A stretch of DNA of 63,115 bases from Lachnospiraceae bacterium (lineage in GTDB: Bacteria > Bacillota > Clostridia > Lachnospirales > Lachnospiraceae), in assembly GCA_017478245.1 (NCBI GenBank), contig JAFVDW010000047.1:1-63115 (forward strand). The letters are read 5' to 3'. How positions within the stretch are numbered: position 1 is the first letter of the stretch; the number at the start of each line of letters is the position of its first letter. The position numbers and the translations under genes were made by a program. Positions 1 to 63,115 of this stretch are shown one piece after another. The notes under the pieces are model-generated. The model did not search any database. It worked only from the letters and a program-made list of their open reading frames with translations, and was not told where the DNA came from.

Positions 1-1
1 C

Positions 2-646
2 CGCGATATTCTGGCTCTGGCGCTGCCCCTCACCGCCAATCGCATTATCCTCAATCTGCTGCAGAGTGTAGAGTCCATTTCGATTCCGGCCAAGCTAAAG
101 CTTTATGGTTATGATACCGCATCCTCCTTAAGTGTCTATGGGGTACTCACCGGTATGGCTATGCCTTTAATCTTTTTTCCAAATGCACTGACCGGCTCTG
201 TGGCAGTACTCCTACTTCCAATGATATCCGAAAGCTACGCATTGGGAGATAACAACGCTGTTCACAGGGCGACCCTGCGCACCATCAAATATTGTTGTGC
301 ACTGGGATTTGTCTGTATGGGTATCTTTGGACTGTTTGGCAGATATCTTGGCACTCTGCTGTTCGACAGCGCTATGGCAGGTCATTTTATCACAACCCTA
401 GGTTTCATTTGTCCTTTTATCTATTTAGACACCACCCTGTCCAGCATACTACAGGGATTGGGAATGGCAGGACGAATTTTTGTCATGAATACCGCTTGCC
501 TGCTGATCCGTCTTGCCTTTATTTTTCTGGCAGTTCCGCGTTTTGGCATCACCGGCTATCTGTGGGGGCTTCTGGCGAGCCAGTTAATCCTATGTGTGCT
601 TTACCTGCTCTGCCTCCATCGCTTTCGAGCCAAAAGCACCGGCTAA
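2..646 (+). CDS. SpoVB/MurJ-like polysaccharide flippase, C-terminal part
   Basis: The frame is open from the window edge, so the 5' end lies outside. The visible 214 residues are almost all hydrophobic helices typical of the MATE/MOP superfamily branch that includes SpoVB and MurJ. The stretch 'YGVLTGMAMPLIFFPNAL' followed by a 'LLPMISE' motif is what SpoVB-type proteins carry. Members move lipid-linked sugar precursors across the membrane; SpoVB serves spore cortex synthesis. It converges on the EAL gene with 15 bases between the stops. SpoVB itself or a paralogue cannot be told apart without the N-terminus. Confidence 0.8.
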   Translation, partial: RDILALALPLTANRIILNLLQSVESISIPAKLKLYGYDTASSLSVYGVLTGMAMPLIFFPNALTGSVAVLLLPMISESYALGDNNAVHRATLRTIKYCCALGFVCMGIFGLFGRYLGTLLFDSAMAGHFITTLGFICPFIYLDTTLSSILQGLGMAGRIFVMNTACLLIRLAFIFLAVPRFGITGYLWGLLASQLILCVLYLLCLHRFRAKSTG

Positions 647-661
647 AGCCTCACGCTCTGA

Positions 662-2500
662 TCAGGCATGTAGCTTCAAAAATTCTAAATACCTGTCCTC
701 ACGCAAGGGTTTGGAATAATAATAGCCCTGTGCAAAATCTGCCTGTGCATGCAATGCCATCTCTGTCATCTCAACTGTTTCAATTCCTTCCACAACAACC
801 TCCAAATTCTGGTTGTGGAACATCTTTACCAGATCTGCTATTGCCGCAAAATCCTGTTTTTGGAAAAAAGCAGCAAAAATCTCTTTGTCAATCTTCACCA
901 TATTGAAATGCCACTGGAACATTCGATTGAGATTCGTGGCACCGCTGCCATAATCATCCAGCGCCATTCCTTTTCCAAGCTCTGCCAACTGCTGCATGGT
1001 CCTATGGAATTCATCCGTCTCCATAATTGCCGTTTCCGTAATCTCAAACTCAATCATAGATGAATCAATCCCAAATTTCTCCATATCGTCTTTTAATTCT
1101 TCTGCAAGTCCCTCGTCCAGACACTGAATCGGCGACAAATTCACATGAATATATTCAATACCGCTTTCACGCAAATCGCAATTTTGTATTAATGCGCAGA
1201 CCTTCCTGAATATTTCCCGTCCGAGAGACACTATCTGCCCGGTTCTCTCCGCTTGGGGAATAAATTCTCCCGGCATAATCCATCCAAGCATTTCATCCTG
1301 AATGCGCACCAACGCCTCGGCGGTATCAAACCGACCGGTTCGATATGAATAAATAGGCTGATACCAAACCTCCACCGTCCCATTATTTACAGCTCTCTCA
1401 ATCGCCTTCTCAACACTTTTTGCACGACGCATCTGCTCCACAAGCGCGTCGTCAATCAAAGCATGCCTGGTCTTGTCCTTCGATTTTTCAGAAAAGAAAA
1501 AATGTAACAGTTCCAACAGTTGAACCGGGTCTCTTTCCTGCACATAAGCAGGAAGCATGCCTGTCCGAATTGCCAGATGCACTTCTGTCCCCTGCACGTT
1601 CCACGCATTCCGAAATCTTTCTTTCACACATTCCCCATAGCGTACTATGCTCTCATTCTTCTTGCCGACTGCCACGAATCTGCCGTCTCCAAAATAAAAC
1701 GTATGGTTCTCTCCTTCATTTTGCGTGAGCCAGCCACCAATCTCCCATAACGCTTCATTCATAATTGTCACATCATATACATTTCTCATATCATCATACT
1801 GATCTATGAAAAAACAGAAACAGGAGATTCCCTTTCCTGACGCCATCCACTCCCCCACAATGGCAAGAAATGCGTCCGTATCGAACAGAGCAGTCTTTTT
1901 CTCAATGTAATAATCCGGATTTTGAAGTGAAAGATATATAACGATAATTGCCATCTGCGCAAAAGCATCCATTATCAGGATATATGGCATACTAAATCTC
2001 AAAAAATTACCGCATAAAAGTAAACCACAATACAGCAGAATACTGATAAACTGTGTTCGTGATAGATTTTTACGAAATATCAGAACTGTAATAAGTGTGA
2101 GCAAAAGATAATACAAAAACAAATAATAAATGGAATTATACGCAACACCTCTCCGGTAGCCATATCCGGGAACGATTTCAAAAATCCATCCTGTCACCGG
2201 AGATAGAGCGATGAGTATCTCAATCATTATCAACGGTAGCATGAAAATACCTTCCATGCGTTTGGACATGGGACGCACTTTTATGTGGGTGGTTACCAGT
2301 GTATAAAGAAACAAAATTGCCGTTCTGGCAACATACAGCACAAAATACACTGTATTGACAAAGTATAGCGCACCTACAGAATACTTTGCGAAATCATTGT
2401 CCATCACACTGGCGCATATATCCATAAATGTCACCGCCAACTGAATGAACAATGCCCATAAAAACACTCTGTTCTGCCTGATGGGAAGTCGTTTTCGCAC
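662..2500 (-). CDS. Membrane-bound degenerate GGDEF plus EAL cyclic-di-GMP phosphodiesterase
   Basis: The N-terminal ~195 residues form several membrane helices. Residues ~200-330 resemble a GGDEF domain whose signature is replaced by 'FYFGDGRF', so it should not make c-di-GMP. Residues ~350-610 are an EAL domain with its catalytic set intact: 'AEALVRI', 'NLSP', 'EITETA', 'ALDDYGSG', 'VKIDKE' and 'VVEGIET'. Hydrolysis of c-di-GMP to pGpG is therefore expected. The start given is a GTG without a ribosome site. The frame stays open upstream to a TAG at 2588-2590 and encodes one more hydrophobic helix, so the true start is probably near 2566 (see findings). It follows nrdR closely and converges with the flippase gene. 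Confidence 0.9.
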   Translation of the reverse strand: MRKRLPIRQNRVFLWALFIQLAVTFMDICASVMDNDFAKYSVGALYFVNTVYFVLYVARTAILFLYTLVTTHIKVRPMSKRMEGIFMLPLIMIEILIALSPVTGWIFEIVPGYGYRRGVAYNSIYYLFLYYLLLTLITVLIFRKNLSRTQFISILLYCGLLLCGNFLRFSMPYILIMDAFAQMAIIVIYLSLQNPDYYIEKKTALFDTDAFLAIVGEWMASGKGISCFCFFIDQYDDMRNVYDVTIMNEALWEIGGWLTQNEGENHTFYFGDGRFVAVGKKNESIVRYGECVKERFRNAWNVQGTEVHLAIRTGMLPAYVQERDPVQLLELLHFFFSEKSKDKTRHALIDDALVEQMRRAKSVEKAIERAVNNGTVEVWYQPIYSYRTGRFDTAEALVRIQDEMLGWIMPGEFIPQAERTGQIVSLGREIFRKVCALIQNCDLRESGIEYIHVNLSPIQCLDEGLAEELKDDMEKFGIDSSMIEFEITETAIMETDEFHRTMQQLAELGKGMALDDYGSGATNLNRMFQWHFNMVKIDKEIFAAFFQKQDFAAIADLVKMFHNQNLEVVVEGIETVEMTEMALHAQADFAQGYYYSKPLREDRYLEFLKLHA

Positions 2501-2587
2501 AACAAAAAAACAAATAAATATAACCTCGATAAATAGTGCCGCTACCGCAAAATCATAGTTATAAATAAGCTCACCACCCCTCCAACA

Positions 2588-3037
2588 CTACTTCAGAACA
2601 CTCTTCAATTCATCCATAAAGGTGTTGATATCCTTGAACTCTCTATAAACTGACGCAAAACGCACATAGGCTACTGCATCCAGACTCTTCAGCTTATTCA
2701 TCACAAGCTCACCGATCACTTCGCTGGGAATCTCCTTCTCCTCCATGTTGAAGACCTCGTTCTCCACCTCATCCACCAACGCTGTAATATTCTGCGCACT
2801 AACCGGTCTCTTGTGACAGGCGCGCAACACACCGCCTTCAATTTTCTGACGATCATAGGTCTCTCTGTTATTATCCTTTTTGATAATAATCAGCGGAATC
2901 GTCTCAATCTTCTCGTAAGTGGTAAATCTTTTACCACACTCATCGCAAGCTCTGCGGCGCCTGATGGAATTATTCTCCTCAGCCGGTCTCGAATCAATTA
3001 CTCTGGTATTTTCATGACTGCAAAATGGACATTTCAT
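2588..3037 (-). CDS. nrdR: Transcriptional repressor NrdR
   Basis: The protein has 149 residues, the usual NrdR length. It opens with a zinc ribbon (CPFC near the N-terminus, CDEC about 30 residues later, then 'GKRFTTYE') and continues with an ATP-cone domain from about residue 45. NrdR senses ATP/dATP and represses ribonucleotide reductase genes. No nrd genes are in the window, so its targets are elsewhere. The gene follows ylmC on the same strand with 42 bases between. The ylmC-nrdR pairing next to sigG and sigE is a familiar clostridial arrangement. Confidence 0.96.
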   Translation of the reverse strand: MKCPFCSHENTRVIDSRPAEENNSIRRRRACDECGKRFTTYEKIETIPLIIIKKDNNRETYDRQKIEGGVLRACHKRPVSAQNITALVDEVENEVFNMEEKEIPSEVIGELVMNKLKSLDAVAYVRFASVYREFKDINTFMDELKSVLK

Positions 3038-3079
3038 TTGTAGATTCCTCCGTATTTTCGTTATTTAATTATAATAAAT

Positions 3080-3313
3080 TCAACATTTTATGTCAACTAA
3101 AATGATATCCGGACCAATCTGTCGAATATCCTTATAGGGGATTGCAAAATCCGGTTCACACCGCAAAAAATTCAACATTTTATTTCCGCCCGGAACCATA
3201 ATTTTGCAGATACATCCGCTGCACTCATCAAACTCCAGATCACACACGCGCCCTAGCTTTTTGCAATCTCTGATATTGATTACATCCTTGCACTTCAATT
3301 CCGACAAGAGCAT
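3080..3313 (-). CDS. ylmC: YlmC/YmxH family PRC-barrel sporulation-associated protein
   Basis: This is a 77-residue PRC-barrel protein beginning MLLSELKCKDVINI, with the family core 'GRVCDLEFDE' and an 'IPYKDIRQIGPDIILVD' ending. I chose the ATG at 3313 because GGAGTGAT stands 4 bases before it; an in-frame ATG at 3334 has no such site. YlmC/YmxH proteins are commonly found beside sigG/sigE in spore formers, but their molecular role is poorly defined. It is divergent from sigG, sharing a 136-base intergenic region that carries the sigG promoter. Confidence 0.88.
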   Translation of the reverse strand: MLLSELKCKDVINIRDCKKLGRVCDLEFDECSGCICKIMVPGGNKMLNFLRCEPDFAIPYKDIRQIGPDIILVDIKC

Positions 3314-3384
3314 TTTTATCACTCCAAAATACACCTATTCATTACCATGATATGCTTTTGTAATACGGATTGTCACATTTTCCT

Positions 3385-3414
3385 GAATATATTTTTCGTC
3401 AGACGTACATACTA
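3385..3414 (+). promoter_or_regulatory. Sigma-G type promoter of sigG
   Basis: GAATA at 3385-3389 and CATACTA at 3408-3414 are separated by exactly 18 bases. This agrees with the sigma-G consensus as I recall it from Bacillus subtilis (GMATR, 18 bases, CATNMTA) at every specified position. It lies 35 bases before the sigG start, upstream of an AGGAGG ribosome site. Positive autoregulation of sigG late in the forespore is the known behaviour; its use in this organism is inferred. Confidence 0.8.
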
Positions 3415-3449
3415 CCAATACAATATTTCAGCATATTTAGGAGGTCAAA

Positions 3450-4229
3450 ATGGCACAGGGAAAAGTTGAAATCTGTGGAGTGAACACCGCAAAGCTCCCA
3501 CTGTTAAAAGCAGCAGAAAAGGAGGCTTTGTTCGCACGCATTGAAGAAGGGGATACGCTCGCCAGAGAACAATATATAGAAGGAAATCTCCGCCTTGTTC
3601 TAAGCGTCATCAAGCGTTTTTCCTCCAGCAGCGAAAATGTGGATGATTTATTTCAGATTGGCTGTATCGGACTGATCAAAGCCATCGACAATTTTGACTC
3701 ATCCCTCAATGTAAAATTCTCTACTTACGCGGTTCCCATGATCATCGGGGAGATCAGAAGGTTCTTACGGGACAACAGCTCCATCAGAGTATCCCGTTCC
3801 TTGAAGGATACAGCGTACAAAGCCATCTATGCCCGTGATACCCTCACCCGTCAGAATCTTCGCGAGCCTACTCTGGAGGAGATCGCCAAGGAGGTCGGCA
3901 TCTCCAAGGAGGATATCGTCTACGCCATGGATGCCATACAGAATCCCATGAGCCTCTACGAGCCCATTTACACGGACGGAGGCGATACGTTATATGTGAT
4001 GGATCAGATTTCAGACAAAAAAAATAAGGAAGAGACCTGGGTGGAACATCTCTCCCTAAGCGAAGCTATGAAAAAACTAAATCCCCGAGAACACGAAATC
4101 ATCTCTCTGCGGTTCTTTGAAGGCAAAACCCAGATGGAAGTCGCACAGTATATCGGTATCTCACAGGCACAGGTATCTCGTCTGGAAAAAAACGCACTCC
4201 GCACCATGCGCAGCTATCTGACTGCATAA
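3450..4229 (+). CDS. sigG: RNA polymerase sporulation sigma factor SigG
   Basis: The 259-residue protein starts with the SigG-specific segment 'KVEICGVNT' followed by 'KLPLLK'. It has sigma-70 regions 2 ('NVDDLFQIGCIGLIKAIDNF'), 3 and 4, with a C-terminal helix-turn-helix around 'QYIGISQAQVSRLEKNAL'. SigG directs late forespore transcription after engulfment. The ATG has AGGAGG six bases before it. Unlike its neighbours sigE, ylmC and nrdR it lies on the plus strand, whereas sigE-sigG are usually tandem. Its own sigma-G type promoter lies upstream. It converges on a small minus-strand ORF whose stop is 4 bases past the sigG stop. Confidence 0.97.
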   Translation: MAQGKVEICGVNTAKLPLLKAAEKEALFARIEEGDTLAREQYIEGNLRLVLSVIKRFSSSSENVDDLFQIGCIGLIKAIDNFDSSLNVKFSTYAVPMIIGEIRRFLRDNSSIRVSRSLKDTAYKAIYARDTLTRQNLREPTLEEIAKEVGISKEDIVYAMDAIQNPMSLYEPIYTDGGDTLYVMDQISDKKNKEETWVEHLSLSEAMKKLNPREHEIISLRFFEGKTQMEVAQYIGISQAQVSRLEKNALRTMRSYLTA

Positions 4230-4233
4230 CCGT

Positions 4234-4398
4234 TCAAGCTATCTCGGATGCCATACAGACTCCGTATTCCAGGTTCTGCCCGTCCAGCAGCTCCTGCATG
4301 CGGTCTATGGCATCTTCCTCATTATCTGCGAACAAAATTGTCTTTTGAATCTCTGTCTGCATGTCCTCTGACAGTGCAATCACTTCGTACATTTGCAT
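4234..4398 (-). CDS. Small 54-residue ORF overlapping the vanZ-like gene end
   Basis: A short frame starts ATG-CAA-ATG at 4398 with AGGAAG just upstream and ends in TGA at 4234-4236. The product is acidic and probably helical ('DMQTEIQKT', 'DNEEDAIDRMQELLDG') and I do not recognise it. Its first 77 bases lie inside the end of the vanZ-like gene in another frame, a short overlap consistent with translational coupling. It could be a chance frame. The Shine-Dalgarno match and the tidy fit between the vanZ-like and sigG stops argue for a gene. Confidence 0.45.
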   Translation of the reverse strand: MQMYEVIALSEDMQTEIQKTILFADNEEDAIDRMQELLDGQNLEYGVCMASEIA

Positions 4399-4927
4399 AG
4401 TGCTTCCTTTTCATCCTCCACCCGTATCCAATGCCAAAAATACATGCACCGATCAACGCTCCCAACGTATTGGTCAGCACATCATCAATCTGAAAATATC
4501 CCCGTCCGGTGAGCAACTGCAAGCCTTCAATCAACAGACTGCTTAACATTCCCGCAAAAGTAGCCCGGAACACATTCCGCATAGGCTTTACATTCCATGC
4601 CAGCAAATAGCCATATGGAACAAACAGGAGTACATTCTCTATCACAAAAGCATGCGTCCTTCTTGTTCTCCCCCATGTGGAAAACAGCTCCATATCCACC
4701 TTGCGCACTCTGCTTCCCAATTCACGAGACAAGAAAGTAATACAAAGCACCACCACCACATACACTACCAGACAGGAAATCGCCACCACGGGTAAAGGTT
4801 CCTCCCCCCTTCTGCGCCTGCCCCTATTAAACATACCAAGAATAGCCGCCACAAGAATACCCGGTATCAATCCATAGGAAAGATACCGGAACACGCCCAG
4901 CACATCTCTGACTATATATTGAACCAT
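4322..4927 (-). CDS. VanZ family membrane protein
   Basis: The 201-residue protein has about four membrane helices and the VanZ signature segments: 'ENVLLFVPYGYLL' (about residues 97-109) and 'IEGLQLLTGRGYFQIDDVLTN' near residue 133, followed by a glycine-rich helix. VanZ relatives are associated with low-level teicoplanin resistance, but most chromosomal copies have no tested function. The last ~28 residues are charged and encoded where the small ORF overlaps, so the tail is less certain. It sits in the sigE-sigG interval, where it is not usually found. Confidence 0.85.
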   Translation of the reverse strand: MVQYIVRDVLGVFRYLSYGLIPGILVAAILGMFNRGRRRRGEEPLPVVAISCLVVYVVVVLCITFLSRELGSRVRKVDMELFSTWGRTRRTHAFVIENVLLFVPYGYLLAWNVKPMRNVFRATFAGMLSSLLIEGLQLLTGRGYFQIDDVLTNTLGALIGACIFGIGYGWRMKRKHYANVRSDCTVRGHADRDSKDNFVRR

Positions 4928-4963
4928 AAATTATTTTCTCCAACGTAAGTAATTAAATAATCC

Positions 4964-5275
4964 TCAGCTTAAAGAATAGCTGTCCCAATTTGCAGATGCC
5001 CTGCTCCATCTATCCTTGTCTTCAAACAATCGATCATTCATCCAGGCAACTGCATCCACCACGCCGTCCTCATCAAATTCAAAAAAAACACTGCTCTTGG
5101 ATTCCTCCGGCGTTTTAAAAAAGTTAAAGGGCTCCGGCCAGACTGTTACCTTCAGCTTTTTGTTGCCCTCCTCATCACTGGCACTCTCCAGACGATATCT
5201 CATCCCCTGATGGGAACCTGTATATTCGCTTTTTTTCAGATATTCCATCGATAATATATCTTCACGCTTTATCAT
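4964..5275 (-). CDS. Conserved hypothetical protein, 103 residues
   Basis: This soluble protein of about 103 residues is rich in charged and aromatic amino acids ('YTGSHQGMRYRLE', 'VTVWPEPFNFFKTPEE', 'AVAWMNDRLFEDKDRW'). The pattern recalls a small family I have seen in Lachnospiraceae genomes without a known function; I cannot name a domain. The ATG at 5275 was preferred over the GTG one codon earlier. A TATAAT at about 5357-5362 could serve it, but I see no good -35. It lies between sigE and the vanZ-like gene, all on minus. Confidence 0.7.
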   Translation of the reverse strand: MIKREDILSMEYLKKSEYTGSHQGMRYRLESASDEEGNKKLKVTVWPEPFNFFKTPEESKSSVFFEFDEDGVVDAVAWMNDRLFEDKDRWSRASANWDSYSLS

Positions 5276-5386
5276 CACATTATTCCATCACGTCTATATT
5301 TGTATTTCACTTCCATCTCACAGCATATTGTGAACTGCCAGACGGCTTGCGCCTATTATATAACAGATTTATCCCAAAAGTAAAGG

Positions 5387-6124
5387 TCAAATATGCAGAC
5401 TCATCTCCTTTTTTAGCTGACGCATAATCTTCTTTTCCAGTCTCGAAATGTATGATTGGGAAATTCCGAGATAATTTGCCACTTCCTTCTGTGTCATCTC
5501 CTGACCGTCCCTTGTGCCCAATCCAAAACGCAGCCGGATAATCGTCCGCTCTCTATCAGACAGCTTTTCAATCGCTCCCTCCAACACTTTCCTTTCTGCT
5601 TCATTCTCCAGATCCCGATATATCACATCCTCATCTGTTCCCAGTATATCGGACAAAAGCAGCTCGTTACCATCCCAATCCACATTCAACGGTTCGTCGA
5701 TGGACACTTCCAGACGCGTTTTATTGTTCCGGCGAAGATAGATCAAAATCTCATTTTCAATACAGCGGGATGCGTAGGTAGCAATCTTGATATTTTTATC
5801 CGGTTTGAAGGTATTGATGGACTTTATCAGCCCAATGGTTCCAATAGAGATCAGATCCTCCACCCCCACACCGGTATTATCAAATTTCTTGGCTATGTAG
5901 ACCACCAGACGAAGATTATGCTCAATCAGGATGGATTTTGCTTCATCTTCATATTCTGTCCCCAGATCGTTTATGACCTGATTCTCCTTGGTGGGTTCCA
6001 AGGTCGGCGGCAACACCTCTGCTCCTCCGATATAATGAATATCGCCTCTTCGCCCAAAAAGCCCTCCCTCTCTACAAATCATTTTTAATTGCATTTTACC
6101 CGGCATTGCCATCTTTATAATCAT
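5387..6124 (-). CDS. sigE: RNA polymerase sporulation sigma factor SigE precursor
   Basis: This is a 245-residue sigma factor. The N-terminal ~30 residues form the pro-sequence. The segment '[14 protein letters not shown]' aligns with the B. subtilis pro-sigma-E cleavage region, placing the SpoIIGA cut near H30/Y31. Regions 2 ('[20 protein letters not shown]'), 3 and 4 ('[19 protein letters not shown]') follow. SigE runs early mother-cell transcription. It starts 16 bases after spoIIGA on the same strand, so protease and substrate are co-transcribed. Several in-frame ATGs (6124, 6112, 6106) make the exact start uncertain; none has a strong ribosome site. Confidence 0.96.
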
Positions 6125-6140
6125 TTCTTATCACGCCTTT

Positions 6141-6968
6141 CTACCCACGCAACAAAAGCTGTGGGTTCACAATCATTCTCACATCTCCACTCTCCTTTGA
6201 ACCACATAAATCTTCTTCGCTGACCGCAACATAAATGTTCTTACACATTTTTCTCACACCTTCCACTTCAATCCAAATCTCCGGCAGGATATATCCTTTC
6301 AAGATGCCGTTTTTTTTGCCAATACTGTGGTAAGGTATTGCGCGATATAAGGGTTCCCTTTCTCCGTAAAGTTCTTCAAACATCTTTTGCTCAATAATGG
6401 AAACCGGCTCTCCGCTGATGGGCTCCACCAGACTGTTTCCCGAATCAATCAGTCCATTCACAATCATCTTCACATCCTGATTGATAAGCGTGGCTTTGCA
6501 TATGTATTGCTGCTTCTCCCGCTTTTCCCGAAAGGAGCAAAACCCCAAAACCAACAACGCTCCCACCAAAAGAACAGCAAACATTCCGACAGTCAATCCC
6601 GGCACATTTGCCAGCTTGCGCATAATGAACAGCAGCCCGCCTCCCAGAAAAAAAGAAAAGAGTAGCATCTTTTCACAAATTTTCAAAAAGGCTTTCACTG
6701 TTCGAACCCGAAAAGCAATTTTAACCATCAGAACTGTCCCCATCACAATCCCCAACAGGCTGTCCGCCCACGGTGGGAAAGCGCGTAAAATGGGCAATCT
6801 GTTACAGACAAATGGCAGCACATACATGCCTGCTCCCACCGCTGCTCCGGCAATCAGTCTTATGCGCGTGGCAGTGCGCATACTACTACTATTTACCAAA
6901 AGCAACAAGTATAGGTTCATAACAAAATTAATAAAAAAAAGACTGTCTACATAAAGTTCATAATACAT
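6141..6968 (-). CDS. spoIIGA: Sporulation sigma-E factor-processing peptidase SpoIIGA
   Basis: The N-terminal half (about 150 residues) has five hydrophobic helices, beginning 'YYELYVDSLFFINF'. The C-terminal half carries the aspartic-protease motif 'GLIDSGNSLVEP' with the predicted catalytic Asp, and ends 'NPQLLLRG'. SpoIIGA sits in the sporulation septum and removes the SigE pro-sequence after a signal from SpoIIR. I start the gene at the ATG at 6968. An upstream in-frame start at 7076 would place the promoter and Spo0A site inside the coding region and add residues not typical of the family. The length is 275 residues. Confidence 0.93.
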   Translation of the reverse strand: MYYELYVDSLFFINFVMNLYLLLLVNSSSMRTATRIRLIAGAAVGAGMYVLPFVCNRLPILRAFPPWADSLLGIVMGTVLMVKIAFRVRTVKAFLKICEKMLLFSFFLGGGLLFIMRKLANVPGLTVGMFAVLLVGALLVLGFCSFREKREKQQYICKATLINQDVKMIVNGLIDSGNSLVEPISGEPVSIIEQKMFEELYGEREPLYRAIPYHSIGKKNGILKGYILPEIWIEVEGVRKMCKNIYVAVSEEDLCGSKESGDVRMIVNPQLLLRG

Positions 6969-6989
6969 CGCATCACCATTTTCACAATT

Positions 6990-7065
6990 ATTATAAAGGG
7001 AGGTCAGAAAGTAATTTGTCAAAATAGGGGCGCGAGAATTGTTTTTTATTTTATAAATTTCGACA
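6990..7065 (-). promoter_or_regulatory. Spo0A-dependent type promoter of spoIIGA-sigE
   Basis: Read on minus, the -35 is TTGACA (7017-7022) and the -10 is TATAAT (6990-6995), separated by 21 bases rather than 17. The B. subtilis spoIIG promoter is known for a similarly overlong spacer (22 bases), which makes it dependent on Spo0A~P. An exact 0A box, TGTCGAA, lies at 7059-7065. A one-mismatch box (TGTCAAA, plus strand, 7017-7023) overlaps the -35. Regulation by Spo0A is inferred from this layout. Confidence 0.78.
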
Positions 7066-7107
7066 CAAAAAAACACACCTAAGCATAAATACAGCTCAGA
7101 TGTGTTT
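7066..7107 (-). terminator. Rho-independent terminator after ftsZ
   Basis: On the minus strand a 14-bp stem (arms 7094-7107 and 7071-7084, two G-T pairs) with a 9-base loop is followed by a run of T. It lies 36 bases after the ftsZ stop and ends the division cluster. The T run directly abuts the Spo0A box of the next promoter. Confidence 0.85.
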
Positions 7108-7142
7108 CATGATTCATACATTATATGATATTGTTCTATCCG

Positions 7143-8327
7143 TTATTTTTTCTGCAGGAAAGCCGGTATATTCAAGGACTTCTCCTCTACAGAGCTTCGG
7201 ATATCTGTGGGCTTCTGAATCCCGGGAAGGGGCTTCACCGGCTGCACAGGCGTCACCGGCTGTGCAGGTGTAATAGGTGGGATATTCAAGCCCTTGAGGG
7301 ACGTGGGCGTCATATGCGCCGTAGGCTGCCTGTATGCCGAACCACCACCCAGTCTATTAGGCATAGAATTATCCGGAACATCCTCAAGACCTGTAGCGAT
7401 AACCGTGATGGTACAGGTATCTGTCTTGGAGGAATCATACATGGAACCAAAAATAATATTTACCTCATCTCCTGTCAGCTCACGCACATAGTCAGAAGCA
7501 ATGGACGCATCTGCCAAAGAAATATCACCGGATACATTGATGATAACATCTGTCGCACCATTGATGGTCGTCTCAAGCAAGGGGCTTTCCACCGCCATTT
7601 TCACAGCCTCCAAAGCCTTGTCGTCACCTTTGCCCTCACCGATGCCGATGTGTGCAATACCCTTGTCCTTCATAACGGTCTGGACATCCGCAAAATCCAA
7701 ATTAATGATAGCAGGAACATTAATCAAATCGGTAATTCCCTGCACCGCCTGCTGCAATACCTCATCCGCCTTTTTAAGCGCTTCCGGCATTGTAGTACGC
7801 CTGTCCACAATCTCTAACAGCTTGTCATTGGGAATCACGATTAAGGTATCTACATTCTCCTTAATGCGTTCGATTCCGCCGAGTGCATTCACCATACGGG
7901 TCTTCGCTTCAAAACGGAAGGGCTTTGTCACAACACCGACCGTCAAAATCCCCATATCCTTTGCCAGCTTAGCTACTACCGGAGCAGCGCCGGTACCGGT
8001 ACCACCGCCCATTCCACAGGTTACGAACACCATATCCGCACCCTGCAGTGCTTCAGAAATCTCTTCCACACTTTCCTCTGCAGCCTTTTCACCCACTTCA
8101 GGCTTGGCGCCTGCACCAAGTCCCTTAGTCAATTTCTCACCAATCTGTAGAAGCTTCGGTGCCTTGCAAAGCTGCAATGCCTGCTTGTCCGTATTGACTC
8201 CTACAAATTCAACTCCATCAATTCTTCCATCAATCATTCTATTAACAGCATTATTACCTGCGCCACCTACACCAACTACAATGATCTTAGCAGCAGATTC
8301 AGCATCGTTTGTCTTAATCTCCAGCAA
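7143..8327 (-). CDS. ftsZ: Cell division GTPase FtsZ
   Basis: The 394-residue tubulin homologue has its nucleotide-binding glycine loop '[13 protein letters not shown]', the tubulin signature '[15 protein letters not shown]' and the T7 loop '[11 protein letters not shown]'. A Pro-rich linker (about residues 330-380) leads to the conserved C-terminal peptide 'NIPAFLQKK' that binds partners such as FtsA or SepF. FtsZ polymerises into the Z ring at midcell. The start is TTG, with GGAGG eight bases upstream. A separate promoter lies in the 138-base gap after divIB, so ftsZ can be transcribed independently of the cluster. It ends at a strong terminator. Confidence 0.98.
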
Positions 8328-8372
8328 GGGTAAGTCCTCCTCTTCCTTTAACTAGTAAACTCCATATAGACT

Positions 8373-8401
8373 ATCATATAATTATTTCACAAATTAATCA
8401 A
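8373..8401 (-). promoter_or_regulatory. Sigma-A type promoter of ftsZ
   Basis: TTGATT (8396-8401) and TATGAT (8373-8378) are 17 bases apart on minus, 46 bases before the TTG start. The surrounding 140 bases are strongly A+T-rich. This gives ftsZ its own transcript besides read-through from murA-divIB. Confidence 0.65.
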
Positions 8402-8465
8402 TACATTTTTTTACAAAAATGATACTTTTATAATCCATTTTTTTAGTAATAAAATTCTTTTTTAC

Positions 8466-9200
8466 TCAAGTATCCGGCTTAAAGCTATACTTTCCGTTCG
8501 CCTCCTCGTAGGCTTCCATTTGAAGCGTTCCGCTTTTTCCCACCAGTTCCTTCAGAAATGTCGGCAGTCTCATCACCTTATCCTCCAGCCACTGCGGTTC
8601 ATCACCCAACGCAACCTTCACATCCCCAAAATAGATAGTGATCTTATTCGACGACTGAAAATATATCTTATCCGCCATCAATTCATATTTATTCAAGAGC
8701 TTTGTAATGTCAAGGATTGTGTTGAATATCTCCTTATTCTCCACCGGAAGGGGTTCTCCCAGAATGACTCTGTCAAAATGCAAGCCTGTAATCTGCGGCA
8801 CACCCACCGTCTTGACACTGGAGCTCTCCACCACATAACCATCCTTATCAAAATAAAACAAGGTATCCAGATAGGTGACATATCCTGCCAGTGCTTTTTC
8901 ATATACCGTAATCTTAATCGTATCGGGCGACAAAATGCTCACATCCATCACATCCACAAAAGGAATATTGTCCACTCCCTTGTTTTTATATTTCATTGAT
9001 AAATATAAGGAATTGTCGCCCAATGCGCCATTCATCACAATATCACGGATTTCCTCCTCCGTATAGTGCACATTCCCTTCCACATACACATTTTGTATCT
9101 TATAATGTCCGCGAATGTAGATAAGTGCACCAATCATTCCCAAAACCACTATCACTATAAAAGCTACCAGTATCTTAATCCATGTTTGTTTCTTAAACAC
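8466..9200 (-). CDS. divIB: Cell division protein FtsQ/DivIB
   Basis: This 244-residue single-pass membrane protein has a short cytoplasmic N-terminus, a helix at about residues 9-29, then a POTRA domain beginning 'YKIQNVYVEGNVHYTEEEI' and a beta domain. DivIB bridges FtsL/DivIC and the septal synthases in the divisome. Its start overlaps the murA stop by 8 bases, which implies translational coupling. It is short compared with Gram-negative FtsQ but normal for Clostridia. The C-terminus ends 'ANGKYSFKPDT'. Confidence 0.9.
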   Translation of the reverse strand: MFKKQTWIKILVAFIVIVVLGMIGALIYIRGHYKIQNVYVEGNVHYTEEEIRDIVMNGALGDNSLYLSMKYKNKGVDNIPFVDVMDVSILSPDTIKITVYEKALAGYVTYLDTLFYFDKDGYVVESSSVKTVGVPQITGLHFDRVILGEPLPVENKEIFNTILDITKLLNKYELMADKIYFQSSNKITIYFGDVKVALGDEPQWLEDKVMRLPTFLKELVGKSGTLQMEAYEEANGKYSFKPDT

Positions 9201-10461
9201 TTGTTATGCGCGCTCCTAACTCTCTCAAATCTTTGCAGATATTCTCATATCCACGGTAAATATAAGAACAGCCTGTGATGATGCTCTCCCCATCTGCAAC
9301 CAGTCCCGCCAGAAGAAGTGCCGCTCCACCTCTCAGTTCCTTCGCCTCCATGACTGTGCCATGCAGTCTCTCCACACCGTGTACCGCCACACGGTGCCTG
9401 TCAAGCAACTCGATCTGCGCTCCGAGACTTCTCAATGGCTCCACCACACGAAAGCGGTTCTCAAAGATATTTTCCTCTATGACGCTATCCCCCTCTGCGC
9501 AGGTGAGCACCGTCAATGCCGGCGATTGCAGATCTGTAGGAAATCCGGGATAGGGTGCTGTACAAAGGAGCGGTACCGCTTGAGGGCGCGTCTCCATCTG
9601 CACATAAAGCCCTTCTGTCGTCAGATCGCATTGTGCTCCCATCTGTTTTGCCAGCTCCAGCACTGCCTCCATCTGTTGTATGGGTGCCCGCTCCAACAGA
9701 ACACTGCCTCCTGCTCCCACCGCTCCAAATAGATACGTTCCTGCCACGATGCGGTCAGGGGGAATCTGATAATGAGTGCCGTATAGCTGTCCGGTTCCCT
9801 CTATCTGAATGGTCTGACCGCCGGCTCCCTCGATTCGGGCGCCGCACTGCTCTAGGTATTCACATAACGCCACCACCTCCGGCTCCCTGGCTGCTCCGCG
9901 CAGAATGGTAGTCCCCTCCGCCATCACAGCGGTCAAAATCACGTTTTCTGTAGCTCCCACACTTGGAAATGGCAACGTAATATCCGCCCCATGCAGAGTT
10001 TGGGCGCTCGCCGTCAGCATTCCGTCCGCCTCCGCAAACACCACTCCCATCTGTTTCAGCGCTGCAATGTGTATATCGATGGGTCTTTCCCCAATCACGC
10101 ATCCTCCCGGATACTCCATGGTAACTGCTCCAACCCTCCCCAGCAGCGCTCCCAAAAGACACAGCGAGGAACGCATACTTCTGACTGCCTCTGTGGGCAT
10201 ATTCCCCAGAACCAGTTCATCCGTCTGAAGACTTTTAGCATTGACACGGACGCCATTCTCCTCCCACCGCACACAGACTCCCAGACTTCTTAACAGCCTA
10301 ATCATACAATAGACATCTGCAATTCTCGGGCAATTCTGTAAATGGGAAGTCTCTTTGGTAAGCAATGTTGCCGCCAATATAGGAAGCGCTGCATTCTTGG
10401 AACCCTGAATGCGCACTTTTCCCCGCAGGGCAACGCCACCCTGAATATGAATCGAATCCAT
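9193..10461 (-). CDS. murA: UDP-N-acetylglucosamine 1-carboxyvinyltransferase MurA
   Basis: The enzyme transfers enolpyruvate from PEP to UDP-GlcNAc, the first committed step of peptidoglycan synthesis. The 422 residues carry 'GSKNAALPILAATLL' at the N-terminus and the loop 'PGGCVIGERPIDIH' with the catalytic, fosfomycin-reactive Cys. A fosfomycin-resistant Asp variant is thus not present. It occupies the place in the division cluster between ftsW and divIB, where murG might otherwise be expected. It has its own upstream promoter (10501-10529) and overlaps divIB. Confidence 0.96.
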   Translation of the reverse strand: MDSIHIQGGVALRGKVRIQGSKNAALPILAATLLTKETSHLQNCPRIADVYCMIRLLRSLGVCVRWEENGVRVNAKSLQTDELVLGNMPTEAVRSMRSSLCLLGALLGRVGAVTMEYPGGCVIGERPIDIHIAALKQMGVVFAEADGMLTASAQTLHGADITLPFPSVGATENVILTAVMAEGTTILRGAAREPEVVALCEYLEQCGARIEGAGGQTIQIEGTGQLYGTHYQIPPDRIVAGTYLFGAVGAGGSVLLERAPIQQMEAVLELAKQMGAQCDLTTEGLYVQMETRPQAVPLLCTAPYPGFPTDLQSPALTVLTCAEGDSVIEENIFENRFRVVEPLRSLGAQIELLDRHRVAVHGVERLHGTVMEAKELRGGAALLLAGLVADGESIITGCSYIYRGYENICKDLRELGARITSV

Positions 10462-10500
10462 ATGACACCATCCGAGCTTTCATTACCTTTTTGAAGAACT

Positions 10501-10529
10501 ATTGTATCATATGCAGATGAAAGTCGGAA
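10501..10529 (-). promoter_or_regulatory. Extended -10 promoter upstream of murA
   Basis: TACAAT (10501-10506) is preceded directly by TGA, an extended -10. TTCCGA (10524-10529) lies 17 bases further upstream, on minus. It sits in the 97-base gap between ftsW and murA and would serve murA-divIB. Confidence 0.5.
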
Positions 10530-10558
10530 TGTTCCCAAATGCCCCTTAAATCAGCTCC

Positions 10559-11791
10559 TTACAGTTCCTTAAGTTGAATGCGTCTGGCGACACTTAACAC
10601 CAAACCAATCTCTATCAGCAAAAACACCACGGATGTACCGCCATAGCTGATAAACGGAAGTGAAATACCTGTATTGGGAATAGAGTTTGTCACCACCGCA
10701 ATATTCAGGATTGCCTGAACTGCCACATGACCGATCACTCCCACTACCAGCATAGCTCCGAATAAATCACTGGCATTATTTGCAATAATCATCATTCTCC
10801 AAATGAGCAAAATGAACATCAGTATAATCGCAATCGCTCCAAACAGACCCAATTCCTCGCAGATAATGGAAAAGATCATATCGTTCTGCGCCTCAGGAAG
10901 AAAGCTCAGTTTCTGCATGCTTCTTCCTAAGCCCTTGCCCAACACACCTCCGCTGCCAATGGCATACAAGCCCTGAAGCGTCTGAAAGCCCTTGTCCTGC
11001 GAATCGCTTTCCGGATTCAGCCACACCTGAATACGGCGAAAACGGAAATTGGTGGACGGGTCCAGGCGTGACACATAAACGACAAGCAGGCTTACGAATA
11101 AGATTGCCACAGCTCCCATCGCAACAAACTTTTTGTAATCAGGACTTGCCACAAAGACCATTAAAAGTGCAATACTCAATACGATAATCGCGCTGCTCAA
11201 GTTATCCGTCACCTTCCAGATCAAAACCACCACCGGAAGCGGCATCACCATCATGAGGACAAACCCTTTAATAGTGCGCACACCTTTTCCCATTTTACAC
11301 ACCATCACCGCAAGAAAGAGTATCATTGCCAGCTTTGCAACCTCCGCCGGCTGAATCTGCATGCCCACACCCGGAATACGAAACCAGCGTCTGGCTCCAT
11401 GGGATTCAATACCCAAAGGTGTCAGCACCAGAAAAATCAATGCTACCGAGACACCATAACCAAGTGTTGCAAAGCGCTCCCAAAAGTGATAGGGAATATT
11501 TGCCACCACCATCATTGCTATCAGTCCCAGCGTCACTGCCAAAGCCTGTTTTTTTAAATAATAGGCAGCGTCCCCATAGCTCTGAAAGGCTGCATATGAG
11601 CTTGCCGAATAAATCATGATCATTCCAAAGCCCAGCAAAAATAAAACAATGAACAAAAGACTGTAGTCAAAAAAATACTCTGACTGTTCTCTCTTTCTTC
11701 TGCCTCGTGTCAGTCGATGGTCCCCCCCTCTCGCTCTTCCAGACATCCTATTTGATTGAACATCCCTTGTTCTTCGCACTGTCGTTGCCAT
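10559..11791 (-). CDS. ftsW: Septal peptidoglycan glycosyltransferase FtsW (SEDS family)
   Basis: The 410-residue protein has a basic ~40-residue cytoplasmic N-terminus, then about ten membrane helices. SEDS markers are visible: 'YSASSYAAF' after helix 1, 'IQPAEVAKLAMI', 'DLSSAIIVLSIALLM'-like segments, 'FLPEAQNDMIFSIICEELG' and 'GISLPFISYGGTSV' near the C-terminus. FtsW polymerises lipid II at the septum with a class B PBP, here probably one of the two cluster PBPs. It follows murD by 19 bases. SpoVE, the sporulation paralogue, is similar, so FtsW versus SpoVE is assigned by cluster position. Confidence 0.93.
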   Translation of the reverse strand: MATTVRRTRDVQSNRMSGRARGGDHRLTRGRRKREQSEYFFDYSLLFIVLFLLGFGMIMIYSASSYAAFQSYGDAAYYLKKQALAVTLGLIAMMVVANIPYHFWERFATLGYGVSVALIFLVLTPLGIESHGARRWFRIPGVGMQIQPAEVAKLAMILFLAVMVCKMGKGVRTIKGFVLMMVMPLPVVVLIWKVTDNLSSAIIVLSIALLMVFVASPDYKKFVAMGAVAILFVSLLVVYVSRLDPSTNFRFRRIQVWLNPESDSQDKGFQTLQGLYAIGSGGVLGKGLGRSMQKLSFLPEAQNDMIFSIICEELGLFGAIAIILMFILLIWRMMIIANNASDLFGAMLVVGVIGHVAVQAILNIAVVTNSIPNTGISLPFISYGGTSVVFLLIEIGLVLSVARRIQLKEL

Positions 11792-11810
11792 ATATTCTCC
11801 TCTTTACTCC

Positions 11811-13175
11811 CTATGCCAATCCATTTACATAGTCTTTGAACAGTTGTCCCCGCACCTCGTAATTGGGAAACATTCCCCAGCTTGCACATGCCGGAGACAG
11901 CAACACCGCATCTCCACACTCTGCAAGCTCTGTACAAAGCGCAAGACATTCCTCATATGTATCTGCAAAGCGAATCTGCTCAAATCCATGCTTTCTTGCA
12001 CACTCCGCTATTTTATCTCTCGTCTGTCCAATCAGCACCAACCATTTCACTTTGCCGTCAAAGCTCTCAATCCATTCATCGTAATCGCTCTGCTTATCAT
12101 ATCCGCCACCGATTAAGATTGTCGGTTTGCTCATCGCCTTAATGCCCTGGATTGCAGCGTCAGGATTGGTTCCCTTAGAATCATTATAATAATCCACTCC
12201 ACCCTTCGTCGCAACAAATTCAATGCGATGCTCCACCGCATGAAAACTGCGTATGGTAGCAAGAATTGTCTCCATAGGAACCTGCATACCCTCTGCAATG
12301 GCAATGGCAGCCATTACATTTTCAACATTGCATATCCCCACAAGCTTCATATCCTCATGAATATCCATCAGAACCGTCTCCTGACCGTTCACCGCCTTGA
12401 CAATCTTATCCTCCTTCAGATAATAGCCATCCCTCAACGCCCGTGCCGAAGAAAAATATACGGGGGTTGCAGGGCATCTGTCCCCAAAGCTTCTTGTATA
12501 TTCATTCTCATAATTGAGTACGCAGATTTCTGCCTTCGTCTGGCATGCCGCAATTTCCTCTTTCGCCTCCACATATGCCTCCATCGTATGGTGACGATTC
12601 AGATGATCCGGTGTCACATTTAAAATAGCGGACACTGCCGGCCGGAAGGTGTGTGTTGTTTCCAACTGAAAAGAGCTGATCTCCGCCACGGTCACGGTAT
12701 CTTTCCCGGTGCCCAGCACCTCAAGCGTATAGGGATTCCCAATATTTCCCACCACAAAAACCTTGTTTTCTCCCAGATGCGCCTTCATAATCTCTCCCAC
12801 TAAGGTCGTGGTCGTGGTCTTGCCATTGGTTCCGGTGATCGCCACCACGCTTCCCTGTTCTGCAAGATAGGCAAGCTCAATTTCTCCGATGATATGCACT
12901 CCTCGCTCACGCATACGATTCACTAATGGAATATCTGTGGGCACCCCCGGACTCAAAACCGCCGTCTCAATACACTCCTCTATCTCCCCCGGAAGTTCTC
13001 CCACGATACAGGTTGCCCGGGTGTCTGCGGGTAATTTCCCCTGCAGCTCCTCTATTGTCAATTTCTCATTGCTGTCATAAAAAAATATCTCCGCTCCAAA
13101 ATGCTTCAACAGGCTCACTGCTCCAACACCGCTGATACCGGAACCTATTACCAGACACCTTTGTCCTTCTAACAT
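11811..13175 (-). CDS. murD: UDP-N-acetylmuramoylalanine--D-glutamate ligase MurD
   Basis: The 454-residue Mur ligase has an N-terminal Rossmann domain ('CLVIGSGISGVG'), the ATP loop 'AITGTNGKTTTTTLVGEI', 'NVTPDHLNRHHTMEAY' and the C-terminal 'YYNDSKGTNPDAA'. It adds D-Glu to UDP-MurNAc-L-Ala in the cytoplasm. I start it at the ATG at 13175, six bases after AGGAGG; a TTG 18 bases earlier lacks a site. It follows spoVD after about 60 bases. In most dcw clusters mraY stands here, and it is absent. Confidence 0.96.
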   Translation of the reverse strand: MLEGQRCLVIGSGISGVGAVSLLKHFGAEIFFYDSNEKLTIEELQGKLPADTRATCIVGELPGEIEECIETAVLSPGVPTDIPLVNRMRERGVHIIGEIELAYLAEQGSVVAITGTNGKTTTTTLVGEIMKAHLGENKVFVVGNIGNPYTLEVLGTGKDTVTVAEISSFQLETTHTFRPAVSAILNVTPDHLNRHHTMEAYVEAKEEIAACQTKAEICVLNYENEYTRSFGDRCPATPVYFSSARALRDGYYLKEDKIVKAVNGQETVLMDIHEDMKLVGICNVENVMAAIAIAEGMQVPMETILATIRSFHAVEHRIEFVATKGGVDYYNDSKGTNPDAAIQGIKAMSKPTILIGGGYDKQSDYDEWIESFDGKVKWLVLIGQTRDKIAECARKHGFEQIRFADTYEECLALCTELAECGDAVLLSPACASWGMFPNYEVRGQLFKDYVNGLA

Positions 13176-13237
13176 AATTATCCTCCTAGCCAATGCACTA
13201 TTCTGTCAAAAAGCTGTACATTGTTTACATTATACTC

Positions 13238-14974
13238 CTATATTCCTAAATACGGAAGAATATTTTCAAAAAGCTGGCGAATGACCGGTGCCGCAATCTG
13301 TCCTCCATAATAAACTCCCTGGGGATTGTTGATGATCGCTATGGCAATCACCTGGGGGTCATCTGCCGGTGCAAATCCCACAAATGAAGCAATGTATCGC
13401 CCACTACCTCTAGGCAGAGTCTGACTGGTCGCTGTCTTTCCGCCCACACGATATCCCTCTACCTTTCCGTTAACACCTCCGCCCTCAGAGACCACCATCT
13501 CCAGAATATCCCGCATCGTGGCAGATACTTCCTCCGAGACAATGCCCTCTTGTATGGGATAGGTGAATTCCTCCACCACTTCCCCCTGCTCATCCAACGC
13601 TCTGACGCCAAAATGAGGAGTAATGCGATTGCCGCCATTTACAATCGAGGATATCGTCGTAAGCAACTGTATGGGCGTGATCTGAAAGGACTGTCCAAAG
13701 GATACTGTGGCAAGCTCTACATTCCCCATATCTTCCATTTTGTGCATGATGGTTCCCGCCTCACCGGGCAAATCTATTCCTGTCTTTGTCTTCAAGCCGA
13801 AGCTTTCAAAATATTTATAATAGTTTTCCACGCCCAGTCTCAACCCCACTGTCACAAACACCGGATTGCAGGAATTCATGGTTGCATGGACGAAATCTTC
13901 ACTTCCATGTCCGGCTATCTTATGACACCGTATCTTCCGATCATCCACCACAACATACCCCGGACAATGAAAAGAATCATTCGGAGTCACCACGCCCTCC
14001 TCCAATGCCGCAGCCGCAGTAATCACTTTAAAAGTAGACCCCGGCTCATAGGTGTCATTGATACACCCATTACGCCACATTTGATTCAGTAATTCCTGTT
14101 TCTCCTCCGCAGTGGGCTCCACCACCGGTTCGTATGACAATTCGTAAGGAGTATTTAAATCAAATTCCGGAACATTTACCATGGCAAGCAACTCTCCGTT
14201 TTGGGGATTCATCACAATAATCGAAACCGAATCTGCCTCTTTTGTCTCCATCGCCTGAAGTGCAAGCTGGGTCGCATACGTCTGGATATTGCGGTCCATG
14301 CTGATACATAGATCATTTCCCGATTTGGGCTCAATCCGTCGTTCTCCCGCCTCCTCCACTTCTATTCCTTTTGCATCTGTCATGGTAAGAATCATGCCGG
14401 GTTCCCCTTGCAGATACTTCTCATAAACCACCTCAAGACCTATGATTCCCTGATTGTCTCCACCGGTAAATCCCAACACCTTGCTTGCCAACGCTCCATA
14501 GGGATAATAGCGCTTATAATCTTCATCCACCTTTACTCCCGGCAGATCATATTCCCTGATTCGGTCGCCTATCTCTTTATCTACATTGCTCTTAATACGC
14601 TCCATGGAAGAATACTTTTCTACCTTTGGTCTGACATACTCCTCGCTGAGCGCAAGCTCCTGACACAATACCCGTATCACCTCTTCAGAATCCTGTATCT
14701 GATTATAGATGACCGAAATCGTACACACCGTTCTGTTGTCAGCCAAAACCACACCGTTGCAGTCCAGAATCCTTCCTCTGGCAGCCTTAATACTTCTCTC
14801 CCTCTCGTGAAGCTCCGTAGCTAGCTGGGAATAATGCTCCGCACGCCAAACCATCAGATAGACCAATCTTGCAAACAGCAGAACGAAAACCAAGGTGCAT
14901 CCCGCAACCACTGTCATGATTTTTTTTCGATATATTATTTTATTATGTAACTGACCATTACTATCCTTGAGCAT
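13238..14974 (-). CDS. spoVD: Class B penicillin-binding protein, SpoVD/FtsI type
   Basis: The protein has about 578 residues: a short cytoplasmic tail, one membrane helix (about 18-43), a dimerisation domain with 'RGRILDCNGVVLADN', and a transpeptidase domain. Active-site motifs are SxxK in 'EPGSTFK', SxN in 'MNSCNP' and the third box as 'GGKTATSQT' (KTA rather than KTG). No PASTA domain is present. It crosslinks peptidoglycan; in spore formers this position is often SpoVD, used for cortex synthesis. The ATG at 14974 has GAGG six bases upstream and is preferred over the ATG at 14986. That ribosome site lies inside a 13-bp hairpin. Confidence 0.9.
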   Translation of the reverse strand: MLKDSNGQLHNKIIYRKKIMTVVAGCTLVFVLLFARLVYLMVWRAEHYSQLATELHERERSIKAARGRILDCNGVVLADNRTVCTISVIYNQIQDSEEVIRVLCQELALSEEYVRPKVEKYSSMERIKSNVDKEIGDRIREYDLPGVKVDEDYKRYYPYGALASKVLGFTGGDNQGIIGLEVVYEKYLQGEPGMILTMTDAKGIEVEEAGERRIEPKSGNDLCISMDRNIQTYATQLALQAMETKEADSVSIIVMNPQNGELLAMVNVPEFDLNTPYELSYEPVVEPTAEEKQELLNQMWRNGCINDTYEPGSTFKVITAAAALEEGVVTPNDSFHCPGYVVVDDRKIRCHKIAGHGSEDFVHATMNSCNPVFVTVGLRLGVENYYKYFESFGLKTKTGIDLPGEAGTIMHKMEDMGNVELATVSFGQSFQITPIQLLTTISSIVNGGNRITPHFGVRALDEQGEVVEEFTYPIQEGIVSEEVSATMRDILEMVVSEGGGVNGKVEGYRVGGKTATSQTLPRGSGRYIASFVGFAPADDPQVIAIAIINNPQGVYYGGQIAAPVIRQLFENILPYLGI

Positions 14975-14978
14975 AGGA

Positions 14979-15028
14979 AACCTCATAAAAAGGGCTTTAC
15001 TTTAACATATTCCCATTTTTATGAGGTT
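14979..15028 (-). promoter_or_regulatory. Hairpin covering the spoVD ribosome binding site
   Basis: Between the two PBP genes a perfect 13-bp inverted repeat (14979-14991 and 15016-15028) pairs the region holding the TGAGG ribosome site and the upstream ATG of spoVD. The stem is extended inside by three G-C pairs next to a one-base bulge. It could limit spoVD translation or act as a processing site. There is no terminal T run long enough for a clear terminator. Confidence 0.6.
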
Positions 15029-15051
15029 ATTCATTCCCATTGCTTTTTCAT

Positions 15052-17325
15052 TTAGTCTTCCGGCGGATTCACAATATTGGGGTTGGAAGGGATATCGCTT
15101 CCCATTGCATCCAGTCCCTCTTCAATCGCATCGCCGGTATCCGCATCATACTTTTTCCCCGTCTCCGGGTCCACTCGATAACCGGTTCCGGGGTCCACAG
15201 GGAAGCTCATCCATTTGGGCTGTTGCAATTCCTCTTCCGAGCCGCCCTCTCCTGTGCCCTCTTCTCCTGTAGGTTCTCCGATGTTCTCACCTTCGTTTGC
15301 AGAATCGCCTTCCAAATTCTCCAAGGCATCATCCTCCGGCTTCCTGGTGTACATATTGGTAATCTCTAATTGTTTTTCCTCCAACTCTTTGCGCTCGTCG
15401 TCGCTAAGCTCCTCTGTCATGAAGATATTCAGATAAGGAAGCACCTCCGTCAAAATATTACGCACGATTCTGGTGGCATATTTCGCATCATCCTGCCGTT
15501 CTGCATTGGCGCGATCCACCACCACATAAATTGCAATCTGCGGGTCATCCACCGGTGCAAATCCCATGAAGGAAACTACATATTCTTTATTTCCCCTTGG
15601 AAGGGTCTGTGCCGTCCCCGTCTTACCGCCGATAACATATCCTGCCGGGCGAGCTGTCTTACCGGTTCCGTTTGCTCCTACCACGACCGCCTTGCAATAC
15701 TGCCTGATCAGCGCAGAAGTAGACTCTGAAACCGTCTGCTTCAACACACGGGGCTCAATATTTTCTATCGTTGCACCATTGGCATTTGTAATCTTGTCAA
15801 CCATATGGGGCTCGTAATAATTGCCTCCATTAATCAAGGAGCAAAAACCACTGATCATCTGAATCATGGTAACGTTAAAGTTCTGTCCAAAGGTATTGGT
15901 CGCCAAATCCGCCGGTCCCATCTGATCTACCGGGAACATCAGGCTTGCTGTTCTGGCTTCTCCTGCCAAATCCACATTAGTTTTTAATCCGAAATTAAAA
16001 ATCTCCTGAAATCTCGCAAATTCTTCCTTCCCCATCTGCTGTCCGATCTTCATCAGTGCCACATTACAGGAGGATTCGATCGCTTTTTCTACAGTCACAT
16101 CACCGTCTCCCCATACATTGTGACAGTGTATGGTATGTCCGCCAATCTCCAATGAGCCGTTACAGGTATAATGCTCATTGCCGGTAATAGCCCCACATTC
16201 CAGCGCCGCCGCCACCGTAAAAGGCTTGATGGTGGAACCCGGCTCATAGGTATTGGTAATGCAGAAATTCTTCCAAAGATTGTTCAAATTCACATATATC
16301 TCATCCTCTGTCATCTCCGCCAGAACCGCTTCATTGATGATCGTACCGGTCTTCTTAATCTCGTAATAACCGTTTTCTTTGTCTTCCTGCACATATTTAT
16401 TAGAGCCAATCAACGCATCCGTATTGCGCGAATCATTCAAATCAAAGGTCGGATAGCTTGCCATAGCCAACACCTTTCCGGTATTGACCTCCATAATGAC
16501 ACAGCCTACATTCTCCGCTCCATTACCCTCATGTGCTTTGTTTTTGTATTGTTCATTAAAATCCAATAAATATTTCTCTACGATACTCTGCACATTTACA
16601 TCAATGGTGCTGTGAACCGTATAGCCATCCACCGCCGGCTTTATCGTTCTCTCCAGTGCGGAATCATCGTTCAGATAACCATATTCCCGCCCTGTGGTTC
16701 CATTTAACACATCGTTGTAATATTCTTCCAGACCATACAGACCCTGATTGTCCGAGCGGGAAAAACCAATCACATCCGCAGCCAGAGAGCCATTGGGATA
16801 CATGCGCATGTATTCTTCCTCAAACCACACGCCCCTGATGAGGCTATTCTCCTCCGCCTGCAGCATTTGGAAATCCCCGATCTGATCATACGTCAGTCTC
16901 TTTAAGGGAACATACCAGGAAGAATCCGGATGACCGGTAATATACTGCCGCAGCTCCGTCATATTCAAATCCGCAAAGCAACTCCCCAATGCTTCTAATG
17001 TGGGCTCCAGATACTTTTCAACACCGGATGCATCTTTACTCAACATGACCTTGGAGTCGATGACAAGGTTGTATACCTTTTCACTGACTGCCAGCTTTGT
17101 GCCCTTGGCATCCACAATATCCCCTCGTCTGTAGGGAATGGTGGCAGAGTCATATCTTTGTTGAGACAACACCTGTTTCTGGTATCCGTTCTCATTCTCT
17201 CTTACAATCCAATAAAGCCTTCCCACTAAAGCAATGAATGCAAGCACCAGAACCATGAATAAAAAAACCAGCTTTTTCTGCATTCTGACGGGAAATTTAC
17301 GCCTGATTCCTCTCTGTTCTTTCAC
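15052..17325 (-). CDS. Class B penicillin-binding protein with acidic C-terminal tail
   Basis: The 757-residue transpeptidase has a membrane helix at about 18-40, a PBP dimerisation domain ('RRGDIVDAKGTKLAVSE') and a transpeptidase domain. The motifs are SxxK in 'YEPGSTIKPF', SxN in 'IESSCNVAL' and KTG in 'IGGKTGTAQT'. After about residue 655 comes an acidic, Gly/Glu-rich tail of ~100 residues with Asp-Pro-x-Thr-Gly units ('PVDPGTGYRVDPETGKKYD'), beyond the normal family end. It is probably the division PBP partner of FtsW (PBP2B/FtsI role). The start is GTG with AGAGGTG just before it, 10 bases after ftsL. Confidence 0.92.
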   Translation of the reverse strand: MKEQRGIRRKFPVRMQKKLVFLFMVLVLAFIALVGRLYWIVRENENGYQKQVLSQQRYDSATIPYRRGDIVDAKGTKLAVSEKVYNLVIDSKVMLSKDASGVEKYLEPTLEALGSCFADLNMTELRQYITGHPDSSWYVPLKRLTYDQIGDFQMLQAEENSLIRGVWFEEEYMRMYPNGSLAADVIGFSRSDNQGLYGLEEYYNDVLNGTTGREYGYLNDDSALERTIKPAVDGYTVHSTIDVNVQSIVEKYLLDFNEQYKNKAHEGNGAENVGCVIMEVNTGKVLAMASYPTFDLNDSRNTDALIGSNKYVQEDKENGYYEIKKTGTIINEAVLAEMTEDEIYVNLNNLWKNFCITNTYEPGSTIKPFTVAAALECGAITGNEHYTCNGSLEIGGHTIHCHNVWGDGDVTVEKAIESSCNVALMKIGQQMGKEEFARFQEIFNFGLKTNVDLAGEARTASLMFPVDQMGPADLATNTFGQNFNVTMIQMISGFCSLINGGNYYEPHMVDKITNANGATIENIEPRVLKQTVSESTSALIRQYCKAVVVGANGTGKTARPAGYVIGGKTGTAQTLPRGNKEYVVSFMGFAPVDDPQIAIYVVVDRANAERQDDAKYATRIVRNILTEVLPYLNIFMTEELSDDERKELEEKQLEITNMYTRKPEDDALENLEGDSANEGENIGEPTGEEGTGEGGSEEELQQPKWMSFPVDPGTGYRVDPETGKKYDADTGDAIEEGLDAMGSDIPSNPNIVNPPED

Positions 17326-17334
17326 AATACACCT

Positions 17335-17904
17335 CTAATTCGTGTTTTCAGCCGCCTGCCGCATATAATCAGCTCCCACACTGCTGTAGGTGACGATCTG
17401 TCCCTCTCCGGCATATGTCATACCCAACTCGCCGATTGCTACACGCTTGATTTCTTCCAAATCAATATTGCTGTCGATTCTATTATACTCCTCATCGTTG
17501 GAAAGCTTCAAGTTATTTAATCTGCTTTCCAGTCTGGCAATCTCTTTGGTACTGTTGGTCAATTCCGACTGAAGCTGAATATAATGAATCAGAATAACTG
17601 CCGAAACACAAAGCGCCGCCATCAAAAAGATCATATATCCCAGATTCATGTGATGCGCCTTCTCCCGATTCTTGCGTGCCTCATTGCTCAGTCTCTTAGG
17701 TTCCTCTTCCATTCTTCTGACAACATCCGGCTTTCTCGCCGTATTGTCATACATGTAATCAACATTCCCTCTTCCGGTATATGTATTATTTGTCCGAATA
17801 TAGTTTACTCCCGCACTCCTTCTTGCGGTATAGCTTGTCTGTGTTGCTCTGTAACCTGCGTTTGCTCTTGTCTGCGCCATTCGTCCGTACCCGCTTTCCC
17901 TCAT
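17335..17904 (-). CDS. ftsL: FtsL-like cell division protein
   Basis: About 189 residues long, it has a basic, unstructured cytoplasmic N-terminus of ~95 residues. One membrane helix follows (around 'YMIFLMAALCVSAVILIHYI'), then a coiled coil 'LTNSTKEIARLESRLNNLKL' and a conserved 'AIGELGMTYAGEGQIVTY' end, as in FtsL/DivIC proteins. It forms the FtsL-DivIC-DivIB complex that activates septal synthesis. Assignment rests on topology and on its position between rsmH and the PBPs. The ATG at 17904 has AAGGG eight bases before it; a TTG lies three codons earlier. Confidence 0.85.
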   Translation of the reverse strand: MRESGYGRMAQTRANAGYRATQTSYTARRSAGVNYIRTNNTYTGRGNVDYMYDNTARKPDVVRRMEEEPKRLSNEARKNREKAHHMNLGYMIFLMAALCVSAVILIHYIQLQSELTNSTKEIARLESRLNNLKLSNDEEYNRIDSNIDLEEIKRVAIGELGMTYAGEGQIVTYSSVGADYMRQAAENTN

Positions 17905-17937
17905 TTTTTGCAACCCTTACTTTTTAAGAGTCTTATT

Positions 17938-18867
17938 TTACTGCCGCTCAAATACTCTCAATTTTGCACTTTTCGACCGACTGTTTTGTGCAAGCTCCTC
18001 CTCACTTGGCAGAATCGGCTTCTTAGTGATGACTCTCCCCTTCGGTACCTTGCCGCACACGCACACCGGAAACTCCGGCGGGCATGTACATGGATTTTCA
18101 TTCTTTTTAAAAGTATTCTTTACAATTCTGTCCTCCAGCGAATGAAAGGTGATGATACACATTCTCCCTCCCGGATTCAAAATGTCGATCATATCATCTA
18201 ATGCCTCTTTCAGTACCTCCAGTTCCCTATTACATGCAATCCGAAGTGCCTGAAAGGTCTGCTTCGAGGGATGACCGTTCTGTCTCATTTTCGCCGGTAT
18301 CGCTGCCTTAATAATGTCGTTTAACTCAAAAGTAGTCTCAATGGGTTTTTCAGTCCTTGCCCGCACAATGTGCTTCGCTATATTTTTGGCAAACTGATCC
18401 TCCCCGTAATCTCTGATGATGTGATATAACTCTGTCTCTGTATACTCGTTTACGATCCGGGCAGCCGTAAGACTCTGCCTTCTATCCATACGCATATCTA
18501 ACGGTGCATCAAAACGATAAGAAAAACCTCTCTCCTCCGTATCAAATTGATAAGAAGAAACACCCAGATCCAGAACAATTCCGTCCACCTTGTGGACGCC
18601 CCATTCGGCAAGCAGCGCCTTTGCATTACAGTAATTGCTTCTAAGGATAGTGACTTTGTCTCCAAAGGGTGCAAGCCTCTCTCCCGCTGCCGTGATCGCT
18701 GCGTCATCCTGGTCGATTCCATAGAAATGACCGTTCTCAAGCTGTTCGCAGACTTTATAAGCATGTCCTCCACCGCCTAGTGTGCCATCCACATAAATGC
18801 CATCCGGTCTGATATTCAGTTGCTGAATCGTCTCCGTAAGCATTACGGAATAGTGATTGAATTCCAC
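17938..18867 (-). CDS. rsmH: 16S rRNA (cytosine(1402)-N(4))-methyltransferase RsmH
   Basis: The 309-residue protein has the SAM-binding motif '[17 protein letters not shown]' and the MraW signatures '[21 protein letters not shown]' and '[15 protein letters not shown]'. A Cys-rich insert near the end ('[13 protein letters not shown]') is common in clostridial RsmH. It N4-methylates C1402 in the ribosomal P site. The start codon is GTG, with GGGAGAAGAAG close upstream. It lies 21 bases after mraZ and is the second gene of the division cluster. Confidence 0.97.
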
Positions 18868-18888
18868 GCTTCTTCTCCCGCTTTTCTC

Positions 18889-19323
18889 TTAAATGGTAAA
18901 GCCCAAATCCGCCATTGATGCAGTGATATCGTCCATATCCACATCTTCGTTGATCGAGCCCCATTTCTCCTTGCTCCAGATTTCGATGCGGCTTCCCACA
19001 CCAACCAGCATCACTTCTTTGTCCAATTCCGCAAAGCTTCTCAAGTTGGCAGGTAAAAGGATTCTTCCCTGCTTGTCCAATTCCACACTTGTTGCACCGG
19101 ACAGGAAATACCTCGCAAACTGTCTCGCATCCTTGTTGATCAATGGCAATGTAGTGATCTTCTGTTCAAAAGCATTCCAATCTTCATTGGCGTACACAAA
19201 TAAGCAGCCATCCATCCCCTTGGAAATCACAAATTCCTCTCCCAGAGCCTCTCGGAATTTGGAAGGGATGATCAACCTGCCTTTAGCGTCGATTGTATGA
19301 TTGTACTCGCCCATAAACAACAT
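18889..19323 (-). CDS. mraZ: Transcriptional regulator MraZ
   Basis: The 144-residue protein carries two SpoVT/AbrB-like halves, with 'GEYNHTIDAKGRLIIPSKFRE' in the first and 'SVELDKQGRILLPANLRSFA' in the second. MraZ forms ring-shaped oligomers that bind short direct repeats before the dcw cluster and control it. Exactly such repeats lie upstream here (19384-19420). I start the gene at the ATG at 19323, which gives the usual ~143 residues; GTG codons just upstream are possible. It is the first gene of the cluster. Confidence 0.95.
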   Translation of the reverse strand: MLFMGEYNHTIDAKGRLIIPSKFREALGEEFVISKGMDGCLFVYANEDWNAFEQKITTLPLINKDARQFARYFLSGATSVELDKQGRILLPANLRSFAELDKEVMLVGVGSRIEIWSKEKWGSINEDVDMDDITASMADLGFTI

Positions 19324-19383
19324 ATCAACCACCACCATTCAAAGAGGTCTGCCACGAAAGCAGGATTGTGTCACAGCAATCTA

Positions 19384-19420
19384 CCACTTTATGACACTTC
19401 TCACCACTTTCACCCACTTT
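19384..19420 (-). promoter_or_regulatory. MraZ operator: four AAAGTG(G/T)-like repeats
   Basis: On minus the repeats are AAAGTGG (19414-19420), AAAGTGG (19404-19410), GAAGTGT (19394-19400) and AAAGTGG (19384-19390), each followed by three bases, so the period is exactly 10. This matches the AAAGTG[T/G]-N3 direct repeats reported for MraZ in Mollicutes. They lie just downstream of the mraZ -10, in the 5' leader. Confidence 0.85.
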
Positions 19421-19427
19421 TAATACA

Positions 19428-19456
19428 ATATTAATATAAAACTCCCTCTTTGACAA
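19428..19456 (-). promoter_or_regulatory. Sigma-A type promoter of the mraZ division cluster
   Basis: TTGTCA (19451-19456) and TAATAT (19428-19433) are 17 bases apart on minus. The MraZ repeats begin eight bases past the -10, so bound MraZ would cover the transcription start. It is preceded by a strong terminator that insulates it from upstream reading. Confidence 0.75.
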
Positions 19457-19481
19457 GCAATTTTTTTGCCTCTAAAGACGC

Positions 19482-19519
19482 AAAAAAGGCGTATTTTCCG
19501 TGAAAAATACGCCTTTTTT
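19482..19519. terminator. Bidirectional terminator, 16-bp perfect stem
   Basis: Arms at 19482-19497 and 19504-19519 pair perfectly over 16 bases with a 6-base loop. Each strand has an A run before and a T run after the GC core, so it can work both ways. It separates the mraZ promoter from the 19.5-19.9 kb interval. Confidence 0.85.
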
Positions 19520-19672
19520 ATATTTAACCACAAGATGTTGTGTGGTGGGGAATTATCCCATACCAAATATTCTTTTTTCATTTTCTGAAATTTTTTTCAG
19601 ATTTTTAGATTTTCTGAATAATTTCACGCTTAATACCTTTCTTAAATTAACATTTCTACACTTTTACCAATA

Positions 19673-19801
19673 TTGCTTGAGCTGAGACGGGATGTCAGCA
19701 AGCTCGATTGCAAGGTATCAGCTACTTATGAATTGGCACTGGAAGCATGGGTATCAGCATGGAAAACAGGAAATGGCTGGAACGTAGTGCTGCAACAGTA
19801 A
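19673..19801 (+). pseudogene. Short open remnant in the mraZ-ychF gap
   Basis: The 545-base gap between mraZ and ychF holds a plus-strand frame of 42 codons from a TTG to a TAA (19799-19801). It reads as ordinary protein ('LELRRDVSKLDCKVSATYEL', then 'WKTGNGWNVVLQQ'). There is no ATG and no ribosome site, and the frame upstream closes within about 10 codons. A hairpin follows it, as would follow a gene. The simplest reading is the 3' end of a gene whose front has been lost. The rest of the gap (19520-19672) is A+T-rich and shows nothing else I recognise. Confidence 0.35.
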
Positions 19802-19818
19802 AGACTCGCTTAACGCGC

Positions 19819-19847
19819 AAGAAGATGCCACAGATGGGCATCTTCTT
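19819..19847 (+). terminator. Hairpin after the remnant frame
   Basis: An 11-bp perfect stem (19819-19829 and 19837-19847) with a 7-base loop is followed on plus by ATAGTTTT, a weak T tract. On minus it lies 38 bases past the ychF stop but is followed by GC-rich sequence, so it fits a plus-strand terminator better. Confidence 0.5.
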
Positions 19848-19884
19848 ATAGTTTTGATTGATAGAATCATATCAGGCAGATTTT

Positions 19885-20982
19885 TTACACATTGAATCGA
19901 AACAGAATCACATCTCCATCCTGAACCACATAATCCTTGCCTTCCATTCCCACAAGTCCCTTTTCTCTAGCCGCTGACAGAGAGCCCTGTTCCAACAGAT
20001 CCTTGTAATTTACAACTTCTGCCTTAATAAATCCACGTTCAAAATCTGTGTGAATCTTTCCTGCCGCCTGCGGCGCCTTGGTTCCAATCTTGATGGTCCA
20101 TGCACGGGTCTCATCCTCTCCCGCAGTCAAAAAGCTCATCAACCCAAGCAGCTTATAGCTTGCCGCAATCAATTTATCCAGACCGGACTGCATGATTCCC
20201 AAATCCTCCAGGAACATTGTTTTCTCGTCATCCTCAAGCTCTGCAATCTCCTGCTCGATCTGTGCGCAAATGACAAACACCTCGCTGTCCTCTCCCGCAG
20301 CGAATGCTCGCACCGCTTTCACATGCTCATTAGAGGCACCATCGTCTGCCAAGTCATCCTCTGCCACATTCGCCGCATAGATGACCGGCTTGTAGGTGAG
20401 CAAATTATAGCCCTTCAAAAGAGCAAGCTCATCCTCATCGTCCACTTCCATGCTTTTTGCCATCTTTCCGCCTTCTAAGTGCTCCTTAATGCGGACTAAA
20501 AGCGCCTCTTCCTTAGCCATCGTCTTATCCATACGGGCTGCCTTCGCAACCTTCGCATATCTTCGCTCCAATATTTCCAGATCAGAGAAAATCAACTCCA
20601 GATTGATGGTCTCAATATCGCGCAAGGGATTCACGCTGCCGTCCACATGGACAACATTTGCATCCTCAAAGCAGCGAACCACATGAACAATGGCATCCAC
20701 CTCACGAATATTGCTCAAGAACTGATTGCCCAGTCCCTCACCCTTAGATGCGCCCTTTACCAACCCTGCAATGTCTACGAATTCAATGACCGCAGGGGTT
20801 ACTTTCTTGGACTGATACATATCTCCCAGAAGTTTTAGTCTCTCATCCGGCACCGGTACAATTCCAACATTGGGATCAATGGTACAGAAGGGATAGTTGG
20901 CGGACTCTGCTCCCGCCTTAGTCAATGAATTAAATAATGTACTTTTTCCTACATTGGGCAAACCAACGATTCCTAATTTCAT
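19885..20982 (-). CDS. ychF: Redox-regulated/ribosome-associated ATPase YchF
   Basis: The 365-residue Obg-family protein has the P loop 'GLPNVGKSTLFNSLTKAG', a switch with 'DIAGLVKGASKGEGLG', an NxxE specificity motif in place of NKxD (ATP preference) and a C-terminal TGS domain ending 'QDGDVILFRFNV'. YchF binds ribosomes and hydrolyses ATP; its role is still debated. It starts after AAAGGAGAT, 61 bases downstream of rsgA on the same strand, so it may be the last gene of the priA-rsgA run. The usual followers of rsgA in Firmicutes (rpe, thiN) are not here. Confidence 0.95.
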   Translation of the reverse strand: MKLGIVGLPNVGKSTLFNSLTKAGAESANYPFCTIDPNVGIVPVPDERLKLLGDMYQSKKVTPAVIEFVDIAGLVKGASKGEGLGNQFLSNIREVDAIVHVVRCFEDANVVHVDGSVNPLRDIETINLELIFSDLEILERRYAKVAKAARMDKTMAKEEALLVRIKEHLEGGKMAKSMEVDDEDELALLKGYNLLTYKPVIYAANVAEDDLADDGASNEHVKAVRAFAAGEDSEVFVICAQIEQEIAELEDDEKTMFLEDLGIMQSGLDKLIAASYKLLGLMSFLTAGEDETRAWTIKIGTKAPQAAGKIHTDFERGFIKAEVVNYKDLLEQGSLSAAREKGLVGMEGKDYVVQDGDVILFRFNV

Positions 20983-21043
20983 GATTTTTATATCTCCTTT
21001 GTCTAATATCTATCATTTCTAAATGAACTCTATATCGGAAACG

Positions 21044-21940
21044 TTAATATTTTTTCCTATCTTTTAATTCCTCATAGAGCAGACAATAATTATCGTAGCG
21101 CATTCGGCTTAATTCGCCATCTTCCACTGCCTCCCGTATGCCGCACACCGGCTCCGTGATATGAGAACAGCCACCAAACCTGCAATATTTTTCAAATTCC
21201 GCAAACTCCGGATAATAGCTTGCCAACGCTTCCTTCTCCAGTTCAAACAGTCCAAGTGAGCTGAATCCGGGGGTGTCCAATATGTAGGTATCCTCCCCCA
21301 GCGCAATCAGTTCTGAGTGTCTGGTAGTGTGCCTGCCACGTTCAATCTTTGCGCTGATTTCCCCGGTCTCCATGACTATGTCCGGCTGCAGGCAGTTGAT
21401 GAGAGAGGATTTACCCACTCCGCTTGGACCTGCCACCGTTGTAGTTCTGCCCAAGAGCAGCTCCCGCACCTCATCCACGCTTTTTTTCTCCTTGGCACTG
21501 ATGGATAAAGTGCAGTATCCTGCTTTCCGGTAGATTGCTTCATAATTCGCACGCTCCCCTTTTTCATCAATATCCAATTTATTAAAACAGATGATACACG
21601 GAATATTCTGTTGCTGCATCATGATAAGAAAGCGATCCAGCAGATTAAAATTGGGTTGGGGCTTTACAATGGCAAAAATCACCAATGCCTGATCCACATT
21701 CGCTACCGCAGGGCGTATCAATTCACTGTGTCTGGGAAGAATCTCCCGAATATTGCCTTTCTTCGTTTCTTCATCCAACACATCCAACTCCACATTATCC
21801 CCCACCAGGGGTTTTTTGTGGTCTTTGCGGAATACCCCCTTCGCTTTACATTCATATACTGTCCCTTGACCGTCACCAGGCTTCCCATCCACATACACAT
21901 AGTAGAAGCCTGCAATTCCTCTGATTATCTTCCCCTGCAT
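21044..21940 (-). CDS. rsgA: Ribosome small subunit-dependent GTPase A
   Basis: The 298-residue protein has an N-terminal OB fold, then a circularly permuted GTPase with 'CFNKLDI' (G4) before the P loop 'VAGPSGVGKSSLINCL' (G1) and 'LDTPGFSSLGL' (G3). It ends with a zinc finger ('CRFGGCSHITEPVC'). RsgA (YloQ/CpgA) helps mature the 30S subunit and in Gram-positives affects cell shape and is a PrkC substrate. Its start abuts the prkC stop with no gap, as in the conserved stp-prkC-rsgA module. Confidence 0.95.
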   Translation of the reverse strand: MQGKIIRGIAGFYYVYVDGKPGDGQGTVYECKAKGVFRKDHKKPLVGDNVELDVLDEETKKGNIREILPRHSELIRPAVANVDQALVIFAIVKPQPNFNLLDRFLIMMQQQNIPCIICFNKLDIDEKGERANYEAIYRKAGYCTLSISAKEKKSVDEVRELLLGRTTTVAGPSGVGKSSLINCLQPDIVMETGEISAKIERGRHTTRHSELIALGEDTYILDTPGFSSLGLFELEKEALASYYPEFAEFEKYCRFGGCSHITEPVCGIREAVEDGELSRMRYDNYCLLYEELKDRKKY

Positions 21941-24109
21941 CTACTCCTCCACAAACTCTACTCTTCTGGTGAAGGACTTCTGCTCGGTGGTTCCGGGCGC
22001 CGTAACTGTCTCACCGGTCTCCGGGTCAGTCGTAGTCTCTCCTGCAATCTGTACGGTATAGGTCATGGTAATCGTACCGCCCGACGAAGTCAGTCCATAA
22101 TAATTTGCAGTTTCCGGGAAACTGGATGTCTTCTTTTCCAACAGCACGTCCCCGTTATCTGTTACCAACGAAATGCTTACTTCGCTTCCGCTAACGTAAT
22201 CCGGCGCTTCCTCCAAAGTCGGCGCATCAATATTAATGTTGCATTTATATTTGTTTTTCTGCGGTCCCATGCTCACCTTAATGTCCACGGTAGTCTCCGG
22301 CTCTACATAAGAACCATAAGAATAGCTCTGATAGCAAATGAGCCCTTCAGAGACCTCATCATTATAAACATGACCCACATCGCCAATCTGAAGTCCTTCC
22401 TCCGCTGCTACAATCGTACCATCCGCCTCCGTCAATCCGATCAGATTCGGAACGCGCACCTTCTTTTCCTCTTTTCCCAGGCTGACATTGACGGTAATCA
22501 CACTGCCTTTGGGAGCCATTGTTCCTGCGGACGGAGTCTGTGATACCACAATACCGGCACTGATTGTCTCCGAATAACTCTCTGTCCGATTCACCAGGAA
22601 GCCTAATTCCAAAAGCTGGCTGTTGGCATCCTCGTAATTCTTACCGGAAAGTTCGGGTACTTTGACACCCGATGCTCCCGCACTGACCGTAAGTGTCACT
22701 GCAGTACCCTCAGACACATTTGTCCCTGCCACCACACTGGTGCTCATCACCACACCCTCGTCAATGGTATCGGAATTTTCATACACTACATCCGCATACA
22801 GACCAAGCTCTGCCAGTTTTCTCTGCGCATCATCCACATTGATACCGATTACATCCGGCATATCTACGGTTATGGTGTTATCCTGGTTTGCCTCATCCTG
22901 CTCCTCAGTCTCTTTCACTTCTTCCTGCGAGAGTTCCTCCGAAAGAATATGACCTTGCGAGCCCTCACCATCCTTGTTCATATTTTTAAAGATATTGACC
23001 GCCCCTATAATAATAATTACACAAATTACAATGCCGGCAATCACAGCCAATGCCGTTGTCAAATGCTCCATACGCGGATCATAGTCATAATCTGCCTCAT
23101 CATCCACCATATCAGCATCATCCTCGTACTCTGCTTCCACCTCTGCGCGAAGACGCATGCTGTCGTATTCCTGATAATCTCTCGCGTCCTGATAGGCTGT
23201 GCCGCGCTTTATCTCCGCCATTTCCTCCTCGGAGACTGTACGCGTACCCCCTTCAATATCCGGGTCTGTTTGCACCACAAAATCTTCATCTGGACTGATC
23301 AACGACTGCTTTAAGTCTGCAATCAGCTCCTGCATACTTTGATAGCGTCTGTCCGGTGATTTCTGACAACACTTTAACACAATATCTTCCACGCTGATAG
23401 GTATCTCCGCCACATATTCCCGCGGAGACGGCATTTCTTCCTGAATATGCTTGATAGCTATCGCCACGGTGGTCTCCCCATTGAAAGGCACCCTTCCCGT
23501 CAACATTTCGAACAATGTGACACCAAGAGAATAGATGTCACTTTTCTCGTCACTGTAGCCACCCCTTGCCTGTTCCGGTGAAGTGTAGTGCACAGAACCC
23601 ATAACATTGGAAGTAATGGTATTGCTGGTAGCTGCTTTCGCAATGCCAAAATCTGTCACCTTCACCTTGCCATCTCTGGAAATAATAATATTCTGGGGCT
23701 TGATATCCCTGTGAATAATATGGTTCTTGTGCGCGGCATCAATTCCCATACTCACCTGAATCGCAATGGTAACAGCTTCCTTATAGGACAGCCTGGCTTT
23801 CTTCTCAATATATTTTTTGAGAGTGATTCCCTCCACCAGTTCCATCACAATATAATAAATTCCACTTTCCTCCCCCACATCATATACATTTACAATGTTG
23901 GGGTGCATCAAACCGGCTGCCGCCTGTGCCTCAATGCGAAACTTGGAAACAAAATTCGCATTCTCGCTGAATTCCTGCTTCAACACCTTGACTGCCACAA
24001 AACGATTCAACTTATGGTCCTTCGCTTTATATACATCTGACATACCGCCCGTACCGATTTTCTCCAAAATCTCGTATCGGTCGCCAATCATCATTCCTAT
24101 CTTGATCAT
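21941..24109 (-). CDS. prkC: PASTA-domain serine/threonine protein kinase PrkC
   Basis: The 722-residue protein has an N-terminal kinase domain (~10-275) with 'GTGGMSDVYKAKD', catalytic 'IIHRDIKPQNIII' and 'VTDFGIA'. An acidic juxtamembrane stretch and one membrane helix (~352-375) follow, then three extracellular PASTA repeats (from about residues 422, 490 and 560). A final beta-rich domain of about 100 residues ends the protein. PrkC senses muropeptides or lipid II and phosphorylates wall, division and translation targets; in spore formers it also triggers germination. It follows stp by 28 bases and abuts rsgA. Confidence 0.95.
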   Translation of the reverse strand: MIKIGMMIGDRYEILEKIGTGGMSDVYKAKDHKLNRFVAVKVLKQEFSENANFVSKFRIEAQAAAGLMHPNIVNVYDVGEESGIYYIVMELVEGITLKKYIEKKARLSYKEAVTIAIQVSMGIDAAHKNHIIHRDIKPQNIIISRDGKVKVTDFGIAKAATSNTITSNVMGSVHYTSPEQARGGYSDEKSDIYSLGVTLFEMLTGRVPFNGETTVAIAIKHIQEEMPSPREYVAEIPISVEDIVLKCCQKSPDRRYQSMQELIADLKQSLISPDEDFVVQTDPDIEGGTRTVSEEEMAEIKRGTAYQDARDYQEYDSMRLRAEVEAEYEDDADMVDDEADYDYDPRMEHLTTALAVIAGIVICVIIIIGAVNIFKNMNKDGEGSQGHILSEELSQEEVKETEEQDEANQDNTITVDMPDVIGINVDDAQRKLAELGLYADVVYENSDTIDEGVVMSTSVVAGTNVSEGTAVTLTVSAGASGVKVPELSGKNYEDANSQLLELGFLVNRTESYSETISAGIVVSQTPSAGTMAPKGSVITVNVSLGKEEKKVRVPNLIGLTEADGTIVAAEEGLQIGDVGHVYNDEVSEGLICYQSYSYGSYVEPETTVDIKVSMGPQKNKYKCNINIDAPTLEEAPDYVSGSEVSISLVTDNGDVLLEKKTSSFPETANYYGLTSSGGTITMTYTVQIAGETTTDPETGETVTAPGTTEQKSFTRRVEFVEE

Positions 24110-24137
24110 ACGTTTTCTCCATTCTTAAGCCTATCCC

Positions 24138-24866
24138 TTATGCAAAGGGCTCCACCAATATCACAGAAATGTTGTCCCTTCCGCCATTTCTATTGGCGGC
24201 TTCCACCAATTCCTGTGCCTTTTCCACGATGTCTCGAGCTCCGCTCATAATCATGCGGATCTCCTCGTCCTCCAACATATTTGTCAGGCCATCGGAACAC
24301 ATCAAAACGATGTCCCCTTCTTCCAGTTCCACTGTAAAGAAATCCGGCTCCACAGTCTCACTTACTCCCACTGCTCGAGTAATGATATTTTTATCCGGAT
24401 GATTTCTGGCCTCCTCCCGGCCAATGCCTCCCATGCGAACCATCTCCTCCACCAGAGAGTGATCCTTGGTAATCTGTCTGATAGCCTTATTCACCACATA
24501 CAACCTGCTGTCTCCCACATTGGCAACCTGTAAATATCTTCCCAGAAAAGTTGCAACCACTACGGTGGTTCCCATCCCTTCCAATTCCACATTCTCTGTC
24601 GCCTTTTTATGAATGCGGTTGTTCGCAACACCAATCGCCTTCTCGAATATCCTCATCGGATTCTTCTCAAAGGAGTAGCGAACCTCCTGCACGATGGAAT
24701 CCACCGCCGCCTTGGAAGCATAGTCTCCGGCATTGTGTCCTCCCATCCCATCTGCCACAATGAACAGATTAGGGAGATTACCAATCGGCTGCTCCTGTGT
24801 ATAGACAAAGTCTTGATTTATTTTTCTCTTCCTACCGATATCGGTAATGGAAAACGTCTTAAGCAC
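24138..24866 (-). CDS. stp: PP2C-type serine/threonine phosphatase Stp/PrpC
   Basis: The 242-residue phosphatase has the metal-binding PP2C motifs 'KINQDF', 'VADGMGGHNAGDYAS', 'CSDGLTNML' and 'GGRDNISVILV'. It reverses PrkC phosphorylation in the cytoplasm. I start it at the GTG at 24866, with GGAGG about nine bases before it and directly after the rlmN stop (one base between). A longer frame to 24968 would overlap rlmN by 100 bases and add residues foreign to the family. The operon order rlmN-stp-prkC-rsgA is conserved in Firmicutes. Confidence 0.95.
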   Translation of the reverse strand: MLKTFSITDIGRKRKINQDFVYTQEQPIGNLPNLFIVADGMGGHNAGDYASKAAVDSIVQEVRYSFEKNPMRIFEKAIGVANNRIHKKATENVELEGMGTTVVVATFLGRYLQVANVGDSRLYVVNKAIRQITKDHSLVEEMVRMGGIGREEARNHPDKNIITRAVGVSETVEPDFFTVELEEGDIVLMCSDGLTNMLEDEEIRMIMSGARDIVEKAQELVEAANRNGGRDNISVILVEPFA

Positions 24867-24867
24867 G

Positions 24868-25926
24868 TTACTCTTCCTCCTGCAAGGGGTCTCCTTCGAC
24901 AAATCTGCGCCTAAGCTGTCCGCAGGCGCCATCGATATCTCTCCCCATTTCCCTTCTAATAGTAACATTTATTCCATTTTTTTCAAGCTTATTTTTAAAA
25001 CGCTTAATTCTTGAGGCGTCAGATTGCACATAATTACGCTCTTTAATGGGATTTACCGGAATCAAATTGATATGGCAGCAAAGAGGTCTCGCAAGCCCTG
25101 CTAGCTCCTGTGCGTCCTCATCTGTGTCATTCACGCCACCTACCAGACTATACTCGAACGTAATCCGCCTGCCCGTCTGCGAAAAATAATAGTCGCAGAC
25201 CTCCATCAGCTCCCGAATAGAATAACGGTTTGCAATAGGCATCAGCCTCTTTCTCTTCTCATCCGTAGTAGCATGCAGCGAAAGTGCCAATGTAATCTGC
25301 AAATGCTCCTCTGCAAGCTGCCGCATTCTGGGCACAATGCCACAGGTGGAAACCGTCAGATTCCTCTGGCTGATATGCAATCCGTTTTCGTCCGTCAAAA
25401 GCTTTATAAACCGGAGTAAATGCTCATAATTGTCCATGGGCTCTCCCGTTCCCATCACCACCACATTGGACACTCGCTCTCCTGTCAGTCTTGTAATCTC
25501 ATAAATCTGTTCCAACATCTCCGAAGGCGTAAGATTACGTTCCAACCCGTCCAGGGTAGAAGCGCAGAAGCTACATCCCATACGACATCCTACCTGTGAA
25601 GAAATACATACACTATTTCCATGCTTATAGCGCATCCAGACACTCTCCACCACGTTACCGTCCTCCAGCGCGAACAAGAACTTACGCGTACCGTCTATCG
25701 CCGACTCCTGCACTCTCACAGTTCGCAATGTGGTGTAGCTGTACCACTGTCTGCATTTCTCCCGAAAGTTTTTGGACAGATTGGTCATATCGTCAAAGCT
25801 CTCAGCCAATTTAACGTGCATCCACTCATACATCTGTTTCGCACGAAACGCTTTCTCTCCTTTTGTATTCAGTTTTTTTTTGAGTTCCTCCAACGTAAGG
25901 GATTTGATGTCTATCTTTTGTTCCAT
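24868..25926 (-). CDS. rlmN: Dual-specificity RNA methyltransferase RlmN
   Basis: The 352-residue radical SAM enzyme carries 'CRMGCSFCAST' (CxxxCxxC cluster site) and 'VVMGTGEPMDNYEH'. The C-terminal 'DIDGACGQLRRRF' holds the second catalytic Cys that forms the methyl-transfer intermediate. It methylates C2 of A2503 in 23S rRNA and A37 of some tRNAs. It follows rsmB with 3 bases between and leads directly into stp. The conserved motifs argue against it being the Cfr resistance paralogue, which is usually mobile. Confidence 0.96.
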   Translation of the reverse strand: MEQKIDIKSLTLEELKKKLNTKGEKAFRAKQMYEWMHVKLAESFDDMTNLSKNFREKCRQWYSYTTLRTVRVQESAIDGTRKFLFALEDGNVVESVWMRYKHGNSVCISSQVGCRMGCSFCASTLDGLERNLTPSEMLEQIYEITRLTGERVSNVVVMGTGEPMDNYEHLLRFIKLLTDENGLHISQRNLTVSTCGIVPRMRQLAEEHLQITLALSLHATTDEKRKRLMPIANRYSIRELMEVCDYYFSQTGRRITFEYSLVGGVNDTDEDAQELAGLARPLCCHINLIPVNPIKERNYVQSDASRIKRFKNKLEKNGINVTIRREMGRDIDGACGQLRRRFVEGDPLQEEE

Positions 25927-25929
25927 ACC

Positions 25930-27225
25930 CTATTCCTTCCGCCGCAATCTGGCGAAAAAGAATCCATCCGCCTCCATTTCACCAGGAAAAATCTGCCTGT
26001 GCATTTCCTCCTCAAAAGGAAAATGCTCCACAATCCACTCTGCCATTCGCTCGTTTTCCGCAGGATTTACCGTACAGGTACTGTACAAAAGCACTCCGCC
26101 CGGCTTCACATACTGCCAACTATGCTCCACAATCTCTTGCTGTAATGCCACAATGCTCTTAAGACTCTCTGGACTTACCCGATATTTGATATCCCTCTTT
26201 TTGCCCATGACTCCCAACCCAGAGCAAGGCACATCCATCAACAATACATCCGCCTTCTCTATATACTCTGCGTCAGTCTGTGTGGCATCGAACACCTGCA
26301 CCTCTATATTTGAAAGCCCCATACGCTCCAGATTTTCTGTAATTATCGCAGTCTTTTTCTCTGACACATCTCGTGCAAGCACATATTTTGCCCGTTCCGC
26401 CGCAAGCATAGCTTTCCCTCCGGGTGCCGCACAGATATCCATCACAAAATCCCCTGCTTGAATCCCTGCCGCCTCCACTGCCAATGCAGAGCTTATATCC
26501 TGCACCACAAAGTTACCCTCAGCATATCCCGGCAGCCTTTGAAGCCCTTCCGCATTCTCCAACCAATATATATAGGGTAGCTGTTCACTTTGTCGAACCT
26601 CTGCCCCTGCCTTACGCAGCTTCTCTGCCAGGCTTTCTCTCTGTTCCTCATTCCATGTGGTTGGGAAACGCAAAGAGACCGGATGAATTTGCAAAAGCCC
26701 CTCCAACATTCTTTCCACAAGTTCCCTATCGTATTCCCCAAGCCACAGCTCCACCAACCATTCCGGCATGGAGTATTTGACGCTCAGATAGCCTGTGAAA
26801 TCCTGTTGTTCATCCGGCAGCGGCAGCTCCTTCTTGTGCTTCGCAATATTGCGTAAAATCCCATTCACAAACCCTTTCAGATTGTGAAATTTTCTCTTTC
26901 CAGCCAGCTTACAAGCCTCATTGCATACCGCGCTGTCCGGCACGCCATCCAAAAAAAGAATCTGATAAACACTCATCCGCAGCAAATTACGGATGAACGG
27001 TTTCATTTTATGCACAGGAACAGAAGAAAAAGAATTCAAATAATAATCCAGCTCTATGCGGCGTTCAATGGTACCTTCCGTCACTCTCTTGATAAAAGCC
27101 TTCTCTCTTCCATCCAGATAATCATATTTATCCAAAACATCCTTCATCAGCTTGTGTGAAAGGATATCCTCCTTCTCAAGCACAAGTAAACTATCCAGCA
27201 CGATTTCTCTGGTATTCTCTGCCAT
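25930..27225 (-). CDS. rsmB: 16S rRNA (cytosine(967)-C(5))-methyltransferase RsmB
   Basis: The ~431-residue protein fuses an N-terminal NusB-like RNA-binding domain (~1-140) to a SAM methyltransferase with 'DICAAPGGKAMLAAE', the catalytic 'LMDVPCSGLGVMGK' Cys and 'LLYSTCTVNPAENE'. It makes m5C967 in 16S rRNA. I start it at the ATG at 27225, about five bases after GAGGAA; a second ATG four codons earlier has poorer spacing. It lies between the yugP-type peptidase and rlmN with very short gaps. Confidence 0.95.
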   Translation of the reverse strand: MAENTREIVLDSLLVLEKEDILSHKLMKDVLDKYDYLDGREKAFIKRVTEGTIERRIELDYYLNSFSSVPVHKMKPFIRNLLRMSVYQILFLDGVPDSAVCNEACKLAGKRKFHNLKGFVNGILRNIAKHKKELPLPDEQQDFTGYLSVKYSMPEWLVELWLGEYDRELVERMLEGLLQIHPVSLRFPTTWNEEQRESLAEKLRKAGAEVRQSEQLPYIYWLENAEGLQRLPGYAEGNFVVQDISSALAVEAAGIQAGDFVMDICAAPGGKAMLAAERAKYVLARDVSEKKTAIITENLERMGLSNIEVQVFDATQTDAEYIEKADVLLMDVPCSGLGVMGKKRDIKYRVSPESLKSIVALQQEIVEHSWQYVKPGGVLLYSTCTVNPAENERMAEWIVEHFPFEEEMHRQIFPGEMEADGFFFARLRRKE

Positions 27226-27240
27226 GCTATTCCTCATTTC

Positions 27241-27942
27241 CTAACGTCTTCTGCGATTATTCAGTAGAAACAGCCTAAGTAGCTGTAAAATAGCAGATGC
27301 CGCTGCCGCCACATAGGTCAGTGCCGCCGCAGTCAAGACCTTTTTACACCCTACATTCTCCTCATGGGTCATCAAACCATATTCCTCTACTTTGATGACC
27401 GCTCTGTGAGACGCGTTAAATTCCACCGGAAGCGTCACAATCTGGAACAAAACACCCAACGCAAATGCCCAGATTCCAATAGTAATCAACCACTGATTCC
27501 AACTAAACAGCATCCCCAACATAATCATGGGCACTCCCCACCTGCTGCCGATATTTGCCGCCGGCAAGAGCGCTGTGCGAAATGAAAGGGGCGCATATCC
27601 CTTTTCATGCTGAATGGCATGCCCGCATTCATGCGCCGCAACACCCACTGCCGTCACAGAGGCAGAATGAAAATTTGCGCGGGATAAACGAACCGTCTTG
27701 CTCCGCGGGTCATAATGATCGCCGCTGTCACCGCTTAGACATTCCACCTGCACATCGTAAATACCCTCATTGCGCAGAATCCGCACAGCCGCCTCCGCAC
27801 CCGATATCCCGGTGCTACAGCGAACCTTACTGTACTTTTTCATGGTACTTTTCACCAACGCACTGGCTCCCAGACAAAGTACAAATCCGATCAGCACAAG
27901 CACATATGTGAAATCAAAACCATACCCATAGGAATAACGCAT
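27241..27942 (-). CDS. YugP-type membrane zinc metallopeptidase
   Basis: The 233-residue protein has an N-terminal helix (~8-28), the zinc motif 'HECGHAIQHEKG' (HExxH), then several hydrophobic helices and a basic C-terminal tail ending 'LLNNRRRR'. This is the neutral zinc metallopeptidase 2 family (YugP). Substrates are not known. It is inserted between fmt and rsmB with 2- and 15-base gaps, a placement often seen in Clostridia. Confidence 0.9.
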   Translation of the reverse strand: MRYSYGYGFDFTYVLVLIGFVLCLGASALVKSTMKKYSKVRCSTGISGAEAAVRILRNEGIYDVQVECLSGDSGDHYDPRSKTVRLSRANFHSASVTAVGVAAHECGHAIQHEKGYAPLSFRTALLPAANIGSRWGVPMIMLGMLFSWNQWLITIGIWAFALGVLFQIVTLPVEFNASHRAVIKVEEYGLMTHEENVGCKKVLTAAALTYVAAAASAILQLLRLFLLNNRRRR

Positions 27943-27944
27943 TT

Positions 27945-28892
27945 CTATACCCCTTTCCTATCAAATCTGTCACCCGGAACAATCTTTACCCCTAAAAGAA
28001 AATCATGTGTACTCATGCGTTTCTTGCCCTCTAACTGCAATTCCTTTACAGCCAGAACGCCCTCTCCGCACGCCACTTCAATCCTATCCTTTGTCACATT
28101 TATAATCTCTCCCGGTTTACAAGCCCCCACAATGTCTGCTGTCACCGGTTCCGCCTGCCATATTTTTAACTGCTTTCCTTTATAAAAAGTATAGGCACTG
28201 GGCCATGGATTCATACCTCTAATCAAACGATTGAGTGTAACCGCATCCTTGTGAAAGTCCAACTCTCCCATTTCTTTTTTGATCAAAGGCGCATAACAGC
28301 TTTCAGCATCCTCCTGAACCTCCGGCATCAGCTTACCGGCACGCAGCAGGGGAAGTGCCTCCACAATAGCCTCCCCTCCCAGAACCATGAGCTTGTCATG
28401 CAGTGTCTCAAAGGTATCATCCTCCTCAATGAGAATATGTTTTTTGTAAAGCATATCTCCTGTGTCCAGTCCGGCATCCATCTGCATGATCGTCACGCCC
28501 GTCTCCCATTCTCCATCGATAATCACATGCTGAATCGGGGATGCTCCTCTGTATTTGGGAAGCAGCGAGGCATGAATATTCAGACAACCGTACCTGGGTA
28601 TATCCAGTATCTCCTGTGATAGAATCTGCCCAAAGGCTGCTACAATATAGATATCCGCCTCATATTTTTTCAATTCCGCTATAGCCTCCGGCGTTTTGAT
28701 ACGCACCGGCTGCAGAACGGGGATTCCATGCTCCAAAGCACATTCCTTCACCGGCGGAAATTGCAATTCCTTACTGCGCCCCTTAGGTTTGTCCGGCTGC
28801 GTCACAACTGCCGTGACCTGATGCCCCGCCAAAAGCAGTGCCCGAAGCGCACCCGCTGCGAAGTCAGGTGTACCCATAAACACTATTTTCAT
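27945..28892 (-). CDS. fmt: Methionyl-tRNA formyltransferase
   Basis: The 315-residue enzyme begins 'MKIVFMGTPDFAAGAL' and has the family core 'NIHASLLPKYRGASPIQ' followed by 'TGVTIMQMDAGLDTGDML', with a C-terminal tRNA-binding domain. It formylates Met-tRNAi with 10-formyl-THF so that translation can start. Its ATG overlaps the end of def by 4 bases, coupling formylation and deformylation genes. Confidence 0.97.
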   Translation of the reverse strand: MKIVFMGTPDFAAGALRALLLAGHQVTAVVTQPDKPKGRSKELQFPPVKECALEHGIPVLQPVRIKTPEAIAELKKYEADIYIVAAFGQILSQEILDIPRYGCLNIHASLLPKYRGASPIQHVIIDGEWETGVTIMQMDAGLDTGDMLYKKHILIEEDDTFETLHDKLMVLGGEAIVEALPLLRAGKLMPEVQEDAESCYAPLIKKEMGELDFHKDAVTLNRLIRGMNPWPSAYTFYKGKQLKIWQAEPVTADIVGACKPGEIINVTKDRIEVACGEGVLAVKELQLEGKKRMSTHDFLLGVKIVPGDRFDRKGV

Positions 28893-29371
28893 TCTTCCTC
28901 CTCCATCACCACATCCATCAGTTCGCCTTCCACCTTTTCCACATAAATATGTCCATCCAGATGATCCAGTTCATGACAGATGGCTCTCGCCAACAGCTCT
29001 GTTCCTTCCACTTCAATCGGGTTCATATCCACATCCAGAGCAACCGCCTTCACATAATTGGGGCGTGTCACAATACCACACTTCCCGGGTACGCTCAGGC
29101 AGCCCTCCTGTCCGCTCTGTTCTCCGCTGCTCTCCACAATTCTGGGATTAATCAATATGATGGGTTCCTCTCTCTCCTCCGAAACATCAATCACGACGAT
29201 TCTCTTAAGAACCCCCACCTGCGGTGCTGCAAGCCCCACGCCGTTCGCCTCATACATCGTATCCAACATATCTTCAATCAACTCTCTCGTGCGCGGTGTC
29301 ATCTCCTTGACCTCTTTGCACTTCTTGACCAGAACCTCATCTCCATACTCTCTAATATTGCGAATTGCCAT
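28889..29371 (-). CDS. def: Peptide deformylase
   Basis: The 160-residue enzyme shows all three PDF motifs: 'GVGLAAPQVG', 'EGCLSVPG' with the metal Cys, and 'CHELDHLDG' with the HExxH-type metal histidines. It removes N-formyl groups from new proteins. The C-terminus ends in an acidic 'VVMEEEE'. It follows priA by 37 bases. Confidence 0.97.
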   Translation of the reverse strand: MAIRNIREYGDEVLVKKCKEVKEMTPRTRELIEDMLDTMYEANGVGLAAPQVGVLKRIVVIDVSEEREEPIILINPRIVESSGEQSGQEGCLSVPGKCGIVTRPNYVKAVALDVDMNPIEVEGTELLARAICHELDHLDGHIYVEKVEGELMDVVMEEEE

Positions 29372-29408
29372 TTTTCTTCATTCCTTTCGTAAATAGTATG
29401 TTTCGTCA

Positions 29409-31634
29409 TTACAGCGTTCTCATAGGATCAAAATCGAACTGCACCGTCGTTTCCGCTGTTTGAACTTCCTGCAGCTTTTCCTCCAACACATCCTTAACCT
29501 GTACAAGTCTCTCGTAGTTTATATGCTTCACATAGCATACAAACCGAAAAACATCGTTTACCTTACCGATAGAAGCCGGAGCCGGTCCCATGACCTGAAC
29601 ATCCCCTATAGACTTTACCACGTCTGCCAGTCGCTCTGCAAGTTCTTTTCCAACCGCTTCCCCGGCAGAAAACACTTGAACAGCCAGCAAATGGGCTACC
29701 GGCGGGTATCCTCCCAACTCCCGATAGAGAATTTCCTCCTCATAAAAAGCTTCGTAATCCTGATTTGCCGCATGAATGACGGCATAATGCTCCGGCTGAT
29801 AGGTCTGTATCACAGCCTCTCCGGGCTTTTCACCACGCCCTGCACGCCCCACAGCCTGAGTCAAAAGCTGAAATGTCCGCTCACCGGCACGATAATCTCC
29901 TATGCTCAAGGAAAGATCCGCCGCCAGCACTCCCACCAGAGTTACCTTGGGGAAATCATGCCCCTTCACAATCATCTGTGTTCCGATTAGCACATCTGCT
30001 TCCTCATTGGAAAAAGCAGATAAGAGCTTCTCGTAGCTATCCTTTGTCCGCGTCGTATCCGCATCCATGCGCAGCGTACGCACCCCTGGAAATAATTCTT
30101 TTAGCTTCTCTTCAATCTGCTGTGTGCCGGCGCGGAAGCCCATAATATACCTGGAACCGCACTCCGGGCATAGCCTGGGCATAGGCTCACTGTAACCGCA
30201 ATAATGACAGACCAACCTACCGCCCCGATGCTCCGACAGGGACACATCACAGTGGGGACATTTCATCACATGCCCACAACTGCGGCAAGAGATGAATCCC
30301 GCATAACCTCTGCGGTTAAGGAACAAAATGCTCTGCTCCCCCTTTGCAAGTCTGTCAGCCAATAATTCCTGCAGCTTTCTGCTGAAAATAGAACGATTTC
30401 CCTCCTTCAGCTCCTGCCGCAGATCCACCGTATGCACCAATGGCAGCGTGCCGCCTCCCATACGTCTTTCCAGACGAAAACACTGATAAATACCTTTTTG
30501 CGCTCGATAATACGCTTCTATCGAAGGGGTGGCAGAGCCCAGCACCACACTGGCACCATGCAATCTGGCTACCTCTTCTGCCGTCTCTCTGGCGTGATAC
30601 TTGGGCGTTCCCTCGCTCTTGTAGCTTCCCTCATGCTCCTCATCTATAATGATGAGCCCAATTTCGGGAAAGGGGGTAAAAAGTGCCGATCTGGGGCCGA
30701 TAATCACATCAATCTCCCCTTTTTTTGCCCGTTCACACTGATCATATTTTTCTCCCGGAGATAACGTGGAATTCATAACACTCACCCTATCTCCAAATCT
30801 TTTATAAAAGCGCAACAAGGTCTGATAGGTCAATGCGATTTCCGGAATCAGTACAATCGCCTGCTTTCCCCGCTTTAATATCTCGGCAATAAGCTGCATA
30901 TACACTTCCGTTTTACCGCTTCCTGTGACACCATGTATCAGATAGGTTCCCCTCCTGCCCACATCATATTCCTGCGTAAATTCATCCACAATCCACTGCT
31001 GCTCGGTGCTCAAAGCCTTTTCAACATCCCGAGCCGCCGCAAGCTTTACAGGGTTGCGATAGGCACTGTCATGATTCACCCGGATAGCACCCGCCTTTTC
31101 CAGACTTCGGATGGTCTGTACCGAAACACCCAGTTTTCCGGTAATCCATTCATGGGGAATGACCTCCTGCTCCAACACCGCCCGCAAAAGCTTTGCCTTT
31201 GCCACCTGTTTTTTGCGTTCACACTCTCCCAACAGGGATATCAACTCTTCCCTGCCCATCATACGCTCTATCTGCCTGTGTTCCAGCTTTTTGAACGACT
31301 GTCTGGCAGGCAGCACGGTTTTTAATGCCTGTATCATAGTAGAACCATAATTCTTGCGCATCCATCCTGCCAAGGCAATCATCTTATCTTCCACCGAAAC
31401 ACCTTTTTCGGCAATTCCCAAAATATCCTTGGTTCGCCCAGGGTCAAATTTACACTGCTCACTGACCGCAAGCACATACCCTTTTATCTTCTTATTTCCA
31501 TTGCCAAAAGGAATGTCAACACACATGCCGGGCTCCAAGGTGCTCCGCAGCTTCTCTGGCACACGGTATTGAAACGTCTTATCCAGTTTTTCATGGGAGA
31601 TATCCACTATAATATCCGCGTACAAATCCCGCAC
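29409..31634 (-). CDS. priA: Primosomal protein N' (replication restart helicase PriA)
   Basis: The 741-residue helicase has an N-terminal DNA-binding domain, Walker A 'GVTGSGKTEVY', DEAH-type box 'IIDEEHEGSYKSE' with 'PKYHARETA', and the zinc-binding cysteines ('CRSCGHVMKCPHC', 'CHYCGY', 'CPECGS'). It reloads the replisome at stalled forks. The start codon is GTG with GGAGG eight bases before it. It is the first gene of the priA-def-fmt-yugP-rsmB-rlmN-stp-prkC-rsgA run, all on minus with short gaps. Confidence 0.97.
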   Translation of the reverse strand: MRDLYADIIVDISHEKLDKTFQYRVPEKLRSTLEPGMCVDIPFGNGNKKIKGYVLAVSEQCKFDPGRTKDILGIAEKGVSVEDKMIALAGWMRKNYGSTMIQALKTVLPARQSFKKLEHRQIERMMGREELISLLGECERKKQVAKAKLLRAVLEQEVIPHEWITGKLGVSVQTIRSLEKAGAIRVNHDSAYRNPVKLAAARDVEKALSTEQQWIVDEFTQEYDVGRRGTYLIHGVTGSGKTEVYMQLIAEILKRGKQAIVLIPEIALTYQTLLRFYKRFGDRVSVMNSTLSPGEKYDQCERAKKGEIDVIIGPRSALFTPFPEIGLIIIDEEHEGSYKSEGTPKYHARETAEEVARLHGASVVLGSATPSIEAYYRAQKGIYQCFRLERRMGGGTLPLVHTVDLRQELKEGNRSIFSRKLQELLADRLAKGEQSILFLNRRGYAGFISCRSCGHVMKCPHCDVSLSEHRGGRLVCHYCGYSEPMPRLCPECGSRYIMGFRAGTQQIEEKLKELFPGVRTLRMDADTTRTKDSYEKLLSAFSNEEADVLIGTQMIVKGHDFPKVTLVGVLAADLSLSIGDYRAGERTFQLLTQAVGRAGRGEKPGEAVIQTYQPEHYAVIHAANQDYEAFYEEEILYRELGGYPPVAHLLAVQVFSAGEAVGKELAERLADVVKSIGDVQVMGPAPASIGKVNDVFRFVCYVKHINYERLVQVKDVLEEKLQEVQTAETTVQFDFDPMRTL

Positions 31635-31674
31635 GATGTGTGCCTCCTGTTCTCACATAATGATACCCTAATGC

Positions 31675-33162
31675 TCATAGTGCTGCATTTTCTGCCAGAA
31701 TATCCCGAATCAGGTCTCTCTCATCCATAGGATATTTTACCCCTTTGATTTCCTGATAATCCTCATGCCCCTTTCCTGCAAGCACAATGATGTCTCCCGG
31801 CTCTCCATTTTGAATTGCATAACGGATTGCCTCCTTGCGGTCACAAATTTCGACATATTTACCAGCAGTTCTGCCGATGCCCACCTCTATATCCTCTATA
31901 ATATCCTGGGGCTCTTCAAATCTGGGGTTATCCGATGTGATGATGGTCAAGTCTGCCAGCTCACCGCTGACCTCACCCATCTCAAAACGCCTGCTCTTTG
32001 AACGATTTCCTCCACAGCCGAACAAACACACCAAACGATGGGGCTCATACTCCTTTAATGTAGTCAAAAGACTCTTAAGCGCCATTGCATTGTGGGCATA
32101 GTCAATCATCAACGTAAACTCATCGGAAACCTTAACCATTTCGATACGTCCCTTCACCTTGGCAGAGCGCAGGGCTTTCCCTATATCCTCTTCCTTTACT
32201 TTAAAATGTCTGCAGATTGCTATGGCAGTCAGTGCATTATATACACTAAATCTGCCCGGAGTAGGTACTTCCACCTCAAAATTCATCAGACCGCTCACCT
32301 CAAAGTGCACTCCCAGCTCGCCCGGTTTGTGGACTAATCGCAAATCCTTTGCCCGCAGCATGCAGGCTTCACTCATACCAAAGCTTTCCAGCTCACAGGT
32401 ATGGCCTTCCGTCACCTGGCTTGTATGACTGTCATCCCCATTGACAATTCCAATCTTGCACTGCTTGAACAACAGACCCTTGCAGGCGAGATATTCCTCA
32501 AAGCTTGCATGTTCATTGGGACCGATGTGATCCGGCTCCAGATTTGTGAAAATGCCATAATCAAACACAAACCCCTGGGTACGGTGCAACATCAATGCCT
32601 GAGAGGACACCTCCATAACCACTGTATCCAAGCCCGCTTCCACCATGTCCGCAAAATAGCTCTGCAACAGATAGGATTCCGGGGTGGTATTCTGTGCATG
32701 AATATGCCTATCCCCTATAATAACCTCGATGGTTCCAATCAGTCCCACCTTGTAACCTGCATTTTCCAAAATAGATTTCACCAGATAGGTGCTGGTGGTC
32801 TTTCCTTTTGTTCCGGTGATACCGATCACCTTCAGTTTTTCCGCCGGATGACCAAACCACGCGGCAGAGATAAATGCCATGGCATAGCGGGTATCTGCCA
32901 CCTTGATGATCGTTACATCCGACCCATCCGGCACCTGTACATCCTTTGATACCACCAATATACCTGCGCCCTTTCTGACTACATCCTCCGCGAACTCATG
33001 TCCGTCAAAATTCGCGCCTTCAATACAGATAAATAGGCAGCCTGTCTCCACCTTTCTGGAGTCATAGACCACCTGCGTCACTTCTCTGTCGCTTACATTG
33101 ACCGTTCCGGTACTCTGTACACACTCATATGTAAAACCCTGCAATAATTCTCCCAGTCTCAT
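31675..33162 (-). CDS. murE: UDP-N-acetylmuramoyl-L-alanyl-D-glutamate--2,6-diaminopimelate ligase MurE
   Basis: The 495-residue Mur ligase has 'GITGTKGKTTSTYLV' (ATP), 'NLEPDHIGPNEHASFEEYL' and the C-terminal specificity motif 'TSDNPRFEEP'. DNPR is the signature for adding meso-diaminopimelate rather than lysine, so the peptidoglycan is predicted to be DAP type. It lies outside the dcw cluster, upstream of priA (40-base gap) and downstream of recJ. A promoter and a hairpin lie in the 306-base gap before it. Confidence 0.96.
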   Translation of the reverse strand: MRLGELLQGFTYECVQSTGTVNVSDREVTQVVYDSRKVETGCLFICIEGANFDGHEFAEDVVRKGAGILVVSKDVQVPDGSDVTIIKVADTRYAMAFISAAWFGHPAEKLKVIGITGTKGKTTSTYLVKSILENAGYKVGLIGTIEVIIGDRHIHAQNTTPESYLLQSYFADMVEAGLDTVVMEVSSQALMLHRTQGFVFDYGIFTNLEPDHIGPNEHASFEEYLACKGLLFKQCKIGIVNGDDSHTSQVTEGHTCELESFGMSEACMLRAKDLRLVHKPGELGVHFEVSGLMNFEVEVPTPGRFSVYNALTAIAICRHFKVKEEDIGKALRSAKVKGRIEMVKVSDEFTLMIDYAHNAMALKSLLTTLKEYEPHRLVCLFGCGGNRSKSRRFEMGEVSGELADLTIITSDNPRFEEPQDIIEDIEVGIGRTAGKYVEICDRKEAIRYAIQNGEPGDIIVLAGKGHEDYQEIKGVKYPMDERDLIRDILAENAAL

Positions 33163-33218
33163 ATTTACACACCTTTCTCTCGTCCACAGATATCCGTGGG
33201 CATATCAATACAGTTTCT

Positions 33219-33247
33219 ATTTTACTCTACTTTCCTCGTCCACACAA
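33219..33247 (-). promoter_or_regulatory. Probable promoter of murE
   Basis: TTGTGT (33242-33247) and TAAAAT (33219-33224) are 17 bases apart on minus, 57 bases before the murE ATG. It lies just past the hairpin at 33281-33324. A second, more A+T-rich candidate (TTGAAC 33387-33392, TATATA 33364-33369, 17-base spacer) lies upstream of that hairpin. Confidence 0.45.
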
Positions 33248-33280
33248 GTAATTTCCATTTCAATACGCTTATTGCCCGCC

Positions 33281-33324
33281 AAACATAAAGAAGCCATGTC
33301 TTACGACATGACTCCTTTATGTTT
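33281..33324. terminator. Long hairpin between recJ and murE
   Basis: Arms at 33281-33300 and 33305-33324 pair over 20 positions with two mismatches and a 4-base loop. T tracts on either side are short (plus TTTTCTT after the stem, minus TTTGG). It probably ends recJ transcription. The A+T-rich stretch 33325-33468 shows only a possible promoter. Confidence 0.6.
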
Positions 33325-33468
33325 TCTTATGAGGGGGGAGATAGTGAGTTCATCAACTATCAATATATATATTACATATAAAATGTGTTCAAATTGTGTC
33401 CAATTTATAATTAAATTATAAAATATATATTTATAAATTATAAATCTGTCCCATATACAGCTTCGGGT

Positions 33469-35268
33469 TCAGCAATAGTTCTGCATCACAAATTGCAGTT
33501 CTGTTTTCCCCATATAAGTATTCAGTCCCAACTGATAGACCACCGACACTTTAAAATCACCTTTTCCATCATAAAGTGCCTCCTCACTGCCCGCTCCGTA
33601 CTTTGCATCCAAAAAGGCACCAAACTGCTCTAAATCCCCAAAATAGACCACCTGCTCTATCCTCCCATCCGGCGTCTGCACACGGAACCTGGCAAAATTT
33701 TTCTTTTTCCCTATCTTAAAGCCCCCGCGAAAAATCAAATCCTTTTGCGCAAATAACGGCTTAGGATTGCCTACGCCAAAGGGCTCTAATCTCTCCAGCT
33801 CCCTCGCCAACTCCTCTGTTGCATAAGCAAACGGCATAGGCACGTCAATGTGCACCACAGAACAGAAATCATCCTCTGTGAGCTTACAGTTTTCATTTAA
33901 CGCCTTTCTCAAGGACTCGATATCCTCCTCTCTCATAGAGAGACCTGCCGCCAACTTATGTCCACCGAATTTAGTGAAATACTGTTTGACCGCCGTCATA
34001 GCTTCAAACATATGATAGCTGTCAATGGAACGTCCCGAGCCCTTCACTTCCGCTTCCCCTCTCGTGAGAATAAATACGGGATGATTGTACTTTTCCCGCA
34101 CTCTGCCTGCGATGATTCCTGCCAGACTTTCATGTACATCCGGCAGAAAGATCAACATTACCTTATCTTTTTCTATTCCGTGCTCCTGTATATATGCTTC
34201 TGCCTGCTCCACACCCTTTAGAGTCAGATTCTTACGGCTGTCATTTAAGTCCTTTAATTCCCTTGCCGCCATCATCGCTTCATGCCTGGAGCTACTTTGC
34301 AAAAGCTCAAGCGCCCGTCCTGCAGTATCCAGTCTGCCGGAAGCATTCAGGCATGGCCCCAACACAAATCCCAAATGATAAGCCGACAAATTCTTGGGCT
34401 GCAGTTCATTGACCTCCATCAACGCCCTAAGCCCCGGATTGCGGGAAGTGCGCATGCGTTTCAACCCCTCCTTGACCAGAATCCGATTCTCATCCACCAA
34501 ATCCATCACATCACACACAGTAGCCAGTGCTGCCGTTTCCAGAAGCTCCTCCAGCAGTTCTTGTGCCTCCTGTTGTCTGTGCGCTCCCACAGAATCATTT
34601 TGCCAATGCAGGGCTTGCCGCTCCACCATCGCCTGAATCAGCTTATAGGCAACCACTCCCCCACAGATATTGGAAAAGGGATAGGTGCAATCTGACCTTT
34701 TCGGGTCCACCACAGCCAGTGCCGGCGGAAGAAGCTCTCTGCGTTCACCGTTCTCCTCTATAAAAGGAACCTCGTGATGATCCGTGACAATAACCTGCAT
34801 TCCAAGCGTAGCAGCCAATTCCACCTGACTGGCTGCCGCAATCCCATTATCACAAGTCACAATCATTCCCACTCCATCCGTATGTGCCTCCTCAATCAGT
34901 TGATGATTCAATCCATATCCGTCATGAATCCTATGGGGGATCACCGTATCTACCTTTGCTCCCAGAAAAGTAAAGCCCTTAGTCAAAATATATGAGGAAC
35001 AGATACCATCCACATCATAGTCTCCAATAACTCGAATAGCCACCGCATCTGTAATCGCAGTCTCGATGAAGTCCACAGCTTTGTCCATATCTTTTAAAAG
35101 CCACGGAGAATAGCAATCCTTCAAGGTTCCATTTAAAAACTGCTCTATCTGCGATTCCTTTGTCAATTCTCTGTTTCTGAGGATCCGCGCCAACACCGGG
35201 CTGATTCCAAACTCCTGTGCCCACTTATTAAAATCCGCCCGTTTGGCTGCCACAAACCATTTTTCCAT
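33469..35268 (-). CDS. recJ: Single-stranded-DNA-specific exonuclease RecJ
   Basis: The 599-residue nuclease has the DHH phosphoesterase motifs 'VIGDYDVDGICSSYIL' and 'VTDHHEVPF', and the DHHA1 part with 'GSGRSIDSYHMFEAM' and 'GGHKLAAGLSM'. A C-terminal OB domain completes it. RecJ degrades ssDNA 5' to 3' in recombination and mismatch repair. I start it at the ATG at 35268 ('MEKWFVAAKR'). The frame stays open to 35433, but that extension overlaps secDF and is not protein-like for the family. It follows secDF by about 85 bases. Confidence 0.95.
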   Translation of the reverse strand: MEKWFVAAKRADFNKWAQEFGISPVLARILRNRELTKESQIEQFLNGTLKDCYSPWLLKDMDKAVDFIETAITDAVAIRVIGDYDVDGICSSYILTKGFTFLGAKVDTVIPHRIHDGYGLNHQLIEEAHTDGVGMIVTCDNGIAAASQVELAATLGMQVIVTDHHEVPFIEENGERRELLPPALAVVDPKRSDCTYPFSNICGGVVAYKLIQAMVERQALHWQNDSVGAHRQQEAQELLEELLETAALATVCDVMDLVDENRILVKEGLKRMRTSRNPGLRALMEVNELQPKNLSAYHLGFVLGPCLNASGRLDTAGRALELLQSSSRHEAMMAARELKDLNDSRKNLTLKGVEQAEAYIQEHGIEKDKVMLIFLPDVHESLAGIIAGRVREKYNHPVFILTRGEAEVKGSGRSIDSYHMFEAMTAVKQYFTKFGGHKLAAGLSMREEDIESLRKALNENCKLTEDDFCSVVHIDVPMPFAYATEELARELERLEPFGVGNPKPLFAQKDLIFRGGFKIGKKKNFARFRVQTPDGRIEQVVYFGDLEQFGAFLDAKYGAGSEEALYDGKGDFKVSVVYQLGLNTYMGKTELQFVMQNYC

Positions 35269-35353
35269 TGCCTGCCACTCTCCCTGCTTACTCTGAAAGA
35301 GGCACCCTGCAGTCATACGCTGCAGAGTGCCCCGTTCGTCATTCGTCGTTATA

Positions 35354-37615
35354 TTAATTCTTAGCCTTGGGAGGGAACTTCTGACGAAGCACATACCACA
35401 ATCCACCGGTGATGCAAACGGAGGAGTATGCACCGCAGACGATGCCCACCATCAAAGGCAAAGCAAAATCGCGAATACTTGTCACGCCAAATACATACAG
35501 GCATGCCACCATAATGAAGGTTGTCAAGGAAGTAAAAATACTTCTGGACAAGGTCTGTGTGATACTCTTGTTCACCACTTCCTTCAAATCATCCTTCTTT
35601 GTCATTGTATTCATATTTTCACGCACACGATCAAAGATAACGATGGTGGCATTGATGGAATAACCAACAATAGTCAGCATACATGCAATAAAGGTATTAC
35701 CTACCGATACCCTCGCTGCTGCATAGAATGCCAACACCACAAGTACATCGTGAAGCAATGCAACAATACTACTGATACCAAAACGAATATCACTGAATCG
35801 GATACGGATGTAGATCAGCATACATACGATCGCAATCACCACTGCCCAGATGGTATCGGACTTCATCTCACCACTGATGGTAGAGCTGATGGTCTCTGAG
35901 GTAATCAGGGACTTGTCCACGTTGAAATTCTCCACAAACATCTGATCCAACGCCTCTCTGGTCTCTATATCCAACGCATTGGTCTTAAAGATAACTTCAT
36001 TACTATCCTGCACTGTCTGAATCTGTACAGCACTTCCGGTAACTTCTTCAATCAATGGTACAATATCCGCGTTTACTTCATCCAGATTTCTCTTCTCATT
36101 GAAGGTGACTGTCGTAGCAGTACCGCCTTTAAATTCCAGGCTGTAATTCAAAGCATCGTTTCCGTTTGCCTTCTGCACACCCATTACAATAAAGCCTGCC
36201 GCAATCACTGCCAAAGATACACCAAAGAAAATTCCTTTCTTGGACAGGAAATCAATACTCTTACGCTCCTTGCCCACTCCGTACCACTTCTCGCTCTTGA
36301 AGCCCAGTGCATAAAGTGATTCCAGAAGGAATCTCGTCACTACCAACGCGGTGAACATAGACAATACAATACCAAGCGCCAGAGTCTGTGCAAAGCCCTT
36401 GATGGTACCGGGTGCCAGGAACAGCAAAACTGCCGCCGCAATCAAGGTGGTGATATTTCCGTCAATAATCGCGGACAACGCTTTGTCAAAACCAATCTTC
36501 AATGCACTCTTGACTGTTTTGCCGGTTGCCAACTCCTCGCGGATACGCGCGAAGATAATCACATTGGCATCTACCGCCATACCAATAGAAAGGATAATAC
36601 CTGCCACTCCGGAAAGGGTCAGGGTCATATCGAATCCATTCAGCAACAATACAACCAGTGCTGTATAGAGTGCCAAAGCAATCGCGGATGCAAAACCTGC
36701 CAGAAAATAGGTTGCAATCATAAATACAATCACAATCACCAGACCGATGGCACCCGCCTTCAAACTGGTATTGATTGCCTCCACACCCAACTGTGCACCG
36801 ACTACTTTAGAATGCAACTCCTCCAATTCCAGCTTTAAACCACCGATGCGAATAGTAGAAGCAAGATTCTCTGCCTTCGCAAAAGACTCCATAGGAGAAA
36901 TCTGCGCATTGCCACCTGTGATCACCTCATTTACTTTCGGTACACTCACAAACTCGCCATCATAATAGATACCAATCGTCTCACCCTTGTTGTACGCATT
37001 TCTGGTGGCATCAGCAAATTTCTCGCGTCCCTCGTCTGTCATGGTCAAATCCACCGCATAGGTAGAGTTTTTCATCTGATCCTGGGTGGATATGGCACGG
37101 GCATCCTTTACATCCGTACCCACCAATACCACAGAGCCGTCTGCTTCCAGTTCCTCGATGCTCTTTGTCAATACATAAGTATAACCGGTCGTGCCATCTG
37201 CCGCAGACACCATCTGCTGCGAATAGTTCACATTGCCGTCTGCATCTGTCTGCGCAATAAAATATAATGCACCGGGTCTGCCCAACTCCTGCAGAATAGC
37301 ATTTGCATCACTCACACCGGGAATCTCAATATTGATTCGATCTGCTCCCTCCTGATACACGATTGCCTCTGTGCTATAATTTTCTACACGCTTCTGCAGC
37401 TTTGCAATGGTGTCCTTCATATCCGTATCACTGGGATTCTCATCTCCTACCACCTGATAAGTGATACTGACACCCCCTGCCAGATCAAGCCCCAGTTTAA
37501 TGTCTGATGCACTAGCCTTTCCTGTTGCATCCACTCCGAAGATATCAATATAAGTCACACCTGCCAAAATCAATATCACACAGAGCAGTATCGCAATCGC
37601 TTTACTCTTTTTCAT
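35354..37615 (-). CDS. secDF: Protein translocase subunit SecDF fusion
   Basis: The 753-residue protein combines SecD (first ~440 residues, with 'LGLDLAGGVSITYQV' and a large first extracytoplasmic domain) and SecF (from about 455, with 'LEFKGGTATTV'). There are about 12 membrane helices. SecDF uses the proton motive force to pull proteins out through SecYEG. A fused SecDF is common in Firmicutes. Its neighbours scfB/scfA and recJ on the same strand repeat an arrangement typical of Clostridia. Confidence 0.96.
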   Translation of the reverse strand: MKKSKAIAILLCVILILAGVTYIDIFGVDATGKASASDIKLGLDLAGGVSITYQVVGDENPSDTDMKDTIAKLQKRVENYSTEAIVYQEGADRINIEIPGVSDANAILQELGRPGALYFIAQTDADGNVNYSQQMVSAADGTTGYTYVLTKSIEELEADGSVVLVGTDVKDARAISTQDQMKNSTYAVDLTMTDEGREKFADATRNAYNKGETIGIYYDGEFVSVPKVNEVITGGNAQISPMESFAKAENLASTIRIGGLKLELEELHSKVVGAQLGVEAINTSLKAGAIGLVIVIVFMIATYFLAGFASAIALALYTALVVLLLNGFDMTLTLSGVAGIILSIGMAVDANVIIFARIREELATGKTVKSALKIGFDKALSAIIDGNITTLIAAAVLLFLAPGTIKGFAQTLALGIVLSMFTALVVTRFLLESLYALGFKSEKWYGVGKERKSIDFLSKKGIFFGVSLAVIAAGFIVMGVQKANGNDALNYSLEFKGGTATTVTFNEKRNLDEVNADIVPLIEEVTGSAVQIQTVQDSNEVIFKTNALDIETREALDQMFVENFNVDKSLITSETISSTISGEMKSDTIWAVVIAIVCMLIYIRIRFSDIRFGISSIVALLHDVLVVLAFYAAARVSVGNTFIACMLTIVGYSINATIVIFDRVRENMNTMTKKDDLKEVVNKSITQTLSRSIFTSLTTFIMVACLYVFGVTSIRDFALPLMVGIVCGAYSSVCITGGLWYVLRQKFPPKAKN

Positions 37616-37661
37616 TGTTCCTTTTCCTTTCTGTTTTACATGTATTTTTATAGTTTGGGAA

Positions 37662-39059
37662 TTATACTTCCTCTTCCATATCCGCCAACGCTGCCTTCAT
37701 CATAATCGCGCATTCAATACGCTTCTTCTGCAATTCACAGCCCACATCATATGTATCATTGATATTGCCGTGGAAATTGTAAGAGTTCGCCGCACATCCG
37801 CCACTACAATAAAACTTGGCAAAACACTTCTTACACTTTTCCTTTGCATACACATTGCAGCACTTAAACTCGTCCCGGATATCCTCTCTCTCAATGCCGT
37901 GAAACACATCCCCCATCTTAAAATCTTCATTTCCCACAAACTGATGGCAGGGATAAAAATCTCCCCAGGGGGTGACTGCCAGATACTCTGTTCCGGAACC
38001 GCATCCGGAAAGACGCTTTGCCACACAGGGACCTCCCTGTAAGTCAATCATAAAGTGGAAGAAATTAAATGGTTCGCCTGCCTTCTTTCGTCTGAGCATC
38101 TCCACTGCCAGCTTGTCATACTCCTCCATCAGCTTCGGCAGATCCTCCTCGGTGATCGCGTAATCATCCGTGGGTTGAGCAACCACAGGCTCCACCGATA
38201 TCTGCTTGAAGCCCAAATCTGCAAGATGAAGTACATCCTCTGAGAAATCCAGGTTGTGATGGGTGAAGGTACCTCGCACATAATAGTTCATCTGCTCTCT
38301 GCTTTCCGCCGTTTTTTGGAACTTGGGAACCACGATATCGTAGCTTCCCTGTCCCCCGCGAAAAGGACGCATCTTATCATGAATCTCTTTTCTTCCGTCA
38401 ATACTCAGCACAATATTTGTCATTTCTCTATTGGCAAACTCCAAAATATCATCATTCAAAAGCACACCATTGGTGGTCAACGTAAAACGGAATTTTTTGT
38501 TGTGGGGCTCCTCCAGACTGCGACCATACTCCACCAAATCCTTGACTACCTGCCAGTTCATCAGCGGTTCGCCTCCGAAAAAGTCCACCTCCAGATTCAC
38601 GCGGTTCCCGGAATTCGCCACCAGAAAATCCAGTGCCGCCTTACCCACCTCGAAGCTCATCAGTGCCCGTCTGCCATGATATTCACCTGCCTCTGCAAAA
38701 CAATACTTACAGGCCAGATTACAGTCATGCGCTATATGCAGACATAATGCCTTTACCACTGTCTGCCGCTTCTTGAAATCAAATACATAATTTTCATATA
38801 TATCAGGGGCAAATAACTGTCCCGCCTTCTCCAGCTCCAGAACCTCTTCCACCGCCTCACAGATTTCCTCATCCGGATATTGGATGTCCGCCAGATTCAG
38901 GACAGCCGCCTTGATGGTATCCTCATCCTTTATGCCTTCATTTACAAGGGGTTCCACCAGATGAATCATATCATACACAATATCATCCACCACATGTACG
39001 GAACCACTGTTCACGTCCATGACGATGTTATACCCATTGTTTTTATACTGGTGTATCAC
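37662..39059 (-). CDS. scfB: SCIFF ranthipeptide thioether maturase (radical SAM/SPASM)
   Basis: The 465-residue enzyme has an N-terminal peptide-recognition-like region (~1-90), a radical SAM site with Cys113, Cys117 and Cys120 ('CNLACKYC'), and a SPASM domain with many Cys in the C-terminal third ('CCNVYAKEKCKKC', 'YCSGGCAAN'). This is the CteB family that puts Cys-to-alpha-carbon thioether bridges into SCIFF peptides. The 47-residue precursor gene lies immediately upstream on the same strand, and secDF lies downstream. The family is near-universal in Clostridia; the mature product's role is not settled, with quorum-like signalling proposed. Confidence 0.95.
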   Translation of the reverse strand: MIHQYKNNGYNIVMDVNSGSVHVVDDIVYDMIHLVEPLVNEGIKDEDTIKAAVLNLADIQYPDEEICEAVEEVLELEKAGQLFAPDIYENYVFDFKKRQTVVKALCLHIAHDCNLACKYCFAEAGEYHGRRALMSFEVGKAALDFLVANSGNRVNLEVDFFGGEPLMNWQVVKDLVEYGRSLEEPHNKKFRFTLTTNGVLLNDDILEFANREMTNIVLSIDGRKEIHDKMRPFRGGQGSYDIVVPKFQKTAESREQMNYYVRGTFTHHNLDFSEDVLHLADLGFKQISVEPVVAQPTDDYAITEEDLPKLMEEYDKLAVEMLRRKKAGEPFNFFHFMIDLQGGPCVAKRLSGCGSGTEYLAVTPWGDFYPCHQFVGNEDFKMGDVFHGIEREDIRDEFKCCNVYAKEKCKKCFAKFYCSGGCAANSYNFHGNINDTYDVGCELQKKRIECAIMMKAALADMEEEV

Positions 39060-39157
39060 AGTAACAATTCCTTTCTGTCAAAATACTCAATTTCAAATTT
39101 TTCCTAATTGATTGCGTAAAATAATCTCTGAGAACGCCGTTATTTATAACGCACAAT

Positions 39158-39181
39158 AAGCAGCGACTGGAGTCGCTGCTT
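39158..39181. other. Perfect hairpin between scfA and scfB
   Basis: Arms 39158-39167 and 39172-39181 pair perfectly over 10 bases around a 4-base loop. There is no T run on minus. It could reduce read-through or stabilise the scfA mRNA, giving more precursor than enzyme, as in many peptide-maturase operons. Confidence 0.6.
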
Positions 39182-39206
39182 ACGCTAGTCTCGCATTTCA
39201 AACCAA

Positions 39207-39350
39207 TTATTTAATCTTCTCACAGCTCTGATTGCCTACCGTACAAGATGTCTTGCAAGCAGACTGGCAGGATGTCTGGCACTCGCCACAGCCGCCCTTC
39301 TTCATAGATTCCTTTAAGTCCCTTGTTGTTAAAGTCTTAATATGCTTCAT
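39207..39350 (-). CDS. scfA: SCIFF ranthipeptide precursor, six Cys in 47 residues
   Basis: The short frame encodes a 47-residue peptide starting 'MKHIKTLTTRDLKES' and ending in a Cys-rich core with Cys at 21, 24, 28, 32, 36 and 43 ('CGECQTSC', 'ACKTSC', 'QSCEKIK'). This is the SCIFF family ('six cysteines in forty-five'). The leader is recognised by the radical SAM maturase, which bridges Cys to Thr/other acceptors in the core. An AGGAGG site stands 13 bases before the ATG, longer than ideal. An extended -10 promoter lies about 40 bases upstream. The maturase gene follows after a hairpin. Confidence 0.95.
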   Translation of the reverse strand: MKHIKTLTTRDLKESMKKGGCGECQTSCQSACKTSCTVGNQSCEKIK

Positions 39351-39390
39351 ATTAATTACTTTGCCTCCTTAAATATTACAAATCTCTTGT

Positions 39391-39399
39391 AGTATAGCA
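39391..39399 (-). promoter_or_regulatory. Extended -10 promoter of scfA
   Basis: TATACT (39391-39396) is preceded directly by TGC, giving TGnTATACT on minus. The -35 region 17 bases away (TTTCCT) is poor, as extended -10 promoters allow. The leader to the scfA ATG would be about 35 bases. Confidence 0.6.
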
Positions 39400-39440
39400 C
39401 AGTTTTTCTGAATAGGAAAGTATTTTTTTCAAAATAAGAC

Positions 39441-39468
39441 AAAAAGCTGCCTGTCATCCACAAGCAGC
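39441..39468 (-). terminator. Terminator after the lacI-type regulator gene
   Basis: A 9-bp stem (39460-39468 with 39446-39454, one G-T pair), a 5-base loop and five T on minus lie 20 bases after the regulator's stop. It separates malQ-lacI transcription from scfA. Confidence 0.8.
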
Positions 39469-39487
39469 ACAACATCAAAGATTCCTT

Positions 39488-40501
39488 TTAACTATGCAAT
39501 TCCCTTACCGATTGACGCTCTATGAGCTCTACACCAATCTTCTCATTTATGACTAATTTTTCCTTATGTTCAATCATCTTAAACAGATATTCCCCCGCCA
39601 ACTCTGCCTTCCTTTGCATATTCTGCGAGACCGTGGTAAGCTGCGGATAAGAATAACAGCACTCGGGAAGGTTGTCAAAGCCTACCACCGAAATATCTTG
39701 CGGTACATCCAAACCACACAGCCGCAATCCTTCCATCACACCGAAAGCGAGAATATCCGACATCGTCACAACCGCAGTGAACTGCATATCGGAATAAGCA
39801 ATCCGCTTCCCGGCATCCACGCCTTCATTATAAATCGTCCAAGTCTTAAAAATCTGTTCCTCTGTAACAACAATTCCCCGGGACTGAAGCGCATCACAAA
39901 AGCCTCTGAAGCGTTCATTTACCACGCCGGACTCCGCCTGATCCGGTCCCACATATGCAATCTTCCTGTGCCCCTTTTCCATCAAATATTCTGCCGCCAG
40001 ATAACCGCCCTTATAATCATCTATTCCCACATTGACAATGTCTGCATCAGGCGCATAGCTGTCAATATAGACTGTCGGGATATTGATCCGTTTCTCGATC
40101 TCTGCAACCTCTTCCCGATTAGGTCCTAACAGAATGAGCCCATCCACATTCCATGTAGTAAATACCGGAATCATTTCCTTGCACTCTCCCACGCTGCGAA
40201 TCATCAGATAATACCCCTGTTTCCGCACAAATTTCTCCAGAAAAGACAACATTTTTTCATAATAGGGGCTTGCGGAAAACGCCTCATCCTCCCCCAGGTA
40301 GGGCATAACCACACCGATAATCCTGCTTTCCTTTAATGCCAGGCTGCGCGCCATAGCACTGGGCTGATAATCATTTTCCTCTATGATCTTCTGTACCCTG
40401 CGAATCGTCTTCTCTGACACCTTATGGAAATTTCCATTGATAACATTGGAAACTGTGGCAGTACTCACCCCTGCTTTCGCTGCAATGTCTTTGATCTTCA
40501 T
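39488..40501 (-). CDS. LacI family transcriptional regulator
   Basis: The 337-residue protein starts 'MKIKDIAAKAGVSTATVSNV' with a typical LacI helix-turn-helix and hinge helix ('SAMARSLALKES'). A periplasmic-binding-like sugar domain follows ('IIGVVMPYL', 'VSVVGFDNLPECCYSYPQLTTV'). The ATG at 40501 lies two bases past the malQ stop and uses GGAAGGA inside the malQ end as its ribosome site. It probably controls malQ and other maltodextrin genes in answer to a sugar; the ligand is inferred only from the neighbour. Confidence 0.93.
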   Translation of the reverse strand: MKIKDIAAKAGVSTATVSNVINGNFHKVSEKTIRRVQKIIEENDYQPSAMARSLALKESRIIGVVMPYLGEDEAFSASPYYEKMLSFLEKFVRKQGYYLMIRSVGECKEMIPVFTTWNVDGLILLGPNREEVAEIEKRINIPTVYIDSYAPDADIVNVGIDDYKGGYLAAEYLMEKGHRKIAYVGPDQAESGVVNERFRGFCDALQSRGIVVTEEQIFKTWTIYNEGVDAGKRIAYSDMQFTAVVTMSDILAFGVMEGLRLCGLDVPQDISVVGFDNLPECCYSYPQLTTVSQNMQRKAELAGEYLFKMIEHKEKLVINEKIGVELIERQSVRELHS

Positions 40502-40503
40502 CT

Positions 40504-42003
40504 CTATTCCTTCCGTCCGCGCTTCGATTCCAAAACCATCTCCCGCATCCACTCTATCCGCTCTTCCATGGCTTCCAGACTCTCCATGCGCCACTCCCAG
40601 TTAGGACTTCCCACCGTTCCCGGCGTATTCAATCTCGCCGAATCATCCAGCTCCAAAACGTCCATCGCCGGAATCACCGCCATATCCGCCTCACTCTCCA
40701 ACACATAATGCAGCATTCTATTGACCACGCTGTCTCCCGGCTTACCATAGGGCTTTAGCTTGGCATCCACCTGCGCGCGCATCTGTCTGTCCATGTCCAC
40801 ATACCAGCCCTTCACGGTCTGATTGTCATGGGTTCCCGTGTAAATCAGGCGGTTCTTATGCGCCTCCTCATACAACAAACTGAATTCTGCAATAAACATT
40901 CCCATCAGCCCATAATGATCTCTTAAGACAAGCACCTCCGGACGAAGCTCTCCCAGATCCTCCGCGACAATCCACGCATCCGGAAGCTGCTCATAAATCG
41001 TATCAAACAGCTTATATCCCGGAGCCTCCAGCCACTCTCCCGAAACAGCCGTAGGGCAGCTTGCCGGAATCCTCCAATAGGTATCAAAGGCACGGAAATG
41101 ATCAATTCGCAAAATATCATACAGCTTCGTACTATAGGCAAGCCTATCTATCCAGAACTGAAAATGATTCTGCTCCAAATGCTCCCAATCGTAAATGGGA
41201 TTGCCCCAACGCTGACCGGTGGCACTAAAATAATCAGGCGGCACTCCTGCAATAAATCTGGGTCTTCCGTCCTGATCCAACAGGAAATCCTCCCTTGCCT
41301 TCCACACATCCAACGAGTCTATCCCCACATAAAAAGGAATATCTCCCATGATCAGAATGCCCTTCCCATTGGCATAAGCCTTCAATTCATTCCACTGTAC
41401 ATAGAACATATACTGCAAAAACATCTGATACGCAATTTCATCCGCAAGCTCCGAGAGATCATATTTCCCATCCAATATCCAATTCTGCTGTTCCTTGGGC
41501 CACTCATTCCAACATCTCATATCATTGGCTCGCTTCAGCGAAATGAACACAGCATAGGGTTTCACCCAATCCAACTTGCAGAACGACGCATACCCTGCAT
41601 CCAAACTAACCGTCTTTCTAAATTCTGCAAATGCTTCCCTTAGATACGGCTCCTTAAACTTTCTGGCTGCATCATAGTCTACTCTGCCCTGTGATTCCAA
41701 TGGCGCAGCGGACTTCTTCAAATATCCCTTTTCCGCCAAAAGCTCCAGATCCACATACAATTCGTCTCCTGCATAGGAGGAAAACGGTTGATAAGGTGAA
41801 TTGCCATAGCCCAATGGATTCAAAGGAAGAATCTGCCAAATAGACATTCCCATCTTGGACAATACATCCACAAAATGATACGACTCCTTACCAAATGTTC
41901 CGATTCCTTCCCGGGAAGGCAGCGCCGAAACCGGCATTAATACACCCGCCAGACGTTCCCCTGTTTTATTCATTTTATTCGTTTTGTCTTTCGCCTGTTT
42001 CAA
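40504..42003 (-). CDS. malQ: 4-alpha-glucanotransferase (amylomaltase) MalQ
   Basis: This is a GH77 enzyme of about 499 residues. Visible features are 'GIGTFGKESYHFVDVLSKMG', the nucleophile region 'LRIDHFRAFDTYW', the acid/base region 'VAEDLGELRPEV' and 'TGTHDNQTVKGW' with the third carboxylate. It transfers glucan segments between malto-oligosaccharides in the cytoplasm. I prefer the TTG at 42003, nine bases after AAAGGAG. The ATG at 42030 has no ribosome site and lies only about 10 bases after the predicted transcription start. The LacI-type regulator follows with a 2-base gap. Confidence 0.93.
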   Translation of the reverse strand: MKQAKDKTNKMNKTGERLAGVLMPVSALPSREGIGTFGKESYHFVDVLSKMGMSIWQILPLNPLGYGNSPYQPFSSYAGDELYVDLELLAEKGYLKKSAAPLESQGRVDYDAARKFKEPYLREAFAEFRKTVSLDAGYASFCKLDWVKPYAVFISLKRANDMRCWNEWPKEQQNWILDGKYDLSELADEIAYQMFLQYMFYVQWNELKAYANGKGILIMGDIPFYVGIDSLDVWKAREDFLLDQDGRPRFIAGVPPDYFSATGQRWGNPIYDWEHLEQNHFQFWIDRLAYSTKLYDILRIDHFRAFDTYWRIPASCPTAVSGEWLEAPGYKLFDTIYEQLPDAWIVAEDLGELRPEVLVLRDHYGLMGMFIAEFSLLYEEAHKNRLIYTGTHDNQTVKGWYVDMDRQMRAQVDAKLKPYGKPGDSVVNRMLHYVLESEADMAVIPAMDVLELDDSARLNTPGTVGSPNWEWRMESLEAMEERIEWMREMVLESKRGRKE

Positions 42004-42047
42004 GTCACATATCTCCTTTGCGCTAACCATCTAATATGTCACAAACT

Positions 42048-42077
42048 ATTATACCCCATTTTCTCTAATAAAATCAG
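42048..42077 (-). promoter_or_regulatory. Promoter of malQ-lacI
   Basis: TATAAT (42048-42053) and CTGATT (42072-42077) are 18 bases apart on minus. A weak dyad (AGTT...AACT) overlaps and precedes the -35 and might hold a LacI-type operator, though no good palindrome with a central CG is present. Confidence 0.6.
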
Positions 42078-42142
42078 TTGGTTTATCGGTTAACTTCTTT
42101 ATATCACATCTGCCCGCTCACTGTCAAGAATTTTCCATGCTT

Positions 42143-42520
42143 TTAGCCCAGCATCCCGCCCAACATTCCACCGCCGGCACATAGGATCAACGTGGTAAAA
42201 AATGAATCTCCCCATTCACCTGCTCCTCTGTGTACAAGCAGAGATACCAACACAAGCACCAAAAAGTATGCGCTCCCAAGCAATAAGCCCCACAGGAATT
42301 TCCTGTTCTTCATTCGTTTTCCCGCAAGGAATCCTGCAAACATCGTAGCGAGCACATAAATCACTATGATTGCGATAGATACGACACGTTCTGTCAGCCC
42401 CAGTTTATAAAGCAGCAATGCCAGCACCAACAAAAGTCCCGCCGTCAGTATGTAGGAAAACACCAATGTTTTTACCAGAAAAAATACCGGTACTTTCGAC
42501 TCCCTCAATTCGTTGTTCAT
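42143..42520 (-). CDS. TIGR04086 family membrane protein
   Basis: The 125-residue protein has four hydrophobic helices (about 14-36, 44-66, 74-93 and 105-122) and a glycine-rich end 'CAGGGMLGGMLG'. This matches the TIGR04086 family of small Firmicutes membrane proteins of unknown function. It is a single gene on minus, between malQ and the divergent CBS/CorC gene. Confidence 0.75.
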   Translation of the reverse strand: MNNELRESKVPVFFLVKTLVFSYILTAGLLLVLALLLYKLGLTERVVSIAIIVIYVLATMFAGFLAGKRMKNRKFLWGLLLGSAYFLVLVLVSLLVHRGAGEWGDSFFTTLILCAGGGMLGGMLG

Positions 42521-42654
42521 AGCTCCTCCTTCATTCCTTTTGATAATAATGGATAAAACAATTATTTTTATCTGATTGTAACAGTTCAGTCATGTAGAAA
42601 TCGATGATATGACCAAACTGTTACATCTGATTATATTCGTCAAATCTTAAAAAC

Positions 42655-42684
42655 TTGACAACTGCCCGGCGAATATTGTATAGT
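42655..42684 (+). promoter_or_regulatory. Sigma-A type promoter of the CBS/CorC gene
   Basis: A perfect TTGACA (42655-42660) and TATAGT (42679-42684) are 18 bases apart on plus. This shows that upstream in-frame ATGs from 42655 on are not the start of the gene. Confidence 0.8.
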
Positions 42685-42738
42685 TGCTTTAATTCTGTAT
42701 TGATGACAAATATAAATAGAAAAGGATGTGTTATATTT

Positions 42739-44073
42739 TTGGATACCTCAGGTGTCATACAACTTATTACGTTAGTGATTCTGGTTTTATTGTCCGGTTT
42801 CTTTTCCTCTGCTGAGACAGCGCTCACCACGGTCAATCGAGTGCGCATACGTTCTTTGGCGGAAGAAGGGAACAAACGTGCCTCCAAGGTCATTCGTATT
42901 CTGGACAATTACAGCAAAATGCTCAGCACCATATTGGTGGGCAATAATATCGTCAATCTGTCTGCCTCTGCACTTGCCACAACTCTCGCACTGCGGATTC
43001 ATCTGGCTGTCGGAATCGCCACGGGGATACTGACCGTCGTAGTACTTCTCTGCGGTGAGATTGTTCCCAAAACCTGGGCAATGCTCTACTCCGAGCAACT
43101 TTCCCTCTCCTATTGCAATATTATATATGGATTGATGCAGCTACTCACTCCCGTCATCTTTCTTGTGGACAAAATGTCAAAGGGAATATTGCACCTATTG
43201 CGCATTGACCCCAACATGCGTCCAACAGCCATGACAGAGACCGAGTTAAAAACATATGTAGATGTCAGCCACGAGGAAGGCGTCATTGAATCAGAAGAAC
43301 GCGAAATGATATACAATGTATTTGATTTCTCAGATGCCCTGGCAAAGGATATTATGATTCCACGCATCAATATGGTCACTGTAAATGTAGAAGATTCCTA
43401 TCAGGATGTCTTAGAGGTGTTTCGCCAATTTATGTATACAAGGCTTCCCGTCTACAGAGATGACAAGGATAATATTATCGGGTTCATCAACATCAAGGAC
43501 TTTATCTTGACAGAGGCGGACTCCTTTTGTGTGGAAAGTATTCTTCGTGATGCCCACTATACATACGAATTCAAGCGCATTGCGGATCTGATGGATGAGC
43601 TCCGGGAAAAGACGCTGAATGTAGCCTTTGTTCTGAATGAATATGGCGCAACAGTGGGTATGATCACACTAGAAGACCTTCTGGAGGAAATCGTAGGCGA
43701 AATCCGTGACGAATACGATGCCGATGAAGCAGAATTTATACAAAAGCTTGACGATGTTACTTATCTGGTAGAAGGCAGCATGAAGCTGGATGACATCAAT
43801 GATGCCATCGGCACAGACCTCGTCAGTGAAGATTATGACTCTATCGGAGGTATTATCATTGAATATCTGAATCGACTGCCGGAGGAAGGCGATTCAGTCA
43901 CGTTGGAAAACGGTATCAAGCTGGAAGTAATCGACACAGAGCAAAATCGTATTCAAAAAGTGTGCATGACACTCCCGGTACAGACTGTCTCGTCCGATAC
44001 TCCCCCGGCTGCCCCCTCCGATGGAATGGATGCGTCTGGCGATACATCATCGGATTCATCGCTTTCCCAGTGA
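42739..44073 (+). CDS. Hemolysin-family membrane protein with DUF21, CBS pair and CorC_HlyC domains
   Basis: About 444 residues: a DUF21/CNNM membrane region (three to four helices, 'LVILVLLSGFFSSAETALTTVNR', 'LCGEIVPKTWAML'), a CBS pair (~200-320), and a C-terminal CorC_HlyC domain ('EEIVGEIRDEYD'). An acidic Ser/Asp-rich tail ends it. Related proteins act in Mg2+/Co2+ export or homeostasis, not haemolysis. The likely start is TTG at 42739 after AAAGGATG; no ATG downstream of the promoter has a good site. The 3' end overlaps the converging Na/Pi gene by 18 bases. Confidence 0.88.
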   Translation: MDTSGVIQLITLVILVLLSGFFSSAETALTTVNRVRIRSLAEEGNKRASKVIRILDNYSKMLSTILVGNNIVNLSASALATTLALRIHLAVGIATGILTVVVLLCGEIVPKTWAMLYSEQLSLSYCNIIYGLMQLLTPVIFLVDKMSKGILHLLRIDPNMRPTAMTETELKTYVDVSHEEGVIESEEREMIYNVFDFSDALAKDIMIPRINMVTVNVEDSYQDVLEVFRQFMYTRLPVYRDDKDNIIGFINIKDFILTEADSFCVESILRDAHYTYEFKRIADLMDELREKTLNVAFVLNEYGATVGMITLEDLLEEIVGEIRDEYDADEAEFIQKLDDVTYLVEGSMKLDDINDAIGTDLVSEDYDSIGGIIIEYLNRLPEEGDSVTLENGIKLEVIDTEQNRIQKVCMTLPVQTVSSDTPPAAPSDGMDASGDTSSDSSLSQ

Positions 44074-45027
44074 TACCAGTCGGACAAGCAGTCCTGAAAA
44101 CGGAAACAGCGCCACTGTTACGACCACATTGAAAATACTATGTATAGCGGCTATCCCCATGGGGGTTGCCGCTTTTTCCATGAAAGAAAATCTCACGATG
44201 CTATTGAGTCCATAAAATCCTGACATAAATATCACCGCGCCAAGCACATTCAAATAAAGATGAATCAAAGCTGTCCTTTGGGCATTTCTGCATGCCCCTA
44301 TTCCTGCCAGCAGCGCAGTCACACATGTGCCAATGTTCTGCCCTATAATCATTGGAATTGCCAAGCTGTACGTCACCCCTCCGGTGATACTTAGTGCCTG
44401 CAGGATTCCCACAGCCGCAGAGGAGGATTGTATCAGGGCTGTCACAAAAGTCCCTCCTGCCACTCCCATAAAAGGATTGGAAAACCTTGTCATAATCCCA
44501 GTAAATTCCGGAAGTTCTGCCAGCGGCTGCACCGCCCTGCTCATGGTATCCATTCCAAACATCAAAATGGAAAACCCCACAAAGACAGTTGCAATATTCT
44601 GCAACCGCTGCCTTTTTGAAGTCATCAAAACACCGACTCCCACAAGCGCACAAAGCGGAGAGGTAGTCGAAGGCTGTAACAAACGCACCAAAAAAGACGA
44701 GCTCTCCATTCCGATCGCTCCCAACAGCCACGAGGTAACGGTAGTTCCGATATTTGCTCCCATAATAATACCCACCGACTGTTACAGACTCATCATACCG
44801 GAATCCACCAAGCCCACCACCATGACAGTCACAGCCGATGAGGATTGTATCAACGCAGTCATTACGGTCCCCACAAGCACACCCTGAAACGGACTGGCAG
44901 TCAGCCTCTCTAACATACGTTCCAGTTTTCCTCCGGCAAATTTCACAAGACACTCTTCCATCAGGCACATTCCATAGAAGAATAATGCCAGTCCTCCCAG
45001 AAATGTCACTACTCCAAAAATATCCAT
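44056..45027 (-). pseudogene. Na/Pi cotransporter gene interrupted by an in-frame stop
   Basis: Two adjacent pieces in the same frame make one Na/phosphate symporter of about 323 codons. The first (81 residues, 45027-44782) ends 'VGLVDSGMMSL' and a TAA. The next codon continues 'QSVGIIMGANIGTTVTSW', a signature that normally follows without a break. Two QSS repeats ('ALIQSSSA') are present, one in each half, as expected of NptA-type transporters. No PhoU-like domain follows. The rest of the frame is intact, so the change is a single nonsense codon: recent loss, sequencing error, or recoding. A GTG three codons on has no ribosome site. No clear ribosome site precedes the first ATG. Confidence 0.8.
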
Positions 45028-45103
45028 ATTGCAAACAATCTGACACGCTCCTACGCTCTTACACTCATCTTATGCGCCAAAGCCTGACTTTATATTCCCA
45101 AAG

Positions 45104-45634
45104 TTACATTCCCAAAGTTACCAGAATACCATCCGCGATTGCCTGCGCAATTTCATAGAAGCGTTTGTCAAACAACAGATTGTCTGCATCCGTGTTGATA
45201 AATCCCACTTCAACCAGTACAGCAGGCATTTGCGTACGGTTGAGCACCACCAGATTAGGGCGTTCATTCACTCCCAGATTGACGAATCCCACCGCCTCCA
45301 ACTGCTCATTGATATTGTAAGCCATTCTGGCTGCTTCTCCATAACGATTAAAAACAAGCGTCTCCACTCCTGTATATTGATTGGGATACGGACTGGAATT
45401 GCGGTGGATAGATACAAAATAATCTGCCCCCACCTCGTTTGCCTCCTGTGCCTTCTGATAGGGCGACTCATAAATATCTGCTGTTCTGGTATAGTATACC
45501 TCAACGCCGCTCTCTTCCAATATCCTGCCCACCTCTAAGGTGAGCGCCAGCACATCATCCTTCTCCGCCCTGCCATCGTACTGAGCACCGGGGTTTACAC
45601 CTCCATGGCCGGCATCAAGCGCAATCAAAGCCAT
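45104..45634 (-). CDS. N-acetylmuramoyl-L-alanine amidase (Amidase_3) without signal peptide
   Basis: The 176-residue protein is just the zinc amidase domain: 'ALDAGHGGVNPGA' (first His), 'SIHRNSS' (second His) and 'AVLVEVGFINTDAD' (catalytic Glu). It cuts between MurNAc and the stem peptide. It has no signal peptide or wall-binding repeats. The ATG at 45634 has AGGAGG eight bases upstream, so the leader is not simply mis-called. In spore formers similar leaderless amidases (CwlC-like) are released by mother-cell lysis; that role is inferred here. Confidence 0.92.
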   Translation of the reverse strand: MALIALDAGHGGVNPGAQYDGRAEKDDVLALTLEVGRILEESGVEVYYTRTADIYESPYQKAQEANEVGADYFVSIHRNSSPYPNQYTGVETLVFNRYGEAARMAYNINEQLEAVGFVNLGVNERPNLVVLNRTQMPAVLVEVGFINTDADNLLFDKRFYEIAQAIADGILVTLGM

Positions 45635-45724
45635 AAAAAAGACCTCCTGCATATCTTTGTACAGTATATGCAGAAGATCCTATGTTGTTTCTCCTTCATC
45701 CATATTGCACTGCTTGATACCGGT

Positions 45725-47476
45725 CTATGATACCGCAAACTGACTGTTATAAAGATTTGCGTAAAATCCATTTTGTGCCAACAGGCTCTCGTGATCACCC
45801 TGTTCGATGATATTACCGTCCTTCATCACCAGTATTACATCCGCCTCCTGAATGGTGGACAGGCGATGTGCTACGATAAAGCTGGTTCTACCCTCCATCA
45901 TTTTTGCAAAAGCATTCTGTATCTTAAGCTCCGTTCTTGTATCAATAGAGGAGGTTGCCTCGTCCAGAATCAACATGGGCGGCAGACATAACATGACACG
46001 GGCAATGCAGAGCAACTGTTTCTGCCCCTGAGATAAGCCATCTCCATCCTCCGTGATGATCGTGTCATAACCCTTGGGCAATCGTTTGATAAAGCTGTGG
46101 GCATGCGCTGCCTGCGCCGCTGCAAGCACCTCCTCCTCCGTTGCCTCCGGTTTTCCCATCCGAATGTTATCTCTTATAGTACCGCTTTTCAACCAAGTCT
46201 CCTGCAACACCATACCATAATTGGTACGCAGGCTGCCGCGGGTCATCGCTCTGATATCCGTGCCATCCACGCAGATTGCTCCCTCATTCACATCGTAAAA
46301 CCGCATGAGCAGATTGATTACCGTCGTCTTACCGCAGCCTGTAGGTCCTACGATTGCCACCCTCTGTCCCGGCTTCACAGACAGATTAAAATCCTGAATC
46401 AGTTTCTTGTCAGGCACATACTGAAAATATACATGAGACAGTTCTACATTGCCCTGTGCGTCTGTAAGCACTCTTGCATCCTCCGCATCCGGAGTCTGAG
46501 GTTCCTGCTCGATCAGATCAAAAATTCGTGCTGCGCACACAATCGCGTTCTGCAGCTCCGTGATCACCCCGGAAATCTCATTAAAGGGCTTGGTGTAATG
46601 ATTCGCATAACTCAAAAAACAGGACAGCCGTCCCACACTGATTCCGCCTCTGATTGCAACAAAAGCGCCAAAAATTCCCACCCCCGCATACACCAGACTG
46701 TTGACAAATCGTGTCGCCGGATTTGTCAGAGAAGAGAAAAAGGTGGCATTCAGGGAACACTTCTGTAATCTCTGATTGATCTCTGCAAACTGCTCTTTCA
46801 CCTGTTCCTCTCTGGAGAAGGTCTTTACAATCTTCTGATTTCCTACCATTTCTTCCACTAAAGCAGTCTGCTCCGCTCTAGTTTCAGACTGTTCCTTGAA
46901 CATAACAAACGTTTTCGTGGCAATAAATTTCGCCACCAGAAAAGAGACAGGCGTGATACATACCACCACCAGTGTGATGGGCACATTGGTGACAAGCATA
47001 AAGCCCAGCGTTCCAAAGATTGTAAGCACTCCCGTAAACAACTGTGTAAAGCCCATCAGCAGACCGTCTGCAAAGGTATCCACATCCGCAATCACACGAC
47101 TCACAATACTTCCGTATGACTGGGTATCCAAATATTTCAATGGTAAAATCTGTAGCTTACGGAATACATCCTCTCTGATATCCCGAATCACATGATATGT
47201 AATATAATTGTTGCAGGTGTTCATCACCCACTGCGCCACCGCAGTCACCACCATCACAATACCGATTTTCTTTAAAATTGCCAACACGCCCGGCAAATCT
47301 ACCTGCCCTTTACCCACAATCATATCCACCGCATTTCCTGTGAGAATTGGAATATACAAAGTAAGCGTGACCGTCACTGCTGCAAGAATCAGAGAGCAGA
47401 GCACAATGAGTCGGTATTTTTTGATATAGTTTAGAATCTTTCCAAGCGTCTCCCGCTGTACATTCTTTTTCTCCAT
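45725..47476 (-). CDS. ABC exporter subunit with consensus catalytic site
   Basis: The 583-residue half-transporter has six membrane helices (~20-310) and an ATPase domain with Walker A 'GPTGCGKTT', signature 'LSQGQKQLLCIA' and Walker B 'LILDEATSSID' with the catalytic Glu. It starts 3 bases after the partner gene and should form a heterodimeric multidrug/lipid-type exporter with it. The substrate cannot be told from sequence. The gene is followed by a 70-base gap with no clear terminator. Confidence 0.93.
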   Translation of the reverse strand: MEKKNVQRETLGKILNYIKKYRLIVLCSLILAAVTVTLTLYIPILTGNAVDMIVGKGQVDLPGVLAILKKIGIVMVVTAVAQWVMNTCNNYITYHVIRDIREDVFRKLQILPLKYLDTQSYGSIVSRVIADVDTFADGLLMGFTQLFTGVLTIFGTLGFMLVTNVPITLVVVCITPVSFLVAKFIATKTFVMFKEQSETRAEQTALVEEMVGNQKIVKTFSREEQVKEQFAEINQRLQKCSLNATFFSSLTNPATRFVNSLVYAGVGIFGAFVAIRGGISVGRLSCFLSYANHYTKPFNEISGVITELQNAIVCAARIFDLIEQEPQTPDAEDARVLTDAQGNVELSHVYFQYVPDKKLIQDFNLSVKPGQRVAIVGPTGCGKTTVINLLMRFYDVNEGAICVDGTDIRAMTRGSLRTNYGMVLQETWLKSGTIRDNIRMGKPEATEEEVLAAAQAAHAHSFIKRLPKGYDTIITEDGDGLSQGQKQLLCIARVMLCLPPMLILDEATSSIDTRTELKIQNAFAKMMEGRTSFIVAHRLSTIQEADVILVMKDGNIIEQGDHESLLAQNGFYANLYNSQFAVS

Positions 47477-47479
47477 TTT

Positions 47480-49216
47480 CTACTCCACCTTCTTCTTTTC
47501 TTGTGCGCCCTGTGAATAATAGATTTCCTGATATACTTCACAACCCTTCAACAGTTCATCATGCGTGCCGATACCTACAATCTCACCGTCATCCAACACA
47601 ATGATCTTATCCGCATGCCTGATGGACGAAGCCCGCTGAGATACAATAAAGGTCGTCGTATTCTTGATACTGTGGAGCGCAATGCGTAACTTGGCATCCG
47701 TGGCATAGTCAAGGGCAGAAGCGCTGTCATCTAAGATTAAAATATCCGGCTGTCTCACCAAGGCTCTCGCAATCGTCAGACGTTGTCTCTGACCTCCCGA
47801 TAGATTCTTACCGTTCTGGGCAATTTCAGCATCTAATTTCCCCACCTTGCCTTCCACGACCTCTCTCGCCTGTGCAAGATCGATTGCACGCCACAGTTCC
47901 TCGTCTGTGGCGTCCTCCTTGCCCCACAGCAGATTACTGCGAATCGTTCCCTTGAACAACACTGCCTTCTGGGGAACGACACCTATGCGTCTTCGCAGCT
48001 CCTCCTCCGGAATCTCCCGAATATCCTTTCCATCCAGATAAATAGCTCCTTCTGTCACCGGATAAAAATTCGGTATCAGATTCACCAGAGAAGACTTTCC
48101 GGAACCGGTTCCGCCGATAATCCCCACCGTCTCTCCGCGATTCACTGTAAAGCTCATATCATGCAAGGTCTCCGCTCCCGCACCGCTATAGGTGAGTGAT
48201 ACATGCGCAAAGTGCAGAAAAGCCGGTGTGTCGGATTCTATCTCCTTCGTTCCGGCATTTACACTCACCGGCTCCTCCTTGATATCAAATACTGCTGCCA
48301 CACGGTCTGCCGAAGCAAACGCCTTCGTCACAGCAATAATCAGATTTGCGAGCTTCACCAGTTCCACCAATATCTGAGACATATAATTGATGATTGCCAC
48401 CACTTCTCCCTGGGTAAGCACACCTGCATCCACCTGAAGCGCTCCCGTATAAATCAGTGCAATAACCGCTCCATTCACACACACATAGGTAATGGGGTTC
48501 ATACAGGCACTGATTTTGCCCACGAATATCTGCAGAGCAGACAGATTGCGATTGCTCTCCACAAATCGTTCCTCTTCCCTTTGCTCCTGATGGAAAGCGC
48601 GGATCACACGCACACCGGTGAGATTCTCTCTGGTAATTCCCAATACCTTATCTAACCGTTCCTGCACCTTTTTATACAACGGAATCGTATAAAACATGAT
48701 GCCAAATACGACTATGGCAAGCAGGGGAATCGCCACCACAAATATCAGTGCACTCTTCACATCAATGGTGAATGCCATAACCATTGCCCCCAGCACAATA
48801 ATCGGGGAGCGAAGAAAAAGGCGCAGCACCAGATTCACCCCCGCCTGAATCTGATTGATATCACTGGTCATACGGGTAATCATGGTGGAGGTGCCCGCCT
48901 TATCCATACTGGTAAAGCTCAAGTCCTCTATGTAATCAAACAACACCTGACGCAATCTGGTGGAAAAGCCTACTGCAGCTTTCGCTGCAAAATACTGTGC
49001 AGTGATGGAAAAACCAAGCCCCACCGCCGCAAGCAGCAGCAGGCAAAGTCCCATTCTCAGGATATAACCTGTATCTGAACTGGCAATACCATAATCGATG
49101 ATATTCGCCATCACCAAGGGCACCAGAAGCTCAAAAAAAGCCTCAAACAGCTTAAACAGCGGTGCCAACACTGTCTCCTTGCGATAATCCTTTAAATAAA
49201 CCAACAACCTTTTCAT
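47480..49216 (-). CDS. ABC exporter subunit with degenerate catalytic site
   Basis: The 578-residue half-transporter has six helices, Walker A 'GGTGSGKSS', a normal signature 'LSGGQRQRLTIA', but Walker B 'LILDDSASALD', in which the catalytic Glu is Asp. In heterodimeric exporters such as TmrAB or BmrCD one subunit characteristically carries this change, making one of the two ATP sites non-catalytic. It is the first gene of the pair. It lies downstream of the phosphopantetheinyl transferase on the same strand. Confidence 0.93.
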   Translation of the reverse strand: MKRLLVYLKDYRKETVLAPLFKLFEAFFELLVPLVMANIIDYGIASSDTGYILRMGLCLLLLAAVGLGFSITAQYFAAKAAVGFSTRLRQVLFDYIEDLSFTSMDKAGTSTMITRMTSDINQIQAGVNLVLRLFLRSPIIVLGAMVMAFTIDVKSALIFVVAIPLLAIVVFGIMFYTIPLYKKVQERLDKVLGITRENLTGVRVIRAFHQEQREEERFVESNRNLSALQIFVGKISACMNPITYVCVNGAVIALIYTGALQVDAGVLTQGEVVAIINYMSQILVELVKLANLIIAVTKAFASADRVAAVFDIKEEPVSVNAGTKEIESDTPAFLHFAHVSLTYSGAGAETLHDMSFTVNRGETVGIIGGTGSGKSSLVNLIPNFYPVTEGAIYLDGKDIREIPEEELRRRIGVVPQKAVLFKGTIRSNLLWGKEDATDEELWRAIDLAQAREVVEGKVGKLDAEIAQNGKNLSGGQRQRLTIARALVRQPDILILDDSASALDYATDAKLRIALHSIKNTTTFIVSQRASSIRHADKIIVLDDGEIVGIGTHDELLKGCEVYQEIYYSQGAQEKKKVE

Positions 49217-49265
49217 ACTGATTCTTCTCCGTTATATGTTCCTTCCCTCTATCGCCATCCCATGC

Positions 49266-49997
49266 TCAATCTCCTACACAAATGGCTATGTACATATCGT
49301 CCTTCCGATATTCCTCCCAATGGATACCGCACCGTTCACCGAACAGATTCCTATCCAAAGCTCTGAGCACACCATCTCCCGCAAGCTTTCCATAAGCTTC
49401 CTTTCTGGTCCAGGCACGATAAAAAAAATCTGCTCTCTCCTTTTCTGCAAGCAACTGCCAGCTCCTCTTTTCCTCCTCCGAGAAAAAACGCTCTACCATG
49501 CCATTAGGCAAGATATTTCTGACACACTGTATATCCGCCCCAACCTGCCGCTCACTCACAACGCAGAGCACGCTCCCCGCCGAATGAGAGATACTGAAAA
49601 AAAGCGGAACATCCGCAAAATAAGGCTTTCCATGTTCCCCATACCGGTAATGAATGTCCAGGGGAAAGCGCCCATCCTCTGCCAACTCCTTTATAGGTAT
49701 CTCCAACAGTCCGTCTCGCTCATTCCCTTGCAGGTCATCCCCCTTGTCCGTATTCGCTCTTTTCCGCTCCTCAACATAATCCGCCACCGCCCTCTGTATC
49801 AAAAGTCCCGCCGCCAAGCTCTCCCTCCAAGCTCCGGCTTGCTTCTTTCCTTCCAGCTTCTGCCGTCTGTCAGCATCCACCTTCCGGCACGCCGCTTCCG
49901 CCAAGGCTTGTTTACTGATGCCCTCCCAAGGTTCCTGCACAGAAGTTATGTAACGCTTTATATAAAAATGTTCTGCCGGATTCTCCATTTCTGCCAA
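49266..49997 (-). CDS. 4'-phosphopantetheinyl transferase, Sfp type
   Basis: The ~243-residue protein has the family's 'FFSISHSAG', 'VGADIQCV' and 'RAWTRKEAYGK' motifs. It would attach phosphopantetheine from CoA to carrier proteins. The metal-binding motif reads GADIQ where GxDIE is usual, so the second acidic ligand is a Gln. This variant occurs in the family, but activity is not certain. The start is either the TTG at 49997 or the ATG at 49988. No polyketide or NRPS gene is in the window. Confidence 0.88.
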   Translation of the reverse strand: MAEMENPAEHFYIKRYITSVQEPWEGISKQALAEAACRKVDADRRQKLEGKKQAGAWRESLAAGLLIQRAVADYVEERKRANTDKGDDLQGNERDGLLEIPIKELAEDGRFPLDIHYRYGEHGKPYFADVPLFFSISHSAGSVLCVVSERQVGADIQCVRNILPNGMVERFFSEEEKRSWQLLAEKERADFFYRAWTRKEAYGKLAGDGVLRALDRNLFGERCGIHWEEYRKDDMYIAICVGD

Positions 49998-50098
49998 TTT
50001 CCCACGTTCCCTTCAAACCTTACCGCAAAATACATAAAACAGAGTAGAACACCCCGGAGGCTGACCTACCCTGCCATATTTTCATACAGTATTTTCTT

Positions 50099-51361
50099 CT
50101 AATTCTTCAACGGGTCCTTGTAAAATTCTACGAATTCCTCGTAGCCTTCCTTTGTCAACTGCTCCTTCTGGAACTTTTTATTCTTGTTCATGCGTGCCAC
50201 CAATATCTGTGCACCTTCCCTGCGCGCCTCCTGTGCCTGCGCGATCACCTTACACAGTGCCTCACCAGCCACGCCCTTCTCAATCAGATAAGCAATTTTT
50301 TTCGGACTGGCAGGTACCTGAAAACCGCTTTCCATCAGCAACAGGATAATACGCTCAAATCCAATGGAGAAGCCACATGCCGGCACATCCTTACCGGTGA
50401 ACTTGCCCACCATTTTATCATACCTGCCACCGCCACCGCAGCTTCCGCCAAACTCAGGCATAGCAATTTCAAAAATGGTTCCTGTATAGTAAGACATACC
50501 GCGCACCAGTGTCGCATCAAATACAATTTCAAAATCTGAAGCTTTCGTAGCGCTCACACTATCCATAATCTCTTCCAAATTTTCTGCCACATCCGGCTCC
50601 AGGAACTCACCCAGGGTATCCGCCAAATACTGCACGCCATTCTCCGCCTGCTCCAAACCTTTGAACAGATTCAGATATCTGTCTACAGCTTCCTTCGCAA
50701 ACCCATTCTCCAAAAGCTCTGCTTCCACGCCGGCAAGCCCAATCTTGTCCATTTTATCCAAGGTAATGAACACACTGTCATAGGCTGCTTCCGCGAAACC
50801 GCTATATGCCGCCATCGCCTTTAAAATGCGTCTCTCATTGATACGAATCTGGAAGTTCTTAAAACCCAGCTTGCCCAAAGTAGTGGTAGTCGCCAGAATC
50901 AGCTCAATCTCTGCCAGATTGGAGGGCTCTCCCAAAATATCAATATCACATTGCATAAACTGACGGTATCTGCCCCTCTGGGGTCTGTCCGCTCTCCACA
51001 CATTGCCCATCTGTAATGCCTTAAAGGGACTGGGCAATACTGCCGCATTGTTGGAATAATAGCGCACCAACGGAACCGTCAGGTCATAGCGCAGACCCGA
51101 ATCTACCACTTCCTCCTCCGTGGCAGCCGCCTCCACATTCAACTTCTCTCCGCGCTTTAAGATTTTAAAAATCAATTTCTCATTGTCGCCGCCCTGTTTA
51201 TTGGTCAAGTTCGCAATATTCTCCACACAGGGAGTCTCAATGGATGTAAATCCAAACTTTCCGTAGGTTTCCTTAATCACGCCTATGACATAATCGCGAA
51301 TCTGCATCTCCTGGGGCAAAATATCCTTCATACCTGTAGTCGGTTTCTTACTAAGTGCCAT
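50099..51361 (-). CDS. hisS: Histidyl-tRNA synthetase
   Basis: The 420-residue class II synthetase begins 'MALSKKPTTGMKDILP' and has motif 2 'GNVWRADRPQRGRYRQFMQCDID', the HisRS signature 'LVRGMSYYTG' and motif 3 'GFSIGFERI', with a C-terminal anticodon domain. The ATG at 51361 has GAGGAG six bases before it. A good promoter stands right upstream, and no T-box leader is seen. hisS normally follows hemZ in Clostridia; here two plus-strand genes separate them. Confidence 0.96.
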   Translation of the reverse strand: MALSKKPTTGMKDILPQEMQIRDYVIGVIKETYGKFGFTSIETPCVENIANLTNKQGGDNEKLIFKILKRGEKLNVEAAATEEEVVDSGLRYDLTVPLVRYYSNNAAVLPSPFKALQMGNVWRADRPQRGRYRQFMQCDIDILGEPSNLAEIELILATTTTLGKLGFKNFQIRINERRILKAMAAYSGFAEAAYDSVFITLDKMDKIGLAGVEAELLENGFAKEAVDRYLNLFKGLEQAENGVQYLADTLGEFLEPDVAENLEEIMDSVSATKASDFEIVFDATLVRGMSYYTGTIFEIAMPEFGGSCGGGGRYDKMVGKFTGKDVPACGFSIGFERIILLLMESGFQVPASPKKIAYLIEKGVAGEALCKVIAQAQEARREGAQILVARMNKNKKFQKEQLTKEGYEEFVEFYKDPLKN

Positions 51362-51399
51362 TTTTTTCTCCTCGTTTTCCTTGTCTATCAACCACACTC

Positions 51400-51428
51400 A
51401 TTTTACTGATTCTTTCGCACGATGTCAA
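51400..51428 (-). promoter_or_regulatory. Sigma-A type promoter of hisS
   Basis: TTGACA (51423-51428) and TAAAAT (51400-51405) are 17 bases apart on minus, about 40 bases before the hisS ATG. It supplies hisS with its own transcription now that hemZ is not directly upstream. Confidence 0.8.
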
Positions 51429-51481
51429 GGTCTTGCGCAAACAGAAATAAACTCAAAAGCAACTCTCGCCACATACCATCG

Positions 51482-51539
51482 TGTATCCAAAAAGGATACA
51501 AAATTTTAATACATGAAAACGAAATTAAATTTATGTATT
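51482..51539. repeat. Two inverted repeats before the unknown plus-strand pair
   Basis: TGTATCC and GGATACA (51482-51488, 51494-51500) form a perfect 7-bp dyad around AAAAA. A second dyad, AATACAT and ATGTATT, spans 51508-51539. They lie 30-90 bases before the predicted -10 of the following gene, whose product has an XRE-like N-terminus, so they may be operators. Confidence 0.5.
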
Positions 51540-51571
51540 CAAAATGTGGGGTATTATTATATAAATCCTAA

Positions 51572-51580
51572 TGATATACT
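51572..51580 (+). promoter_or_regulatory. Extended -10 promoter of the unknown pair
   Basis: TGA directly before TATACT (51575-51580) gives an extended -10 on plus, 24 bases before the ATG at 51605, with AGGAGG at 51591-51596. No clear -35 is present. Confidence 0.5.
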
Positions 51581-51604
51581 GTGTATGAAAAGGAGGAAAA
51601 CACT

Positions 51605-53002
51605 ATGTTTCATATTGCAGACAACAAAGAAATCGGGTCATATTTAGACAAACTTATAATCCAAAAGTATACATACTATAGTCATTTTTGCAGAAGTTAC
51701 CTGGAAGCTGACGGCAAGACTGCGGATAATGTAGAGGTAAGAAATATGAGTAGACGCCTGTCCGGAATCATTCATGGACACAAGACCATACAGCTTTACG
51801 ACCTACCCATCTTTACAAAGTTGCTTGATGTGACCTGCGAGGATATTTTAAGCGCCGGAAAAAAAGCACTCCCGGTCACCAACAGACTTACCAACTATAT
51901 GATTGCAGCTTCAAAGGATGCGACGCTATGGGAACAATATATGCACACTGACGAGAGTTTAATCTTAAATTATGATGAATATGGGAAAAATATTTTAGAT
52001 TATATCATTAAGTTCAAAAATTATGACTTATTCAGATACTTAATAGATCATCATTATATTTGGCTGGTAGACGAGGCATGTGACAATTTTGCAAGAAAAA
52101 ACGGTGGATTCAGTTTTGCACCGGGCACAAGCATTAAGAGAAGAGATCTCTATACACAAGAGTTCCTCCATGTTGAATTCCGTGATTTCCATGAAGACGA
52201 TCACTCCAGGCACACTTTCTCTGCAAGGGTTGCGGAAACCGGTTTTGACAACATGATAAATGACGTTGTAAAGAATGACAGCTATCGAAGAAATTCCATT
52301 ATACTCGCCATCGAAAACGACGATATTGACATGCTGACCCGACTGCGCGCAAGAGAAGTCCTCTTATTGCATCAGGCAAATTATTATGTCAACACTTTTC
52401 TTGACGAACAGCCCTATGACAAAGCCATGTTGGAGCATATCGCCAACGCCTCCTGGCAGGTTTTAGATTATTTCACGGAGGAGTTTGAGGTTCCGGATGC
52501 ATTTGGAAACAATAACCCCTTTATGTTTCCCTACATAGAAATATTAATACAATTATTAGCGAAAAAAAATATTGATTACTTAGAAACGGTAATCACCCGG
52601 GCAATCAAGCATAACGAAAATGCTTATGATAAACTAAAAGAATTGCTTGACAAATCCATTGATTTTTTGGGAGATAGCTATCCCCAATTAGAATTAACAA
52701 AGGATATAAACTTACGAGAAAAACTTATGAGGGATGCTGCCCAAAACCTTTCCATCAAAACTGTAAGCAATTCGAGTAAACAGTCCATCAAAAATGTAAG
52801 CAATTCGAGTAAACAGTCCTTGATAGAATGGCATATAGTAAGCTTCAGGATGATATATCGTAATCCCTACGATGGTATCGTCACAAACATTATCCGCACA
52901 GACTGCGAGACATCAAGTCCTCGCATCACGAAGCTACTCAATGAGTTGAATGCTTCCTACGAAAGAATTTGCGCCATAAAACCACAATCAACTGAGAAAT
53001 AA
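51605..53002 (+). CDS. Unknown protein with XRE-like N-terminus and ankyrin-like segment
   Basis: I do not recognise this 465-residue protein as a named family. Residues ~8-86 resemble an enlarged XRE/Cro helix-turn-helix domain, ending 'LLDVTCEDILSAGK' as XRE domains do. Residues ~118-155 read like an ankyrin repeat ('DEYGKNILDYIIKFKNYDLF' then 'YLIDHH'). The middle is helical and charged, without membrane segments. Residues 383-404 are a tandem 11-residue repeat from a 33-base DNA duplication. The ATG has AGGAGG eight bases before it. The gene is on plus, A+T-rich and set between hemZ and hisS, which suggests an acquired cargo gene. It is followed after 20 bases by a membrane protein gene, probably in one operon. 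Confidence 0.85.
   Translation: MFHIADNKEIGSYLDKLIIQKYTYYSHFCRSYLEADGKTADNVEVRNMSRRLSGIIHGHKTIQLYDLPIFTKLLDVTCEDILSAGKKALPVTNRLTNYMIAASKDATLWEQYMHTDESLILNYDEYGKNILDYIIKFKNYDLFRYLIDHHYIWLVDEACDNFARKNGGFSFAPGTSIKRRDLYTQEFLHVEFRDFHEDDHSRHTFSARVAETGFDNMINDVVKNDSYRRNSIILAIENDDIDMLTRLRAREVLLLHQANYYVNTFLDEQPYDKAMLEHIANASWQVLDYFTEEFEVPDAFGNNNPFMFPYIEILIQLLAKKNIDYLETVITRAIKHNENAYDKLKELLDKSIDFLGDSYPQLELTKDINLREKLMRDAAQNLSIKTVSNSSKQSIKNVSNSSKQSLIEWHIVSFRMIYRNPYDGIVTNIIRTDCETSSPRITKLLNELNASYERICAIKPQSTEK
52751..52816 (+). repeat. Tandem 33-base repeat inside the unknown gene
   Basis: Units 52751-52783 and 52784-52816 differ at one base of 33 (ACT versus AAT). They encode 'SIKTVSNSSKQ' and 'SIKNVSNSSKQ'. 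The near identity implies a recent in-frame duplication or slippage site. Confidence 0.9.
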
Positions 53003-53022
53003 CAAAAGAAGGAGCGTTGCAC

Positions 53023-53640
53023 ATGGAATCTAACGACATCAAAGTACTGCAAAACAAAATGCTATCCTTAAAAATAAATCTGATAATCAACAACATTATA
53101 ACCATCCTGTTAGTGTTGGCAATGATAATGCTGGCAATCTCATCCCATACAACTCCTCTGCGAAAAAATCGCTCTGCAACCCAAAGACTGACAGAGCTCA
53201 CCAACGCAATCCTGGACAGTTGTTGCCAAGTGGAGGACTGCGGAAATATGATTATTGCGGTATGGAATAACTCCATTTACAACAAAGAAGCCGCCAATAC
53301 TGATATGTACACCAGAGAGGACAACGGAACCGGTGCATTCTATGAAGACTTTAATGATGCTTTAGATAACCTGTTTCTCGACCCGGAGTTTGCCGGACAA
53401 ATAGATGCTATCAGGCTCCAACAACAAAACATTATCGCGCTGATGCGAGAAATGAATGATTTACAGGAAAACAATCAAGAAGTCTATGATGATTTAAAGA
53501 ACTATTATGAATGCTATATGCAATTTGCAGATATGGTGGTGCATCCCACCGGCAGCCTGAGTTCATTTTCTTCTGATTTTGATGAAGCAGATGAAAATAC
53601 AGTGCGCTATTATCGCAACATAATCCTATATACGGAATGA
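53023..53640 (+). CDS. Unknown single-pass membrane protein
   Basis: The 205-residue protein has one strong membrane helix at about residues 18-40 ('INLIINNIITILLVLAMIML') near its N-terminus, then ~165 mostly helical, acidic residues with four Cys ('LDSCCQVEDCG', 'YYECYM'). There is no signal-peptidase site; it looks like an anchored helical sensor-like or scaffold domain. The ATG at 53023 has AAGGAG eight bases upstream, 20 bases after the preceding unknown gene. No family is recognised. It ends 77 bases before the converging hemZ, with a hairpin between. Confidence 0.8.
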   Translation: MESNDIKVLQNKMLSLKINLIINNIITILLVLAMIMLAISSHTTPLRKNRSATQRLTELTNAILDSCCQVEDCGNMIIAVWNNSIYNKEAANTDMYTREDNGTGAFYEDFNDALDNLFLDPEFAGQIDAIRLQQQNIIALMREMNDLQENNQEVYDDLKNYYECYMQFADMVVHPTGSLSSFSSDFDEADENTVRYYRNIILYTE

Positions 53641-53661
53641 TACTTCCCAGACACTTAAAAG

Positions 53662-53703
53662 CCCTGCGCAACATGCTTCCACCATATCACATGCTGCGCA
53701 GGG
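53662..53703. terminator. Hairpin between the unknown pair and hemZ
   Basis: Arms 53662-53675 and 53690-53703 pair over 14 positions with one mismatch and a 14-base loop. There is little T after the stem on either strand. Its place between two converging genes fits a bidirectional terminator. Confidence 0.6.
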
Positions 53704-53717
53704 TATCTGCATCTGCA

Positions 53718-55199
53718 CTAAGCAAACAGTGTCCTCTTTCTCTCAAGCATCTCATCAATGCGTTCTATGTACTGTGCGATTTCCTTCACATTCTCACAGC
53801 GTTCAATCAACACGCTCTCCTCACCGTTCTCCGCAATCTGTCTGCTGACCTTCTTGGTGATACTTCCTGCGCCCAACGCCACAATCGTCTGCATTTCCTC
53901 CATGATGAGAATGTTGTAAAGTCCCAGCTTACCTTCCTGGGCATAGCCCACATTCTCAAAATTACCCGACATGTTCTTCTGACGATAGAGGTAGTAAGGC
54001 ACCAACCCAAGACGCTTTGCTCCCTCCGCCGCAAGTTCCATGGTTTCATCGGTGTTGTGCAGTGTGGCAACGCCATGCTCCTGAATCCACTGACTAAGCC
54101 TGGATGCCCGTTTGATTGCCAGGGAATGCACTGTCAGACTATCCGGGGCAAGCTTCACCACCTCTTCTACCGTATAGCGCACATCCTCTTCCATCTCTCC
54201 CGGCAGCCCCAGAATCAAATCCATATTGATGTTGTCAAAGCCCACCTCTCTTGCCAGCGCATAAGCCTCCCTAACCTGCTCCACACTTGCCTTACGTCCA
54301 ATGATTTCCAATGTTTTTTGATTCATAGTCTGCGGATTTACAGAGATACGACTGATACCATGCCGTTTTAACACTTCCAGCTTCTCTCTGGTGATGCTGT
54401 CCGCCCTGCCCGCCTCCACGGTGAATTCTTTCACCATAGAAAAATCAAATAACTCCTTCAGCCTTGTAAGCAATCTGTCTAATTGTTCTGCTTCCAGGGT
54501 GGTCGGCGTTCCCCCTCCCACATAGACACTGTCCAAAATCTTATCTGCAAATGCCTCTGCTGTGTATTCCATCTCCCGAATCAGGCAGTCGATGTAACTG
54601 TCCACAATCTTTCTATGGGCTGCAATGGGATAGGAGGTAAAGGAGCAATACAGACAGGTCGTAGGGCAAAAGGGAATTCCAAGATAGAGACTATAGCCTC
54701 CTTCATAATGTACGCCCTCTAACAGCTTTCGCTCTCTCTTCGCAATCTCAATAGAAAGCTTTGCCTTCTCCTCACTGACATAATGCTCTCTTTGATAAAA
54801 TTCCAGAATCTCCTCATCTGACTTTCCGCTTTCCAACATGCTGTATGCAATCTTCGTGGGACGAATACCGGTCAGATTCCCCCACGGCAGCTTTCTACCG
54901 GTAACCTCACACAAGGTTCGATACAGGAAACGCTTAAAGCCATCCTTAAATTTCCCTTCAGCAGCATCGTAAATCCATGTAAAATGTTGTTCCCCCAACT
55001 CGATCACTGCCCCCGGATTCGGTGCTTCTTTATCATCGACGATGTTTATCGTCATCCTCACTGCACCCTGTGCCTTGCTTCGCTTCTCTATTCCGGTCTC
55101 CGGTGTCAGCACCGTTACAGTCTCTCCGGGATAAAAGGCACGCACAATGGCATTCACATCGTATTCAAAATTTACTTTATTGATATCTATTGCAAACAT
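53718..55199 (-). CDS. hemZ: Radical SAM coproporphyrinogen dehydrogenase-like protein HemZ
   Basis: The 493-residue protein has a HemN-like radical SAM core with 'CPTTCLYCSFTSYP' (CxxxCxxC), 'VYVGGGTPTTLEAEQLDRLL' and 'INMDLILGLPGE'. It is preceded by a ~160-residue N-terminal region typical of HemZ. HemZ-type proteins are annotated as oxygen-independent coproporphyrinogen III oxidases, although this activity is not proven for all. I start it at the ATG at 55199; a GTG six codons upstream is possible. In the usual clostridial order it leads into hisS. Confidence 0.92.
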   Translation of the reverse strand: MFAIDINKVNFEYDVNAIVRAFYPGETVTVLTPETGIEKRSKAQGAVRMTINIVDDKEAPNPGAVIELGEQHFTWIYDAAEGKFKDGFKRFLYRTLCEVTGRKLPWGNLTGIRPTKIAYSMLESGKSDEEILEFYQREHYVSEEKAKLSIEIAKRERKLLEGVHYEGGYSLYLGIPFCPTTCLYCSFTSYPIAAHRKIVDSYIDCLIREMEYTAEAFADKILDSVYVGGGTPTTLEAEQLDRLLTRLKELFDFSMVKEFTVEAGRADSITREKLEVLKRHGISRISVNPQTMNQKTLEIIGRKASVEQVREAYALAREVGFDNINMDLILGLPGEMEEDVRYTVEEVVKLAPDSLTVHSLAIKRASRLSQWIQEHGVATLHNTDETMELAAEGAKRLGLVPYYLYRQKNMSGNFENVGYAQEGKLGLYNILIMEEMQTIVALGAGSITKKVSRQIAENGEESVLIERCENVKEIAQYIERIDEMLERKRTLFA

Positions 55200-55230
55200 G
55201 TCACAATATCCTTCCACAATCAGCTTTCAT

Positions 55231-55884
55231 TTACACACAAAAAGGATTGTATTTCTTTTCATGTCCGATAGTGGTACTCTCCCCATGTCCCGGATAGACC
55301 TTGGTTTCATCGGGGAGCACAAACAATTTCTCCCTGATGGAACGCACCAACGTCCCCATGCTTCCTGTGGGCAAATCTGTCCTCCCCACAGAATCCTGAA
55401 ACAGGGTATCACCACTGATGAGAAAGCCCGCCTCCTCAAAATAAAAACAACACCCGCCAACCGTGTGTCCGGGTGTGGCAAGCACTCTGCAACGCATCCC
55501 TGCAATCACAAGCTCCTCACCATCTCTTACATAGCAGTCTGCATCCAGTTCGCAGGCTCTTCCCGCCTGTGCCGACACATTCATGCGCGCATTGCCCAGA
55601 AGCTCTTTTTCTGCCTCACAGGCATACACCTTCACCGGCTCTCTGCCGTCCGCCTCCGCTAGTTTATTTGCCGCCTCCTGCAGCGCTTTTACGCCCCAGA
55701 TGTGGTCAAAATGTCCATGGGTCAATAAAATTGCCACAACCTGCAATCCATTTTGCTGCAGACTTGTACAGATTCGTTCACCATAATCTGCAGGGTCTAT
55801 CACGATGGCTTCACTGCCATCTTCTCTATATACAAAATAAGTGTTGGTGCCCACACTTCCAAGCACCATGCGTCCAATCTTCAT
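55231..55884 (-). CDS. Metallo-beta-lactamase fold hydrolase (glyoxalase II-like)
   Basis: The 217-residue protein has the metal motif 'LLTHGHFDHIWGVKAL' (HxHxDH), 'ATPGHTVGGCCFYF' and 'LISGDTLFQDSVGRTDL', as in the YcbL/GloB-like subgroup. These hydrolyse thioesters such as S-lactoylglutathione or related adducts, but the natural substrate here is unknown. It lies between relA (27 bases) and hemZ (31 bases) on the same strand, a conserved clostridial position. Confidence 0.93.
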   Translation of the reverse strand: MKIGRMVLGSVGTNTYFVYREDGSEAIVIDPADYGERICTSLQQNGLQVVAILLTHGHFDHIWGVKALQEAANKLAEADGREPVKVYACEAEKELLGNARMNVSAQAGRACELDADCYVRDGEELVIAGMRCRVLATPGHTVGGCCFYFEEAGFLISGDTLFQDSVGRTDLPTGSMGTLVRSIREKLFVLPDETKVYPGHGESTTIGHEKKYNPFCV

Positions 55885-55911
55885 CTCTACAATACTTACG
55901 CTCCGCTCATA

Positions 55912-58194
55912 TTAGACTCTATCCACATCAATCACACTTTCAATCCCTCGAATCTTGTCAATGATGCGGTTCAGTTCTTCATGACCTGTAATCTCAAATA
56001 CCGTTTGCATTGTAGCCTGCCCCTGCTTGTTGGTTCGGGTATTCATAGAGATAATATCTATGTTTTTCTCCGTCAAAGCCTTGGACACATCCGCAAGCAG
56101 ACCATTGCGATTGTTGGCAAAGATACGAATCTCCACCATATATTTTTCCGCCAGAGCATCATCGGTCGCCTGCCATTCAGCGTCAATCAAACGGTTGCGC
56201 TCCAGCTCCGGCAGACTCAATATATTAACACAGTCTGTTCGGTGAATCGATATCCCTCTTCCTCTGGTGACAAAACCTACAATCTCATCGCCGGGTACAG
56301 GTGAACAGCACTTGGAAAATCGCACGGACAAATCTGCAATTCCCTTTACCACAATACCGCTCTTGGGGCGCATACGGGTAGGTTTTCCGGACTGTGCATT
56401 ATTCTCCGCAATATTTGCCAGAATCTCCTCATCCGTCAATTCCTTCTTGTGTTCCTTGTCATACAGCTCCTGCATACGATTGATGAGCTGCCCTTCCTTC
56501 AGTGCTCCATGTCCCACAGCAGCCAGCACAGACTCCCAATCACGAAAACCATACTTGTGCATGGCAACTTCCATGTATTCCGGCTTCAACAGCTCTGACA
56601 GGTTGATATTCTTGCCCTTACAGTAGCTTGTAAGCAGCTCCTTGCCCCGGGCAACATTGTCATCCTTAAATTCACTCTTGAACCATTGATTGATTTTGTT
56701 CTTAGCCTGTGTACTTTTTACCACATTCAGCCAATCCCGGCTAGGCCCCTTGGAGTTCTGTGAAGTAATAATCTCGATACGATCACCATTCTTAATCTCA
56801 TAATCAATCGTCACCAGTCTGCCGTTGACACGCGCTCCCACCATTTTATTGCCCACTGCGGAATGGATACTGTAAGCAAAATCGATGGGAGTGGAGCCTG
56901 CCGGCAGATTCTTCACCTCACCGGTAGGGGTAAAACAATACACACTGTCGGAAAACAAATCCAAATCATTTTTCAACAGATTCATAAATTCTCTGTTGTC
57001 CGACATATCACGCTGCCACTCCAGAATCTGGCGCAGCCAGACAAGCTTTTCCTCTTCCTGCGCTTCCACCTTCTTACCGTCGGAAGCTTCTTTGTATTTC
57101 CAATGGGCAGCAATACCATACTCTGCCGCCTTGTGCATCTCAAACGTTCGAATCTGAATCTCAAAGGGCTGTCCTGCACTTCCAATCAGGGTCGTATGCA
57201 AAGACTGATACATATTCGCCTTGGGCATTGCAATATAGTCCTTAAAACGTCCGGGAATGGGCTTATACATCTCATGAATCACACCCAATGCCGCATAGCA
57301 GTCCTTCACTGTATCCACAATAATACGCACTGCAAACAAATCATATATCTGATCCAATGTCTTGTTCTGATTCTTCATCTTCTTATAGATACTGAAGAAA
57401 TGCTTTACACGCCCATCAATTTTAGCAGTGATTCCCGCATTTTCTATATGTTCACTGACCTCATCCACAATGCTCTGAATATATTTTTCACGGACGCTTT
57501 TGCGCACTGCAATTTTGTCTACCAAATCATAATAAATCTCCGGCTCCAGATACTTCAAAGACAAATCATCCAATTCCACCTTAATCTTGCTGATACCCAA
57601 TCTCTGTGCAATGGGACAATAAATCTCCAATGTCTCTTTGGCTATTCTCTTTTGACTCTCCGGTGTCTTATATTTCAAAGTACGCATATTGTGCAGACGA
57701 TCCGCCAGCTTAATCATAATGACACGAATATCCTTAGCCATGGCAAGAAACATCTTGCGTAGATTCTCCGCCTGCATTTCCAGCTTGGCATCCGACTTTT
57801 CTCCACCCGCGGAAAGCGGAATCTTCTCCAACTTGGTCACACCGTCCACCAACAGCGCCACATCCTCGCCAAACTGCTCCTTCAGATCCTCCTCGGTCAT
57901 GACTGTGTCTTCCACCACATCATGAAGAAGTCCCGCAACAATGGTCTCCTTATCCAACTCCAGATCTGCCAGAATAATCGCTACATTCAGCGGATGAATA
58001 ATATACGGCTCACCGGACTTACGAAACTGATTCTTATGGGCTTCACAGGCAACCTCATAGCCCTTGGCAATCATGGAAATATCATCGCTTGGGTGATATT
58101 TTTGCACACGCTTAATCAAATCCTGATACAGTTCATCGGGATTTAAAAATTCCTGTGATTGACTTATCTTTCCATCATCAATGACTACTGCCAT
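55912..58194 (-). CDS. relA: Bifunctional (p)ppGpp synthetase/hydrolase RelA/SpoT
   Basis: The 760-residue Rel protein has an HD hydrolase domain ('PYIIHPLNVA', 'GLLHDVVEDT') and a synthetase domain ('DLFAVRIIV', 'YIAMPKANMYQSLHTTL'). A TGS domain ('TPTGEVKNLPAGSTPIDFAY'), a zinc-finger region and a C-terminal ACT domain follow. It makes and degrades (p)ppGpp in response to amino-acid starvation on the ribosome. The ATG has GGAGGTGA before it. It follows apt by 34 bases, the standard Firmicutes apt-rel pairing. Confidence 0.97.
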   Translation of the reverse strand: MAVVIDDGKISQSQEFLNPDELYQDLIKRVQKYHPSDDISMIAKGYEVACEAHKNQFRKSGEPYIIHPLNVAIILADLELDKETIVAGLLHDVVEDTVMTEEDLKEQFGEDVALLVDGVTKLEKIPLSAGGEKSDAKLEMQAENLRKMFLAMAKDIRVIMIKLADRLHNMRTLKYKTPESQKRIAKETLEIYCPIAQRLGISKIKVELDDLSLKYLEPEIYYDLVDKIAVRKSVREKYIQSIVDEVSEHIENAGITAKIDGRVKHFFSIYKKMKNQNKTLDQIYDLFAVRIIVDTVKDCYAALGVIHEMYKPIPGRFKDYIAMPKANMYQSLHTTLIGSAGQPFEIQIRTFEMHKAAEYGIAAHWKYKEASDGKKVEAQEEEKLVWLRQILEWQRDMSDNREFMNLLKNDLDLFSDSVYCFTPTGEVKNLPAGSTPIDFAYSIHSAVGNKMVGARVNGRLVTIDYEIKNGDRIEIITSQNSKGPSRDWLNVVKSTQAKNKINQWFKSEFKDDNVARGKELLTSYCKGKNINLSELLKPEYMEVAMHKYGFRDWESVLAAVGHGALKEGQLINRMQELYDKEHKKELTDEEILANIAENNAQSGKPTRMRPKSGIVVKGIADLSVRFSKCCSPVPGDEIVGFVTRGRGISIHRTDCVNILSLPELERNRLIDAEWQATDDALAEKYMVEIRIFANNRNGLLADVSKALTEKNIDIISMNTRTNKQGQATMQTVFEITGHEELNRIIDKIRGIESVIDVDRV

Positions 58195-58228
58195 GCTCTC
58201 TCACCTCCGTGCCCATCTTTTCAAAATA

Positions 58229-58753
58229 TTATTTGCCCGGATAGCAAATTGCGGAATCCAATCGATATCCCTGTAGCTTCTTACGACCTTCCAAACCTGC
58301 AAGCTCCATCAGTACAACCACGCCAACCACTTCTCCACCCAAAGATTCAATCAGCTTTATCATAGCCTCAGTCGTACCTCCTGTAGCGATCAGATCATCC
58401 ACGATCAACACCTTTTGACCGGGCTTGATGCTGTCCTTGTGCATCTCGATAGTCGCCTGACCATACTCAAGATCATAAGAAATCTCCACTGTCTCACAAG
58501 GCAGCTTTCCTTTCTTACGAATCAACACAAAGGGCTTTCTTGTATTGTATGCGATAGGGGTTCCAAAAATAAATCCACGGGATTCAGGTCCTACCACCAC
58601 ATCAAATTCCAAGTCCTTCACCATATCCTGCATAGTATCAATCGCCAGATGCAGTCCATCCGCATCCTGTAACACACTGGTCACATCACGGAAAATGATT
58701 CCCTCCTCCGGGAAATCCGGTATACTTCTTATGTATTCTTCCAATTTTTTCAT
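58229..58753 (-). CDS. apt: Adenine phosphoribosyltransferase
   Basis: The 174-residue enzyme begins 'MKKLEEYIRSIPDFPEEGI' and has the PRPP motif 'VLIVDDLIATGGTTEAMI'. It converts adenine and PRPP to AMP. The start at 58753 has AAAGGTGG nine bases upstream; a longer open frame to 58810 is not homologous. It is the first gene of the apt-relA-MBL-hemZ run, with a good promoter whose -35 overlaps the end of the upstream CBS gene. Confidence 0.96.
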   Translation of the reverse strand: MKKLEEYIRSIPDFPEEGIIFRDVTSVLQDADGLHLAIDTMQDMVKDLEFDVVVGPESRGFIFGTPIAYNTRKPFVLIRKKGKLPCETVEISYDLEYGQATIEMHKDSIKPGQKVLIVDDLIATGGTTEAMIKLIESLGGEVVGVVVLMELAGLEGRKKLQGYRLDSAICYPGK

Positions 58754-58843
58754 TGTTGTAGTCCACCTTTCTGCTATTAATTGTATAGGTGTTTGCGAAA
58801 CTCCTATCATACCCTTGCCGAAAATTTAGCTTTGAACAGTATT

Positions 58844-58872
58844 AGTATATACTTTTTTGCGACAAAAGTCAA
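58844..58872 (-). promoter_or_regulatory. Sigma-A type promoter of apt-relA
   Basis: TTGACT (58867-58872) and TATACT (58844-58849) are 17 bases apart on minus. The -35 overlaps the stop codon of the upstream CBS gene. The leader to apt is about 85 bases. Confidence 0.7.
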
Positions 58873-59303
58873 AGCTGTCTGTTAGCCGATTCTAACTGCT
58901 TTTTTACAAAATATTTTATAATCTCTCCTCTGGTGATGATACCGATAAAAATATTCCTGTCATCTACCACCGGGACAAAATTCTGCATCTGTACCTGCCC
59001 CAATAATTGTTCCATATTGGTATCTATGCAGACCGCTGTAACCTTACCACTTTGAAGAATTTCCCGAATAGAGGTGTGCTCCAACGCCTTCATGGTAATC
59101 TCATCCAGACTGGCATTGTGATTCAGTATATTCCACAGAAAATCGCCTTCACTGATAGTGCCCACATAACGATCCTCACTATCTACCACCGGCACTGCGG
59201 TATAACCGCTTCTCCGCAGCTTTTCCAGTCCCTGGCGAATCGTCATGGTATCATGCAGATAGGTCACATCCACCTTAGGTGATAAAAATGATGCTATATT
59301 CAC
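58869..59303 (-). CDS. CBS domain-pair protein
   Basis: The 144-residue protein consists of two CBS motifs and little else: residues ~10-65 ('TAVPVVDSEDRYVGTISEGDFLW') and ~75-135 ('FVPVVDDRNIFIGIITRGEIIKYF'). CBS pairs bind adenosine nucleotides or SAM and usually regulate a partner. Its start (GTG) overlaps the stop of the DUF308 gene by four bases, so the two are translationally coupled and may act together. The target is unknown. Confidence 0.88.
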   Translation of the reverse strand: MNIASFLSPKVDVTYLHDTMTIRQGLEKLRRSGYTAVPVVDSEDRYVGTISEGDFLWNILNHNASLDEITMKALEHTSIREILQSGKVTAVCIDTNMEQLLGQVQMQNFVPVVDDRNIFIGIITRGEIIKYFVKKQLESANRQL

Positions 59304-59962
59304 TGCTCTTCTCCTTCCCCGGCATCCCAGTTCACCGACATCTGTGCTGATTCCTCTACCAATGTATTGTCTGCTGACTGCGCCTCCATCTGCACCTCTT
59401 TCAATGTCTCTGCCTCTTTTAAGAACTTTGTGATCTTATTGGCAAAATAAAAGGTTATCGCCATATCCGCAGCTCCACTCAGCAACAAACTGACTCCCAG
59501 CACACGAAACAGCAGATTCATCGACTTGAACGGATTGAAGATCAAAAGAACACCCACCCCCACATTGATGATTGCCAATATGAGCATGAATACCCAGTTC
59601 CCGTACCCCAGACGTTTCATGTCAATCACATCCTGCAGCTTGGTAAAACCACTCAAAAGTACCAAAAAGCCCAACAGCACCGAAATCATGCCAATAACAA
59701 GCTCCACCTTGTACAGAACCGCACAGCCCAATGCAATACCTAAAAGACCGTAGACAAAATCATTGTGATAATAATTCTGATGAGCATCACGGATCAGATA
59801 ACAAATCATCGACACTGCTCCTGCCAAAATCAGCACTACTCCGATCAGATACGCAAGCGTCTTTTCCATGGTGTCAGGAAGTACCAAAGCCACCACTCCC
59901 AGTAAGATATACAATACCCCCATCATCAGCGCATCCCACTTCATCTCCTTCAGAAAACGCAT
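59300..59962 (-). CDS. DUF308 family membrane protein
   Basis: The ~220-residue protein has six hydrophobic helices arranged in repeated pairs (from about residue 12 to 170), with 'GVLYILLGVVALVLP' and 'IGMISVLLGFLVLLSGFTKLQDVIDM' typical of DUF308 (HdeD-like). A polar acidic C-terminal tail of ~45 residues ('NWDAGEGEEQ') is cytoplasmic by prediction. Function is unknown; HdeD relates to acid resistance in Escherichia coli. The start is ATG 59962 or GTG 59971. It overlaps the CBS gene by four bases. Confidence 0.82.
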   Translation of the reverse strand: MRFLKEMKWDALMMGVLYILLGVVALVLPDTMEKTLAYLIGVVLILAGAVSMICYLIRDAHQNYYHNDFVYGLLGIALGCAVLYKVELVIGMISVLLGFLVLLSGFTKLQDVIDMKRLGYGNWVFMLILAIINVGVGVLLIFNPFKSMNLLFRVLGVSLLLSGAADMAITFYFANKITKFLKEAETLKEVQMEAQSADNTLVEESAQMSVNWDAGEGEEQ

Positions 59963-59994
59963 ACCCTTCACCTTCTCCCTTCTCTACTGTCCAA

Positions 59995-60034
59995 AAAGAA
60001 CCTTCCGGGAAACTGCTTCCCGAAAAGGTTCTTT
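59995..60034 (-). terminator. Terminator after the SEC-C gene
   Basis: A stem of about 16 bp with a small bulge (10 bp outer AAAGAACCTT pairing and 6 bp inner) is followed on minus by TTTTT. It lies 18 bases past the stop at 60052. Confidence 0.75.
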
Positions 60035-60051
60035 GCTTGTCCAAATATCGT

Positions 60052-60555
60052 TTACTTCTTACCGCAACACTTCTTGTACTTTTTGCCACTTCCACAAGGG
60101 CAGGGATCATTGGGATAAATCTTCGCTTCCTTCACAATGGTAGTAGAAGCCTTCTGCTCCTTGTAAAGAGCCTTTCTCTTATCTTCATCAAAGATATCAT
60201 TCCACTGTTCCAGATTGTACAGCCAGTCTGCCTCTGCTGCCACCATATTCTTGTACAGCTTCTCCTTGTCAAAGCCCAGAGAGACTACCGTGTCCTCCTC
60301 TAACTCTTCGATCGGGTTGGGGGTTATGAGGCTCTCATCAATTCCATCTAAGAAGCCGGTCATGGTCATGACCGTCACGCCATACTTGTCCGCCAATTCC
60401 TTCACAGTACCCTTCACTTCCTCATCAGGGCTTGAAAGGAGCTGTGCATAAATATCTTTCTCCTCCTGAAAATATGCGGTCCAGAGCTGCTGCAATTTAT
60501 TCTTATCAGCAGTCTCATCGTAAGCCATTTTGCGCCAATCTTGTAATAATGCCAT
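60052..60555 (-). CDS. SEC-C zinc motif protein
   Basis: The 167-residue protein is acidic and helical, and ends in a SEC-C zinc motif '[18 protein letters not shown]', the same motif as at the SecA C-terminus. The rest ('[20 protein letters not shown]', '[13 protein letters not shown]') matches no domain I can name. The gene is monocistronic, with its own promoter and terminator. SEC-C stand-alone proteins are common and may act on ribosomes or SecB-like partners, but this is inference. Confidence 0.85.
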
Positions 60556-60605
60556 ATGAATACCTTCCTTTGTCAGTTACTTCATCGAATTTTTTATACT
60601 TAGTA

Positions 60606-60634
60606 AGTATATAACATATTGGCAGTAAAAACAA
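60606..60634 (-). promoter_or_regulatory. Promoter of the SEC-C gene
   Basis: TTGTTT (60629-60634) and TATACT (60606-60611) are 17 bases apart on minus. A 15-base palindrome (ATACTTACTAAGTAT) overlaps the -10 and could be an operator. Confidence 0.55.
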
Positions 60635-60667
60635 CCACTAATTTCCCCTGATTTTGTTATCGCTTTA

Positions 60668-63115
60668 TCATTTTTCAAACGCATCACAGAAGTTCTTGAG
60701 CATTGCCGCGCACTCAGCTCTGGTTGCTTTACCAACAGGGTCTACCCTGTCTCCCTTGCCCTTCATGACACCGTTAGCAACTGCCCATTGCAGATTTTCC
60801 ACCGCCCATGCACTGATTTTGTCCGTGTCTGTATATCCTCCTAAGTCTGCGCGGGCACTGACATTATAGCTCTTGTATGCCGCATATTTCATGAACATCG
60901 TTGCCATTTCCTCTCGGGTAATCCTGCCATTCACATCATAGCGCTCTCCCTTGCCCGCCACGATTCCATTCTGGTATGCCCAGATAATCGCACTGGTATA
61001 CCATTGCCCTTCCGGCACATCCTTGAAGCGGTTCTCATAGACCACCGCAGGCGTATTCTCTTTGTTATACAATACCTGTGCAAACTCCGCACGCGTCAGT
61101 TTGCCTTCCGGGTCAAATCTGATTTTTCCATCTGCATCTGTATCTTTTCCTTTCATCAGCTTGTTCTCAAAGGCAAATCTGGCTGCCGCGTACTGCCAGC
61201 TCTCTTCCTTTACGTCATAGAACGGATTCTGCACAGGCTCCGGTTCAGGCTCCGGCGTATCTGCTTCCGCAACCGTCACCTTACAGGTCACGGCAACACC
61301 GTTTGCACTCTCTGCCGTAATCTGCGCCTCGCCCACTCCTTTGGCGAAGAGATTGCCTCCAATCACCTCCACCACAGATGCGTCGGATGTACGCCAGGTC
61401 ACGCTCTGGTCTGTAGCGTTCTCCGGCAGTATTTCGGCATGCAGCACTGCCCGTTCCTCCACGGTCAGGGTCAAGTCCGTCTCATTCAGGCTGATACTGC
61501 TGACTGCCACCTCTGCGCCCTTCACGGTGACTGTGCAGACCGCGAAGCTTCCGTCCGCCGCCGTGGCAGTGATCCTTGCCAGTCCCTCCCCCAGTGCAGT
61601 CACCTTTCCGGTACTGTCCACTGTGGCACAGGCGGTATTGTCACTGCTCCAGGTCACACCGGTATCCTCTGCATCCTCAGGCGTCACCGTGGCTGTAAGC
61701 TGCAGCATATCTCCTGTGGTCAGCTCTGCCTCCTTTCGGTCCAGCTCCACCTTTAGCGCCGTCCGCTCCATCGTATCGTTGTATATGGTCAGCTCATTAT
61801 CCACAGGCTCTGCATCCTCGCCATTTATGGGATACAGCGTCAGTCTCAGATCCGCACCCTCTGCCCCTGCAAGCAGGGTGTCCAGCTTGCAGAAGTAGCT
61901 CTGTCCGCTTCTCGCCCCAAAGGCTTCAAAGGTCTGCTCGTACAGAACTTTGCTCTCCTCCTCGTCCGTGGCGATGACAAGCTTCGCTGCCGCATCATGG
62001 TCTGACAGATTCGCCATGCTGACATTTAACATCCTGTCGTTCTCATCATAAGTGATCTCGTGGGACAGCGCCAGATCCACTCCCCCCAGCGTGATATCGT
62101 GCTTTAAGAAACAGATGCCGTCTCCCCACACCGACAGGGTGTAGGTCTTCACTTCTCCCTGATCCTCCGGCACGAAATCAGACAGCACGACCTCCACTGC
62201 CTCTCCATCCGCTGGAAGGGTATCTGCCTGCTTCTCGGTGAGTACCCTGCCTGCTTCCTCCACGCGAATGCTGCATTCCTTCACGGGAATGTCACCATCC
62301 TCCTCCAGCGTCAGTGTGATGGGGAAGCTCTCTCCGGACACATAGTCCTCCTTCTCGTAGGAGAGTGCCGTCACTGCAATCCTTCCCTTGACAGTGGCTT
62401 TTTCGGCGTATACTGCGCTCTCTCCCCTGCTTTCCACAGCTTCCTCGCCACTCTGCTCCTCGTTCGTCTCATGCAGTACATAAGTGATGACTGCCTCTCC
62501 GTTCTCATCGCCTGCTACCGCAAAGGAGTCCAGTTCTTCCTCCGTGTGTAGAATTCTGTTGTGACCGGATGTGCCACTCCACGCTCCATTCTGATATGCC
62601 AGCAGATACAAATCCTGTCCGCCATCTGGCTGCACACTGTATCTTCCCTGCCATACAAGGGCTGCTCCCTCCCCGGTCTCACAGACATCAAAGCTGTCGG
62701 ACACCAGAGGGTCTGCCTCCGCCAGAAGCTTCTGCTCGCTACTGCCATCATAGGAGATGAAGTTGCTGTCGGAATAATAGACTAGACACTGCCTCTCTCC
62801 CAATGTGACAAACTGCGGGTTGGAATCCAGTACATCATTGAAGGTCAGCGCGGTCAGCGCGCCGTCTTTGGCAACCATGATTTCCCTGTCCTCCAGTGTT
62901 CCAAGCTCCCCGTCTATATCTGCCGTGATGGCTGCATAAATCTCATCCTGCAGCACTCCAAACCGCAGGGTGCTGATATGGTAGGTCGTGTCCGCCATCA
63001 GCTCTCTGCCGTTCTCCGACAGATGCTGCAGATAGATGCTGTTGGTGCCTTCCAGTCCATAGATATCATTCTCACTGTTCTCATACCATCCCACATGTAC
63101 ATCCCCATCCGCATA
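60668..63115 (-). CDS. Surface protein with two Big2 domains and three SLH repeats, N-terminus missing
   Basis: The frame is open to the window edge, so 815 residues of the 3' part are seen. The first ~200 visible residues are beta-rich, with 'DEIYAAITADIDGELG'-type strands. A central region has Ig-like domains and two Big2-like domains follow ('MLQLTATVTPEDAED', 'VTWSSDNTACATVDSTGKV' and 'LTVEERAVLHAEILPENATDQ'). A Pro-Glu linker leads to three SLH repeats ('FYDVKEESWQYAAARFAFEN', 'RFKDVPEGQWYTSAIIWAYQ' and 'YTDTDKISAWAVENLQWAVA'), each with a TRAEFA/TREEMA/TRAECA end. It should bind secondary wall polymers by the SLH domains and display the N-terminal part outside the cell. Confidence 0.9.
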   Translation of the reverse strand, partial: YADGDVHVGWYENSENDIYGLEGTNSIYLQHLSENGRELMADTTYHISTLRFGVLQDEIYAAITADIDGELGTLEDREIMVAKDGALTALTFNDVLDSNPQFVTLGERQCLVYYSDSNFISYDGSSEQKLLAEADPLVSDSFDVCETGEGAALVWQGRYSVQPDGGQDLYLLAYQNGAWSGTSGHNRILHTEEELDSFAVAGDENGEAVITYVLHETNEEQSGEEAVESRGESAVYAEKATVKGRIAVTALSYEKEDYVSGESFPITLTLEEDGDIPVKECSIRVEEAGRVLTEKQADTLPADGEAVEVVLSDFVPEDQGEVKTYTLSVWGDGICFLKHDITLGGVDLALSHEITYDENDRMLNVSMANLSDHDAAAKLVIATDEEESKVLYEQTFEAFGARSGQSYFCKLDTLLAGAEGADLRLTLYPINGEDAEPVDNELTIYNDTMERTALKVELDRKEAELTTGDMLQLTATVTPEDAEDTGVTWSSDNTACATVDSTGKVTALGEGLARITATAADGSFAVCTVTVKGAEVAVSSISLNETDLTLTVEERAVLHAEILPENATDQSVTWRTSDASVVEVIGGNLFAKGVGEAQITAESANGVAVTCKVTVAEADTPEPEPEPVQNPFYDVKEESWQYAAARFAFENKLMKGKDTDADGKIRFDPEGKLTRAEFAQVLYNKENTPAVVYENRFKDVPEGQWYTSAIIWAYQNGIVAGKGERYDVNGRITREEMATMFMKYAAYKSYNVSARADLGGYTDTDKISAWAVENLQWAVANGVMKGKGDRVDPVGKATRAECAAMLKNFCDAFEK

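What the first reader, a model, noticed from the sequence alone, without database searches (positions are those of the whole stretch)
51405..53717. Unknown two-gene unit set between hemZ and hisS on the opposite strand
apt-relA-MBL-hemZ-hisS is normally one same-strand run in Clostridia. Here two plus-strand, visibly A+T-richer genes sit inside it (bases 52561-52620 hold 20 G/C of 60). The first encodes an XRE-like plus ankyrin-like protein, the second a one-pass membrane protein with a helical Cys-containing domain. They have their own promoter, dyads upstream and a hairpin after. A DNA-binding or peptide-sensing protein paired with an anchored partner could be a signalling, immunity or defence unit. 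This is the best candidate here for an undescribed system. The function is not derivable from sequence alone.
Basis: partly seen in the sequence, partly recalled or inferred. Interest (0 to 1): 0.75.

Follow-up and report, generated by a model that had tools for sequence, protein, structure and literature searches.

The report
Self-regulating ankyrin switch with membrane partner
A gut bacterium carries a small optional gene pair in which a DNA-binding ankyrin protein probably controls mainly its own operon through a palindromic DNA site kept in many relatives, while the second gene, a membrane protein, is one of several interchangeable partners.

Summary
The two plus-strand genes are real: P1 (51605-53002, 465 aa) and P2 (53023-53640, 205 aa), A+T-rich, between hisS and hemZ. 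The premise of a conserved hemZ-hisS run fails: hisS lies directly behind hemZ in 5 of 40 same-genus loci.

P1 matches no curated family above threshold. A contig search gave 93 relatives, mostly Clostridia among the 80 kept. P1 has a divergent XRE-type helix-turn-helix (hhalign probability 91.5, 33 columns) and weak ankyrin similarity. A 7+5+7-nt palindrome lies about 120 nt upstream (window 51482-51500). It is perfect in 27 of 50 upstream regions, against 0.2 in shuffles; in four of nine scanned genomes the only perfect copy lies before P1. P1 is probably a local autoregulator.

P2's relatives mostly carry zinc ribbons; the window copy lacks them. The five P2-type genes found in 101 genus genomes lie behind P1, a P1 remnant or a P1-like gene, but 11 of 13 P1 genomes lack an intact P2. 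Other P1 genes precede acidic miniproteins (42 of 83 loci) or lipoproteins. Most likely: a regulator with exchangeable outputs; signal and output function are unknown.

The parts
51605..53002 (+). P1, 465 aa: XRE-type HTH (about residues 1-85), ankyrin-like stretch (about 93-149), middle part and conserved C-terminal part
51752..51778 (+). segment RRLSGIIHG (residues 50-58), presumed recognition helix; family consensus about NRLSQIxKG
52751..52819 (+). 33-nt tandem repeat (2.1 copies) inside P1, in a stretch where the alignment is mostly gaps in relatives
51482..51500 (.). box 1, presumed P1 operator: TGTATCC-AAAAA-GGATACA
51521..51540 (.). approximate place of a degenerate second box (right part ATGTATTC); inferred from relatives
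51572..51580 (+). possible extended -10 (TGATATACT) of the P1 promoter; read by eye, not found by the consensus scan
   Evidence: one search lists no plus-strand promoter-like site here
53023..53640 (+). P2, 205 aa: short N-terminus, one membrane segment (residues 21-39), conserved C-terminal domain; lacks the zinc ribbons of its relatives
53661..53704 (.). hairpin between the convergent ends of P2 and hemZ, possible terminator on either strand

Best explanation
P1-P2 is an accessory two-gene operon. P1 is a one-component regulator: its N-terminal XRE-type helix-turn-helix binds the palindrome at 51482-51500 and a weaker second box nearer the promoter, and controls mainly its own operon. Its ankyrin-like part would receive the signal, a ligand or protein. 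P2 is the co-transcribed output at the membrane: a single-pass protein with a C-terminal domain that I place outside the cell. In other lineages the output gene is instead an acidic miniprotein of about 60 aa or a lipoprotein. Shown by sequence: the palindrome, its position and conservation, the HTH similarity, the operon layout, the partner classes. Inferred: DNA binding itself, activation versus repression, the sensing role of the ankyrin part, P2 topology and its role as output.
For: Box 1: a perfect 7+5+7 palindrome starts at -137 to -115 in 27 of 50 upstream regions (window included), at least 6 of 7 pairs in 38 of 50; 50 dinucleotide shuffles gave means of 0.2 (max 1) and 3.5 (max 7). 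N-terminal profile (35 of the 51 aligned relatives) against 19 XRE domains collected from fetched loci: probability 91.5, P 8.5e-7; control profile of P2 relatives 1.1. Box core and presumed recognition helix change together: symmetric CAC cores have F52 in 8 of 10, TGC cores in 0 of 23; TGG (2 rows) and TCC (window) occur with E54 and G54 instead of the usual Q54. The region between box 1 and the promoter shares the core: 8 of 9 CAC loci hold TACAC/GTGTA (shuffles 2.2, max 6), 15 of 24 TGC loci hold TATGC/GCATA (shuffles 7.9, max 14). Local control: in four of nine scanned genomes (G040, G072, G205, G254) the only perfect copy of TATATGC-N5-GCATATA lies before P1; in the window's genome the one other perfect copy of its own box lies inside a 1006-residue open frame. 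Partner genes start within 600 nt behind P1 in 56 of 83 loci: acidic miniproteins 30 + 12, lipoproteins 7 + 4, P2-type 4, one locus having two kinds.
Against: The covariation is mostly one clade, so it is not many independent events; L219 (E54 with TGC), L217 and L224 (A54 with CAC), L159 and L231 (CAC without F52) do not fit. 13 of 51 upstream regions show no box of 6 or more pairs at that place. In 6 of 24 TGC loci the second region holds the other core, TACAC/GTGTA, more than shuffles (1.3, max 4). The HTH match covers only 33 columns (recognition helix onward), and the XRE profile drew in no P1 member in any of four rounds; with only two XRE sequences the probability was 14.6. The N-terminal profile's best PDB hits were designed armadillo repeats (E 0.0013). 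G205 has eight further one-mismatch sites, none in the control, which contains CG and so may be biased low; G239 has no site. 27 of 83 P1 loci have no recognised partner, three of these having under 200 nt downstream. No structure could be predicted. Nothing ties P2 physically to P1.
Confidence: 0.55

Rival explanations
1. A toxin-antitoxin or other addiction-like module: P1 is an XRE antitoxin that neutralises P2 and represses the operon through the palindrome.
For: Two-gene operon, a palindrome that appears to serve the operon alone, patchy distribution (13 of 101 genus genomes), decay of either partner in some loci (L052/L160, L072), exchange of the partner.
Against: P1 is large and comes first; the commonest partners are very acidic (median net charge -13), unlike known toxins (recalled). 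27 of 83 P1 loci have no recognised partner, and none of the 13 other family genomes with a P2-type gene has a P1 match. No toxin match of note in PADLOC, Pfam or NCBIfam.
Confidence: 0.17
2. P2 senses an outside signal and passes it to P1 at the membrane, as an anchored co-sensor or sequestering partner; P1 is the response part.
For: All five P2-type genes found in 101 genus genomes sit behind P1, a P1 remnant or a P1-like gene; P2 relatives carry zinc ribbons ahead of the membrane segment that could contact P1.
Against: The window P2 lacks the ribbons, leaving about 20 residues before the membrane segment. Lipoproteins and miniproteins take P2's place elsewhere, and such partners also occur beside nucleotidyltransferase-like genes without P1.
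Confidence: 0.17
3. The palindrome is an RNA hairpin or terminator, not an operator, and P1 is a cytoplasmic ankyrin protein with another role.
For: It folds as RNA (-7.7 kcal/mol) and the terminator scan reports it.
Against: Spacing from the start codon, 5-nt spacer and half-site are kept while most copies show no T-run behind them, by eye; matching half-site cores lie downstream; the core changes with the HTH.
Confidence: 0.08

Closest known systems
RRNPP(A) regulators (Rgg, PlcR, ComR, NprR, PrgX)
   Same: N-terminal XRE-type HTH, 250-500 aa, repeat-type C-terminal part, in many loci a small gene directly behind, palindromic upstream site (the operator comparison is recalled)
   Different: ankyrin-like rather than TPR repeats; the partner is an acidic miniprotein without an evident signal peptide, a lipoprotein or a membrane protein; no pheromone shown
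Type II toxin-antitoxin operons with XRE antitoxins (such as HigBA; recalled)
   Same: two genes, presumed autoregulation, patchy, partner exchange
   Different: the regulator is the large first gene; no toxin family matched
Double zinc-ribbon membrane proteins (Pfam DZR PF12773; PHROG 24226 and 4852)
   Same: P2's membrane segment and C-terminal domain align with relatives that carry these ribbons
   Different: window P2 lacks the ribbons; in viral contig L237 the relative sits between structural genes (by eye); in other genera no P1 was found with it
Ankyrin repeat proteins (Pfam Ank_2)
   Same: 13 of 18 P1 proteins match Ank_2 at E up to 0.1, best 1.4e-6
   Different: window member is below the curated cutoff; HTH attached

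Membership tests
RRNPP(A) quorum-sensing receptors | receptor 250-500 aa | tested here: met
   465 aa; criterion from passages of PMC10075063
RRNPP(A) quorum-sensing receptors | TPR repeats in the receptor | tested here: not met
   no TPR family among the Pfam matches of P1 or of the 18 proteins of A1; ankyrin families instead
RRNPP(A) quorum-sensing receptors | adjacent gene for a small (10-100 aa) secreted propeptide | tested here: not met
   the window neighbour is a 205-aa membrane protein; the miniproteins of relatives show no hydrophobic signal, judged by eye only
XRE-type (Cro/C1) DNA-binding proteins | XRE helix-turn-helix in the sequence | tested here: inconclusive
   hhalign probability 91.5 over residues 50-82 only; XRE profile drew in no P1 member; Pfam HTH models hit few members
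XRE-type (Cro/C1) DNA-binding proteins | binds a palindromic operator | not testable with these tools
   conserved palindrome found; binding not assayed
Ankyrin repeat family (Pfam Ank_2) | score above the curated cutoff | tested here: not met
   23.3 bits against 27.3 for the window protein
Type II toxin-antitoxin | toxin gene of a known toxin family | tested here: not met
   P2: no Pfam, NCBIfam or PADLOC match of note
Type II toxin-antitoxin | toxicity of one partner neutralised by the other | not testable with these tools
   needs expression in a laboratory strain
Known anti-phage defence systems (PADLOC-DB 2.0.0) | match to a listed protein model | tested here: not met
   0 families for P1 and P2 at E up to 1
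Double zinc-ribbon membrane proteins (the P2 group) | homologous membrane segment and C-terminal domain | tested here: met
   21-33% identity to 11 relatives, with invariant W81, Y96, T97, D109, F110, N111 among others
Double zinc-ribbon membrane proteins (the P2 group) | N-terminal zinc ribbons | tested here: not met
   Zn_ribbon_3 and DZR each match 10 of the 12 aligned proteins, the window member none; the other exception, L074, starts at the contig end

The most novel reading that the evidence does not exclude
An undescribed modular signalling or conflict system of Clostridia: an XRE-ankyrin switch, or in some loci a nucleotidyltransferase-like protein, drives interchangeable outputs (acidic miniproteins, lipoproteins, zinc-ribbon membrane proteins), with regulator and operator specificity changing between lineages. 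Locus L073 has a P1-like gene, a nucleotidyltransferase-like gene, a P2-type gene and a miniprotein in a row.
Probability: 0.3. Interest if true: 0.75.

Novelty: new variant of a known kind. Interest (0 to 1): 0.5.

Why it matters
It turns two uncharacterised genes into a testable regulator-operator pair, points to a protein family spread over gut and rumen Clostridia, and suggests that ankyrin-like repeats can take the place that TPR repeats hold in Gram-positive one-component regulators. The exchange of acidic miniproteins, lipoproteins and membrane proteins behind one regulator is the kind of pattern seen in signalling and conflict modules.

Tried and rejected
P1 relatives in viral contigs: none confirmed; none in phage or plasmid records. 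P2: none in phage records at E 1e-5, one in viral contigs; plasmids were not searched for P2. The first contig search with the single P1 protein found no relative. Rfam: nothing in the window at gathering thresholds. PDB by sequence: nothing convincing for P1, nor for one nucleotidyltransferase-like and one P1-like protein. Pfam gave no nucleotidyltransferase match, so that name rests on a motif I recall (GS...DxD). A regulon in the window's own genome: 177 places at up to 3 mismatches against 109 for the reversed control, but only two perfect copies, the second in an open frame, and the one-mismatch pair at C50 also in one, so no regulon is claimed. The XRE set gave no sequence at first (hhalign step failed), then two (probability 14.6), then 19. 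The P1 box was not found before the two divergent P1-like genes; by eye they have other palindromes. L190 fell into the P2 cluster, as I read it through its zinc ribbons only: the window P2 had no blastp hit in L055, the same contig, so I count 4 P2-type loci, not 5. Outputs 17 and 33 were cut in the middle, so I did not see every neighbourhood; counts come. The tblastn list was cut at the 20 best rows, which all fell in L072 and L073; weaker hits elsewhere are not excluded. Three of the 13 other family genomes with P2-type genes (G186, G270, G392) were not fetched with wide flanks. Literature: searches; two returned no paper, and in the others I saw titles and abstract starts, none of which describes this family. 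Of PMC9765709 and PMC10075063 I saw passages only; the counts there give no occurrence of ankyrin in their main texts.
Full report
What is there. P1 (51605-53002) and P2 (53023-53640) are two plus-strand ORFs 20 nt apart. They lie between hisS and hemZ, both on the minus strand and both named by NCBIfam. P1 and P2 have 38.6% and 39.8% G+C against 47.8% for each neighbour. One genome of the window's genus (G040) has its P1 on a contig of 239840 bases at the same place as the contig of Acetatifactor muris DSM 23669, so the host is probably a relative of Acetatifactor.

The site. Of 101 genomes of the genus, 88 had a hemZ match. I fetched the DNA behind hemZ for 40 of those 88. hisS started within 250 nt in 5, 902-5867 nt behind in 9, and was not in the stretch in 26, four of which are cut by contig ends. 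The interposed genes are diverse. The site is thus variable, and the insertion alone is not a signal.

P1 family. The protein gives only sub-threshold ankyrin matches; of the 18 proteins of A1, 13 match Ank_2 at E up to 0.1. P1 occurs in 13 of 101 genus genomes and 9 of 299 family genomes, own genome included in both, two of the nine being weak. A profile search of genome contigs gave 93 relatives, 80 kept, titled mostly Lachnospiraceae, Oscillospiraceae and other Clostridia, with single records titled Muribaculum and Mollicutes. Viral contigs, phages and plasmids gave none. I aligned 50 of the 80 loci with the window (A2); the other 30 were left out as not starting at residue 1, cut by a contig end, or close to one already included. 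Identity to the window is 30-43%.

HTH. A profile of 35 N-termini out of those 51 (A4) against 19 XRE domains gathered from fetched loci gave probability 91.5 over residues 50-82; P2 relatives as control gave 1.1. The match starts at the presumed recognition helix and leaves the first helices unaligned; the XRE profile itself drew in no P1 member in four rounds. Pfam alone is weak: HTH_26 and HTH_3 each in 2 of 35. The PDB profile search gave designed armadillo repeats first (E 0.0013), which I read as helical-repeat noise.

Operator. Upstream of P1 most loci share a palindrome with 7-nt arms and a 5-nt spacer, start about -120. Of 50 regions with 200 nt (one of 51 was shorter), 27 hold a perfect copy starting -137 to -115 and 38 at least 6 of 7 pairs; shuffles gave 0.2 and 3.5; the same search at other positions gave 0-3 perfect. 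Even spacers gave at most 1 perfect and odd ones fall off on both sides of 5, as expected for one centre. The loci are related, so they are not independent draws. The window has TGTATCC-AAAAA-GGATACA. The core varies: TGC in 23 symmetric cases, CAC 10, TGG 2, TCC 1 (window), besides 5 asymmetric ones. Residue 52 is F in 8 of 10 CAC and 0 of 23 TGC rows; residue 54 departs from Q in the TGG rows and the window, but also in L219 (TGC) and in L217 and L224 (CAC). The tree groups most CAC rows (4 changes of label, shuffled mean 10.3), so this is supporting, not decisive. The region nearer the promoter tends to share the core: TACAC/GTGTA in 8 of 9 CAC loci (200 shuffles: mean 2.2, max 6), TATGC/GCATA in 15 of 24 TGC loci (7.9, max 14); against this, 6 of 24 TGC loci hold TACAC/GTGTA (1.3, max 4).

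Local control. A scan of nine genomes at up to one mismatch found the perfect box only before P1 in four (G040, G072, G205, G254) and a one-mismatch copy before P1 in four more (G069, G089, G027, G159); G239 had none. Further one-mismatch sites number 0-3 per genome except G205, which has eight. In the window's genome the only other perfect copy of its own box is inside a 1006-residue open frame.

P2 and partners. P2 relatives occur in 5 of 101 genus and 14 of 299 family genomes, own included. In the genus all five lie behind P1 or something like it: G000 and G089 intact pairs; G093 a P1 frame with a different C-terminus and a 50-residue P2 remnant; G064 a piece of the C-terminal end of P1 just upstream, best E 1e-5; G096 a divergent P1-like gene (E 5.6e-5), then a nucleotidyltransferase-like gene, P2 and a miniprotein. 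L236, a P1 cut by the contig end, also has a P2-type gene behind it. 11 of the 13 P1 genomes of the genus have no intact P2. None of the 13 other family genomes with a P2-type gene has a P1 match at E 0.001. Zinc ribbons match 10 of 12 aligned P2-type proteins and not the window's. A relative in viral contig L237 lies among phage structural genes (gene identities by eye).

Among 83 P1 loci (80 plus L060, L065 and the window), genes starting within 600 nt behind P1 fall into these clusters: miniprotein A 30, miniprotein B 12, lipoproteins 7 and 4, P2-type 4 after dropping L190, one of them (L160) a remnant; one locus (L183) has two kinds; 27 loci have none, three with under 200 nt downstream. 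Near-identical genomes are counted apart, so the counts are not independent. The miniproteins are very acidic (median net charge -13). Of the 11 rows with a CAC left half, 8 have miniprotein B, 1 miniprotein A, 2 none.

Miniprotein A occurs in 9 of 101 genus and 10 of 299 family genomes, one of the ten marginal at E 0.0099. These searches gave 20 loci for 19 genes (L265 and L266 are pieces of one). Seven of the 19 have a clear P1, one a P1 remnant (L258), two a divergent P1-like gene (L269 at E 2e-5; G096 as above), four a nucleotidyltransferase-like gene without P1 (L260, L262, L265, L274), and five nothing I recognise. L262 has a lipoprotein that by eye is of the family behind P1 in L060 and L177.

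Reading. The palindrome and its position are the strongest facts: P1 very likely regulates its own operon. Because partners of several kinds take the same place, and some of them also occur without P1, I favour partners as outputs over partners as P1 ligands. Whether the operon is for signalling, envelope adaptation, toxin-antitoxin action or defence is open.

Comparison. RRNPP receptors resemble P1 in layout; TPR repeats and a secreted propeptide, which PMC10075063 lists as criteria (passages), were tested and not met. P1 may work like one; it is not filed as one. No listed title or abstract start in the paper searches described an XRE-ankyrin regulator family of this kind.

Noticed in passing
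L073 (G096:C1), 3767-6499: Row of four genes: divergent P1-like, nucleotidyltransferase-like (GS...DxD motif, recalled), P2-type with zinc ribbons, acidic miniprotein.
   Followed up: partly
L260, L262, L265, L274: Acidic miniprotein A beside a nucleotidyltransferase-like gene without P1; in L262 a lipoprotein follows, in L260 a zinc-ribbon membrane protein lies between; in L274 a terminase-like gene (by eye) lies upstream.
   Followed up: partly
L237, 4695-5561: P2-type gene in a predicted viral contig, placed among structural genes just ahead of a long tape-measure-like gene (by eye), as a moron would be.
   Followed up: no
window 51361-53718 and L117-L156: DNA behind hemZ differs greatly between species of the genus; possible rearrangement or insertion hot spot.
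   Followed up: partly
window 52751-52819: 33-nt tandem repeat inside P1, at a place where most relatives have a gap.
   Followed up: no
L269 and L073, upstream of the P1-like genes: Other palindromes (GTCAAATTTGAC; GACAAC-AAAA-GTTGTC type) in place of the P1 box, seen by eye.
   Followed up: no
G205: Eight one-mismatch copies of the box besides the perfect one before P1, against none for the reversed control; could be a wider regulon in that genome.
   Followed up: no
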